A stretch of DNA of 42,529 bases from positions 1-42,529 of the forward strand of contig JANXSX010000139.1 of the NCBI GenBank assembly GCA_025356475.1. The letters are read 5' to 3'. The position numbers and the translations under genes are program-made. Shown here in pieces: positions 1-42,529 of the stretch. Below the pieces are notes generated by a model, which saw nothing but the letters and a program-made list of their open reading frames with translations, made no database searches and had not been told where the DNA came from. Position 1 is the first letter of the stretch; each line of letters begins with the position of its first letter. This stretch comes from Isosphaeraceae bacterium. GTDB lineage: Bacteria; Planctomycetota; Planctomycetia; Isosphaerales; Isosphaeraceae.

Positions 1-139
1 TCATGTTATTCACGCACGAAATCCTGCGTGCGGCCTCGCGAGCGGCTTGGACAGCCGGGAGCAGGAGGGCGATGAGAACAGCGATGATGGCAATCACCAC
101 TAAAAGCTCAATCAGCGTGAAACCACGTACCCTCTTCAT
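1..139 (-). CDS. DUF1559 protein, N-terminal part only (runs off window)
   Basis: The first 46 residues are visible before the gene leaves the window. They start [15 protein letters not shown], the type IV pilin/pseudopilin-like prepilin signal (G-F-T-L-I-E followed by a hydrophobic helix). They continue into [14 protein letters not shown], the block typical of planctomycete DUF1559 proteins. Family knowledge: the prepilin peptidase would cut after the Gly and leave a membrane-anchored surface protein of unknown role. The start is the ATG at 139-137. A second DUF1559 gene with nearly the same N-terminus lies just downstream on the same strand (315-1244), so this is a small tandem pair. The body of the protein cannot be judged. 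Confidence 0.85.
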
Positions 140-314
140 AAGTTTGCCCCAGTTGATGACATCTGGATTAAACACATCCGTGCCAGGCACACAGGTAGTC
201 CTCGCCAAATGTCACGAATCGGGAAATCGTAACACTCCCGGCGTGTTACGACTTTATCAATCGTATTACCGTAATACAAGAGCGAGGCGATTCGGGCTCG
301 AATCCTGAAGAAAC

Positions 315-1244
315 TCAGTAGGAATCGGCCGAGATAACTTCTCCTCCTTGACGAGTTGCGAGCGCCTGCAAGATCGCTAAGGGACGCTTCTCCTTGATGA
401 ACCGCACACTCCCATCGGCGAAAGCGAATTGGGCGCCGCCGGGGTGCCGGGCCCAGAATTGATCGGCGTGAGCCGGTTTCGAGTTGGGACCGTCCAACTC
501 GCCGGTATGGGAGAGGACCAGGGCTCCGCCCCCTTCGGGACTCAGGCCACCTTCCGCCTGAAGTTCGGTGATCGTTACCGCCGCATTGGAAATGGCTCCG
601 GTCCAGGTCGCCTGGGCCAGATTCTGACTCTTCTCTCCCACGGCCAGCGTGTGGCTTGTGCCGTCGGTGATCTCGGCAATCCGCACAGAGCGATTGCGGA
701 AAAACAGCCCCTCGCCCCGGTCCCGCCCCGGGATGTCGGAGACGTCGCCGGTTCCGAAACAGCCGACATAGTCCGAGGAAGCCACGTCGCAAATCGGCGA
801 CCCGAGCGTTGTGCTGCTCGTGCTGTCGTCCACCACAGTGAACTGGGCCCGGAACGACGCGTCCGATGGACAGATAAACGCGTTTACCTTCGTTAGGCGA
901 GCGGTCTGATTCGCGGGAGTCTCGATCGCCAGGCTGAAATTGACTGAATTGAAGAGTGGCGACTGCTCAATTTGGGGCAGGATCATCGCGGCCCAACCCC
1001 ATCCTGGGCCGATGTTGTCGCCGTCGGGGCCGAGTCGCGAAAGGTAACCCGGTGGAAACGCCCCGACGGCATCGTGATAGTTGTGGAGAGCTAGGCCGAT
1101 TTGCTTGAGGTTGTTGCAGCACTGGATCCGACGGGCTGCCTCACGGGCAGCCTGGACAGCCGGGAGCAGGAGGGCGATGAGTACGGCGATGATGGCGATC
1201 ACCACCAAGAGCTCAATCAGCGTGAAGCCGTGACGGCGTTGCAT
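315..1244 (-). CDS. DUF1559 domain-containing protein (pilin-like N-terminus)
   Basis: This 309-residue protein opens [15 protein letters not shown], a class III (pilin-like) signal, followed by [23 protein letters not shown]. That is the standard N-terminus of the planctomycete DUF1559 (SBP_bac_10) family. The C-terminus has FAFADGSVRF, the family's late D-G-S-V-R-F motif, and ends GGEVISADSY. The length is normal. I chose the ATG at 1244 because the prepilin motif must sit at the extreme N-terminus; the open frame continues upstream to 1445 without plausible protein features. The biochemical role of the family is unknown, and surface or envelope location is inferred from the signal. The gene lies between another DUF1559 gene and a Cys-rich ORF, all on the minus strand. 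Confidence 0.9.
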   Translation of the reverse strand: MQRRHGFTLIELLVVIAIIAVLIALLLPAVQAAREAARRIQCCNNLKQIGLALHNYHDAVGAFPPGYLSRLGPDGDNIGPGWGWAAMILPQIEQSPLFNSVNFSLAIETPANQTARLTKVNAFICPSDASFRAQFTVVDDSTSSTTLGSPICDVASSDYVGCFGTGDVSDIPGRDRGEGLFFRNRSVRIAEITDGTSHTLAVGEKSQNLAQATWTGAISNAAVTITELQAEGGLSPEGGGALVLSHTGELDGPNSKPAHADQFWARHPGGAQFAFADGSVRFIKEKRPLAILQALATRQGGEVISADSY

Positions 1245-1413
1245 CTCGATATCTCCCCAAAGCAAACGTGTGCATAGACTAGCTACGAGCCGCCAGCCCA
1301 GAGGCTGTGGATCGTAAAAGGATGAAATTTCGCTCGACAAACGACGGCGCAGCTTCAGCTCCGGCACGAAGCCGTAGATCCGAAGTGCAAACGTGTTGAT
1401 AATCCACCAAGAA

Positions 1414-1950
1414 TTAGCCGAGGCTAGGCAATTCGGGTGGATCATCGATCCGAGCGGCCCGGCGGTCCGGCAACACGCACGAGAAGGGGAGATGGAAGAG
1501 CCCCTGGCTAAGAGCCGGCATGACGCGCTCTACTGCTACGAGCGAAATGACCTTGTCGATGGGAACGACTGAGGAGGTCGCTGGGAGCCCGGGAACTTGG
1601 CACGGGACAATCTTCAAACACGGATTGACATGCTCATCGCCCGGCACAGAACGGGGTGTCGGGGATTCGATCCGGTCCTTCGGCTTTGTCGGACCGCAAC
1701 AGCAGGATTCGCCCATACAGATACTGCCGCATCCACAGTGGCGAGCGTGTTCTTCAGCGTCAAAGCTCGCTGCTTGGACTAGCGATGATGCCGCCACGTC
1801 CGCCGTTCGACCGAAGGCGAACACGAACACGGCCGCCGGCACCAACCAGCGAAGAATCGCAATGAACCAGGAGCACGGTGAGCCAGGCGTCAAGTGTGAC
1901 TGCTTTCGAGACGCGGCAAATCGGCAGGAAGCGACACTACAAGCCCACAC
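1414..1950 (-). CDS. hypothetical Cys-rich protein with N-terminal hydrophobic segment
   Basis: I do not recognise this 178-residue protein. Residues 27-47 are hydrophobic (WFIAILRWLVPAAVFVFAF) and could be a signal peptide or membrane anchor. After about 25 residues comes a dense cysteine cluster at residues 72-85 (C-G-C-G-S-I-C-M-G-E-S-C-C-C), which could bind a metal or form disulfides. The C-terminal half is Pro/Val-rich without motifs. The first ATG is at 1950; a TTG about 20 codons in, just before the hydrophobic segment, could be the true start. The gene ends 170 bp before the DUF1559 gene on the same strand. Coding status is likely but unproven because the region is GC-rich and long chance ORFs occur. 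Confidence 0.5.
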   Translation of the reverse strand: MWACSVASCRFAASRKQSHLTPGSPCSWFIAILRWLVPAAVFVFAFGRTADVAASSLVQAASFDAEEHARHCGCGSICMGESCCCGPTKPKDRIESPTPRSVPGDEHVNPCLKIVPCQVPGLPATSSVVPIDKVISLVAVERVMPALSQGLFHLPFSCVLPDRRAARIDDPPELPSLG

Positions 1951-2158
1951 ATTATACCGCTAGCAATACCCAGCCGGTCAAGGATCGTCTCAATTTCGGG
2001 TTCTGGTCGCCCCGGAGTCCTTACGCTGTGGGTAACCATCCTCCATCCTGGCTCATGACAATCTTTCGAGTTGATGTTCTGAGGAATGAAGCTAGTCTAG
2101 AGGCCCCGACGTTGGTAGGTAACCTTCTCCAAGGGTAGTGGGCGCGCTCTGAGGTTTT

Positions 2159-3268
2159 ATGCAACGTCCTCTTCCTACGATACTGTTCCTGATCGTGCTT
2201 GTCGTTTTGGCTGGCTTCAGCCTGCGATGGGGGGGCATGAATGCCCTCTCGGATAGTGCGGATCTGGAGCGGAGGGTGGAGGAGGTCGACCTCTTCGTCC
2301 AAGGTCAGGATCCGTTCAACGACCCCGACATGACCTATCCTCCCTCAGCCCCCCCAGTCTTCACCGCCTTGATTGTACCGATCCGGGGAACCTGGTTGCG
2401 TCCGAGCTGGTTTGGGCTCAACCTGGTCGCGTTGTTCGCGCTCTGCGCGACGATCGTGGCCGTTTGGGGCCGAGCTTGGCCCGGCTGGGTCGGCGTTGCC
2501 TTCTGCCTGGCGGTCACGGCCAGCAAGCCGGTCCGGGCAGGCCTTGGTCTGGGCCAGTTCCACCTGATGCCGACTGCCTTGGTAATCGCCGCCATCCCTG
2601 CACTGCGCGCCAAACGCCCAATCCTGGCGGGGGTCCTGGTTGGCCTGGCCCTGATCAAACCCACAATGGCCGTCCCTTTCGTGATCGTCCTGATCACCTG
2701 GGGCGAGTGGACCGCACTTGCCACATGCCTCTCGGTGCAAGCGGCCCTGTTTGCCGGAACCTCGCTCTGGTTACGAATCCTACCGACCACGCTGGTCGCC
2801 GAGTGGCTCCGCAACGCCAAAACGCAGCTCGGGGAAGGGATCATTGATGTCCCAACCCTCCTCCAGAGGGCGTTCCCATCGACCTCGATCTCGGCATCGA
2901 CCGTTAGCGTGGTCGTCTTGGGAGTTTCGTTCGGGATTCTCTGGGTGTTGAGGCGTAAGTCAACGCTCGGTCAATTGGCGGTTAGCCTCTACCTCGCTGC
3001 AATCCTGACCTACCACCGACCGTACGACCTCGTCCTCTTACTGCCAACCCTAGCCTACTTTGTCGATTGTGTCGTTCGGTCCTTAAGCCCCATGACAATC
3101 CTTCAGACCGTACTCTTTGCAGCTCTCCTGATCGCCCCGAACCACCCATCCATCGCCGGCAACCTCGACCAACTCTACGACCAAGCCTACCCTCCAGCCG
3201 CCTACTTAGCCCTGATCGCATTGATCATCCAGGTCGCTCGCGAACCCGAGATCGACGCACCCGCCTGA
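2159..3268 (+). CDS. GT87 (DUF2029)-like polyprenyl-phosphate-dependent glycosyltransferase
   Basis: This 369-residue polytopic membrane protein has about nine hydrophobic segments. The first (residues 6-22) is followed by an acidic extracytoplasmic loop, DPFNDPDMTYPPSAPPVF. The Asp and Y-P-P pattern in this position is typical of GT-C fold family 87 enzymes, which transfer mannose-like sugars from polyprenyl-phosphate donors outside the membrane. A second family mark is GLGQFHLMPTALVIAA, then the K-P turn in LIKPTMAVPF. The start ATG has GAGG four bases upstream. The gene stands alone, divergent from the Cys-rich ORF. The substrate cannot be told from sequence; the family assignment is fairly secure and the sugar specificity is not. 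Confidence 0.75.
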   Translation: MQRPLPTILFLIVLVVLAGFSLRWGGMNALSDSADLERRVEEVDLFVQGQDPFNDPDMTYPPSAPPVFTALIVPIRGTWLRPSWFGLNLVALFALCATIVAVWGRAWPGWVGVAFCLAVTASKPVRAGLGLGQFHLMPTALVIAAIPALRAKRPILAGVLVGLALIKPTMAVPFVIVLITWGEWTALATCLSVQAALFAGTSLWLRILPTTLVAEWLRNAKTQLGEGIIDVPTLLQRAFPSTSISASTVSVVVLGVSFGILWVLRRKSTLGQLAVSLYLAAILTYHRPYDLVLLLPTLAYFVDCVVRSLSPMTILQTVLFAALLIAPNHPSIAGNLDQLYDQAYPPAAYLALIALIIQVAREPEIDAPA

Positions 3269-4019
3269 TTCGTCTCTCACGAGTGCGATATTCAGGAACG
3301 GGAAAAGGAACTTGGGCATGAGCACGCGCAGCGGTCTTCCTCATCTCCCTGAAGTACCGGTGCCAAGCCGACCCAGAGACCCTTCAGGGCCACGACCTGA
3401 TTTGATCTAAGGATAGGCCCAAAGAAAGGCAGCGTTCGACTAGAATTCTATTCACTCGATACATAAATTTCGATGGCTGTTGATTTAATTCCACTTTTCT
3501 GTTGATCACGGCATATAATATGCGTTTTTGGATATCTGGATTGACCGATGAGGACGATCACTTGGCCCGATCGTGAATTCATGCGAAAAACCCCGCTTCC
3601 TGGAGAATCGGGGCGATCTCTCAGGCAATGTGACGACGAACGTCCATTCAACAGAGGACATCTGGAATGCGATGTAAGTCCCTGTTTTTTATAGCGACCA
3701 CGGCACCCGCCGGGTTTCCATTGCAATCTCCAGAATTACTCACTTCGGCCCCCCCTTGCAACATACAAGGGGTCGAGGCCACTGACACTTTGTCGCAAAC
3801 ATCTCTGACATTCAACCTCCTCCTACGTCTTCTGCTTCCTGGTCGCCAGCGGGCCTTACTCCCAAGATTCAAACCAACAAACGGCGATGCCTGGCCCTTG
3901 CCTTGACTTCGGTGATCCACCCCCACACGATAGGACAACCGTGGGGACATCCGCTTAGGCCCGCTTGACTCATGGTGTGGCGTAAAGCGAATCGGGTCAA
4001 GATATTGGCGTACCACGTG
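3269..4019. other. intergenic stretch without convincing gene
   Basis: About 750 bp separate the glycosyltransferase from the Fic gene. Open frames here (for example 3448-3726 minus and 3667-3906 plus) show no domain features and look like chance ORFs. AT content rises around 3440-3540. The only structured element I see is a terminator-like hairpin oriented for the minus strand at 3586-3613. No tRNA, repeat copy or recognisable gene remnant was found. Confidence 0.5.
3586..3613 (-). terminator. candidate rho-independent terminator reading leftward
   Basis: Read on the minus strand, CCCCG (3613-3609) pairs with CGGGG (3595-3591). The stem extends through an A-G mismatch by TTC/GAA around a TCCAG loop, and TTTTT follows at 3590-3586. 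No minus-strand gene is recognisable upstream of it, so it could end an unannotated small RNA or be a relic. Confidence 0.35.
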
Positions 4020-5276
4020 ATGCGGACATACGAGACGACACATCCTTGGCTCAAGTTCGAGGTCGACCTCACTACGGTTCCCTATCATTTCTGGCTGTTG
4101 CTCGGTGAGGCTCGGTCGAAATGCGACCACATCGCCGGAGTGCCCCTCTTCCCCGAGGAGGCGGCCCAGTTCAATGCACTTTATCTGGCTAAAGGAGTCC
4201 ACGCGACCACCAGTATCGAGGGCAATACGCTTTCAGTCGAGGAGGTTGATCGACGCATTCGGGGCGAACTGCAGCTCCCACGCTCAAAGGAATACCTCGG
4301 GCGTGAGGTCGATAATATTGTGGGAGCTTGCCGGCAAATCGTGGATGACTTGCATAGGTCGCCGGCATCACCACTCACACCAGACCGAATTCGTCAGTTC
4401 AACGGCCAGATTCTGGATGGGCTCGATGTCGAAGATGACGTCGTGCGCGGCGAGTACCGACGCCATTCCGTGGGCGTCATGGACTACCGCGCTGCTCCCG
4501 CTGAGGATTGCCCCTACTTGATCGATCGCCTCTGTGATTGGCTCAATGGACCGGCCTTTCAGCCTGATACGCCGGAACTTTCCTTTGGTTTGGCAGTGGT
4601 CAAGGCGATCATCGCCCACCTCTACCTGGCATGGATCCACCCCTTTGGCGATGGCAACGGTCGAACCGCTCGTCTGATCGAGTTCCAACTTCTCCTCCAG
4701 TCGGGCATCGTCCCATTCCCGTCTGCTCACTTGTTAAGCAACCATTACAACCTCACCCGATCGCGGTATTACACCGAACTGAGCCGAACGAGTAAGTCGG
4801 GCGGTCGGGTCGATCCCTTCTTGCTGTACGCGATCGAGGGTCTTGTTGATGGCCTCCGCGAACAGGTTGTTCTGATAAGGACCCTCAACTGGGCAATGGC
4901 CTGGGAAAGTTACGTTCACAACGTCTTTCGTGAGGCCAAGAGTTCCAGCGATACGAGACGGAAGCATCTCATTCTCGACCTCGCCAACATGGCGGCAACT
5001 CGGTCCCAGATCGCTGAGATCAGCCCGCGAGTGATTCGCGAATATGCGACGATGAGTGACAAGACACTCACTCGTGACCTCGGGTTATTGGTCAAAATGA
5101 AGCTGCTTCGCCGTGAAGGCGAGGAGTACGTTGCGAACCGAGAGTTGATTGAGACCTTCCTTCCTGGTCGCGTTCCCGAACATCTCCCATTCTCGGACCT
5201 CAACCAGCGTGCTGGTCGTCGGAATCCCCTCAAAGGGCAAGCTCGGCAAACGAAGTCCCACGGGGAAGGTGACTAG
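4020..5276 (+). CDS. Fic domain protein, class II (probable AMPylator) with C-terminal winged helix
   Basis: This 418-residue protein carries the Fic catalytic loop HPFGDGNGRTAR with the catalytic His at residue 207. Fic enzymes usually transfer AMP from ATP to Ser, Thr or Tyr of a target protein. An N-terminal inhibitory-helix motif T-T-S-I-E-G-N (Glu 67) precedes the domain, which makes it a class II, self-inhibited Fic. The last ~100 residues (from about LILDLANMAATRSQ) look like the winged-helix module found behind many such Fic proteins. I prefer the ATG at 4020 (MRTYETTHPWLKF), which matches how this family usually begins; an in-frame ATG at 3972 would add 16 residues. It precedes the peptidase gene by 70 bp. 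No partner antitoxin is visible, as expected for an internally inhibited class II protein. Confidence 0.85.
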   Translation: MRTYETTHPWLKFEVDLTTVPYHFWLLLGEARSKCDHIAGVPLFPEEAAQFNALYLAKGVHATTSIEGNTLSVEEVDRRIRGELQLPRSKEYLGREVDNIVGACRQIVDDLHRSPASPLTPDRIRQFNGQILDGLDVEDDVVRGEYRRHSVGVMDYRAAPAEDCPYLIDRLCDWLNGPAFQPDTPELSFGLAVVKAIIAHLYLAWIHPFGDGNGRTARLIEFQLLLQSGIVPFPSAHLLSNHYNLTRSRYYTELSRTSKSGGRVDPFLLYAIEGLVDGLREQVVLIRTLNWAMAWESYVHNVFREAKSSSDTRRKHLILDLANMAATRSQIAEISPRVIREYATMSDKTLTRDLGLLVKMKLLRREGEEYVANRELIETFLPGRVPEHLPFSDLNQRAGRRNPLKGQARQTKSHGEGD

Positions 5277-5346
5277 ATCCCAAACGCGTCCAGGATTTAG
5301 ACTGAACGTCCATCCGGGGACCTGCCCGTCCCCCCTCGCATCTTCG

Positions 5347-7500
5347 ATGGAGTGGAGCCTACCTGTGAATCGACTTCGCACGTCTCTCGTCCTTTTCGCG
5401 GCTCTTGCCTGGTGTGCTATGTTGGACGCCAATGCTCAGACTCCCAAAGGTCCCTACGTTTACCCAACAGCCCGCAAGGCCGAGGTGATCGAGGACTATC
5501 ATGGGACCCAGGTCGCTGATCCCTATCGCTGGCTGGAAGATCCCGACTCCGCCGAGACCAAGGCCTGGGTCGATGCCCAAAATGCACTCACTTTCAAGTA
5601 CCTGGAGTCACTCCCCGCGCGGCAGAAGATCAAGGATCGCCTGACCAAGCTCTGGGACTACGAGAAGTTTGGCGTCCCTAGTAAGGAAGGCGACCGCTAC
5701 TTCTACTCGCGGAATAGCGGGCTCCAGAATCAGTCCGTGCTCTACTGGACCGAGTCTTTGGAAGGGCCAACTAAGCTTCTAATCGATCCGAACACCCTGT
5801 CGTCTGACGGCACGGTCGCTTTGGCAGGGACGTCGATCAACGAGACCGGCACTCTGATGGCCTATGGCCTGGCCGCCGCTGGGTCGGACTGGAACGAGTG
5901 GAAGGTCCGCGACGTCGCGACAGGCAAGGACCTCGGCGACCAATTGAAGTGGATCAAATTCTCGTCCGCCGATTGGTCGAAGGATGGCAAGGGGTTCTAC
6001 TACGGTCGCTTCCCTGAACCCGCCGCAGGGGCCGACCTGAAGCAGGCCAACTACTACCAAAAGCTCTATTATCACAAGGTCGGCACCCCACAGTCCGACG
6101 ATACCCTGATCTGGGAAGATCCCGACCACAAAGATTGGCGGGCCCACGCCACCCTCAGCGAGGATGGCAAGTATCTCGTCCTGACACTTGGCAAAGGGAC
6201 CGACGCCAAGCACAAAGTCCTCTACAAACCGCTTAAAGATGAGCACGCTGAGCCCAAGTTCCTGGTCGGCGACTTCGAAGCTGAGTACACCTTTCTCGAC
6301 AACGACCAGCAGTTCTTCTGGTTCAAGACCAACAAGGACGCACCCAAGGGTAAGGTCATTGCGATCAACATCTACCACCCCGAGCCCGAACACTGGAAGG
6401 TCCTCGTCCCCGAGGCCAATGAGACCTTGGGCGATGTGAATCTCGTCGGCGACATGTTCATCGCCTCGTACCTCAAGGACGCCCACACCCAGGTCAAAAT
6501 CTTCGACCTAAGGGGCGAGTTCGTCCGCGAGGTTGAGTTCCCAGGCCTGGGTACCGCCAGCGGCTTTGGCGGGAAGCGGACCGACAAGGAGACGTTCTAC
6601 TCCTACACCTCCTTCACCACCCCGACAACCGTGTATCGCTACGAGATCGCCGAGGGCAAAAGCACAGTCTTCCGCCAGCCGAAAGTCGATTTCGACCCTG
6701 CCGACTATGAGACCTCGCAGGTCTTCTACGCGAGTAAGGACGGCACCAAGGTCCCGATGTTCATCAGCCATAAGAAAGGCTTGAAGCTCGACGGCAGTAA
6801 CCCCACCTTGCTCTATGGCTATGGTGGGTTCAACATCTCACTGACCCCAAGTTTCAGCCCTGCGAACCTCGTATGGATGGAAATGGGGGGCATCTACGCG
6901 ATCCCCAACCTCCGAGGAGGGGGCGAATACGGCGAGGATTGGCACCAGGGCGGCACCAAACTGAACAAGCAGAACGTCTTCGATGACTTCATCGCCGCCG
7001 CGGAGTACCTCATCGACCAGAAGTACACCAGCACCGACAAACTGGCGATCTTCGGCGGATCGAATGGGGGCCTCCTGGTCGGAGCCTGCATGACCCAACG
7101 GCCCGAGCTTTACGCCGCAGCGATCCCCGCCGTGGGAGTCATGGATATGCTCCGGTTCCACAAGTTCACCATCGGCTGGGCCTGGACCGACGACTACGGC
7201 TCGTCCGACGATGCCGACCAGTTCAAGGCCCTTCACAAGTACTCACCGTTGCACAACCTCAAGCCGGGAACCAAGTACCCAGCGACCATGGTCACCACCG
7301 CTGACCACGACGACCGAGTCGTTCCCGCACACAGCTTCAAGTATGCCGCGACCCTCCAGGCCGCTCACGCAGGTGAGAAGCCCGTCCTGATCCGCATCGA
7401 AACCAAGGCCGGCCACGGTGCCGGTAAGCCAACCGCCAAGGTCATCGAAGAAGCCGCCGATCGCTGGGCCTTCCTGGCCGATCAACTGGGGATGAAATAA
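5347..7500 (+). CDS. prolyl oligopeptidase family serine peptidase (S9A), secreted
   Basis: This 717-residue enzyme matches prolyl endopeptidase in length and architecture: an N-terminal beta-propeller followed by an alpha/beta-hydrolase domain. The catalytic triad is visible: Ser 572 in GGSNGGLLVG, Asp 655 in ADHDDRVVP and His 690 in KAGHGAGKP. Arg 657, the usual substrate-binding Arg, is also present. The start of the family is clear in YPTARKAEVIEDYHG and VADPYRWLED. A signal peptide runs from about residue 7 to ANAQ near residue 30, so it probably acts in the periplasm on short proline-containing peptides. The start may be ATG 5347 or GTG 5365; the open frame upstream to 5149 overlaps the Fic gene and was not used. 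A strong hairpin follows the stop. Confidence 0.92.
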   Translation: MEWSLPVNRLRTSLVLFAALAWCAMLDANAQTPKGPYVYPTARKAEVIEDYHGTQVADPYRWLEDPDSAETKAWVDAQNALTFKYLESLPARQKIKDRLTKLWDYEKFGVPSKEGDRYFYSRNSGLQNQSVLYWTESLEGPTKLLIDPNTLSSDGTVALAGTSINETGTLMAYGLAAAGSDWNEWKVRDVATGKDLGDQLKWIKFSSADWSKDGKGFYYGRFPEPAAGADLKQANYYQKLYYHKVGTPQSDDTLIWEDPDHKDWRAHATLSEDGKYLVLTLGKGTDAKHKVLYKPLKDEHAEPKFLVGDFEAEYTFLDNDQQFFWFKTNKDAPKGKVIAINIYHPEPEHWKVLVPEANETLGDVNLVGDMFIASYLKDAHTQVKIFDLRGEFVREVEFPGLGTASGFGGKRTDKETFYSYTSFTTPTTVYRYEIAEGKSTVFRQPKVDFDPADYETSQVFYASKDGTKVPMFISHKKGLKLDGSNPTLLYGYGGFNISLTPSFSPANLVWMEMGGIYAIPNLRGGGEYGEDWHQGGTKLNKQNVFDDFIAAAEYLIDQKYTSTDKLAIFGGSNGGLLVGACMTQRPELYAAAIPAVGVMDMLRFHKFTIGWAWTDDYGSSDDADQFKALHKYSPLHNLKPGTKYPATMVTTADHDDRVVPAHSFKYAATLQAAHAGEKPVLIRIETKAGHGAGKPTAKVIEEAADRWAFLADQLGMK

Positions 7501-7562
7501 GCAAAACGGAGTCAGTCAAGCCCAGGAAAACTTAACCCCTGGCCTACGCATTCTACCCAGTT

Positions 7563-7588
7563 AGACCCTCTCTCCCAAGAGAGGGTCT
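7563..7588 (+). terminator. hairpin after the prolyl oligopeptidase gene
   Basis: There is a perfect 11-bp stem, AGACCCTCTCT / AGAGAGGGTCT, with a 4-base CCCA loop, 62 bp after the stop at 7500. No T-run follows, so it may terminate with help from Rho or simply stabilise the 3' end. It lies between convergent genes (peptidase plus, DUF4058 minus). Confidence 0.5.
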
Positions 7589-7662
7589 CTACGGGCCCGG
7601 AAAAGATCCTGAGCAAGATCCAGCCCAGCTCCTATCTCCAGGGGTCCTCAGACCCTTACGCC

Positions 7663-8443
7663 TTAACCCGACCGAGTGAACTCTGCAGCCCAGTCACTCT
7701 CCCTCTCGTTCCAGCCCTCGAGAGACAATCCATAGTCGGTCAATCGCTGAAACTCGGCCTCCTCGTAACAAGCTGTGTAGATTGTGGAGAGATCGACTTT
7801 AAGATCGGCGTCGGGCGATTTAAGAGGTATCGGGATCTTGGGGAGCAAATCACGTCGTCTCCAGGCAAAAAACGTCGCAGATCGAATGCTTCGCGGCTTT
7901 CGAGACCAAGACGTGGAAATCACCGCGAGGCAATGGTGCTCCCAGCGGCAACCTCCGACCCTTGAGGAGCAGATCAAGCTCGACCAGGCTAACCTTCTCC
8001 GCAAACAAGGACGCCCGTTTAGCGAGGTAGGCATCGCGTCCATCCCCTTTTATATTTGCCGGGGAAAGCAGCTCGATCACTGTCACAAGTTCCCGACCGG
8101 GTCGCCTCCGGATCTCCAACCAACGCCACGTCTCCTGAGATAAAATCGGCAGTGGGATTTCCACAGGTTCCAAGAGCAGTACGGAATAAGGTTCAACCAC
8201 GCGTCGTACAGACAATGCAGGATTCTCTCGCCACGCGATGGTCACATCGGGGCCAAACAGACGAGCTTGATCCTCTTCATCGACCAGGATCATGACCAAC
8301 GTCTCTTCCGCCCTCGCCTCATAATCCCCTGGCAGATTTGCGAGGATCGCGCTTCGAAGTCGCGGCAGGAAGGTCATGTGAGAATCAGGCCAGAAGAGCT
8401 GAGCTTCAATATATGGGTCGATCCCCGGAAATGGGCTCGGCAT
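7663..8443 (-). pseudogene. DUF4058 family protein, broken by a +1 frameshift
   Basis: The N-terminus MPSPFPGIDPYIEAQ is the signature of DUF4058, a family of unknown function common in planctomycetes and cyanobacteria. The reading frame from ATG 8443 runs through ELLSPANIKGDGRDAYLAKR and then hits a stop just after CDVF. The C-terminal third (AWRRRDLLPKIPIPLKSPDA, then ending at 7663) continues in another frame. The switch falls at a run of six A on the plus strand (7867-7872); with five A the protein would read through CDVFAWRRRD to about 259 residues, the usual family length. Either the gene is inactive, it slips at the run, or the run was misread. A 47-bp repeat copy lies 52 bp upstream of its start. 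Confidence 0.8.
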
Positions 8444-8494
8444 CGCTGTCCCCCGACATCCGAACTCGAACAACCGGTCGCAAGGGCTATGGTA

Positions 8495-8541
8495 GCCGGA
8501 TTTGAAACCCGAAACCAACGGTCGTAGCGATTTCCCCTTGA
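8495..8541 (+). repeat. 47-bp direct repeat, copy 1
   Basis: This runs from GCCGGATTTGA through CCAACGGTCGTAGCGATTT to about CCCCTTGA. It matches 11059-11105 in the same orientation with four mismatches over 47 bases. The two copies bracket the ATPase-RloB pair. On the minus strand it could be read as N-R-Y-D-R-W-F-R, but no gene is implied. Confidence 0.85.
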
Positions 8542-8636
8542 ATCAAAGGCGTTATTGTATTTCAATGGACAGGCAATACAATCTAGACGACGTTCTTGAC
8601 AAAGATCTGCAAAAAGCTGCCTCACTTTAGCGGACG

Positions 8637-9968
8637 ATGACAATGCTTCTCGAATTCCGGGTCGCGAACTTCCGATCCTTTGCTGCGGAAAAACGGTTCA
8701 GCATGGTTGCGGGTACCGGGAAGGAACTCCTCTCGAACACAGCGACCGTCAAGGGCTTCGCCCACTCTCCCTTGCTTCGGAGTGCTGCTATTTATGGGGC
8801 CAACGCCTCAGGAAAAACGAGCCTGATTCGTGCGTTCGAATTCTTACGATCGTTTGTGCTCAGATCTTCAGAGTCCTCGCAAGACGATGATAAGATTAAT
8901 ATATTGCCATTCCTGTTGGATCCTGTTTTGGAAAATAAGCCGAGCGAGTTCGAAATTTCCTTCCTCCTGAATGAGGTACGTCATCAATACGGAGTCATTG
9001 TCTCACGCGAACGGGTCCACGAAGAGTGGTTGACCGTTTATCCGAAGGGGAAACCCCAAGAGTGGTTCCGTCGTGAGGTGAAACCGTCCGGCGAGTCTGT
9101 CTTCCATTGGAATCCAACTCACCTTAAGGGTGCGAAGACCCAGCTCGGGCAACGGGCTCTCGAAAATGTACTCTTCCTTTCGGTGGCCGCCCAATGGAAT
9201 CATCAGCAACTCAAGCCCATCCATCGATGGTTCCGGAATAGCTTAAAAGTGCTCCACTTAGGTTTCAATTCGCTGGATTACACCCGAAGCCAACTGCTCA
9301 AGGACGCCTCCTTCTGTGACTGGATGACAAGCATTCTCAAGGCCGCAGATGTCGGGATCAGCCGAGTGCGAGCCATGGAAGTCGAGGTTCGAAAAGAACA
9401 GATTCGGTTCCCGGGTAATATGCCGACCGAAGTCAAGGATTACTTGACTGCGATGGTTTCCAAAAACGTCAGTGTTGAAGTCAAAACGTCACGAAGCATT
9501 CCAAACTCGAATCGAGTCGTGGAATGGGATTTGGCGTGGGAGTCCGACGGGACACAACGAATGGTTGAATTGCTTGGACCGATTCGTGATGTTCTCGAAA
9601 GCGGGGCAGTCTTGATCATCGACGAACTCGACAAAAGTCTTCATGCTCACATAATGCACGCAATCGTCCAACTCTTCAATCAGCCCGAGACCAATCCGAA
9701 TCACGCACAGCTCATCTTCACGACCCACGATACGAGCCTACTCGACCTGACGGTTTTCCGTCGCGACCAGATTTGGTTCACGACCAAGGACGATTTTGGA
9801 GCAACGGATCTCTACTCGCTCCAAGACTACAGCCCTCGTCTGGGGGAAGCTATCCAGAAAGGATACTTGTCGGGCCGCTATGGAGGCGTTCCGATCATCG
9901 AACAGTTCAAGTTCTCGCCGTCGCAATCGCCAAGATTGATTTCCGCCGGTGACTCATCCGAAGAGTAG
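8637..9968 (+). CDS. AAA/ABC-type ATPase (AAA_15/RloA-like), partner of RloB
   Basis: This 443-residue ATPase begins LLEFRVANFRSF, the typical start of AAA_15/AAA_21 SMC-like ATPases. Walker A is G-A-N-A-S-G-K-T at 54-61. An ABC-like signature S-D-G-T-Q-R lies at 303-308, Walker B is VLIIDELD with Asp 329 and Glu 330, and the switch His is 364 in TTHDTSLLD. The middle is charged and lacks a long SMC coiled coil. The ATG at 8637 or at 8643 could be the start. The RloB gene follows after 35 bp in the same direction, so they are probably co-transcribed. Family knowledge: such ATPase plus Toprim-like effector pairs (RloA/RloB in type I restriction loci, AriA/AriB of PARIS) sense phage and trigger abortive infection. 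A defence role here is inference. Confidence 0.85.
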   Translation: MTMLLEFRVANFRSFAAEKRFSMVAGTGKELLSNTATVKGFAHSPLLRSAAIYGANASGKTSLIRAFEFLRSFVLRSSESSQDDDKINILPFLLDPVLENKPSEFEISFLLNEVRHQYGVIVSRERVHEEWLTVYPKGKPQEWFRREVKPSGESVFHWNPTHLKGAKTQLGQRALENVLFLSVAAQWNHQQLKPIHRWFRNSLKVLHLGFNSLDYTRSQLLKDASFCDWMTSILKAADVGISRVRAMEVEVRKEQIRFPGNMPTEVKDYLTAMVSKNVSVEVKTSRSIPNSNRVVEWDLAWESDGTQRMVELLGPIRDVLESGAVLIIDELDKSLHAHIMHAIVQLFNQPETNPNHAQLIFTTHDTSLLDLTVFRRDQIWFTTKDDFGATDLYSLQDYSPRLGEAIQKGYLSGRYGGVPIIEQFKFSPSQSPRLISAGDSSEE

Positions 9969-10003
9969 CTCCGGATCTGTTCCCTGAGATTGAAGGCGAA
10001 CTG

Positions 10004-10735
10004 ATGGGTGGCAGGAAATACGTCCGACGAGAGGCCGACCTCCGAAGGGGAGGAGAGTTAAAGAGCCCTCGAGAAAGCATTCTTGTTGTATGCGAAGGAG
10101 GAAAGACGGAGCCACTCTACTTCAAGGGCCTCTGGCAGAAAATCCGGCTTGCCACCGTTGACGTTCATGTTGTCGGTCAAGGCGCAGAAATCGTCGGCGT
10201 CGTTGAGGCGGCAATCGAGTTGCTCGAGAAACGAAAAGCGGATTCAAAGATAAGCGTACGACTTGCCCCCTATAAGGAGGTTTGGTGTGTGGTCGACACG
10301 GAGCTTAAAAAGGACAGCCACTCGTGGAAACGTGGATTGGATAAAGCGAAGGCCAAGAAGCTGAATCTCGCCTGGTCCAACCCATGCTTCGAATACTGGC
10401 TTCTGCTTCACTTTGAACGCGTTGGAGGCAGTTTCGACGGTTATAAGGCAATCAAGCCGGTCCTGACCAAGCATATCAGGAACTATGAAAAGAACTTGAA
10501 TTGCTTCGAGCAACTCGCGCCGCGCATCCCGACCGCGATCAACCACGCCGAGCATATCCATCGTTCGCAGTGGAAGGATACTCCCAACGCGATCGACCAA
10601 AATCCTGGAACGACCGTTCCCGATCTCGTGAAGGGCCTGATCTCGATGGCGGGAATGACGCTCGAGGAATACCAGACGAGATTCCCACTCACTGATACGG
10701 CCCCAGCCAAAAGTAAACGAACGCGGCGACCATAG
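10004..10735 (+). CDS. RloB-like protein, predicted Toprim-fold effector
   Basis: This 243-residue protein has all the RloB family marks. Near the N-terminus is V-C-E-G-G-K-T-E-P (Glu 31, Glu 36). The acidic pair is D98-x-E100 in VVDTEL. S-N-P-C-F-E-Y-W-L follows at 125-133 with His 136, and D-Q-N-P-G-T-T near 199-204. The E and D-x-D/E spacing resembles the Toprim nuclease active site. The basic C-terminus ends KSKRTRRP. It lies 35 bp behind the ATPase gene, and the module as a whole sits between two copies of a 47-bp repeat. In PARIS-type systems the Toprim partner is released from the ATPase and attacks cellular RNA. That activity is not shown for RloB here and remains a hypothesis. Confidence 0.85.
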   Translation: MGGRKYVRREADLRRGGELKSPRESILVVCEGGKTEPLYFKGLWQKIRLATVDVHVVGQGAEIVGVVEAAIELLEKRKADSKISVRLAPYKEVWCVVDTELKKDSHSWKRGLDKAKAKKLNLAWSNPCFEYWLLLHFERVGGSFDGYKAIKPVLTKHIRNYEKNLNCFEQLAPRIPTAINHAEHIHRSQWKDTPNAIDQNPGTTVPDLVKGLISMAGMTLEEYQTRFPLTDTAPAKSKRTRRP

Positions 10736-11133
10736 GCCGGCGGGAGCATTCCAGAGAGGGTGAGGCATGCACTTAGCGATCCCTCCGGCATGTCGCTGGA
10801 ATTGATCGACGGGAACCGACCGAACGGTACTGAGCACGAGGGACGGACCGGGGCTTCTACCGAACGAGAGGCAAAAAATACCTTTGGTTAATGGCTCTTG
10901 CTTCGCGCACAGTACTTCCGCTCGTGGTGCCTGGGGGGGATGTCAACCGATAAGCGTGTGGAGAGCATTCGGGCTTTGCGAGGGCGTATGGGGAGGAGAA
11001 GCAAACCCTCATGTTTAGCGTTTGGAGACCAAGTGAAAGCCCAAGGTCCCACGCTGAGGCCGGATTTGAGGCCCGAAACCAACGGTCGTAGCGATTTTCC
11101 CTTGGAAACATCACAAAAATGGAATTCCTCGTG
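10736..11133. other. intergenic stretch between RloB and the S10 operon
   Basis: No gene is supported in these ~400 bp. The minus-strand open frame 10857-11114 contains the repeat-encoded string N-R-Y-D-R-W-F-R seen also at copy 1, so it reflects repeat sequence rather than a protein. Copy 2 of the 47-bp repeat lies at 11059-11105, just upstream of the S10 promoter. Confidence 0.55.
11059..11105 (+). repeat. 47-bp direct repeat, copy 2
   Basis: Same orientation as copy 1 at 8495-8541, with differences AA to GG near position 12, C to T and A to G near the 3' end. It ends 28 bp upstream of the predicted -35 box of the S10 operon. Confidence 0.85.
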
Positions 11134-11162
11134 TTGACACGTTAGTCAGGGGTCAGTACAGT
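11134..11162 (+). promoter_or_regulatory. predicted sigma-70-type promoter of the S10 operon
   Basis: TTGACA at 11134-11139, a perfect -35 box, is followed after 17 bases by TACAGT at 11157-11162, four of six matches to the -10 consensus. It lies about 50 bp upstream of rpsJ and is the only well-formed promoter pair I noticed ahead of the ribosomal genes. Confidence 0.6.
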
Positions 11163-11214
11163 TTTACTTTCCGCGTGTTGCGGAGTGGATCTATCACAGG
11201 AAGGACTGGCGAGC

Positions 11215-11547
11215 GTGGCGGGTATCAGCGGCGAACGGATCCGAATCAGGATGGAGGCTTACGATCACACCATCCTTGATCAATCGGCCAAAGACATTGT
11301 GGATACCGCCAAGCGGACTGAAGCTATTGTCCATGGACCGATCCCTCTTCCAACACGAATCGAACGCTACACAGTTCTTCGTAGCCCGCACATCGATAAG
11401 AAGTCGCGGGAACAATTCGAGATCAGAACTCACAAGCGTTTGATCGATATCATCCAGCCGACCAACAAGACGATCGATGCCTTGAACAAGCTCAGCCTCC
11501 CGGCTGGCGTGGACATCAAGATCAAGGCTGGTCCCTCGGGCGGCTGA
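11215..11547 (+). CDS. rpsJ: 30S ribosomal protein S10
   Basis: This 110-residue protein matches S10: [18 protein letters not shown] near the start, then [15 protein letters not shown] and the diagnostic [12 protein letters not shown]10 sits in the 30S head and also acts as NusE in antitermination with NusB. The start is GTG 11215, preceded by a strong AGGAAGGA at 11198-11205 with nine bases of spacing; the in-frame GTG at 11185 would add ten residues and lacks such a site. It is the first gene of the S10 operon, right behind a promoter. rpsL, rpsG, fusA and tuf, often found just upstream, are absent. The C-terminus has a short extra tail, AGPSGG. Confidence 0.97.
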
Positions 11548-11756
11548 TCCCGAAGTCGAAACGGAATGTAGGTTTCGGCGACAATGATGGAACGGACCGC
11601 ACCCCAACTGTGGTCCGCGAGCCCTTGTCGCCTTCGCTCAAGGCCGGTCGTGAGGACCGGACATCACGGGATGGGAAACGTCGGATCCGACGTCCTGGCC
11701 TCCCGTCGGATAGAAACATCCCGATCGGATTGGAACGGTTTGCACGGAGTTTCGTG

Positions 11757-12389
11757 ATGCGTGTCGGACTGCTCGGCCGCAAAGTCGGCATGACTCAGAT
11801 TTACGAAGAGAACGGGACCGCCATTCCGATCACTGTTGTCGAATGTGGCCCCTGTACGGTGCTGCAAGTTCGCACAGCAGAGCGAGACGGCTATCACGCC
11901 ATCCAGCTCGGCTTTGCCGACAAGAAACGGAAGAGCGCAACCCAAGCGGAACGTGGCCACGCCAAAAAAGTGAACGCTGAACCCAAGCGCTACGTTCGTG
12001 AGATCCGCCAGGAAACCCCGGTCGATGTTACGGAAGGTCAGACGCTCACGGTTGAGATGTTCGCGGATATCAAGCGGGTCGATGTGATCGGCACTTCCAA
12101 GGGTCGCGGGTTCTCGGGCGTGCTCAAGCGGCACGGCTTCAAGGGCTTGCGAGCTACCCACGGTGTGAAACGTATGCACCGGCATCCCGGTTCATCCGGG
12201 CCGTCGGCTGACCCCGCTCACACTCGTAAGGGGATCAAGAAGCCCGGCCAGTTCGGCAACACCCGGGTGACCTCCCGGAACCTGAAGATCGTCCGGGTCG
12301 ATCTGACCAACAACCTGCTGCTGGTCAAGGGAGCAGTCCCTGGACCGAACGGCGGGTACGTGACTATCCAGCAGACGAACAAAGTTTGA
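11757..12389 (+). CDS. rplC: 50S ribosomal protein L3
   Basis: This 210-residue protein matches L3 in length: MRVGLLGRKVGMTQIYEENG at the start, a central GFSGVLKRHGFKG, then KKPGQFGNTRVT. L3 binds 23S rRNA and reaches toward the peptidyl transferase centre. The loop that in E. coli holds the PrmB-methylated Gln (G-Q-N-Q-T-P) reads G-P-S-A-D-P here, so that modification is not expected; many bacteria also lack this Gln. The ATG at 11757 is used, with ACGGAG upstream. A GTG directly before it is possible. The gap from rpsJ is 209 bp, longer than in most S10 operons. Confidence 0.97.
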   Translation: MRVGLLGRKVGMTQIYEENGTAIPITVVECGPCTVLQVRTAERDGYHAIQLGFADKKRKSATQAERGHAKKVNAEPKRYVREIRQETPVDVTEGQTLTVEMFADIKRVDVIGTSKGRGFSGVLKRHGFKGLRATHGVKRMHRHPGSSGPSADPAHTRKGIKKPGQFGNTRVTSRNLKIVRVDLTNNLLLVKGAVPGPNGGYVTIQQTNKV

Positions 12390-12525
12390 TCCAGAGCGTT
12401 CAGTGGCGGAGTCGTCAGTCAACGGCGGGGAACCCCCAACGACTTCCCCCCCGGACATCGCATTTTCGATCTCATCGTACTGACGACTGTCTACTCCCGA
12501 TCCCGAGCGGCGAAACGACGGAACT

Positions 12526-13281
12526 ATGCTGACCATCCCCATCTACAACCCGACCGGCGAGAAAGTGGGCGAGGAGTCGATCGACCCCGCCGACTTCGGC
12601 GGCAAGGTCAATAAGCAGCTCCTGCACGACGTGGTGCTCATGCACCAGGCCAACAAGCGGGTCGGTACTGTCAACACCCGTGGTCGGGCCGACGTGGCCG
12701 GCTCGGGCAAGAAACTGTTCCGCCAGAAGGGGACCGGTAACGCCCGCGTTGGTGCCAAGCGGACCAACAAGCGGAAAGGTGGCGGTGTCGCATTCGCTCG
12801 CCGTAACCGTGACTACCGCTACAGTATCCCCAAGAAAGCGGTCCGGGCCGCGATTCGCATGGCGTTGCTGTCGAAGTTCCAAGATGGGCAAGCCCTGATC
12901 ATCGATCAACTCGCCCCCAGCGAACCGAAGACGAAGCATGTCGTCAAGACCCTCAAGTCGATCCCCAGGCCCGACCTCAAGGCCGCCCACGCGACCCCGG
13001 TCGAGGGCGAAACCAAGACTGCGGTCTTGGCTCGGACCCTCCACGATCGGACGATCCTGATCGGCACTTCGATCCACGACCCGGTCTTCCACCGCACGGT
13101 TCGCAACATCGAAGGGGTGCTCGTCGCCCCGGTGTCCGAGTTCAACACGTATGACATCCTCAAGCAGCGTTACCTCGTGCTTACTCGCGAGTCGCTCGTT
13201 GCTCTGACGGAAAAGGTCAAACAGAAGACGTCCCGGCGAGGGGCTGCTCCGACGACCATCACCACCGGATCGGAGGCCTAA
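12526..13281 (+). CDS. rplD: 50S ribosomal protein L4
   Basis: L4 is identified by its extended-loop sequence: GTVNTRGRADVAGSGKKLFR, then QKGTGNARVGAKR and GGGVAF. The C-terminal domain has ILIGTSIHDPVFHRTVRNIE. At 251 residues it is about 40 longer than E. coli L4. The extra length lies mainly in the middle (around residues 140-170) and in a Thr/Ser-rich tail. L4 lines the exit tunnel; in E. coli it also represses its own operon, but no such leader can be judged here. It is followed after six bases by rplW, so the two are probably coupled. Confidence 0.96.
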   Translation: MLTIPIYNPTGEKVGEESIDPADFGGKVNKQLLHDVVLMHQANKRVGTVNTRGRADVAGSGKKLFRQKGTGNARVGAKRTNKRKGGGVAFARRNRDYRYSIPKKAVRAAIRMALLSKFQDGQALIIDQLAPSEPKTKHVVKTLKSIPRPDLKAAHATPVEGETKTAVLARTLHDRTILIGTSIHDPVFHRTVRNIEGVLVAPVSEFNTYDILKQRYLVLTRESLVALTEKVKQKTSRRGAAPTTITTGSEA

Positions 13282-13287
13282 GCCGCC

Positions 13288-13614
13288 ATGGTTACGCTAC
13301 GTCGTGCTCCCCAATACCCGCGACTCGGGCCGGCTTTGGAACCCTACCAGGTGATCCTTCGCCCCCTGATCACCGAGAAGGCGACCCACCTCTCGGAACG
13401 CCACAACGCCTACACCTTCGAGGTCAACCCGTTGGCGACCAAGACCGAGATCAAGAACGCCGTCGAGGTGCTTTTTGATGTCAAGGTCGCCGATGTCCGC
13501 ACCCAGAATCGTCAGGGCAAGATGAGGCGGTATCGCCTCCGGACCGGTCGGATGCGGAACTGGAAGAAAGCTATCGTCGCCTTGCATAGCGACTACCGGA
13601 TTGATTTTTATTGA
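13288..13614 (+). CDS. rplW: 50S ribosomal protein L23
   Basis: This 108-residue protein carries the L23 core: VILRPLITEKATHLSERHNA, then TFEVNPLATKTEIKNAVE, and FDVKVADVRTQNRQGK with the basic tip of the extended loop. L23 sits at the tunnel exit and docks signal recognition particle and trigger factor. The first ~15 residues (VTLRRAPQYPRLGPALEPY) are an extension beyond the core. ATG 13288 lies six bases after the rplD stop. A small hairpin at 13640-13654 follows before rplB. Confidence 0.96.
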   Translation: MVTLRRAPQYPRLGPALEPYQVILRPLITEKATHLSERHNAYTFEVNPLATKTEIKNAVEVLFDVKVADVRTQNRQGKMRRYRLRTGRMRNWKKAIVALHSDYRIDFY

Positions 13615-13639
13615 GATCATAACGCCCCGGCCCGGCTGG

Positions 13640-13654
13640 CCCGTGTGACACGGG
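13640..13654 (+). other. small hairpin between rplW and rplB
   Basis: CCCGTG-TGA-CACGGG forms a six-bp stem with a three-base loop in the 68-bp gap. No T-run follows, so it is more likely a processing or attenuation structure than a terminator. Confidence 0.35.
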
Positions 13655-13682
13655 TCGAGGGCGATTGAAGGATGCGACCGCG

Positions 13683-14543
13683 ATGGGTATTCGATACTAC
13701 AAGCCGACAAGCGCAGGACGACGTAACGCGTCGGTCAGCGACTTCTCCGAGCTGACAGACAAGAACAAGAAGCCCGAGAAGAGCCTGACCGAACCGCTGC
13801 AGAAGACTGGCGGCCGGAATAACCAGGGGTTCATTACCTCGCGGTTCCGGGGCGGCGGGCACAAGCGGATGTATCGGCTCATCGACTTCAAGCGGAATGA
13901 CAAGGACGGTATCCCCGCCCAGGTCACCCACATTGAATACGACCCGAACCGATCCGCCCGGATTGCTCTGATCGTCTACCCGGATGGCGTTAAGCGTTAC
14001 ATCATCGCTCCCGAAGGTCTCAAGGCCGGGATGACCGTCAACAGTGGTCCCACCGCAGATCCGAAGCTGGGGAACTGTATGCCGCTCGGGAAAATCCCGA
14101 CTGGCCTGCAGATCCACAACATCGAGATGCAGCCTGGTGGCGGTGCCAAGCTTTGCCGCTCGGCGGGTGTTGCCGCAACGCTCACCGCTCGTGAAGGAAC
14201 TTGGGCACAGATCACCTTGCCCTCGGGTGAAGTTCGACGTATTCCGGCGACGTGCCGGGCGACGATCGGTATGGTTGGTAACCCTGACCATATGAATATT
14301 CACTTGGGTAAAGCGGGTCGGTCACGTTGGCTTGGTCGCCGTCCCCACAACCGTGGTGTGTCGATGAACCCGGTCGATCACCCGATGGGTGGTGGTGAAG
14401 GCCGGACCTCCGGCGGACGGAATCCATGTTCACCGACAGGCGTGTTGGCTAAGGGGGGTAAAACCCGCCGACGCCGCAAGCCTTCGAACTCAGCGATCAT
14501 TCGTCGTCGTAAGAGTGTTCGGTACGGCCAATTGAAAGTGTAG
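13683..14543 (+). CDS. rplB: 50S ribosomal protein L2
   Basis: This 286-residue protein matches L2: [40 protein letters not shown], then the C-terminal [14 protein letters not shown] and [10 protein letters not shown]. The first His of the D-H-P block, the residue linked to peptidyl transfer, is kept, while the second (commonly His) is Met. L2 binds domain IV of 23S rRNA and is needed for subunit joining. I start at ATG 13683 because MGIRYYKPT is the family's N-terminus; an in-frame start at 13665 adds six residues. A 10-bp inverted repeat follows the stop. Confidence 0.97.
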
Positions 14544-14559
14544 TCACGCTACGGACTCG

Positions 14560-14597
14560 CGGGGTTCACTCACCCGTTGGTCTTTGTGTGAACCCCG
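14560..14597 (+). other. hairpin between rplB and rpsS
   Basis: CGGGGTTCAC at 14560-14569 pairs perfectly with GTGAACCCCG at 14588-14597 around an 18-base loop, within a 218-bp gap. No T-run follows; it could be an attenuator or RNase processing site. Confidence 0.5.
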
Positions 14598-14761
14598 TCG
14601 TCCTAAGTGCCGTTCGCCGCCTTAAAATGCGTCGTCCGGCTCGTCTGTCTGACAAAATGCTACATCAATACACGCAACATGCACGCTAGGATATAGGCAC
14701 TCGCCGACCCAGTTGACTTCCAAGTGGGCTGGGGCGTGAGGCCGGGGACACAGAGACGCTC

Positions 14762-15043
14762 ATGGGACGCTCGCTCAAGAAAGGCCCTTACGTCGTTCAG
14801 CGCTTGCTGGAGAAGGTTGAGCGCACGGAAGCCACTGGCAACCGTGAGCCGATCAAGACGTGGAGCCGCGCCTGCACAATCGTGCCCGAATTCATCGGCC
14901 GAAACTTTGCTATCCACAACGGTAAGACCTTCGTCAAGCTTTATGTGACTGAGGACATGGTCGGGCACAAGCTCGGCGAGTTCTCACCGACCCGGACCTT
15001 CCGGGGCCATGGTGGTAAAGCGACCAAGGGCGCCAAGAAGTAA
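14762..15043 (+). CDS. rpsS: 30S ribosomal protein S19
   Basis: This 93-residue protein has the normal S19 length and sequence: [40 protein letters not shown], and [19 protein letters not shown]19 sits in the 30S head with S13 and contacts the A-site finger region. The gap from rplB (218 bp) is unusually long for an S10 operon and contains a hairpin. rplV follows after 78 bp. Nothing odd is seen in the protein itself. Confidence 0.97.
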
Positions 15044-15121
15044 TCCTGTCTGTTCTGTCACAGATGAACCACGACCAGCCGGACCGGGCTCAACGTCGCG
15101 ACGTAAGGTAAGGATCGAGAG

Positions 15122-15493
15122 ATGACTTCGTTTACCGCCATTCACCGCTTCGCTCGTATCTCGTCGCGGAAGGTCCGGCCGCTCCTGGACCTCGTCCGGG
15201 GCAAGTATGCCGACGACGCCCTCGACACCCTCAAATACATGCCACATCGTGGCGCTCGCATGGTCGAACAGGTCATCAAGAGTGCGATGGCGAACGCTGA
15301 GGATCAAGGTGTCCGCAACGTTGGCGACCTCGTGATCTTCGACGCCCGCGGCGATGGTGGCCCTATGTTTAAGCGACTCATGCCCCGTGCCCGCGGCATG
15401 GCCTACATGATTCGCCGCCGATCTGCCCATATCACTGTCGGACTGGCTGATTACGATTCGATCCGTTCCGGACTCGTCAGCGCCGCCGTCTGA
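15122..15493 (+). CDS. rplV: 50S ribosomal protein L22
   Basis: This 123-residue protein matches L22: FARISSRKVRPLLDLVRGK at the start, KSAMANAEDQG in the middle, and FKRLMPRARGMAYMIRRRSA for the tip of the long beta-hairpin that reaches into the exit tunnel, near the macrolide site. The hairpin has no insertion or deletion. ATG 15122 follows GGATCGAGAG. rpsC begins 72 bp after its stop, in the usual S19-L22-S3 order. Confidence 0.97.
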   Translation: MTSFTAIHRFARISSRKVRPLLDLVRGKYADDALDTLKYMPHRGARMVEQVIKSAMANAEDQGVRNVGDLVIFDARGDGGPMFKRLMPRARGMAYMIRRRSAHITVGLADYDSIRSGLVSAAV

Positions 15494-15565
15494 CTTTGAC
15501 CAACATCCCCACAAAACAACCCCGGCCCGGCCCCCTGGTCGAGCAGAGCAAGAGGATCGCGAGCG

Positions 15566-16270
15566 ATGGGACAAAAAATCCGACCGACGGGCTTCCGGGT
15601 CGGCATCATGGAGGACTGGCGCAGCCGCTGGTATGCCTCCAAGAAGGAATTCTCGGATCTTCTCATCGAAGATTTCAAGATCCGCAAGTTCATCAAGACC
15701 AAGTATGGCTACGCCGGTATCCCCAAGGTTGAGATCGAACGAACCCGCGATGCCGTAAAGGTCATCCTGTTCACCGCTCGCCCAGGGGTGATCATCGGTC
15801 GTAAAGGGGCTGAGGTCGAGCGCCTGCAGGAAGAATTGCAGACCCTGACTGGTCGCCGAATCGATATCAAGATCGAAGAAGTCACCCGCCCCGAACTCGA
15901 CGCTCAATTGGTCAGCGAAGATATCGCCGAACAACTCCAAAAGCGATCGAGCTTCCGGCGCACCATGAAACGGGCCATCGAGCAGACGATGGACGGTGGT
16001 GCGAAGGGGATCAAAGTCCAACTTTCGGGCCGTCTCGGCGGTGCGGAAATGTCCCGGTGCGAGAAGCAGGCTCAGGGGTCGATCCCCCTCTCCACGCTCC
16101 GTGCCAAAGTCGATTACGGGTTTTCTGAAGCGAAGACGGCCCAGGGTCACATCGGCGTCAAGGTGTGGGTCAACCAGGGTGATTATCTGAAGATGGAGGC
16201 CGGCACCGATGGCCATGATGCCCAAGCGAGTCAAGTTCCGAAAAAGCCAAAAAGGCCGCGTAAGAGGTAA
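15566..16270 (+). CDS. rpsC: 30S ribosomal protein S3
   Basis: This 234-residue protein starts [20 protein letters not shown], as S3 should. The KH domain loop is [17 protein letters not shown]. The C-terminal domain has [19 protein letters not shown] and [15 protein letters not shown]3 lies at the mRNA entry channel and contributes to mRNA unwinding. Length is normal. Its last 62 bases overlap the start of rplP in another frame: the basic tail [10 protein letters not shown] is coded by the same DNA as the L16 N-terminus. This is a longer overlap than is common in bacterial operons. Confidence 0.97.
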
Positions 16271-16628
16271 CGCCACTCGCGGCAATTTTGTCGCGTTTGG
16301 TGACTACGGCCTCCAGGCTCTTGAGCCCGGAAAGATTTCGGCCCAGACGATCGAGGCAGGCCGCGTTGTCGGCTCGCAGAGCGTCAAGGGGGGTGGTAAA
16401 CTCTATATCCGAATCTTCCCGCACAAGAGCGTGACCTCGATCCCCGCCGAAACCCGAATGGGCAAAGGCAAAGGCGAAGTCGAATTCTGGGCCGCTGTCG
16501 TTAAGCCAGGCACGATCCTTTACGAACTGGCCGGTGTGAGCGAAGAAGCGGCCCGCGCGACATTTGCTCGGATCTCGTACAAACTTCCTGTGACCTGCCG
16601 GTTCGTGGCCCGGCGGCCAACCCTCTGA
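16209..16628 (+). CDS. rplP: 50S ribosomal protein L16
   Basis: L16 is identified by [20 protein letters not shown], then [20 protein letters not shown], and [19 protein letters not shown]. It binds near the A-site tRNA elbow and is one of the last proteins to join the 50S subunit. The 139-residue length fits. ATG 16209 is supported by GGAGG at 16195-16199, nine bases upstream, inside rpsC; ATGs at 16215 and 16218 are alternatives. The core L16 sequence before the rpsC stop is needed for a full-length protein, so the overlap (53-62 bp) is real whichever ATG is used. Confidence 0.95.
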
Positions 16629-16689
16629 TTCTGAACCAACCTGATCCCGGCGTCTCGATTTTCGGGCCGTCGGGATTCTGAACCCCGCA

Positions 16690-16711
16690 GTCTGGCTAAC
16701 CAACGCCAGAC
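16690..16711 (+). other. hairpin between rplP and rpmC
   Basis: GTCTGGC at 16690-16696 and GCCAGAC at 16705-16711 form a perfect seven-bp stem with an eight-base loop, 24 bp before the rpmC start. It could affect translation of rpmC or transcript processing. Confidence 0.4.
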
Positions 16712-16734
16712 CTCGGTTAAGGATTGAGCGAACG

Positions 16735-16965
16735 ATGAGCAAGCCCGCCGAACTCCGCGAACAGAGCGATGAGCAGCTTACCCTGCTCTTGGTCGAAACC
16801 CAGCAGAGCCTCTTCCGCCTTCGACTCCAGAGTGAGACCGAGCGGCTTGAGGCCCCCAGCGAGATCATCAAGGCCAAGCGTGAGATTGCCCGAATCAAGA
16901 CGATCGTGCATCTCCGCAAGCTTGAACGAGAACGCGCCGTCGCCGCGACGGTCATCACCAAGTAA
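16735..16965 (+). CDS. rpmC: 50S ribosomal protein L29
   Basis: This 76-residue protein fits L29: two helices with PAELREQSDEQLTLLLVET, then LFRLRLQSETERLEAPSEI and the closing KREIARIKTIVHLRKLE. L29 sits at the tunnel exit next to L23 and can contact SRP. The position between rplP and rpsQ is the conserved one. It is slightly longer than the ~63-residue E. coli protein owing to a short C-terminal tail, ERERAVAATVITK. rpsQ starts 55 bp after its stop. Confidence 0.95.
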   Translation: MSKPAELREQSDEQLTLLLVETQQSLFRLRLQSETERLEAPSEIIKAKREIARIKTIVHLRKLERERAVAATVITK

Positions 16966-17020
16966 CCCTCCGGTCCCCATTCACTTATTCTTTTTTGGCA
17001 AGGCAGAACGGTCCACCGCG

Positions 17021-17344
17021 ATGACCCAGCCGATCACTGAGGAAGCCCGATCCAGTCGCAAGACCGAGATCGGCGTTGTCACTTCCGATAAGATGACAAA
17101 GACCCGCCGCGTCGAGGTCGAGCGCCTTTTCCCGCACCCGAAGTACGGCAAGTTCATGCGCCGCCGCACTGTCTGCCACGCCCACGACGAAGCCAATACC
17201 ACCCACGTTGGCGACCTGGTCGAGATCATGGAGACTCGTCCGATGTCGAAGCTGAAGCGGTGGCGGATCGTTCGGGTCGTTCGGACCGGTGCCCAAGCGG
17301 CCCTGGCCGGCGAAGGTGAGACCGCGAAAACCGTCCAGGCTTGA
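17021..17344 (+). CDS. rpsQ: 30S ribosomal protein S17
   Basis: S17 is shown by the OB-fold core EIGVVTSDKMTKTRRVEVE, then HPKYGKFMRRRTVCHAHDE and HVGDLVEIMETRPMSKLKRW. It binds 16S rRNA helix 11 early in assembly. At 107 residues it is about 20 longer than E. coli S17, with an Ala/Glu-rich C-terminal tail. I start at ATG 17021 (MTQPITEEAR); the longer frame from 16769 overlaps rpmC and has no family sequence. A small hairpin follows at 17349-17365, then rplN after a 121-bp gap. Confidence 0.95.
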   Translation: MTQPITEEARSSRKTEIGVVTSDKMTKTRRVEVERLFPHPKYGKFMRRRTVCHAHDEANTTHVGDLVEIMETRPMSKLKRWRIVRVVRTGAQAALAGEGETAKTVQA

Positions 17345-17348
17345 GCGA

Positions 17349-17365
17349 GTCCCAACGTATGGGAC
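17349..17365 (+). other. hairpin between rpsQ and rplN
   Basis: GTCCCA-ACGTA-TGGGAC forms a six-bp stem just four bases after the rpsQ stop. A second imperfect inverted repeat, ATTCCTGATT (17373) with AATCAGAAT (17403), follows. There is no T-run directly after the first stem. Confidence 0.4.
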
Positions 17366-17465
17366 GTTCAGGATTCCTGATTTCAAAAGACGTGTGTCCA
17401 CGAATCAGAATTTTGAATGATGGTATCTTGAATCGAATTCGGAATCGACGGAAAGAGCGACTCCC

Positions 17466-17846
17466 ATGATCCAGATGCAAACTCGGCTCGACGTCGCCGA
17501 CAACACCGGGGCGAAAGAAGTCATGTGCTTCAAAGTCCTCGGTGGTAGCGCCAGCCGTTACAAGCGGCGCACTGCGGGGCTCGGCGACATCATCATCGCC
17601 AGCGTCAAGAAGGCCTCGCCCGGTGGCGATGTCAAGGCTGGCGATGTTGTCAAGTGTGTTGTCGTTCGCACCCGCAATGGTGCCCGCCGGACCGATGGCT
17701 CCTACGTCAAGTTCGACAGCAACGCGGTTGTTCTGATCGATAATGACAAGAATCCCCGCGGAACGCGTATCTTCGGCGCAATCGCTCGCGAACTCCGCGA
17801 CCGTCAGTTCATGAAGATCATCAGCCTGGCCTCCGAGGTCGTCTGA
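17466..17846 (+). CDS. rplN: 50S ribosomal protein L14
   Basis: This 126-residue protein matches L14 throughout: [48 protein letters not shown]-like [20 protein letters not shown], and [21 protein letters not shown]14 lies at the 30S interface and is the target of the silencing factor RsfS. A few extra residues fall in the loop around KRRTAGLGD. It starts the group L14-L24-L5-S14-S8 in the conserved spc order. Confidence 0.97.
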
Positions 17847-17892
17847 ACTCCACGCCCGCTCACGCTCTACTTTTCGACCAGGGTCGAATCCC

Positions 17893-18255
17893 ATGCATAT
17901 TCGTAAAGACGACTTCGTCGTAGTTATTACTGGCGATGACAAAGGCCCCGAGCCCCGCAAGGTGCTCCGCGCGCTTCCTGAGAAGAACAAGATTCTCGTT
18001 GAAGGTGTGAACCGGGTGTACAAACACCTGAAGCCCTCAGGCAAGAATCAGCAGGGAGGGCGGCTCTCCAAAGAGATGCCGATCAGCGTCTCCAACGTTC
18101 TATTGTTTAGCCCCTCGGCGGGTCGTGGTGTCCGCGTTGGCTACCGGTTCACCGAATCGGGCCAAAAAGAGCGGTACTGTAAGGTCACGGGAGCCTCTCT
18201 TGGTTCCGTCGGCCCCGCCAAGCCCGCGCGTGTCGCCGCTAAGGCGAAAGGATAA
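17893..18255 (+). CDS. rplX: 50S ribosomal protein L24
   Basis: This 120-residue L24 begins MHIRKDDFVVVITGDDKG, the KOW motif, and continues KVLRALPEKNKILVEGVNRV and YKHLKPSGKNQQGG. L24 starts 50S assembly at the 5' end of 23S rRNA. The protein is somewhat longer than E. coli L24 (104), with an Ala/Lys-rich tail, PAKPARVAAKAKG. rplE follows after nine bases, so the two are probably translated together. Confidence 0.95.
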   Translation: MHIRKDDFVVVITGDDKGPEPRKVLRALPEKNKILVEGVNRVYKHLKPSGKNQQGGRLSKEMPISVSNVLLFSPSAGRGVRVGYRFTESGQKERYCKVTGASLGSVGPAKPARVAAKAKG

Positions 18256-18264
18256 GACCCGACC

Positions 18265-18849
18265 ATGGCTCGCCTCCTCGACCAGTACAATACGACGATC
18301 GCCAAGGCCCTCGCCGCCAAGTTCAACGTCAAGAACGTGATGGCGACCCCTCGGCTCGATAAGATCGTGATCAACATGGGTGTTGGACGCGCCACCCAGG
18401 ACAAAGCCCTCATGGAAGCGGCTGTCGATAGCCTCACCAAGATTAGCGGCCAAAAGCCCCTGATCGCCAAGGCCAAGACATCCGTCGCCAACTTTCGACT
18501 TCGAGAAGGCAACGAGATCGGTTGCAAGGTCACCCTACGTGGCCAACGGATGTACGAATTCCTCGACCGGCTCGTCACGATCGCACTCCCACGAATCCGT
18601 GACTTTCGTGGTGTGAACCCGAACAGCTTTGACGGCCACGGGAACTTCACCCTGGGACTCGCCGAACAGGTCGTATTCCCGGAAATCGAAGCCGATCGTT
18701 TGCAACACTCCCAAGGTATGGATATCACCATCGTCACTACGACGAAGAGTGATGATCAAGCTCGCGAACTACTTCGCGCCTTCGGCATGCCGTTCCGGGC
18801 CCTCAATCAGAAGAAGGGTCAGCCTGCCGTTATCGCTGACAAGATGTAA
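18265..18849 (+). CDS. rplE: 50S ribosomal protein L5
   Basis: This 194-residue protein matches L5: KFNVKNVMATPRLDKIVINM, then GQKPLIAKAKTSVANFRLRE, and FRGVNPNSFDGHGNFTLGL. L5 forms the 5S rRNA complex with L18 and touches P-site tRNA. It is about 15 residues longer than E. coli L5, mainly in the C-terminal extension after DITIVTTTKSDDQ (RALNQKKGQPAVIADKM). It lies nine bases after rplX and 48 bp before rpsZ. Confidence 0.97.
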   Translation: MARLLDQYNTTIAKALAAKFNVKNVMATPRLDKIVINMGVGRATQDKALMEAAVDSLTKISGQKPLIAKAKTSVANFRLREGNEIGCKVTLRGQRMYEFLDRLVTIALPRIRDFRGVNPNSFDGHGNFTLGLAEQVVFPEIEADRLQHSQGMDITIVTTTKSDDQARELLRAFGMPFRALNQKKGQPAVIADKM

Positions 18850-18897
18850 TTGTTCCGAAGATTTCGTTTCCTCCAGCCTTGAACCGAAGGCGGCGCT

Positions 18898-19083
18898 ATG
18901 TCGACCAAGGCCCAGATGATCAAGTCGCAGACGCCTCGCAAGTTTGCGGTCCAGCATAGGAACCGTTGCAAACTTTGCGGACGTCCCCGCGCTGTCTATC
19001 AGAAGTTCGGCATCTGCCGGATCTGTTTCCGGAACCTGGCCAGCCGTGGTTTGATTCCGGGTGTCAAGAAGGCGAGCTGGTAA
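18898..19083 (+). CDS. rpsZ: 30S ribosomal protein S14, zinc-binding short form
   Basis: This 61-residue protein is type Z S14, with Cys at 24, 27, 40 and 43 ([20 protein letters not shown]) forming a zinc knuckle. The N-terminus [20 protein letters not shown] and the end IPGVKKASW are standard for the short form. S14 sits in the 30S head and is added late. Zinc-free long paralogues exist in some bacteria, but none is visible in this window. rpsH follows after 131 bp. Confidence 0.96.
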
Positions 19084-19214
19084 GATCGTCTTACCTGCCT
19101 CGTAGATTGAGCGAACCGCGTTCTTTGCCGTGAGAGACCTCCCCATCACGCCGACTTCGCCCTTAATTTAGAGGGTGGGGTTACCCGTGGTGGTTGCCGG
19201 AATCGATTCCCGCC

Positions 19215-19610
19215 ATGATGACTGACCCGATTGCCGATATGTTGACTCGGATCCGCAACGCTGTGCGGATCGAGAAGCCCTACGTCGAGATGCCCACCTC
19301 CAGGATGCGTGCGGGCATTGCCCAGGTCCTCAAGGATGAAGGCTATATCTGGGACTACGACGTCGTGGATACCAAGCCCGCCAAGACCCTGCGACTGCAC
19401 ATGAAGTACGGCCCGAACGGCGAACGGTTGATCACGAAGATCGACCGAATGAGCAAGCCCGGTCGCCGCTGGTATATCGGCTACAAGGAACTTCGGCCCG
19501 TCCTCGGTGGTATGGGTATCCAGATCCTCAGCACACCCAAGGGTGTCATCAGTGACCGCAAGGCCCGCACCGAGAAGGTTGGCGGCGAGCTACTTGCACT
19601 GGTTCATTGA
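19215..19610 (+). CDS. rpsH: 30S ribosomal protein S8
   Basis: This 131-residue protein has MMTDPIADMLTRIRNAVRIE at the start, FV-type core EMPTSRMRAGIAQVLKDEG, and the C-terminal ILSTPKGVISDRKARTEKVG with the STxxG rRNA-binding turn. S8 binds the central domain of 16S rRNA and in E. coli represses the spc operon. The ATG at 19215 (or 19218) is used since it gives the standard N-terminus; the open frame from 19194 adds seven residues. Instead of rplF following closely, 698 bp with a decayed hicBA pair come next. Confidence 0.96.
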   Translation: MMTDPIADMLTRIRNAVRIEKPYVEMPTSRMRAGIAQVLKDEGYIWDYDVVDTKPAKTLRLHMKYGPNGERLITKIDRMSKPGRRWYIGYKELRPVLGGMGIQILSTPKGVISDRKARTEKVGGELLALVH

Positions 19611-19661
19611 TCCCATCCCCTGTGCTGCAGATGCTGTGCTCGCCGACTTGAGGGTTCTCTC

Positions 19662-19864
19662 ATGATCAAGATCGCTGTGGTTCTGGAAGCCTGTAAGGAG
19701 GGGGATTCAGCGTCCATGTCCCCACTCTCCCAGGTTGCTTCAGCCAAGGTGAATCGATTGATGAGGTGATCGTCAATATTTGCGAGTCAATCGAACAGTA
19801 TGTTGAGGCGACCGAACACGATCTCGTTCCAGAACAGGATCATCAGATCTTTGAGCTTTCCTGA
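19662..19864 (+). pseudogene. hicB: HicB-type antitoxin remnant (frameshifted)
   Basis: ATG 19662 opens M-I-K-I-A-V-V-L-E-A-C-K-E-G, then the frame is lost at a run of five G (19700-19704). One more G would restore G-F-S-V-H-V-P-T-L-P-G-C-F, the classic HicB (partial RNase H fold) core. It then continues GESIDEVIVNICESIEQYVE to a TGA at 19862-19864. HicB antitoxins bind and block HicA and repress their own operon; this one lacks that continuity unless the G run is misread. The same frame stays open after the TGA for 37 more codons to a TAG, so the TGA may itself be a later mutation. It lies between rpsH and rplF, ahead of a damaged hicA, within the spc operon. Confidence 0.72.
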
Positions 19865-20009
19865 AAGCCCATCGTCGATGTGACTCGATTGGAATTCGTT
19901 GGTAAACCCAACGATTCTCAGCCTAACGCTGAGAAGAGTGTTCCGCGTGAATTGGTCGATACCTTGACTACGAATTAGCGATCATGACCAAGGTTTCGAA
20001 TGAGATAAG

Positions 20010-20321
20010 GTGCCGGCGAATGTCTCTTACACTCGCCTGGTATCAGCTCTTTAGCGAGATGATTGGGTTGTTGTCCGGCGACGCGGTAGTCACATCCAAC
20101 GGATCGAGCAGACTGAGGATGAGACCCAACAAGTCGCCGTCCCGACCCAACGTCCCATGAAACGTCGAATGCTCGCCCGTATTTTTGAAGCAGGTTGGTT
20201 TGACGATCGATCAATTTCTCGAACTTTTGAACTAAGACCCCGCGTCGGGTCGGAACCGGGCTTCGTCGCCTGGACCACGAACCCGACTTGCGAGAGGATG
20301 GCGGAATCATGTCCCGTATAG
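20010..20321 (+). pseudogene. hicA: HicA-type mRNA interferase remnant (in-frame TAG)
   Basis: From GTG 20010 the frame reads P-A-N-V-S-Y-T-R-L-V-S-A-L, then TAG at 20052-20054. It continues R-D-D-W-V-V-V-R-R-R-G-S-H-I, matching the HicA double-stranded-RNA-binding-like fold with its catalytic G-S-H His (codon 20091-20093). After that come VAVPTQRPMKRRMLARIFEA and SISRTFEL. Without the TAG this would be a complete HicA of ordinary size; a GAG to TAG change would explain it. The frame ends at 20319-20321, overlapping the rplF start. HicA toxins cut mRNA; this copy is most likely dead. The gene order hicB then hicA is found in many loci. Confidence 0.7.
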
Positions 20322-20860
20322 GTCGTAAGCCGGTACCCGTGCCGGCGAATGTCAAGATTACCTTGGCGGACTCGACGATCCACGTCGAAGGCCCCAACGG
20401 TAAACTCCAGTTTACTTACAAGCCGTCAATCACCGTCATTTATGACGCCGCTGCCATGTTGATCACCTGCGAGCGAGCTGACGACGAGCGGACCAATCGT
20501 GCTTTGCACGGCCTGGTCCGAAGCTTGGTCGCCAACATGGTGATCGGCGTGACGACCGGCTATACCAAGAAGCTGGAAATCCAGGGTGTCGGTTATCAAG
20601 CCCAGTTGAAGAAGGCGAACACGGTCGAGCTTCAGGTTGGCTATGCCAATCGTGTCGCTCTCGAAGCCCCTGTCGGCGTGAAGGTTACGGTACCTGACCC
20701 CACGCACATCGTCATTACCGGAGCTGACAAGCAAGCGGTTGGCCAATTCGCCGCCGTCGTCCGCAAGGTCCGCCCTCCCGAGCCTTACAAAGGCAAGGGT
20801 ATTCGCTACGAAGGTGAAGTCGTTCGTCGCAAAGCTGGTAAGGCGTTCGGCTCCAAGTAA
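20309..20860 (+). CDS. rplF: 50S ribosomal protein L6
   Basis: This 183-residue protein matches L6: MSRIGRKPVPVPANVKITLA, GVTTGYTKKLEIQGVGYQAQ, and the C-terminal PPEPYKGKGIRYEGEVVRRK. L6 has two similar domains and lies near the sarcin-ricin loop. The ATG at 20309 gives the standard N-terminus; the longer frame from 20288 adds seven residues. It overlaps the last 13 bases of the hicA remnant frame. The start is preceded by GAGGATGGCG. It is followed by rplR after 89 bp. Confidence 0.96.
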   Translation: MSRIGRKPVPVPANVKITLADSTIHVEGPNGKLQFTYKPSITVIYDAAAMLITCERADDERTNRALHGLVRSLVANMVIGVTTGYTKKLEIQGVGYQAQLKKANTVELQVGYANRVALEAPVGVKVTVPDPTHIVITGADKQAVGQFAAVVRKVRPPEPYKGKGIRYEGEVVRRKAGKAFGSK

Positions 20861-20949
20861 ACATGACCTTTCCCTGAATCCTTCAGGGGCTGGGCGTCCG
20901 GTCGGTATCGGTCGCCCCAGAACCCCCTAGCTCTGTCGAGGTGAGTGCG

Positions 20950-21318
20950 GTGAATCAGCGTAAGCTCGTCGAAGTGCGTCGGCTGCGACGCCAACGTCAT
21001 ACCCGGAAGCGATTGTTCGGCACGGTCGAACGCCCCCGTCTGGCTGTTTTTCGCAGCTCGAAGCACATCTATGCCCAGGTGATCAACGACGCGACCGGTA
21101 CCACGCTCGCCCATGCGAGCACCGTGGAACCCGCGATCAAGGGCTCGACCCCATACGGTGGCAATAAGAACGCCGCAACTGTGGTCGGCAAACTCGTCGC
21201 CGAACGTGCGAAAGCCGTTGGCATCGAACGGATTTGCTTCGATCGCCGTGGGTATAAGTACCACGGACGGGTTCAGGCCCTTGCCGACGCAGCCCGCGAA
21301 GCGGGATTGAAATTCTGA
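20950..21318 (+). CDS. rplR: 50S ribosomal protein L18
   Basis: L18 is shown by the basic N-terminus [20 protein letters not shown], then [20 protein letters not shown] and the end [19 protein letters not shown]. It binds 5S rRNA with L5. I choose GTG 20950 (122 residues) because GAGGTG at 20938-20943 lies six bases upstream and the length fits the family; GTG 20941 would add three residues and has no such site. A GC-rich hairpin resembling a dispersed repeat lies just after it. Confidence 0.95.
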
Positions 21319-21334
21319 CCATCGCCATGTTCTC

Positions 21335-21359
21335 GTAGGGCAGGGCATGCCCACCCTAC
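21335..21359 (+). repeat. GC-rich hairpin of dispersed-repeat type between rplR and rpsE
   Basis: GTAGGG at 21335 and CCCTAC ending at 21359 enclose the palindrome GGGCATGCCC. The motif resembles short GTAGGGTGGGC-type intergenic hairpins that recur in many bacterial genomes; only one copy was noticed in this window, so dispersal is inference. Confidence 0.45.
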
Positions 21360-21428
21360 TCAAGTAATCGTGTCGTCTCAACAGCGGGAGCCCATGATGG
21401 GCCTTCCCGGAGCACTAGGAAGGTTCAC

Positions 21429-21476
21429 CGGCCAGTCGTTCGGTTTACACCGAGTTTTCGACCCAAAGACTGGCCG
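21429..21476 (+). other. inverted repeat upstream of rpsE
   Basis: CGGCCAGTC at 21429-21437 pairs perfectly with GACTGGCCG at 21468-21476 across a 30-base loop, ending 24 bp before the rpsE start. It may form a leader structure for rpsE. Confidence 0.4.
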
Positions 21477-21500
21477 AGCTTTGACGCAAGGGGAAGAGTC

Positions 21501-21995
21501 GTGTCTACGGACAATCGAGATCGCGACCGGGGTGGAGATTGGTCGGAAAGCGTCGTCGCTATCCGACGTTGTGCTGCCGTGGTCAAGGGTGGTCGCCGCT
21601 TCAGCTTTAACGCACTGGTCGTTGTCGGCAATGGCCGAGGCCAGGTCGCCTGGGGCTACGGCAAAGCCAACGAGGTCCCCCCGGCGGTCGAGAAGGGCGT
21701 CAAAGACGCTCACAAACAGATGAACCGCGTCAACCTCCGGGGCGGTACAATTCCACACCGGGTGATTGGTCGGTTCGGGGCGGCCCGCGTGGTCATGCTC
21801 CCAGCTAGCCCAGGTACTGGCGTTATTGCCGGTGGTGCGGTTCGCTCGGTCGTACAAGCGGCCGGAATCACTGATATTCTCAGCAAGAGCTACGGCTCAA
21901 CCAACAAGCTCAACCTCGTCAAGGCCGCCATCGACGCCCTGAAGCAGTTGCGGACCAAAGAAGAGGTAGCGCGGCTCCGGGGAGTGACCCTCTAA
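21501..21995 (+). CDS. rpsE: 30S ribosomal protein S5
   Basis: This 164-residue protein has the S5 core: [20 protein letters not shown], then [20 protein letters not shown] and [20 protein letters not shown]5 takes part in decoding fidelity and mRNA entry; the [10 protein letters not shown] stretch is the region where spectinomycin-resistance changes fall. The start is GTG 21501 with GGGGAAGAG just upstream. Its stop TAA overlaps the rplO ATG (TAATG), so rplO is translationally coupled. No rpmD (L30) lies between them. Confidence 0.96.
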
Positions 21996-22450
21996 TGCAA
22001 CTTCACGACGTTCATCAAGGCATTCATAAACGCAAACGACGCAAGCGAATCGGTCGCGGCGTCGGCTCGGGAACCGGCAAGACCGCAGGCAAGGGGCACA
22101 AAGGCCACTCGTCTCGGCAGGGCTTCAAGCTCAGTGCGGTCTCCGAAGGTGGACAGATGCCGTTGGCACGCCGCGTTCCTAAGCGTGGCTTCGTCAATGG
22201 TGCGTTCCGGAAACACTTCGCGATCGTCAACCTCGACGCCGTCAACGCAGCGTTTGAGGCCGGTGCGACCGTCAACGAGGCTGCCTTACGGGCTGTTGGC
22301 CTTGTCAAGGGCCGGCACGATGATGGTGTGAAGATCCTCGGCGACGGTGACGTCACCAAGGCGCTCCACGTTCATGCCCCCAAGTTCAGCGAAACCGCCC
22401 GCGAGAAGATCACCGCCGCCGGTGGTACCGTCACCATCGCCAAGGCCTGA
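21995..22450 (+). CDS. rplO: 50S ribosomal protein L15
   Basis: This 151-residue protein has the Gly/Arg-rich L15 N-terminus: KRKRRKRIGRGVGSGTGKTA, then GKGHKGHSSRQGFK and GGQMPLARRVPKRGF. The C-terminal domain ends KITAAGGTVTIAKA. L15 organises 23S rRNA late in 50S assembly. Its ATG overlaps the rpsE stop by one base. In many bacteria rpmD separates rpsE and rplO; here they abut. secY follows after 119 bp. Confidence 0.96.
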   Translation: MQLHDVHQGIHKRKRRKRIGRGVGSGTGKTAGKGHKGHSSRQGFKLSAVSEGGQMPLARRVPKRGFVNGAFRKHFAIVNLDAVNAAFEAGATVNEAALRAVGLVKGRHDDGVKILGDGDVTKALHVHAPKFSETAREKITAAGGTVTIAKA

Positions 22451-22569
22451 CCTCTCCATTCTCTGCCGATCTCCTCCGCCCGGGGTGGCCGTTTCTGCCC
22501 CGGGTTGATTGATTTACCGACTGCCACGACAGCCGATCGGCGCTATGTTCGCATCCCAGGAGCGTTCCC

Positions 22570-23943
22570 GTGGGTAAGCTCTACACGATTCTGTTCAAGG
22601 TCCCCGAACTCCAGCGCAAGATCCTCATGACGGCCATGTTTTTGGCCATCTACCGGATCGGGTTCTATATCCCGCTGCCGATCGTCGACCAGACCCGCCT
22701 CCAAAAATGGCAGGAGACGATCAACTCCAACGCCATCGGCAAGGTCTTCGGCGCGGTCGCCATGTTCGGTGGCACGCAGATCGGCATGAGCACGATCTTC
22801 GGCCTCGGCATCATGCCCTACATCTCCGCTTCCATTATCTTCCAACTTCTAGGCTCGGTCGTTCCATCGCTCGAAGCCATGATGAAGGAAGGAGAGAGCG
22901 GACGGAAAAAGATCAACGAATATACCCGCTACGCCGCCGTTCTCTTATGTTTAGTCCAGAGTACACTCTGGGTTCAATATATGATGAACAATATGGGGGT
23001 CGTTTCGCCCGAATATCGAACATTTTGGTATGGATTTGTTTGCGTACTCACAATGACTGCAGGAACAATCTTCCTGATGTGGGTCGGGGAACAAATTGAT
23101 GAGTATGGGATCGGTAATGGAATCAGCCTCTTGATCATGGCTGGTATCCTTGCCCGCATGCCTGATGCTCTCTACCGACTGCTCTCGAACTCATCGCTCA
23201 AGCTGGCTCCTGAAGCGAATAAGTACGGGATTATGACCTTGGTGACTCTTGCCGCGCTCTTCATCGCGGTCGTCGTAGGTGTGATCGCGATCACCGAGAG
23301 TCAGCGGCGGATTCCCACCCAATCGGCCAAGCACGTACGTGGTCGCCGGGTTTACGGAGGCACGAAACAATACTTGCCGCTCAAAGTGAATCAGGCTGGC
23401 GTCATGCCGATCATCTTCGCCTCGAGCTTACTGATGTTCCCCCAATTCATCCTGAATGGGCTCGACACGGCAACATCCCGGTGGAGAAGTGATACCTGGT
23501 CGGTCAGTTCTGCCGTCGCCGGCTTCTTCCAGGAAGCGTCGAATGCCTTCCGGGCACAGGGTTATGTCTACACGGTATTCTATATCGTGCTGATCTACTT
23601 CTTCTGTTACTTCTGGACGGCGATCACGTTCAACCCTAAAGATATGGCCGAAAACCTCAAGGACTACGGAAGCTTCATCCCAGGTTACCGACCTGGACGT
23701 CGAACCGCCGATTACCTTGAGAAAGTCATGCTGCGGATCACCTACGTTGGGGCTGCATTCTTGAGCCTGGTCGCGGTGATCCCGTCTCTCATATCAGGTG
23801 CGCTCTCGGTCGATTACACGATCGCGTCGTTCTTGGGAGGCACCGGTCTCTTGATCGTGATCAGCGTTTGCCTCGACCTTGTCCAAAAGATCGATAGCCA
23901 CCTGATCATGCGAAACTATGGCGGCCTGGTGAGCAAGAAGTAA
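22570..23943 (+). CDS. secY: preprotein translocase subunit SecY
   Basis: This 457-residue membrane protein is SecY, the pore of the Sec translocon. It begins ELQRKILMTAMFLAIYRIGF. The plug region is near FGGTQIGMSTIFGLGIMPYI. The cytoplasmic loop has RRIPTQSAKHVRGRRVYGG and LPLKVNQAGVMPIIFASSLL, and a late loop has PGYRPGRRTADYLEKVMLR. Ten membrane segments can be counted. The start is GTG 22570; the preceding ATG-less stretch has no better option. The usual neighbour adk is missing; map follows after 14 bp. Confidence 0.97.
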   Translation: MGKLYTILFKVPELQRKILMTAMFLAIYRIGFYIPLPIVDQTRLQKWQETINSNAIGKVFGAVAMFGGTQIGMSTIFGLGIMPYISASIIFQLLGSVVPSLEAMMKEGESGRKKINEYTRYAAVLLCLVQSTLWVQYMMNNMGVVSPEYRTFWYGFVCVLTMTAGTIFLMWVGEQIDEYGIGNGISLLIMAGILARMPDALYRLLSNSSLKLAPEANKYGIMTLVTLAALFIAVVVGVIAITESQRRIPTQSAKHVRGRRVYGGTKQYLPLKVNQAGVMPIIFASSLLMFPQFILNGLDTATSRWRSDTWSVSSAVAGFFQEASNAFRAQGYVYTVFYIVLIYFFCYFWTAITFNPKDMAENLKDYGSFIPGYRPGRRTADYLEKVMLRITYVGAAFLSLVAVIPSLISGALSVDYTIASFLGGTGLLIVISVCLDLVQKIDSHLIMRNYGGLVSKK

Positions 23944-23957
23944 GCGAGCCTGGTGGA

Positions 23958-24788
23958 ATGATGAAAACCTCGAATGCGGGTAGGACCGGGACAGTGGCCA
24001 AGCGCGGAATCGTACTCAAAAGTCCGCGCGAGATCGGCTTCATGCGTGAGGCCGGTCGGATCGTTGCAGAAGCGCTGACGGAAGTTCGTCGCCTCGCTGT
24101 CCCGGGTGCCACGACCGCCGATCTCGATACGGCAGTCGCTACGATCTTCCGCCGGCACAACGCTACCCCGCTTTTCAAAGGTTATCCGTCCAGTTCCCCA
24201 GGCAAACCTGCATTTCCGTCCGTGATCTGTGCCAGCGTCAACGAGGTCGTCGTTCACGGGATTCCTAGCGGTCGTGAGCTTTGCGACGGGGATATCCTCT
24301 CAGTTGATACAGGATGCAGACTCAACGGATGGTGCGGTGACTCGGCGGTGACATTGCCGATCGGCAAGATTAGCCTCGAAGCCGAGAAGCTTCTCACGGT
24401 GACTCAAGCGACTCTCGATCTCGCGATTCGAGCGATGGATCGATGTCAGTACTGGTCGGAAGTTGCCAGCCTGATGGAAAAATACGTCAAGAGCCAAGGG
24501 ATGTTTGTCGTCGAGAAATTCGTCGGACACGGTATCGGCCAAGATATGCACGAAGAACCTCAGGTCCCGAACTTCGTGAGCGTCGGGCTTCGCAAAGCCG
24601 ACATCCGACTCGAGCCGGGGCTGGTACTCGCGATCGAGCCGATGGTCTCGCTGGGAACGAAGGACGTGCGTACCTTGTCCGACGGTTGGACCGTGGAGAC
24701 GAAGGATCGACGCTGGAGTGCCCACTTTGAACATACTGTGGCAATGACACCCGACGGAGCACGCGTTCTCACCTTCTTAGAGGATTGA
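23958..24788 (+). CDS. map: type I methionine aminopeptidase
   Basis: This 276-residue enzyme removes the initiator Met from new proteins. All five metal ligands are visible: Asp 117 (SVDTGC), Asp 128 (WCGDSAV), His 191 (VGHGIGQ), Glu 227 (AIEPM) and Glu 258 (HFEHTVA). The core starts near ILKSPREIGFMREAGRIVAE. The first ~18 residues are a short basic extension. It lies 14 bp behind secY, where map often follows (with adk between them in E. coli relatives). Start ATG 23958 or the next codon ATG. Confidence 0.96.
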   Translation: MMKTSNAGRTGTVAKRGIVLKSPREIGFMREAGRIVAEALTEVRRLAVPGATTADLDTAVATIFRRHNATPLFKGYPSSSPGKPAFPSVICASVNEVVVHGIPSGRELCDGDILSVDTGCRLNGWCGDSAVTLPIGKISLEAEKLLTVTQATLDLAIRAMDRCQYWSEVASLMEKYVKSQGMFVVEKFVGHGIGQDMHEEPQVPNFVSVGLRKADIRLEPGLVLAIEPMVSLGTKDVRTLSDGWTVETKDRRWSAHFEHTVAMTPDGARVLTFLED

Positions 24789-24842
24789 TCAAGTTCCCCG
24801 GAGCCCGAACGGAAAAAGCTCTGCGGATTATGAATAACGGCC

Positions 24843-24872
24843 TTGCGGGTTCGACCAACGTGATGGTATATT
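24843..24872 (+). promoter_or_regulatory. weak promoter candidate upstream of rpmJ
   Basis: TTGCGG at 24843-24848 and TATATT at 24867-24872 are spaced 18 bases apart, about 150 bp before rpmJ in a 231-bp gap. The -35 match is poor (TTG only). It could start the alpha-operon transcript, but this is speculative. Confidence 0.25.
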
Positions 24873-25019
24873 GGCCCAATTCGGCCATGGACCGGACCGT
24901 CCCCCGTGTCGCCCGCGTGGGAAACCATCCACGAAATCGATTGCGAACGCCAGTTGATTTTGGCCGGTGTCGGCCCTGGTCTCTTGCACGAGTGACGACG
25001 GGAAAGTGAGTCAGATTCG

Positions 25020-25133
25020 ATGAAGGTTCGATCAAGCGTCAAACGAATTTGCGAGCATTGCAAGATCGTCCGCCGCCGGGGTAAGGTCTATGTGATCTGT
25101 GAAAACCCCCGGCATAAGCAGCGTCAGGGTTAG
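25020..25133 (+). CDS. rpmJ: 50S ribosomal protein L36, zinc-binding form
   Basis: This 37-residue protein reads [20 protein letters not shown] and ends [10 protein letters not shown]. Cys 11, Cys 14, Cys 27 and His 32 make the zinc ribbon of standard L36. The ATG at 25020 follows GGGAAAGTGAG. It lies ahead of rpsM, the conserved place; infA, which often precedes it, is not present between map and rpmJ. Short genes like this are easily missed, but the sequence match is complete from start to stop. Confidence 0.96.
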
Positions 25134-25301
25134 TCAAACCCTGGCTGCCGGATCGGTAGAACTGATCAAGAGCGGCTCTTCTGACCCGCTGGTTACTGCC
25201 TCTGTTTACGGAACAACCACGCACAACCTGCCCCGCACGGCGACACGGTACTTTCGCCGTGGCTTTTTGCAAGGCCCGGCCGATCACGGAGATTTCGACG
25301 G

Positions 25302-25685
25302 ATGCCTCGTATTCTCGGTGTTGATATTCCCAACGACAAGCGCGCGGTGATTTCACTGCGTTATATCTACGGGATCGGGCCGTTCCTGGCCGACCAGCTT
25401 TGCGAACGTGCCGGGATCAGTCCGGACAAGCGTGCCCGCGACCTCACCGAGGACGAAGTGGCTAAGCTGACCGGTCTTCTGGACAACGAATATATCGTCG
25501 AAGGTCAGCTTCGTCGTCAGGTCCAACAGAACATCGCCCGTTTGCGTGAGATTGGCTGCTACCGCGGTCTTCGTCACCGCAAAGGCCTGCCAGTCCACGG
25601 CCAGCGAACCCGTACCAACGCTCGTACCCGTAAGGGTCCGCGGAAGACGGTCGCAGGCAAGAAGGGCGTCAAGGAAATGCGGTAA
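25302..25685 (+). CDS. rpsM: 30S ribosomal protein S13
   Basis: This 127-residue protein is S13: [59 protein letters not shown], and the basic tail [19 protein letters not shown]13 sits at the top of the 30S head and forms bridge B1 with L5. It lies 168 bp after rpmJ and begins the classic alpha operon (S13, S11, S4, alpha, L17). No frame or length problem is seen. Confidence 0.97.
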
Positions 25686-25831
25686 GCCGCCCCAGGGTTT
25701 CACGCGGTGGTATCCTTTGGGTCTCACAGGCTCAAGGATGCCGCTTTCGCGTCGGAACCTTGTGAATTTGAACCACGGATTTCTGAATTCTACGATCGAT
25801 CTGCCTCTGATTCCGACGGAGTACCCGACTC

Positions 25832-26212
25832 GTGGCCAAGGCCAAGAAGCGCAAGACACGACGCAACGTCAGCCGGGCGGTCGTGCATATCAAAGCGACG
25901 TTCAACAATACGACTGTGACGATCACCGACCCGAACGGCGATGCGCTCTGCTGGGCCTCCTCAGGCACGGTTGGGTTCAAGGGCAGCCGCAAAAGTACCC
26001 CGTTCGCCGCTCAGCGTGCTGCCGAAACCGCAGCCGCGACCGCGACAAAGTTTGGTGTCAAAGAGGTCGAGGTCAAGGTCAAGGGCCCAGGTTCGGGGCG
26101 CGAAAGCGCGATCACCGCACTCCAGGCTTCCGGACTGTCGATCAAGGCGATCGAAGACGTCACCCCACTGCCACATAACGGTTGCCGTCCTCCCAAGAAA
26201 CGGCGCGTCTAA
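25832..26212 (+). CDS. rpsK: 30S ribosomal protein S11
   Basis: This 126-residue S11 starts at GTG 25832 and reads [20 protein letters not shown], then [20 protein letters not shown]. It ends [15 protein letters not shown]; the Asn-Gly there is the site that forms isoaspartate in E. coli S11. S11 lies on the 30S platform near the E site. The gap from rpsM is 146 bp, with no gene in it. An ATG start is not available in frame, so GTG is required. Confidence 0.96.
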
Positions 26213-26360
26213 GCAACATTTGTGATCCTTGTTCAGATATCGATTTTTACCACCAGGACCAAACCAAACGCACGCCGGGCCAGGCCGCTCCCTTTTGTCA
26301 GCCAAGCCATTGCCGCCCGGGTCGGACGTTGGAGATCCGTGAGAGGACTGCCGAGCCGCC

Positions 26361-26990
26361 ATGGGACGTCATATTGGACCGGTCTGCCGCTTGTGCCGTC
26401 GCGAAGGGCTGAAGCTCTTCTTGAAGGGGTCGCGCTGCGACACCCCCAAGTGCCCAATCGACCGCGAGCGCGGCGTGCCGGGCATGCATCAGTTCCGCCG
26501 CGGCAAAGCGAGCGAGTACTCGTTCCGCCTTCGCGAAAAGCAGAAGGTCAAGCGCTACTATGGCGTGTTCGAACGTCAGTTCCGCAAGTACTTCGAGATG
26601 GCCGCCCGTCGTCCCGGTAATACCGGCGACGCCCTGATGGCTCTGCTCGAACGTCGGTTGGATAACGTTGTGACCCGCCTTGCGTTCGCCACGAGCCGCC
26701 CTCAGGCCCGGCAAATGATCACACACGGCCACGTGACCGTGAACGGCAAGAAACTCGATATTCCGAGTTATCTTGTCAAGCCAGGTGATCAGATTGCTGT
26801 TAAGGACCGCGACCACTCGAAGAAGATGGTCGCACTGAATATCGAAGGGCACAGCATGCCGCCGGTCCCCGATTGGCTCGACCGTACCGGGGACGAGCCC
26901 GCCGCAGGCCGCGTGTCACGTTTGCCAGCCAGCCAGGACATCTCGCTTCCCGTCCAGCCGCAACTGATCGTCGAGCTACTCAGCCGCTAA
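26361..26990 (+). CDS. rpsD: 30S ribosomal protein S4, zinc-binding (C+) form
   Basis: This 209-residue S4 starts MGRHIGPVCRLCRREGLKLF and has Cys 9, 12, 26 and 31, the C-x2-C-x13-C-x4-C zinc site of the C+ form. The S4 RNA-binding domain is at LLERRLDNVVTRLAFATSRP and ARQMITHGHVTVNGKKLDIP. S4 starts 16S assembly with S7 and, in E. coli, represses the alpha operon. Length is standard. rpoA follows after 115 bp. Confidence 0.97.
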   Translation: MGRHIGPVCRLCRREGLKLFLKGSRCDTPKCPIDRERGVPGMHQFRRGKASEYSFRLREKQKVKRYYGVFERQFRKYFEMAARRPGNTGDALMALLERRLDNVVTRLAFATSRPQARQMITHGHVTVNGKKLDIPSYLVKPGDQIAVKDRDHSKKMVALNIEGHSMPPVPDWLDRTGDEPAAGRVSRLPASQDISLPVQPQLIVELLSR

Positions 26991-27105
26991 GTGCCAACAC
27001 CCAAGTATGCCGGCTTCTCGAACTCCGATCGAACGCGAACACTCCTGTTCGCGACGTTCGGAGGATGAAAGCCGGATGCTCTTCTCGTAGTGGAGACCTC
27101 GCGCG

Positions 27106-28104
27106 ATGCGCATCCGTTGGCGTGGCCTCGAACTGCCTAGCCGGGTCATCTGTGTCCGCGAAAAACTGACCGACACCTATGCTGAGTTCCACGCCGAGCC
27201 GTTCGAACGCGGCTTCGGACACACCGTGGGTAACAGCCTTCGTCGGATCTTGCTTTCGAGCCTCGAAGGTAGCGCTGTCACGAAGATCAAGATCCAAGGC
27301 ATTCAGCACGAGTTTTCATCGATCCCAGGCATGGTCGAGGACATCACCGACTTGGTGCTGAACTTGAAGGGCTTGGTCGTTAAGAATCACTCCGAGCAGA
27401 ATAAGACGATCCGGATCGAACGCGATCGTCGTGGTGTTGTCACTGCAGCCGACATCCTCCACGACGAATCCGTCGAGATCATTAACCCGGATCACATCCT
27501 TTGCACACTCACCGACGACGTTCCGTTCGTCATTGAGATGACGGTCGAGAATGGTCGGGGTTATCGTCCCGCCGCCGAAGGACACACCGACGACCTCGAA
27601 GTTGGCGCGATCCCCATCGACGCCATCTTCACCCCGGTCGAACGCGTCGAGTACAAGGTCGAAAGCACCCGCGTCGGCCAGCGGACCAACTACGATAAGC
27701 TCATCCTGCGGATCTGGACGACCGGTACCGGTGGGCCCGAAATGGCTCTGGTCGAAGCGGCCAAGATCATGCGGAAACACTTGAACCCGTTCGTCCAGTA
27801 CAACGAACCTGGGCCCGGCCTACCGTCGGAATCCTCGGGTGTCGAGTACCGCGACCTGCCGGTTGACGCCGAACTCGAGCGCAAGCTCATCATGAGCCTG
27901 GCCGAACTCGAGCTGTCGGTCCGTGCCACGAACTGTCTCGAAAGCGAGGGGATCACCACCGTTCGCGATCTGGTGACCCGCAATGAAGATCAACTCCTGA
28001 CCGTCCGTAACTTCGGCGAGACGACCTTGAAGGAAGTCAAAGCCAAGCTCACTGAGATCGGCCTGGACCTCGGAATGGATGTGCCCTCGAAAGCGGGCGC
28101 CTGA
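27106..28104 (+). CDS. rpoA: RNA polymerase subunit alpha
   Basis: This 332-residue protein is alpha. The N-terminal domain has [20 protein letters not shown] followed by ILLSSLEG, the dimer and beta-binding surface. A linker follows near [11 protein letters not shown]. The C-terminal domain, which binds UP elements and activators, has [20 protein letters not shown] and [20 protein letters not shown]. It nucleates RNA polymerase assembly. The linkage rpsM-rpsK-rpsD-rpoA-rplQ is the conserved alpha operon. A 15-bp inverted repeat separates it from rplQ. Confidence 0.97.
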
Positions 28105-28121
28105 ACCCGGAATTCCTGTCT

Positions 28122-28191
28122 CAGAATTCACGATTCAGCCCCTTTTCATGCGTAATGATGTCGATTTGATCTGTTCGAATCGTGAATTCTG
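28122..28191 (+). other. 15-bp perfect inverted repeat between rpoA and rplQ
   Basis: CAGAATTCACGATTC at 28122-28136 pairs perfectly with GAATCGTGAATTCTG at 28177-28191 around a 40-base loop; the loop contains AT-rich sequence. It lies wholly in the 118-bp gap. It is too wide for a simple terminator; a processing site or a remnant mobile palindrome is possible. Confidence 0.6.
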
Positions 28192-28222
28192 AACAACGAA
28201 CCCCAAGCCCCCTGAAAGCCCC

Positions 28223-28630
28223 ATGCGCCACCGCAAAGCCGGCCGCAAATTCAAGCGGACCCCGTCGCACCGGCGGATGATGCTCCGCAACCTTGCCACG
28301 TCACTGATCGAGCATGGCAAGATCGAGACGACTCTGGCCAAGGCCAAAGAGACCCAGCCGTTCGTCGAGAAATTGATCAGTTTGGCCCGTGACGGGTTCG
28401 ATCTGAACAACTTCCGCCGGGTGCTTGCCGTCCTGACCAAAAAGAGCGTTACGTTCACCTTGTTCAACGAGATTGGTCCCCGTTACAAGGGCCGCTCGGG
28501 GGGCTACACCCGTATTTTCAAGCTCGCCAAGGTCCGTCAAGGTGACGCCTCGGCGATGGCTGTTCTCTCGCTCTTGGGCGAGAACGAAAAGGTCAAGGCC
28601 CCGGCCCCACGGCCTATGGTCGCGTCCTGA
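28223..28630 (+). CDS. rplQ: 50S ribosomal protein L17
   Basis: This 135-residue L17 begins MRHRKAGRKFKRTPSHRRMM, as the family does, then LRNLATSLIEHGKIETTLAK, and RSGGYTRIFKLAKVRQGDAS. L17 lies at the tunnel exit. It closes the alpha operon. A hairpin follows before the HIT gene. The last residues, APAPRPMVAS, are a short extension. Confidence 0.96.
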   Translation: MRHRKAGRKFKRTPSHRRMMLRNLATSLIEHGKIETTLAKAKETQPFVEKLISLARDGFDLNNFRRVLAVLTKKSVTFTLFNEIGPRYKGRSGGYTRIFKLAKVRQGDASAMAVLSLLGENEKVKAPAPRPMVAS

Positions 28631-28661
28631 TCGGGCGTCTGTTCCGAAAGTAAGATTTCAA

Positions 28662-28687
28662 TGTGCGGATGTATCGAATCCGCATGT
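28662..28687 (+). other. hairpin between rplQ and the HIT gene
   Basis: TGCGGAT and ATCCGCA form a seven-bp stem around a short GTATCGA loop in the 89-bp gap. The flanks (GATTTCAA / TTGAATC) can extend it imperfectly. It may end the ribosomal transcript, though no T-run is seen. Confidence 0.4.
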
Positions 28688-28719
28688 TGAATCTTGCCTT
28701 CGTCTAGGGAGCCCTCCCG

Positions 28720-29148
28720 ATGGTCAGCGAGCCGAGTTGCATCTTCTGCAAAATTGTTGCCGGGATCATTCCCAGCCTCAAGGTGCTCGAAACCGATCAC
28801 GCCCTCGCCTTCCTTGATGTCAACCCAGTGAATCTCGGCCATATCCTCGTCGTCCCCAAGTCTCACCATGCCAACCTCGCCGAGCTTTCTGAAGCTGTAG
28901 CCGCTCATATCGGCTCGTTGCTTCCCAAGCTCTGTCGGGCGGTACAATCGGCCACGGGGGCTGCTGCTCTCAACGTCGTTATTAACAATGGTCGTGACGC
29001 CGGGCAAACAGTCGATCACGGTCACTGGCACTTGATTCCCCGATACCCCGGCGATGCGGTTCATTGGCCGTGGACCCATGTGGCCTACCCCCCCGAAGGC
29101 CCCGACCCGCTCCGCGAGCGGATCGCCTCCGCCCTGGCAAGCGAGTAA
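28720..29148 (+). CDS. HIT family protein (nucleotide hydrolase)
   Basis: This 142-residue protein has the zinc-type N-terminus C-I-F-C-K-I (Cys 7, Cys 10). It also carries the histidine triad D-H-G-H-W-H-L-I-P-R with His 100, 102 and 104, the middle position of the active site being His 102. HIT enzymes hydrolyse or transfer nucleoside monophosphates, such as AMP-amino compounds. The substrate here is unknown. GGAG lies eight bases before ATG 28720. It follows the ribosomal cluster on the same strand and may be read through from it. Confidence 0.9.
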   Translation: MVSEPSCIFCKIVAGIIPSLKVLETDHALAFLDVNPVNLGHILVVPKSHHANLAELSEAVAAHIGSLLPKLCRAVQSATGAAALNVVINNGRDAGQTVDHGHWHLIPRYPGDAVHWPWTHVAYPPEGPDPLRERIASALASE

Positions 29149-29236
29149 ATTCTCGCCCCCGCCATGTTCAAGACTTGCGGCCTTGCCTAGAATTCCTAGG
29201 TGACGCTGTGTTCATTCTGACCTGGAATCGAGTTCC

Positions 29237-29554
29237 ATGCCGATCATCATTCGCGAGAAAACGACTGGGACCCCATTGGCGCAGGCGGAAGTTGGCCCGC
29301 GGCTCCTCAAGTACGAAGGCAATTGGTACTTTGAACCCTCGCTGGTCAATTTCGGCGTTCTGAAAGTCACCGACCGAACCTACACGTGTCCCACGAAGGG
29401 GATATGCAACTGGGTCGATTTTATTGATCACGAAGGCAAGACAGTGACGGACATTGCCTGGGTCTACTCCGCCCCCAAACCCGGTCACGAGTCGATCGCC
29501 CGTCGCTACGGTTTTTACGCCGGTGCCCGAGGTGGGACGATTCAAGAGGGCTGA
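29237..29554 (+). CDS. DUF427 domain-containing protein
   Basis: This 105-residue protein matches the small DUF427 fold: GNWYFEPSLVNFGVLKVTDR, then TYTCPTKGICNWVDFIDH (the C-P-x-K-G mark), and the end with A-W-V-Y-S-A-P-K-P. The family is widespread and binds no known substrate with certainty. ATG 29237 sits 88 bp after the HIT gene and 121 bp before the HAD gene, on the same strand. Function is unknown. Confidence 0.85.
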   Translation: MPIIIREKTTGTPLAQAEVGPRLLKYEGNWYFEPSLVNFGVLKVTDRTYTCPTKGICNWVDFIDHEGKTVTDIAWVYSAPKPGHESIARRYGFYAGARGGTIQEG

Positions 29555-29675
29555 CCGCCCCGTCGATCTGGTGTACCATGAGCTGACGACCCGCTTCGCC
29601 CCGGGTCGGCGCTCAGGTGATCTTCCATTGAGCGAACGCCCCAGGGCCTCCTCTCTGGAATCAGGATCGAACCCG

Positions 29676-30452
29676 ATGGCCTCGCCTCCGAGCTACATCA
29701 TTGATATGGATGGGGTGATCTATCATGGTCACCGCCTCATCCCAGGTGCGCTTGAGTTCGTGAACCGGCTCCGCGACGGCGGGCATAAGTTCCTCTTCCT
29801 GACCAACAACAGTCAGTGGACCCCGCGCGACCTGCAACATCGCCTCAACGGCATGGGCATCATCGTCGACGAATCCGCCTTCCACACCGCCGCCCTTGCC
29901 ACAGCCGACTTCCTCCACAGCCAGTCTCCCGGCGGGACCGCCTATGTCATTGGCGGGGCAGGGCTCACCAAGGCCCTTTACGACGTCGGATTCACGCTCA
30001 CCGAGCAGAACCCCGACTATGTCGTCGTGGGCGACACACGCAGCTATGATTACGAGAAGATCGAACGAGCGGTCCGATTCATCTTGGGCGGGGCTCGGTT
30101 CATCGCCACCAATCTCGACCTGACCGGCCCGAGCGAGCTCGGAATCCAGCCCGCCTGCGGTGCCCTCGTCGCCCCCATCGAGCTAAGCACTGGGCGCAAA
30201 CCTTACTTCATCGGCAAGCCGAACCCCCTGATGATGAGAACCGCCCTCCGCAAGCTTGGAGTTCATTCCAGCGAGTCCTTCATGGTGGGTGACCGCATGG
30301 ATACCGATATACTGGGCGGTACGGAAGCCGGCATGCGCACGATCTTGGTTCTCTCGGGGGTCAGTACCCAAGAGACGATCGAGACATTCCCATTCCGCCC
30401 CACATATGTTTATGAAGATGTCGGTCAGATTCCTGTGGCGACGCTGAGTTGA
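29676..30452 (+). CDS. HAD-IIA (NagD-like) phosphatase
   Basis: This 258-residue protein has the HAD motifs. Motif I is DMDGVIYHG with nucleophile Asp 10 and Asp 12. Motif II is LFLTNNSQWTPRDLQ, the Lys is in FIGKPNPLMM, and motif IV is MVGDRMDTDILGGTEAG. The C2 cap between them is NagD type. Such enzymes dephosphorylate nucleotides or sugar phosphates; the substrate cannot be read. I start at ATG 29676 because motif I must be near the N-terminus; the longer frame from 29454 overlaps the DUF427 gene. Its last 26 bases, coding I-P-V-A-T-L-S-stop, belong to a 28-bp direct repeat whose second copy lies at 36286-36313. Confidence 0.92.
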   Translation: MASPPSYIIDMDGVIYHGHRLIPGALEFVNRLRDGGHKFLFLTNNSQWTPRDLQHRLNGMGIIVDESAFHTAALATADFLHSQSPGGTAYVIGGAGLTKALYDVGFTLTEQNPDYVVVGDTRSYDYEKIERAVRFILGGARFIATNLDLTGPSELGIQPACGALVAPIELSTGRKPYFIGKPNPLMMRTALRKLGVHSSESFMVGDRMDTDILGGTEAGMRTILVLSGVSTQETIETFPFRPTYVYEDVGQIPVATLS

Positions 30453-30454
30453 TC
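30427..30454 (+). repeat. 28-bp direct repeat, copy 1 (3' end of HAD gene)
   Basis: The repeat starts AGATTCCTGTGGCGACGCTG and ends AGTTGATC. It is identical over all 28 bases to 36286-36313, same orientation. Copy 1 codes the last residues and stop of the HAD phosphatase. The segment between the copies (about 5.8 kb) holds the kinase, sigma factor and a DUF1559 gene. Confidence 0.92.
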
Positions 30455-30505
30455 ATAATTCGGTAATTTGGTTGGTTGCCGACCCTGTTCGACGACTGGA
30501 AGTGT

Positions 30506-33500
30506 TCACTCTTCGAGCTTCAACAACGTTAGCTCTTCGCGAAGGGCGGCAAGATCCCAGACTCGCGGGGCATACTCACCATCGACGACGGCTAGCAGAT
30601 TCTTGCCGTCAGGGCTGAAGGCCAGTGAACGGATCGAAGATGAGGTGGCAGGAAGACTGAGCCAGGGTCGGACACCGGGTTCGACCGCAGGTGTCTGACC
30701 GGAGGCTGCGTTGGGGAGTTTCCAGAGACGGATGATCTTGTCGTTACCACCACTCGCTAGCCAATCTCCGCGTGGTGAGAGTGAGACTGCGCGAACTGAA
30801 CCGGCATGAGTCCTCGAGAGCGATAAGGGTGTGCCATCGGGCAATGCCTTCAAGTGGATCGTTCCATCGGCTGTACCCATCGCAGCGAGAGAGGCATCCA
30901 CTGTCAGCGCGATTGATGTGATCGATACTCTAGGAAACTTCCAGGTCACTGGCGGGTTCTCGAGTGGTTGGAGTGGAACAGGGCTATCAGCGTCGAACAA
31001 ATAGGCTTGACCGTTATTACCTGTGTACAGAACTTGATTTCCTGCAGTCGCGATCGACCGCAGTCCCGGCGATCCTGACTGTGGTCCCGAGAAATTGTCG
31101 GCCCAGAAATGTTTGGGCTGGATTTCACCTCGATCGTACACAGAGACCGAGTCGTTACCTCCACTAGGGTCAGCCAGAGTCCAAATCCGACCATTCTCTC
31201 CAGCTTCGACGCCGTCAATACTACGACCTTGGCCTTTCAGTTCACGCCATACGCCGGTTGACAATTCGAGTTCACGAACACGATCGCTTTCGTAAGATAC
31301 GAGTAAACGCCGACCGTCCTTTGAGGCCGAAATATGCTGCCGGCCATCCTGATTACTGTCTGGACTGTATGATGGCTCAAGTTGGACTCTGTCAGTCCTT
31401 CTCATTAATCCATGTTCAAGATCGATTGTCGAGATGACAAGGCGAACGGATTCCTCGGTCGGGCCGCCATCAGCGATCGGTTCGCGGCGCAGACGTTCCG
31501 TCGTTGCGACATAGATCGACTTGCCGTCAGCCGACCAGCAGCTCGAAAGAACAGGAGTGAGTCCCGGGGCGATTTGCGTTTTTGCATGGCATCTATCAAA
31601 ACTATATGTCTTGATATCAAGTTTATCAGTAACCACGAGTCCACGGCCTTCGGGTGTGAACTCAACTCGGGAATTATTCTCTCCGTTGAGAAATGGTAGT
31701 GTGGTTAGCAATCGTCCATCAGCGACATCCCATATTTTAATGAGACCATCCTTTCCTTGATCAGGGCCGGTCCAGGTCGCCAGGAACGCTCTGTTCGGAC
31801 TGATCGCTATAGAAAATTCTCCGCGATGCGGCTGTGTGAGAACCTTACGGGTGACTGAGTCGGAACTGATCGCCAGAAGATCGCCTCCCGAGCGAACCCA
31901 GGCGGCCATCCCGTCGAAACCATGAGTCGAGTGCGCTGTCGGAAGTCGATGACGATTCTTGACCGCGAATGTCTCACCATCGAGCCAAAATAGTCCAGCA
32001 GACCCACACTCGAACATGAGACTGTTGCCGTCGCGGTGGCCAAAGAGTTGAGCTAGGTCTCCTGGGTTGCCTCCAAGCATGCCTAGGTCACGGTCAGTGG
32101 CCGAATAAGGGCCGGGCCCGACAAGATCACAAACTAATATATGCTTATCATCGCGAATATATAGAAGGTTCCGACCTCCAGAGCCAAACGCGATGCCGCG
32201 CAGCCCCATCTTCGCGGAGATTGTGTGGATCCTCCTGATCTTAAGGCCGTCTGTCTGCCAGACCACTACGAAACCATCATTAATCTGAGTCGCAAAACGT
32301 TGGCCATCGGGAGACCAGACCACACTGCCCATGCGTGTTTGTCTCTTAAATATATTCAAATCTATACTCAAATTTGAAGGAACTCCATTGAACTCTTCAA
32401 GGGGTCCTGTCTGGCCGTCGACGAGATCAACGAGCCGGATCCCAAAACCCGTGAGTCGCGATGGTCTATATCGACCGACCGCGAAACGGCGACCGTCCGG
32501 GCTCACCTTCGTGGTCACGGAATCCACTCCCAGACCGACATCCACGGAAAATGATCTCAGTGCGATTAAATCGAAACCCGTAATTGCAGCGGCGGCTTCT
32601 TTACGAGCCTCAAAACGATCTAGAAACTTGAAAACCTCATCACCGCTTGCCGAAACCTCTCGATGATAACCCAGCGAATCCTGACGCCAACCAGGCGACG
32701 AATCAAGTCGGAGACTTCTCGCTTTCTCGAAGCTCGACAGAGACCTTTGGAGGTTTCGCATACGCTGGGTTTCCTTAATTTTTTGAGCGGCGGCGACACC
32801 TTCCATTCGTCTGACCTCACTAACCCAGAGCCCCCAACTCAATGCCGAGATGAAGAGGATAATCCCTACGGCGAGGCCCGCTGAAGCCGTAGGATGACGA
32901 CGGACGAGACGAATGAGTCGTTCGCGATAGTTCTCATGACGGGCCGAGACTGCCTCGTCGGCAAGCCACAATTCAAGGTCGCGTGCCAGCTCGCCGGCTG
33001 TTGCGTATCGATCTTGGGGGAGAGTCGCCATCGCTTTGAGGCAGATCGCGTCAAGGGCTCGGGGGATCGAGTGATTCGCTACTCGAGGCGCAACAAACTC
33101 GTTCTTGAGTAGAGCAGCCATCACTTCGCCACGCGAACCGGTTCGAGGTAGCCTACCAACCAGCAATTCATAAAGGGTTGAACCTAAGCAATAGATGTCG
33201 GACGCCGGTCCGACGGTCCCATACTTTCGATCAGCCTGCTCGGGACTGGCATAGGCTGGCGTCCCTTGAAACGTATCTCCGTCGGTCTCCGCCCCCTTAC
33301 CCTTGACAGGACCTGAGCCTGGATCCGAATCCTCCCCGTTATCCAAGGCTTTTGCCAAACCCCAATCAATGACCAAAGTCTCGCCATATTCGCCAAGCAT
33401 GATGTTATCAGGCTTAAGATCGCGGTGAACAATCATTTGCTCATGCGTATAAGCCATTGCTTTACAGACTGCGCAGAAGCGGCCAATCAGGTCACGAAAC

Positions 33501-34186
33501 TTAGGGTCATTTTGTGATTTTGAGAGGGACTTCGTGGTTTCGTGATAATCGCGAAGTGCTTCACGAAGTGTTCGTCCCGCCACGAACTTCATTGCGTAGA
33601 AAGGCTCACCCAAGTGATCACTACCGAGCCCGTAAATCGGTACAATTGATGGATGCTGGAGTTGCCCTGGGATCTTGGCCTCGCGGAGAAACTGCTCACG
33701 AAAATCAGGGTCTGAGACATACCTATTTTGGATCTCCTTGTAAGCGACCTCGCGATCGAGTTCTGTGTCGAGCGCGATCGAGACCTGCCCGAGGCCTCCC
33801 TTTTTATGAAACCTCAGTTTCTTGTAGCGTGAATAACTCGTGCCACTGTCGGTAGCCCCACCAGCCGACCTACCGGGACCTGCCGTGGTATCCTCTGGGT
33901 CGCCAAAGGGATCGGTCGTCGCATCAGCTCCGCCGGGGCCGGAGGCCACCACCGTCGAAATAATCGAGGGGCGACTGATCTCGCCATCGAACGAGACGGT
34001 TCCACCGGAGTCGTCGCAAAGCTCGCGTTCGAATTCGCTCAGCTCTTTGAGCACGTAGGCACGCACCTCACCTTCGTAACGATTGGCGAAGCTTTCGATT
34101 GACGGCTGGTTGCCCGCGTTCCACTCTCGATTAAACGCTTCAATCGCGTCGATCGCAGCGCGATGTTTGGTAACTGATGCTGCCAT
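30506..34186 (-). CDS. serine/threonine protein kinase with C-terminal WD40-like repeats
   Basis: This 1226-residue protein has an N-terminal Hanks-type kinase domain (about 120-400). It has a Gly-rich loop K-G-G-L-G-Q-V-S, the ATP Lys 150 in VAYKEI, the catalytic H-R-D-L-K-P-D-N with Asp 256, and I-D-W-G (Asp 274) in place of DFG, common in planctomycete kinases. A-Y-A-S-P-E-Q serves as the APE motif. One membrane helix lies near 430-450 (GLAVGIILFISALSWGLWV). The rest is a WD40/beta-propeller sensor, with blocks such as VWSPDGQRFATQINDGFVVV and SLSPRGDWLASGGNDKIIRL. It probably signals across the membrane. The start at 34186 has GAGGAT eight bases upstream; an ATG at 34222 is possible. It lies 26 bp behind the sigma factor gene and probably shares its transcript. 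Confidence 0.93.
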   Translation of the reverse strand: MAASVTKHRAAIDAIEAFNREWNAGNQPSIESFANRYEGEVRAYVLKELSEFERELCDDSGGTVSFDGEISRPSIISTVVASGPGGADATTDPFGDPEDTTAGPGRSAGGATDSGTSYSRYKKLRFHKKGGLGQVSIALDTELDREVAYKEIQNRYVSDPDFREQFLREAKIPGQLQHPSIVPIYGLGSDHLGEPFYAMKFVAGRTLREALRDYHETTKSLSKSQNDPKFRDLIGRFCAVCKAMAYTHEQMIVHRDLKPDNIMLGEYGETLVIDWGLAKALDNGEDSDPGSGPVKGKGAETDGDTFQGTPAYASPEQADRKYGTVGPASDIYCLGSTLYELLVGRLPRTGSRGEVMAALLKNEFVAPRVANHSIPRALDAICLKAMATLPQDRYATAGELARDLELWLADEAVSARHENYRERLIRLVRRHPTASAGLAVGIILFISALSWGLWVSEVRRMEGVAAAQKIKETQRMRNLQRSLSSFEKARSLRLDSSPGWRQDSLGYHREVSASGDEVFKFLDRFEARKEAAAAITGFDLIALRSFSVDVGLGVDSVTTKVSPDGRRFAVGRYRPSRLTGFGIRLVDLVDGQTGPLEEFNGVPSNLSIDLNIFKRQTRMGSVVWSPDGQRFATQINDGFVVVWQTDGLKIRRIHTISAKMGLRGIAFGSGGRNLLYIRDDKHILVCDLVGPGPYSATDRDLGMLGGNPGDLAQLFGHRDGNSLMFECGSAGLFWLDGETFAVKNRHRLPTAHSTHGFDGMAAWVRSGGDLLAISSDSVTRKVLTQPHRGEFSIAISPNRAFLATWTGPDQGKDGLIKIWDVADGRLLTTLPFLNGENNSRVEFTPEGRGLVVTDKLDIKTYSFDRCHAKTQIAPGLTPVLSSCWSADGKSIYVATTERLRREPIADGGPTEESVRLVISTIDLEHGLMRRTDRVQLEPSYSPDSNQDGRQHISASKDGRRLLVSYESDRVRELELSTGVWRELKGQGRSIDGVEAGENGRIWTLADPSGGNDSVSVYDRGEIQPKHFWADNFSGPQSGSPGLRSIATAGNQVLYTGNNGQAYLFDADSPVPLQPLENPPVTWKFPRVSITSIALTVDASLAAMGTADGTIHLKALPDGTPLSLSRTHAGSVRAVSLSPRGDWLASGGNDKIIRLWKLPNAASGQTPAVEPGVRPWLSLPATSSSIRSLAFSPDGKNLLAVVDGEYAPRVWDLAALREELTLLKLEE

Positions 34187-34212
34187 TGATTTATCCTCAG
34201 GTTGGGGGAAAC

Positions 34213-34809
34213 TCATAGACATGCGACCTCGCGTTGCCAGATGATTCGAATCCGGGAAAGGTAATTCGCGACACTGCGACGGACGAGTTTCAACTCATCG
34301 GCAATTTCTTGCTGGGTGTACCCTTCGAGACTGCGTATCACCACAATCCGATGTTTGTCGTCCGGCAACCGAGTGAGCAAGAGACCGATCAATTCCACGC
34401 CCTCCACCTGGAACTCCGCTTCTAACGCCAGACCAGGCAACCCATCGATTCCGCCGAGTGAGTCGAGGACCGCCTCACTCTTGACTGCGCCACCGCCACG
34501 CGACTTGGTCCGATTCCGTTGATACTGATCACACGCCTTACGGATGGTGATCGCGACAAGCAACCTCGCAAGATCCTTACCATCTTTGAGGTCACGAAAC
34601 CGACCCTCCTTAGCACCGTGCCAGTAGCTCTTGAATGCGCTCAGCGCGACGTCGTCGGCTCCCTCTGCGACCCCGTCCGCACCATATTTTCGGGCGATCG
34701 TTTCAAGCCGGCTCGAATAGAGATCCCAGAGCCGAGCGACAGCCTCTTCATCACCCTGTTCCACGAGACGAATCCAGAGTTCAATACCTGGCTCGTCGGT
34801 CGGCCGCAT
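34213..34809 (-). CDS. ECF RNA polymerase sigma factor (kinase-linked group)
   Basis: This 198-residue protein has sigma region 2 around RLWDLYSSRLETIARKYG and ADDVALSAFKSYW. Region 4 is LPDDKHRIVVIRSLEGYTQQ, then EIADELKLVRRSVANYLSRI. That makes it an ECF-type (group IV) sigma factor. The start ATG 34809 has a near-perfect AGGAGG four bases upstream, which rules out the longer frame to 34881. Directly downstream is a transmembrane kinase. Family knowledge: planctomycetes carry ECF groups encoded beside such kinases, and phosphorylation rather than an anti-sigma factor is thought to control some of them. No anti-sigma gene is visible. Confidence 0.93.
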   Translation of the reverse strand: MRPTDEPGIELWIRLVEQGDEEAVARLWDLYSSRLETIARKYGADGVAEGADDVALSAFKSYWHGAKEGRFRDLKDGKDLARLLVAITIRKACDQYQRNRTKSRGGGAVKSEAVLDSLGGIDGLPGLALEAEFQVEGVELIGLLLTRLPDDKHRIVVIRSLEGYTQQEIADELKLVRRSVANYLSRIRIIWQREVACL

Positions 34810-35098
34810 CGTTCCTCCTATCGATTTTCGATCATTGGGCACTAACCGCCCCAAACCCGCAGAATCGCGGGTAGTATGCATGATGACAGTTCATGTTTCA
34901 AGGATCGATCGTTCATACGACTCGAAATCTAAAAGAAAATATTCGCTCAACTTGCACATGGTCTGTCGAATCGCGGATTACCTCAATAGAGGGATCGCGG
35001 TCCGCGCCGCTCGACCTTTGATTTTGAGCGTGAACGGCACAATCGGCGTTAGATTGTGGTCGAAAGGATCATCTCGGCTTACACATTAAGAGATCTAC

Positions 35099-36181
35099 AT
35101 GTCAAGCTTGACTGCCCTGAAGCCGTCCGGTCGTCGTGGCTTTACACTAATCGAATTGTTGGTCGTGATTTCGATCATCGCTGTGTTAATAGCGCTGCTC
35201 TTACCGGCCGTGCAAGCGGCCCGAGAGGCTGCTCGACGGATCTAATGCGTGAATCACCTCAAACAACTCGGCCTCGCAACCGCGAACTACGAATCTGCGC
35301 ACGGTGTCTTACCGCCCGGGAATCTACCCCAGCGTGATCAGGCCAAGCCAAACGAATTTGGCCGAGGGGCCGGAGTGTTCTGTCTGTTGTTGCCTCAGAT
35401 GGAACAGATGACGATTGCCAACGCCTATAACTACAGCCTTTCGGCTCTTTCGGCCTCCAACGTCACTGTTGCCGGAATTGGACTCGCTGTGCTCCAGTGT
35501 CCGAGCGATCCGTCTGGTACGGCCCCCTCCGACCTCAGTGGTCTCTATCCTTACCGACCTGACGGCCTACAACAGCAGCATGCAAGCTACTCGGGAAATC
35601 GGGGCCAATTTTCGGCACCAGTCGTTGGGAATGGCTTAAAATTCACAGAAACAATGTGCATTACCAAGTGGCGATCGGCGATGACCGGTGTCATTTACGA
35701 CGGGAGTCGAACTCGGCTTGCCGAAATCACCGATGGCGCAAGTAACACCTTGCTCTTCGGCGAGCGAACCTGGGGTATTCTCGATCCTGGCACAAGAAGT
35801 GAATACGCCAAATGGCAGGTAGGAGACACTTTCGACACGACCTTCGACACATTTTATCTGATCAATGGATACAAGAAATATCCTTTCGGTAGCATTTCGG
35901 CCGACTCCCGTCTCGGAGGCGGGTGGTGGGTCCCGTTAACTTCGGCCTCAAGTTACCACAGTGGAGGGGCGAACTTTGCCATGGTCGACGGGTCGGTCCG
36001 GTTTCTCAAAGAGGGAATCGACACCTGGACGAATGACATCACGAGGGATGGCGGCTATCCGGCGGGCGTTACTATCCTAAATCCGTGCTTCGAGCCTTAT
36101 CTCGACACTTCTCAACCGAAGGTCTACCAGGCACTCTCCAGCCGTCGCGGCGGTGAGATCATCAGCGCTGATAGTTTCTAA
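35099..36181 (+). pseudogene. DUF1559 protein gene with in-frame TAA at codon 49
   Basis: ATG 35099 opens [13 protein letters not shown], then [20 protein letters not shown] and [17 protein letters not shown] stop follows at 35243-35245, then C-V-N-H-L-K-Q-L-G-L in the same frame to 36181. Other DUF1559 proteins, including the one at 315-1244, have Gln at this point, so CAA to TAA would explain it. The downstream part is otherwise intact, with GWWVP, FAMVDGSVRFLKEG and GGEIISADSF. Either the gene is inactive, or a GTG near 35249 makes a protein without its pilin signal. It lies inside the segment bracketed by the 28-bp repeat. Confidence 0.8.
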
Positions 36182-36285
36182 GAGTCGGAGAATTCCGACG
36201 GATGTCGCTCGCTCGATTCTACTGTCGAGAACAAAAAAGTCGTCGCTCAATAAACGACTACTGATAACTTTCTCTATTTCTCCGT

Positions 36286-36313
36286 AGATTCCTGTGGCGA
36301 CGCTGAGTTGATC
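36286..36313 (+). repeat. 28-bp direct repeat, copy 2
   Basis: Identical to the 3' end of the HAD phosphatase gene at 30427-30454. Here it is intergenic, 104 bp after the DUF1559 pseudogene. It lies 26 bp before a 30-bp palindrome. Confidence 0.92.
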
Positions 36314-36339
36314 TGTCAGAAATAACGCAGTGTGACCAC

Positions 36340-36369
36340 CACACATCTAATATGCATATTAGATGTGTG
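36340..36369. promoter_or_regulatory. 30-bp perfect palindrome
   Basis: The left arm CACACATCTAATATG (36340-36354) is followed directly by its exact complement CATATTAGATGTGTG (36355-36369), with no spacer. The core is AT-rich and unlike its GC-rich surroundings. It lies 25 bp past the 3' end of the DyP gene (which reads toward it), so it may be a bidirectional terminator. An operator or recombination site is also possible. Confidence 0.6.
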
Positions 36370-36394
36370 ATGATGCAAATATGATTTTGTCGGC

Positions 36395-38098
36395 TCACGC
36401 CTTCTTCGCTGGGGGTGGGTCCAACGGGTCCGCAAACTGGCATGGGTCAGCGCCAGGGAAGTCGATATCGTTGTCGGGCTCGGCGTCGGGTTTGGGTTTG
36501 GGTTTGGGTTTGGATGGCTCGTTGACTCCGCCGCCGGATAGGTTGAAAATCGCGGCAATGCTGGGCTGGAAGAAGTAGTCGCCGCCGGTCGTTGTGACGA
36601 AGTGCTGCATCATGAATTGATGGGCAGCCTTACCCGAGACGGGCATCGTGAACGGAGCAGCCGGGGTATCTTGGGCCATGATCGGGTCCTGCCCATCGTC
36701 GAGCACCTTGCCCTTCTCGTCTTTCGCGAGAACTTTCAGGTTGGGGAAGCTCGGATCGTTGACCCACTTGCTCTGGACGAACTCGAACTGGCGAGCGATG
36801 CTCGACTGATAGGCGACGAACAAGAGACCACGATCAATGTTGTCGTCCTCAATCGTGTCGGCGGGTGGGCGGAAGGAGACGCCGTAGGGGATCCCTCGCC
36901 GGAGCATCCGGTGCGTCTGTGTGGTGCTCTCGCTGTTCTGGAAATCCTTGCTTTTATCACCATCACGTGTCGGCTCATCACGTGGGTAGGCTTTGCGGAT
37001 GTGAGCGGCTCGGGGGACGATCTCGCCATCTGGATCGTCGCCGAATTCGAAATTATTGCCCTCTTTCGCTCCCAGGAGTTCTGGGTGGGCGATCGACGGG
37101 TCAATCGTCGTTGTGTCGACATTGGGAAGAGTCTTGGTCCTCTCCAGAGGGGCTCCGCTGGCGTACCGACCGACGAGCTTGGCTCCCATCAGATCGACGC
37201 TCAAGTTTAGCTTGGTGGCGAGATCCGCCACGAACTTCTTGAAGCCCGGCACATTCTGGCGAAGTCGACGGAAGACCATGTACGAGCCGTTCGTTCCCCA
37301 GCTCGGGGCGGTTTCGTCGCCGCCGCCATGTTTGGGGCTAATCGGCCCTTCATCGGGGTTGGGCTCCATCGGCTTCTTGCCAACGCAGTCGGTCTTGGCG
37401 AACGGGAGCTGCGTGGGGTAACCGAGCAGGAACTCGCCGGGTTGGAGGCGATCCTGCCCGGGATTGCCCTGGAGGGCGTTGCCCCCTTCGATGTGGGCAT
37501 CAAAATGGCGGACACCCGGCTGCGAGACACCGTCCCTGAACCCAAAGTGTTCATGGCCAGGCTGATCGACCCGAACAGTACCGACCTGAGTGAAGACCAG
37601 ATCGAAACCCTCGACCAGAGTCGTGAGATAGCGGGTCACGGCCTTCTCAACATCCTGAGGAGTATCGGCGGCGACGATCACGACGACGTGGATTCTCGAC
37701 TGATCACCGAGCGGCGTCAGCCAGTTGGTGGGATCGCTGGCACCGACATCACCGATAATCGCCGCGCGAGCCTTCATCCCCTGCTGATACGCTTCGGGGA
37801 ACTGGTCGATCTCGTCGAAGCCAAGCGCTTGAAGCCCCCCAAACGTGAACGCAATGTTCATCCACGTCGCCTTGAGTTCACCATGCTCTCCCCCCCGGCG
37901 CGACATCACCGCCTTGAAAAGCTGACCGAAGTCTCGGACCTCGCGAGCGGTTGCAATTTCGTTGACAATTGCCAGAAGGGCTAGTTTAGCCTTCTCGGCA
38001 CCAACGACCCGAAGAAACAGCATTGTCTGATGATCTTTGTTGAATCCGCCCAGGATATTTCCCTGGATCACGTCCAAGTTCTCTTCGAGTCCAGCCAT
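36395..38098 (-). CDS. DyP-type heme peroxidase
   Basis: This 567-residue protein begins N-L-D-V-I-Q-G-N-I-L-G-G-F-N-K, typical of DyP peroxidases related to the fungal and cyanobacterial class. The distal motif G-F-R-D-G-V-S-Q-P-G has Asp 189. The proximal heme His is probably His 366 in AAHIRKAYPRDEP. A later conserved block is GIPYGVSFRPPAD, then GLLFVAYQSSIARQFEFVQ. It reduces peroxide while oxidising dyes or phenols; the natural substrate is unknown. No signal peptide is seen. The start at 38098 (or 38101) follows GAGG. The C-terminal tail holds K-P-K-P-K-P-K-P coded by a tandem hexamer and two Cys/Pro-rich turns. It is transcribed convergently with the upstream block. Confidence 0.93.
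   Translation of the reverse strand: MAGLEENLDVIQGNILGGFNKDHQTMLFLRVVGAEKAKLALLAIVNEIATAREVRDFGQLFKAVMSRRGGEHGELKATWMNIAFTFGGLQALGFDEIDQFPEAYQQGMKARAAIIGDVGASDPTNWLTPLGDQSRIHVVVIVAADTPQDVEKAVTRYLTTLVEGFDLVFTQVGTVRVDQPGHEHFGFRDGVSQPGVRHFDAHIEGGNALQGNPGQDRLQPGEFLLGYPTQLPFAKTDCVGKKPMEPNPDEGPISPKHGGGDETAPSWGTNGSYMVFRRLRQNVPGFKKFVADLATKLNLSVDLMGAKLVGRYASGAPLERTKTLPNVDTTTIDPSIAHPELLGAKEGNNFEFGDDPDGEIVPRAAHIRKAYPRDEPTRDGDKSKDFQNSESTTQTHRMLRRGIPYGVSFRPPADTIEDDNIDRGLLFVAYQSSIARQFEFVQSKWVNDPSFPNLKVLAKDEKGKVLDDGQDPIMAQDTPAAPFTMPVSGKAAHQFMMQHFVTTTGGDYFFQPSIAAIFNLSGGGVNEPSKPKPKPKPDAEPDNDIDFPGADPCQFADPLDPPPAKKA
36488..36511. repeat. four tandem GGGTTT hexamers
   Basis: Four perfect copies of GGGTTT on the plus strand code the Lys-Pro repeat in the DyP peroxidase tail. 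The tract is a slippage-prone simple repeat whose copy number may vary. Confidence 0.8.
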
Positions 38099-38291
38099 CA
38101 TAAACCTCGCATTTTCCAAAAGGGTCCAAAACGTCGTCGCCTCGATCCTAATCAAACCGGATAGCGACGATGGACTTTAATGCCATGATGGTCGAAGCTT
38201 GTCAAAGAAAATCGGATGCGAATTTTCCGGATTGACCCGTCTTCGATCATGGTCGATCCGGCATAATGGGTTCGGAACCAAGGAGAGCCGC

Positions 38292-38537
38292 ATGATCCGC
38301 ATCGTATTGGCCGCCGAACCTGAGGGTCTGTGGCGAACCTATCGCCAATCCCAGTGGATTGGCGTCGTCCGAGCCAATCCCGGAGCCGCAGCCTGGTCCA
38401 AAATCCATCTAGATATCGAAGAACCTCAATATCAAGATGCCCTGGCGAGCTGGCAACGCGATTCGCTGGGCCAGAGTCGCGAAATCGCACTCAAGAGTCT
38501 AGTCGAGCGGAGGGCGGTCGAGGTGAGGCTGAAGTAG
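38292..38537 (+). CDS. hypothetical small protein
   Basis: I do not recognise this 81-residue protein. It reads MIRIVLAAEPEGLWRTYRQS, has W-S-K-I-H-L-D-I-E-E in the middle and a basic, Arg-rich end, VERRAVEVRLK. No membrane segment or metal motif is seen. The start is supported by AGGAGAG at 38281-38287, four bases upstream; the longer frame to 38199 has no such site. It lies 73 bp before the KAP NTPase gene on the same strand and might be part of that module, though nothing in the protein proves it. Confidence 0.65.
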   Translation: MIRIVLAAEPEGLWRTYRQSQWIGVVRANPGAAAWSKIHLDIEEPQYQDALASWQRDSLGQSREIALKSLVERRAVEVRLK

Positions 38538-38610
38538 GACATCATGGCGAACCGGAACTTTATACGATAGCATCAATCGTTCGAGAGGTTTCCAGCGACC
38601 CGACCAGGCG

Positions 38611-40023
38611 ATGCCAATGACCGAAACACATAATGACGAGCCAGTCCGTCGAGACCAGCTCGGTCGAGAGTCGCTGATATCTGAAGTGTCAGAATGGATA
38701 GCCAACTGTCCCCCACCGATGACCTTCGGCGTCTACGGCGATTGGGGATCGGGTAAGACGACGTTTCTGCATCACCTTCACTACCATCTCGCAGGAGAGA
38801 GCGCGCTCTGCAAGAAGGGGGACCCGACTCCTGAAGGGGTCCCGACATCCCTTGCCTCGTCGGATGGTCTGCAAGTCATCTGGTTCGAGGCATGGCGACA
38901 CCAACGCGAGGCGATTCCCATCGTCGCGCTGCTTCGGGAAATGCGCTCACAACTCGCGTTTAGGCACAGAGCCGGGAATGAAGCAAAGAAGTTGCTGAAT
39001 GTGGCTGCACAGGGCGCACTCCGGGTGCTTGACGACCTCATCAAGGTGATCGGGTTTCAAGCCGGGGCAGCCGATAAGCTTCAAGCACTGGGCGAGCGCT
39101 ACGAAACGGATCACTTCTCGACTCCATTACCTTCGTCCGAAATTCGCAGATATCTTGAAGAAGTGATTGAACAGCTTCTCCCTGTCAGCAGTCCCAATTT
39201 GCCATCACCTCGGGTGATTGTGATTATCGACGACCTCGATCGGTGCGAATCGCAGGTTGCCCTTCAACTCTTGGAGGGGATCAAAATTTATATGAATCTC
39301 AAGAATTGTGTGTTTGTCCTTGGGATGAACTTCCAGGTGATCGAACCTGCAATCGCCAAGCAGTTTGAATTGAAAGCGGGGCCTGATGGTCGCAAATTTG
39401 ATCACAGGTGGGAGGCTCGGGAGTACCTGGGCAAGATCTGTCAGACGGCATGGCTACTGCCTCCTTTCCCGGTCGCAGCCTACTTGAAGAAGTATTTACC
39501 GATTGACCACGCCCTAACCCCATTCATCATTAAGAGGGTCGAGGAAACGCCTTGCCTACCTGTCAATCCGCGTAAAATCAAAGCTCTCGCCAATGTTCTC
39601 AAGCGACGACTCCGACAGATGGGGACATTGCCAGCAGAGAACGTCTCCCAGCGCGCGGCGGATCTCACTATATTATTTGCAAGCCTGTATACCTATCATC
39701 CCGACTTGTACCAGATGATCGACGCTCAGCCGAGGTTTTACACTGAAATTCAAAAATATCTTGATAACGGAGTCGCTCCGTTTGATCTTGACGTCTTCCG
39801 TGGAATCATCGCCCCACGTGCACCCGAGTCAAAGATAGAGTCAAGAACCCAGTCGCCCGGGGTTTCCGCGCCAAAGTTGATCGACACTTTTCGTGAGCAT
39901 GAACGTGGTAACGTATTCTTGATTCAATACTTGATGGAAGTGGTCAAACCCGTAACCACAACCGAGATTCGCAGCCATCTTCTCTATCTCCACCAAAGCC
40001 CTTACATAGTTAACGATGTCTAG
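38611..40023 (+). CDS. KAP family P-loop NTPase
   Basis: This 470-residue protein has Walker A G-D-W-G-S-G-K-T-T-F (43-52), then W-F-E-A-W-R-H-Q, a signature found soon after in KAP NTPases. Walker B is V-I-V-I-I-D-D-L-D-R (Asp 207, Asp 208). NPRKIKALANVLKRRLR resembles the family's sensor region. KAP proteins include PifA, the F-plasmid protein that excludes phage T7, and are often membrane-linked; no clear inserted membrane pair is seen here. Its stop overlaps the ATG of the NACHT-LRR gene by eight bases, so the two are co-translated and probably act together. Start ATG 38611 or 38617. Confidence 0.88.
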   Translation: MPMTETHNDEPVRRDQLGRESLISEVSEWIANCPPPMTFGVYGDWGSGKTTFLHHLHYHLAGESALCKKGDPTPEGVPTSLASSDGLQVIWFEAWRHQREAIPIVALLREMRSQLAFRHRAGNEAKKLLNVAAQGALRVLDDLIKVIGFQAGAADKLQALGERYETDHFSTPLPSSEIRRYLEEVIEQLLPVSSPNLPSPRVIVIIDDLDRCESQVALQLLEGIKIYMNLKNCVFVLGMNFQVIEPAIAKQFELKAGPDGRKFDHRWEAREYLGKICQTAWLLPPFPVAAYLKKYLPIDHALTPFIIKRVEETPCLPVNPRKIKALANVLKRRLRQMGTLPAENVSQRAADLTILFASLYTYHPDLYQMIDAQPRFYTEIQKYLDNGVAPFDLDVFRGIIAPRAPESKIESRTQSPGVSAPKLIDTFREHERGNVFLIQYLMEVVKPVTTTEIRSHLLYLHQSPYIVNDV

Positions 40024-42292
40024 AACCAACATTGCGACGCCCTCCGACGACCGTTCGGCCTGGATCGATCCGTACGATAACCGGTCGCTGATTCGCTATT
40101 TCGAAGACGTTCCCAAATGGCATGGGTATATCCATTTCTTGAGTCTCCCCCAGTTTCGTGAATATCACGATGTGCCAATCTGGAGGCTGTTTGTCGAGCC
40201 TCACCTCGCGGTCGCTCCGATCCGACCTGCTGCTCAGGAGCAAAGCGGGATCGCCAGAAACGCGATTCTGTCGACCTTGGCTGAGAAGAAACGGCTGGTG
40301 ATTCTCGGAGATCCAGGGTCGGGAAAGTCGACGCTTGTGAATTGGATTGCCTGGCAGCTTTCGCGGCCGACGGGGAGCCCCGCCGTCGCCCAGCTTGGTC
40401 CCCTCATTCCGCTGCCAATGATCGTGCGCGACCTGGCATTGAGCGTTGACGAGACATGGGATTCGCTGGTCGAGAAGTTCTTGGAACGTCCAGTGGCCAA
40501 GGCCCTTGATGCTGAGTTAGTTCGTGGGTTACTCGAAAGTGGCCAGGTCCTGGTCTTGCTGGATGGCCTCGACGAACTGAACGGTATCGACGCTAGAAAA
40601 CGTTTGCGGGACGCGGTTTGGGATGGGATGAAACGCTATCCTAATGCCCGCTGGATCTTGACCTCGCGTGAGGTTGGTTACGAGGCGGTGCCTTTTGACC
40701 GGGCGATCAATGTCTCGAGCCTGACGTCGCGCGCGGTTGGCCACGAGACAGGGCGCTTTGACCGCGAGTTCCGCGACACCGATCTCCAACCTCAAGCGGC
40801 CACGACCTCATGGGCCTCGCTCTTTTATGTCGCTCCGTTCGATGAACGCCAGATCCGCGAGTTCACGCACTCTTGGTTCCTGCTTCGTGAGCCCGATGAA
40901 CAGGCGGCTCAAACCCGTGCGGAAGGAATGCTCCAGGCGATTGCGCGGAACCCAGGAACCGTGAAGCTTGCTGCCGTTCCGAACTTGCTCTCCTTGCTTG
41001 CGATCATCTACCGCACCCAAAATCAGCTTCCTCACGGGCGCACCGAACTGTACGACCTGATCGCCAAAGCCTACCTCGAGGCAATTGACACATTTCGCAA
41101 CCTTGCCCAGCCCGATGAGCACTTCGAAGTCAAGAAAGCGTGGCTGGCTCGGATTGCGTTTCAAATGCAGTCGGACCGGTCCGATAAAAATTCAGGTGAG
41201 GGACGAGGAATCTTGATCGCTGAATCGGACGTTGTGAATTTATTAATTCAATCAATGCACGCCTCCACCCGACCCCAGGCCAGCGAGCAAGAAGCGAAAG
41301 ACTACCTCGATTGGATCGCCCGCCGCAGTGGCCTGTTCATCCCGCGCGGTCCGGGACTATTCGCCTTCAGCCACCTTTCCTTCCAGGAGTACTTCGCCGC
41401 CTTCCATCTCGCCAAACTGATCAAACGCCCTAGCTGGTCAAACAGTCCAGAGCCGTCGGGAGATGCTTCACTCAAGAATCTGCGTTCCTTTGCCCCCCAG
41501 TCTGTCTGGCTTGAGTCGCTGGTCATCTTATTCGAACTGCTGACCAGCCCCGATGAACCGGAATCGGAGTGCTCCATGAACCTCGCCGAACGGCTTTTCG
41601 GCACGAACGGCGTTCCTCTCGATGCGGCTAATCCTCCAACTGCGGTTCTACTCGCCGAGATTTCCGTCAATCCCTACTCCGGACTTTCAAATACCTTCCG
41701 CGAAAACAGTTGGAAACGACTTCTAGATCTATGGATTCAAAATAAGATTACTCCTCCTGAGAATACATGTGCTTTTCTTCGATCACTCTTTGATAGTCGG
41801 GGTGTTTACAGTGGGAAGATCTGGGAAATCTTTCTCGCGAATCCAAGTGTTTACAATCTTCAGTCGCTAAACCTCTCGAAATGCACATCGCTCTCGGACA
41901 TCCAACCGATCCAAAATCTTGTTAATCTTCAGAAGCTAGACCTCTGGGAATGCACATCGCTTTCGGACATCCAAACGATCCAAAATCTTGTTAATCTTCA
42001 GACGCTAGACCTCTCGGAATGCACATCGCTCTCGGACTTCCAACCGATCCAAAAGCTTGTTAATCTCCGGAAGCTCTACTTCGGGGGATCCACATCACTT
42101 TCGGACATCCAACCTCTCCAAAAACTTGTCAATCTTCAGATGCTCGTGCTCTCGGAATGTACCTCGCTCTCGGACATCCAACCTCTCCAAGAACTCGTCA
42201 ACCTTCGGTGGCTACACCTCTCAGGATGCACATCGATCGCTGAGCTGCCCGACTTTTCGATGTTGCCTAACCTTAAGATCTACCCACCATGA
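40016..42292 (+). CDS. NACHT NTPase with C-terminal leucine-rich repeats (NLR-like)
   Basis: This 758-residue protein has a NACHT module: Walker A G-D-P-G-S-G-K-S (98-105), Walker B L-V-L-L-D-G-L-D-E-L (Asp 183, Glu 187), sensor I-L-T-S-R-E-V-G-Y, and the later F-S-H-L-S-F-Q-E-Y-F-A-A-F-H block typical of bacterial and eukaryotic NACHT proteins. From residue 615 to 752 come six 23-residue leucine-rich repeats of pattern L-x-x-L-x-L-S-x-C-T-S-L-S-D-I. No toxic effector domain is visible at the N-terminus, so the effector may be the KAP partner. Family knowledge: bacterial NACHT proteins defend against phage; LRRs in NLRs sense ligands. The start ATG overlaps the KAP stop. The combined role is inference. 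Confidence 0.9.
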   Translation: MSRTNIATPSDDRSAWIDPYDNRSLIRYFEDVPKWHGYIHFLSLPQFREYHDVPIWRLFVEPHLAVAPIRPAAQEQSGIARNAILSTLAEKKRLVILGDPGSGKSTLVNWIAWQLSRPTGSPAVAQLGPLIPLPMIVRDLALSVDETWDSLVEKFLERPVAKALDAELVRGLLESGQVLVLLDGLDELNGIDARKRLRDAVWDGMKRYPNARWILTSREVGYEAVPFDRAINVSSLTSRAVGHETGRFDREFRDTDLQPQAATTSWASLFYVAPFDERQIREFTHSWFLLREPDEQAAQTRAEGMLQAIARNPGTVKLAAVPNLLSLLAIIYRTQNQLPHGRTELYDLIAKAYLEAIDTFRNLAQPDEHFEVKKAWLARIAFQMQSDRSDKNSGEGRGILIAESDVVNLLIQSMHASTRPQASEQEAKDYLDWIARRSGLFIPRGPGLFAFSHLSFQEYFAAFHLAKLIKRPSWSNSPEPSGDASLKNLRSFAPQSVWLESLVILFELLTSPDEPESECSMNLAERLFGTNGVPLDAANPPTAVLLAEISVNPYSGLSNTFRENSWKRLLDLWIQNKITPPENTCAFLRSLFDSRGVYSGKIWEIFLANPSVYNLQSLNLSKCTSLSDIQPIQNLVNLQKLDLWECTSLSDIQTIQNLVNLQTLDLSECTSLSDFQPIQKLVNLRKLYFGGSTSLSDIQPLQKLVNLQMLVLSECTSLSDIQPLQELVNLRWLHLSGCTSIAELPDFSMLPNLKIYPP
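41858..42271 (+). repeat. six tandem 69-bp units coding leucine-rich repeats
   Basis: Units start at 41858, 41927, 41996, 42065, 42134 and 42203, each 69 bp (23 residues). Units 1-3 and 5 share long identical stretches, such as CATCGCTCTCGGACATCCAA, while unit 6 is divergent and closes the array. This points to recent tandem duplication or gene conversion. Confidence 0.9.
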
Positions 42293-42397
42293 GACTGTTG
42301 GATCACTTCACGATCGCAGCTTGCGAGAGCGGGGCAGGGTCTGTAGGCTTGGACCTGATATTTGCTCAGGAAGCTAATCAAAGGGAGCCTCTGTGCC

Positions 42398-42529
42398 ATG
42401 CCGACAGTGAGCGTTTTGGGTGAGAAGTCGTTTGAGGTCGCGGCGGGCACGAAACTGGTGCTGGCGATCGAGGATGCAGGGATCGATATCCTGCACCGCT
42501 GCGGCGGACTCGCCAAATGTACGACCTGC
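42398..42529 (+). CDS. 2Fe-2S ferredoxin, N-terminal part (runs off window)
   Basis: The first 44 residues are present: MPTVSVLGEKSFEVAAGTKL, then C-G-G-L-A-K-C-T-T-C at the window end. This is the plant-type [2Fe-2S] cysteine pattern C-G-G-x-A-x-C-x-T-C, with the fourth Cys expected beyond the window. The short beta strands before it fit the ferredoxin fold. It would carry electrons to an unidentified partner. GGGAG lies about ten bases before ATG 42398. It begins 105 bp after the NACHT gene on the same strand; a link to that gene is not implied. Confidence 0.88.
   Translation, partial: MPTVSVLGEKSFEVAAGTKLVLAIEDAGIDILHRCGGLAKCTTC

Follow-up and report, generated by a model that had tools for sequence, protein, structure and literature searches.

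The perfect palindrome at 36340-36369 of the 42,529-nt Isosphaeraceae stretch analyzed here (the whole of which we call the window) is probably a gene-end RNA hairpin common to two convergent transcription units, a reading to which we assign a probability of about 0.72. From its sequence and setting, it is best taken for a bidirectional gene-end hairpin that lacks a U-tract, a known kind of element and a putative terminator or 3′-end protector, and readings as an operator, a REP element, an insertion-sequence end, a dif site or an artefact are each less likely. The element has hairpin potential on both strands, it lies between two convergent gene ends, and comparable hairpins cluster at the ends of genes in the portion of the genome that we sampled; from this we infer an effect on the RNA. 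A striking perfect palindrome can, in other words, be an ordinary gene-end hairpin with a self-complementary loop. The features of the locus are as follows.

29676..30452, plus strand: HAD-IIA hydrolase gene (protein family scan)
30427..30454, plus strand: first copy of an exact 28-bp direct repeat, the 3′ end of the HAD gene including its stop codon
30455..36285, no strand: segment between the 28-bp copies, a putative insertion
30506-34222, minus strand: WD40/Ser-Thr kinase gene, within the putative insertion
34213-34881, minus strand: ECF sigma factor gene, within the putative insertion
35099-36181, plus strand: DUF1559 gene with an in-frame stop, within the putative insertion
36238..36259, minus strand: weak hairpin with six T after it, which may be a canonical terminator downstream for minus-strand transcription (scan)
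36286..36313, plus strand: second copy of the exact 28-bp repeat, with a stop codon at 36309-36311, 28 nt before the palindrome
36325..36344, minus strand: alternative terminator-like hairpin with tail TATTTCTGAC (terminator pattern scan, chance level)
36335..36374, minus strand: extended hairpin of the DyP transcript, an 18-bp stem including two G-U pairs (predicted fold, −23.4 kcal/mol)
36340..36369, either strand: the palindrome, as RNA a 13-bp stem with a TGCA tetraloop (fold prediction)
36395..38155, minus strand: DyP-type peroxidase gene

The palindrome consists of CACACATCTAATATG joined to its own exact reverse complement with no spacer, just as the sequence-only reading had described it, and with flanks included its arms measure 18 nt at 94%. 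That reading was also right about its place, between the 28-bp repeat (whose second copy spans 36286-36313) and the 3′ end of the minus-strand DyP gene, which has its stop codon at 36395-36397. Its remark that such palindromes are rare by chance holds as well: under a model that takes base composition into account and gives two bases a 0.254 chance of being complementary, zero-spacer palindromes with arms ≥15 are expected 5e-5 times in the window and 0.007 times in 5.9 Mb. After it, the longest zero-spacer arms in the 881,820 bases sampled (the window among them) were 10 bp (2 cases), 9 bp (5) and 8 bp (15). The palindrome is thus a non-random string, but as a hairpin it stands out less, because 12 of 21 sampled perfect-stem hairpins of ≥11 bp, the palindrome included, have stems of ≥13 bp, up to 19 bp.

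A genome search for other copies, which had been proposed as a check, returned a single copy in 5,917,986 bases with ≤3 mismatches allowed, and the 20-bp core had no second copy in the same bases. The exact 24-bp core had no match in viral_contigs, and neither a plasmid search with 36286-36394 nor an Rfam search of 30400-36600 gave any match up to E 1. The gap region 36182-36480 had a DNA match in its own genome only and none in the 98 other genomes of the 99 searched, so that the search yielded no homologous copy for a covariation comparison. REP elements are likewise extragenic palindromes at gene ends, but the palindrome is single copy; we rejected a REP-type repeat, which requires many copies, on the one copy found in that search.

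The palindrome sits in a convergent gap, with the DUF1559 gene (plus strand) to its left, the DyP gene (minus strand) to its right and no gene start adjoining. Counted in the direction of the DyP transcript, the DyP stop codon lies 25 nt from the palindrome and 20 nt from the extended hairpin, and the present plus-strand neighbor, DUF1559, ends at 36181, 158 nt away. On the plus strand, A-C mismatches occupy both G-U places of the extended hairpin, and the predicted energy is −17.8 kcal/mol. The 42-nt element folded far better than shuffled sequence (z of −6.2 on the plus and −6.8 on the minus strand, with 0/200 shuffles as good), while in a 75-nt context z was −2.55 on the plus strand (3/200 shuffles as good) and −3.92 on the minus strand (0/200). 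The two mismatches flanking the palindrome thus pair as G-U solely on the DyP transcript strand, and this strand difference fits use in the DyP transcript, two positions being thin evidence.

These positions also bear on the possibility, raised in the sequence-only reading, that the palindrome is an assembly artefact created by an inverted join. The assembly is indeed a draft of 232 contigs. However, a repeat search found no inverted match in the flanks beyond the 18-nt arms, which speaks against such a join, and the two G-U-compatible mismatches would be more in keeping with an RNA stem shaped by evolution than with a copying fold-back; we regard an artefact of assembly or library as scarcely likely. 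We read the absent spacer as incidental to a tetraloop that is self-complementary by coincidence. Of the 15 tetraloop hairpins whose stems reach ≥10 bp, one has a self-complementary loop, namely the palindrome with its TGCA, and about 1 in 16 is expected if loop letters vary freely; the missing spacer therefore needs no special cause.

Downstream of the stem, the minus-strand tail reads GTGGTCACAC after 13 bp and CACACTGCGTTATTT after 18 bp, the plus-strand tail reads ATGATGCAAATA, and none of them holds a U-tract. With no U-tract directly following on either strand, the palindrome is not a textbook intrinsic terminator: a stable hairpin soon after the stop was found, and a U-tract directly after the stem was not. 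The earlier suggestion of a bidirectional terminator accordingly survives in part, in that the position and the similar hairpins in the sampled genome fit it and the lack of a U-tract does not. A terminator pattern scan, which performed at chance level (12 sites vs 9.1 expected, sd 3.2), picked up the alternative hairpin at 36344-36325, which shares a palindrome arm and would compete with it; the minimum-energy fold favors the palindrome hairpin. The weak hairpin at 36238-36259 has a fold z of −1.17. This U-tailed hairpin and the alternative one count against reading the palindrome as a gene-end hairpin, as does the 158-nt distance to the end of DUF1559.

We propose that RNA polymerase leaving the DyP gene on the minus strand would yield a transcript that folds the 18-bp hairpin from 20 nt past the stop codon. 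The hairpin would then either aid release of the polymerase or, once factor-dependent termination has taken place, fix and protect the 3′ end of the mRNA, and protection would be the more likely of the two because there is no U-tract. Transcripts from the plus strand would fold the same hairpin core.

Similar hairpins elsewhere in the genome argue for this gene-end reading. We sampled 61 genome stretches (60 plus the window; 881,820 bases with N, ~15% of the genome), called 666 genes with a simple purpose-written codon-usage caller, and searched for perfect stems of ≥11 bp with loops of 3-8. The 21 hairpins found were distributed as follows.

Convergent gaps: 7 in 13,550 bp
Co-directional gaps: 8 in 66,493 bp
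Divergent gaps: 1 in 29,563 bp
Inside genes: 2 in 738,747 bp
Unassigned edges: 3 in 33,467 bp

In this ~15% of the genome, hairpin density peaks in convergent gaps. The test covered 67 gaps of 20-600 nt from 102 convergent junctions, and 7 of these gaps hold a hairpin of ≥11 bp, against a mean of 0.07 and a maximum of 1 in 30 dinucleotide shuffles; the other 60 have none. Two of these seven hairpins come from the window itself. With the window excluded, 5 convergent hairpins remain in 12,935 bp (p = 4e-8 vs genes, p = 0.014 vs divergent gaps), and convergent gaps hold 5 of 14 gap hairpins vs 12.7% of gap bases (p = 0.025). Lowering the threshold to ≥10 bp gave 37 hairpins, i.e., 8 inside genes, 6 at edges and 23 in assigned gaps, and 18 of these 23 start ≤63 nt from a stop codon. 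The nearest stop codon is 0-63 nt away for all 8 convergent hairpins and 6-48 nt away for 10 of 14 co-directional ones; for the four other co-directional hairpins the distance is 90-233 nt, and no stop codon is near the divergent hairpin. U-tracts are mostly missing: ≥5 T in 8 was seen for 3 tails among 23 hairpin-gene pairs (19 hairpins). The genome thus seems to mark a minority of its gene ends, most densely the convergent ones, with long and mostly U-less hairpins. Two further examples in convergent gaps, L091:3337-3378 and L099:1515-1554, have longer perfect stems than the palindrome (19 and 18 bp), tetraloops and no U-tract.

Compared with known systems, the palindrome resembles bidirectional intrinsic terminators in being a symmetric, stable hairpin between convergent genes that is in principle usable from both sides, and it differs from them in its lack of a U-tract on either side and its low-G+C stem (31%, the lowest of the 21 sampled hairpins). 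Hairpin terminators that lack a U-tract are called ‘I-shaped’. Such terminators have been reported for Mycobacterium tuberculosis, Streptomyces and others (PMC8355165). They share with the palindrome, which is described here by its position and predicted fold, a single stable stem-loop within tens of nucleotides of a stop codon and with no U trail. One literature search on U-less terminators and planctomycetes, requiring at least 4 of 5 terms, returned no paper. The palindrome has the features of a U-less gene-end hairpin, i.e., a long stem, a short loop, proximity to a stop codon and enrichment of its kind at gene ends in its own genome.

We also considered 12 loci around HAD orthologues from the same family (226,878 bp, 65.8% G+C), and counted 19 hairpins of ≥10 bp there, of which 10 are in co-directional gaps, 6 inside genes, 2 in divergent gaps and 1 in a convergent gap. 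A stop codon precedes eight of the 10 co-directional hairpins by 10-36 nt, and the hairpin in the convergent gap is 25 nt from a stop codon. The excess of convergent over divergent gaps was not reproduced in this small set (1 in 3,126 bp vs 2 in 7,702 bp, or 3.2 vs 2.6 per 10 kb). Within 160 nt downstream of the HAD orthologues, a stem of ≥11 bp occurred in 2 of 12 (L061 and L063), one of the 12 having just 54 nt searchable. By eye, the DNA after the HAD orthologues at the 12 loci shows no likeness to that of the window.

The distribution of hairpins across gap types also speaks to the suggestion that the palindrome is an operator, i.e., symmetric DNA bound by a dimeric regulator. Many operators combine dyad symmetry with an A+T-rich center, and the palindrome has perfect dyad symmetry and such a center; moreover, 2 of 13 gap hairpins (≥10 bp) at the family loci are divergent. 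However, within the palindrome’s own genome 1 of 21 comparable stems lies in a divergent gap, and the palindrome is itself placed between convergent gene ends rather than at a gene start or promoter position. It is also single copy at ≤3 mismatches, as is its 20-bp core, related sites being expected for a regulon though not required. The operator proposal thus finds little footing, and we consider it quite improbable.

A dif-like or other Xer/tyrosine-recombinase site is the least probable of the readings considered, and a very unlikely one. The TAA-(8 bp)-TTA center of the palindrome with its 11-bp flanks superficially recalls dif and cer. The arms of dif are, however, not perfectly symmetric and those of the palindrome are, and along this contig the GC skew changes sign briefly and then reverts, with no sustained switch. 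A search with a dif-like consensus gave nothing in the window contig and 3 weak places on other contigs, which is chance level given 3 matches to a control pattern.

The neighboring 28-bp duplication is a more interesting feature of the stretch than the palindrome. Its two copies lie 5,859 bp apart, start to start, and are the only two found in the genome search; with ≤7 mismatches, the repeat was found in the window’s own contig only among the loci searched. The repeat, the geometry of the stop codons and, weakly, the lower G+C of the intervening segment (0.53-0.55 vs 0.579 in the sampled genome, with 8-11 kb and 38-42 kb of the window equally low) suggest that a 5.9-kb segment was inserted beside the palindrome and brought a copy of the HAD 3′ end. 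The HAD gene would then have been the original convergent partner of DyP. If HAD once ended at the second copy, the palindrome would have followed the stop codon of HAD by 28 nt and that of DyP by 25 nt, i.e., nearly centered between the two convergent genes, and the present DNA behind the HAD gene forms nothing comparable (in 160 nt the best stem has 6 bp). The gene-end hairpin may thus originally have lain between HAD and DyP, the segment with its HAD 3′-end copy entering later on the left. Such a duplication resembles integration at a gene 3′ end, with no recombinase gene among the proteins scanned. The search for a relative with an empty site for the 5.9-kb segment found none.

Could the palindrome itself be the end of this element, or its target site, so that repeat and palindrome together mark the insertion of the kinase-sigma-DUF1559 segment? 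The exact duplication of the HAD 3′ end and the G+C of the segment, with the caveat given above, are in keeping with a mobile element, and the palindrome lies 26 bp from the second copy. But it lies outside the repeat, is single copy, and there are no inverted copies at both segment ends. Moreover, no transposase or integrase family was detected among the 7 proteins scanned from 29676-42292, and when the stretches at the segment ends (30430-30800 and 36182-36480) were compared with the genome, they recurred only as the 28-bp repeat, the reverse match of the palindrome to itself and 24 matching bp inside the kinase gene. The idea that the palindrome is an inserted-element end therefore loses ground to the 28-bp repeat, which is the sequence that was duplicated, the inserted segment appearing beside the palindrome; we judge it unlikely. 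In a more speculative and very improbable scenario, the palindrome hairpin helped target the kinase/ECF sigma/DUF1559 segment, whose entry duplicated the 28-bp HAD 3′ end and kept the HAD frame, and which would represent a cargo unit without a recombinase of its own that lands at gene-end hairpins.

Within the segment, the DUF1559 gene (35099-36181) encodes a prepilin-type N-terminus and is interrupted at codon 49 by an in-frame TAA (35243-35245), which makes a pseudogene or a restart at GTG 35249 probable. Matches of its closest paralogues (L137 and L138) by blastn cover the DUF1559 gene only.

On the other side of the palindrome, DyP matches were found in 9 of 45 family genomes, its own included, with a best other identity of 42% on one segment, and the DyP protein is 50-51% identical to Calothrix proteins. 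These distant family relatives and the similarity to Calothrix make a horizontal acquisition of the DyP gene possible. A DyP scan of named genomes, limited to close relatives, yielded 5 loci in Calothrix and Acidimicrobiales at 46-51% identity, too distant for an empty-site comparison. Beyond DyP, 38611-42292 encodes a KAP-type NTPase, which resembles QatA weakly and below threshold, and after it a protein that looks leucine-rich-repeat-like from NCBIfam matches, also below threshold; the two are possibly a defense-like pair, and the gene of the latter protein carries a 69-nt tandem repeat at 41786-42243.
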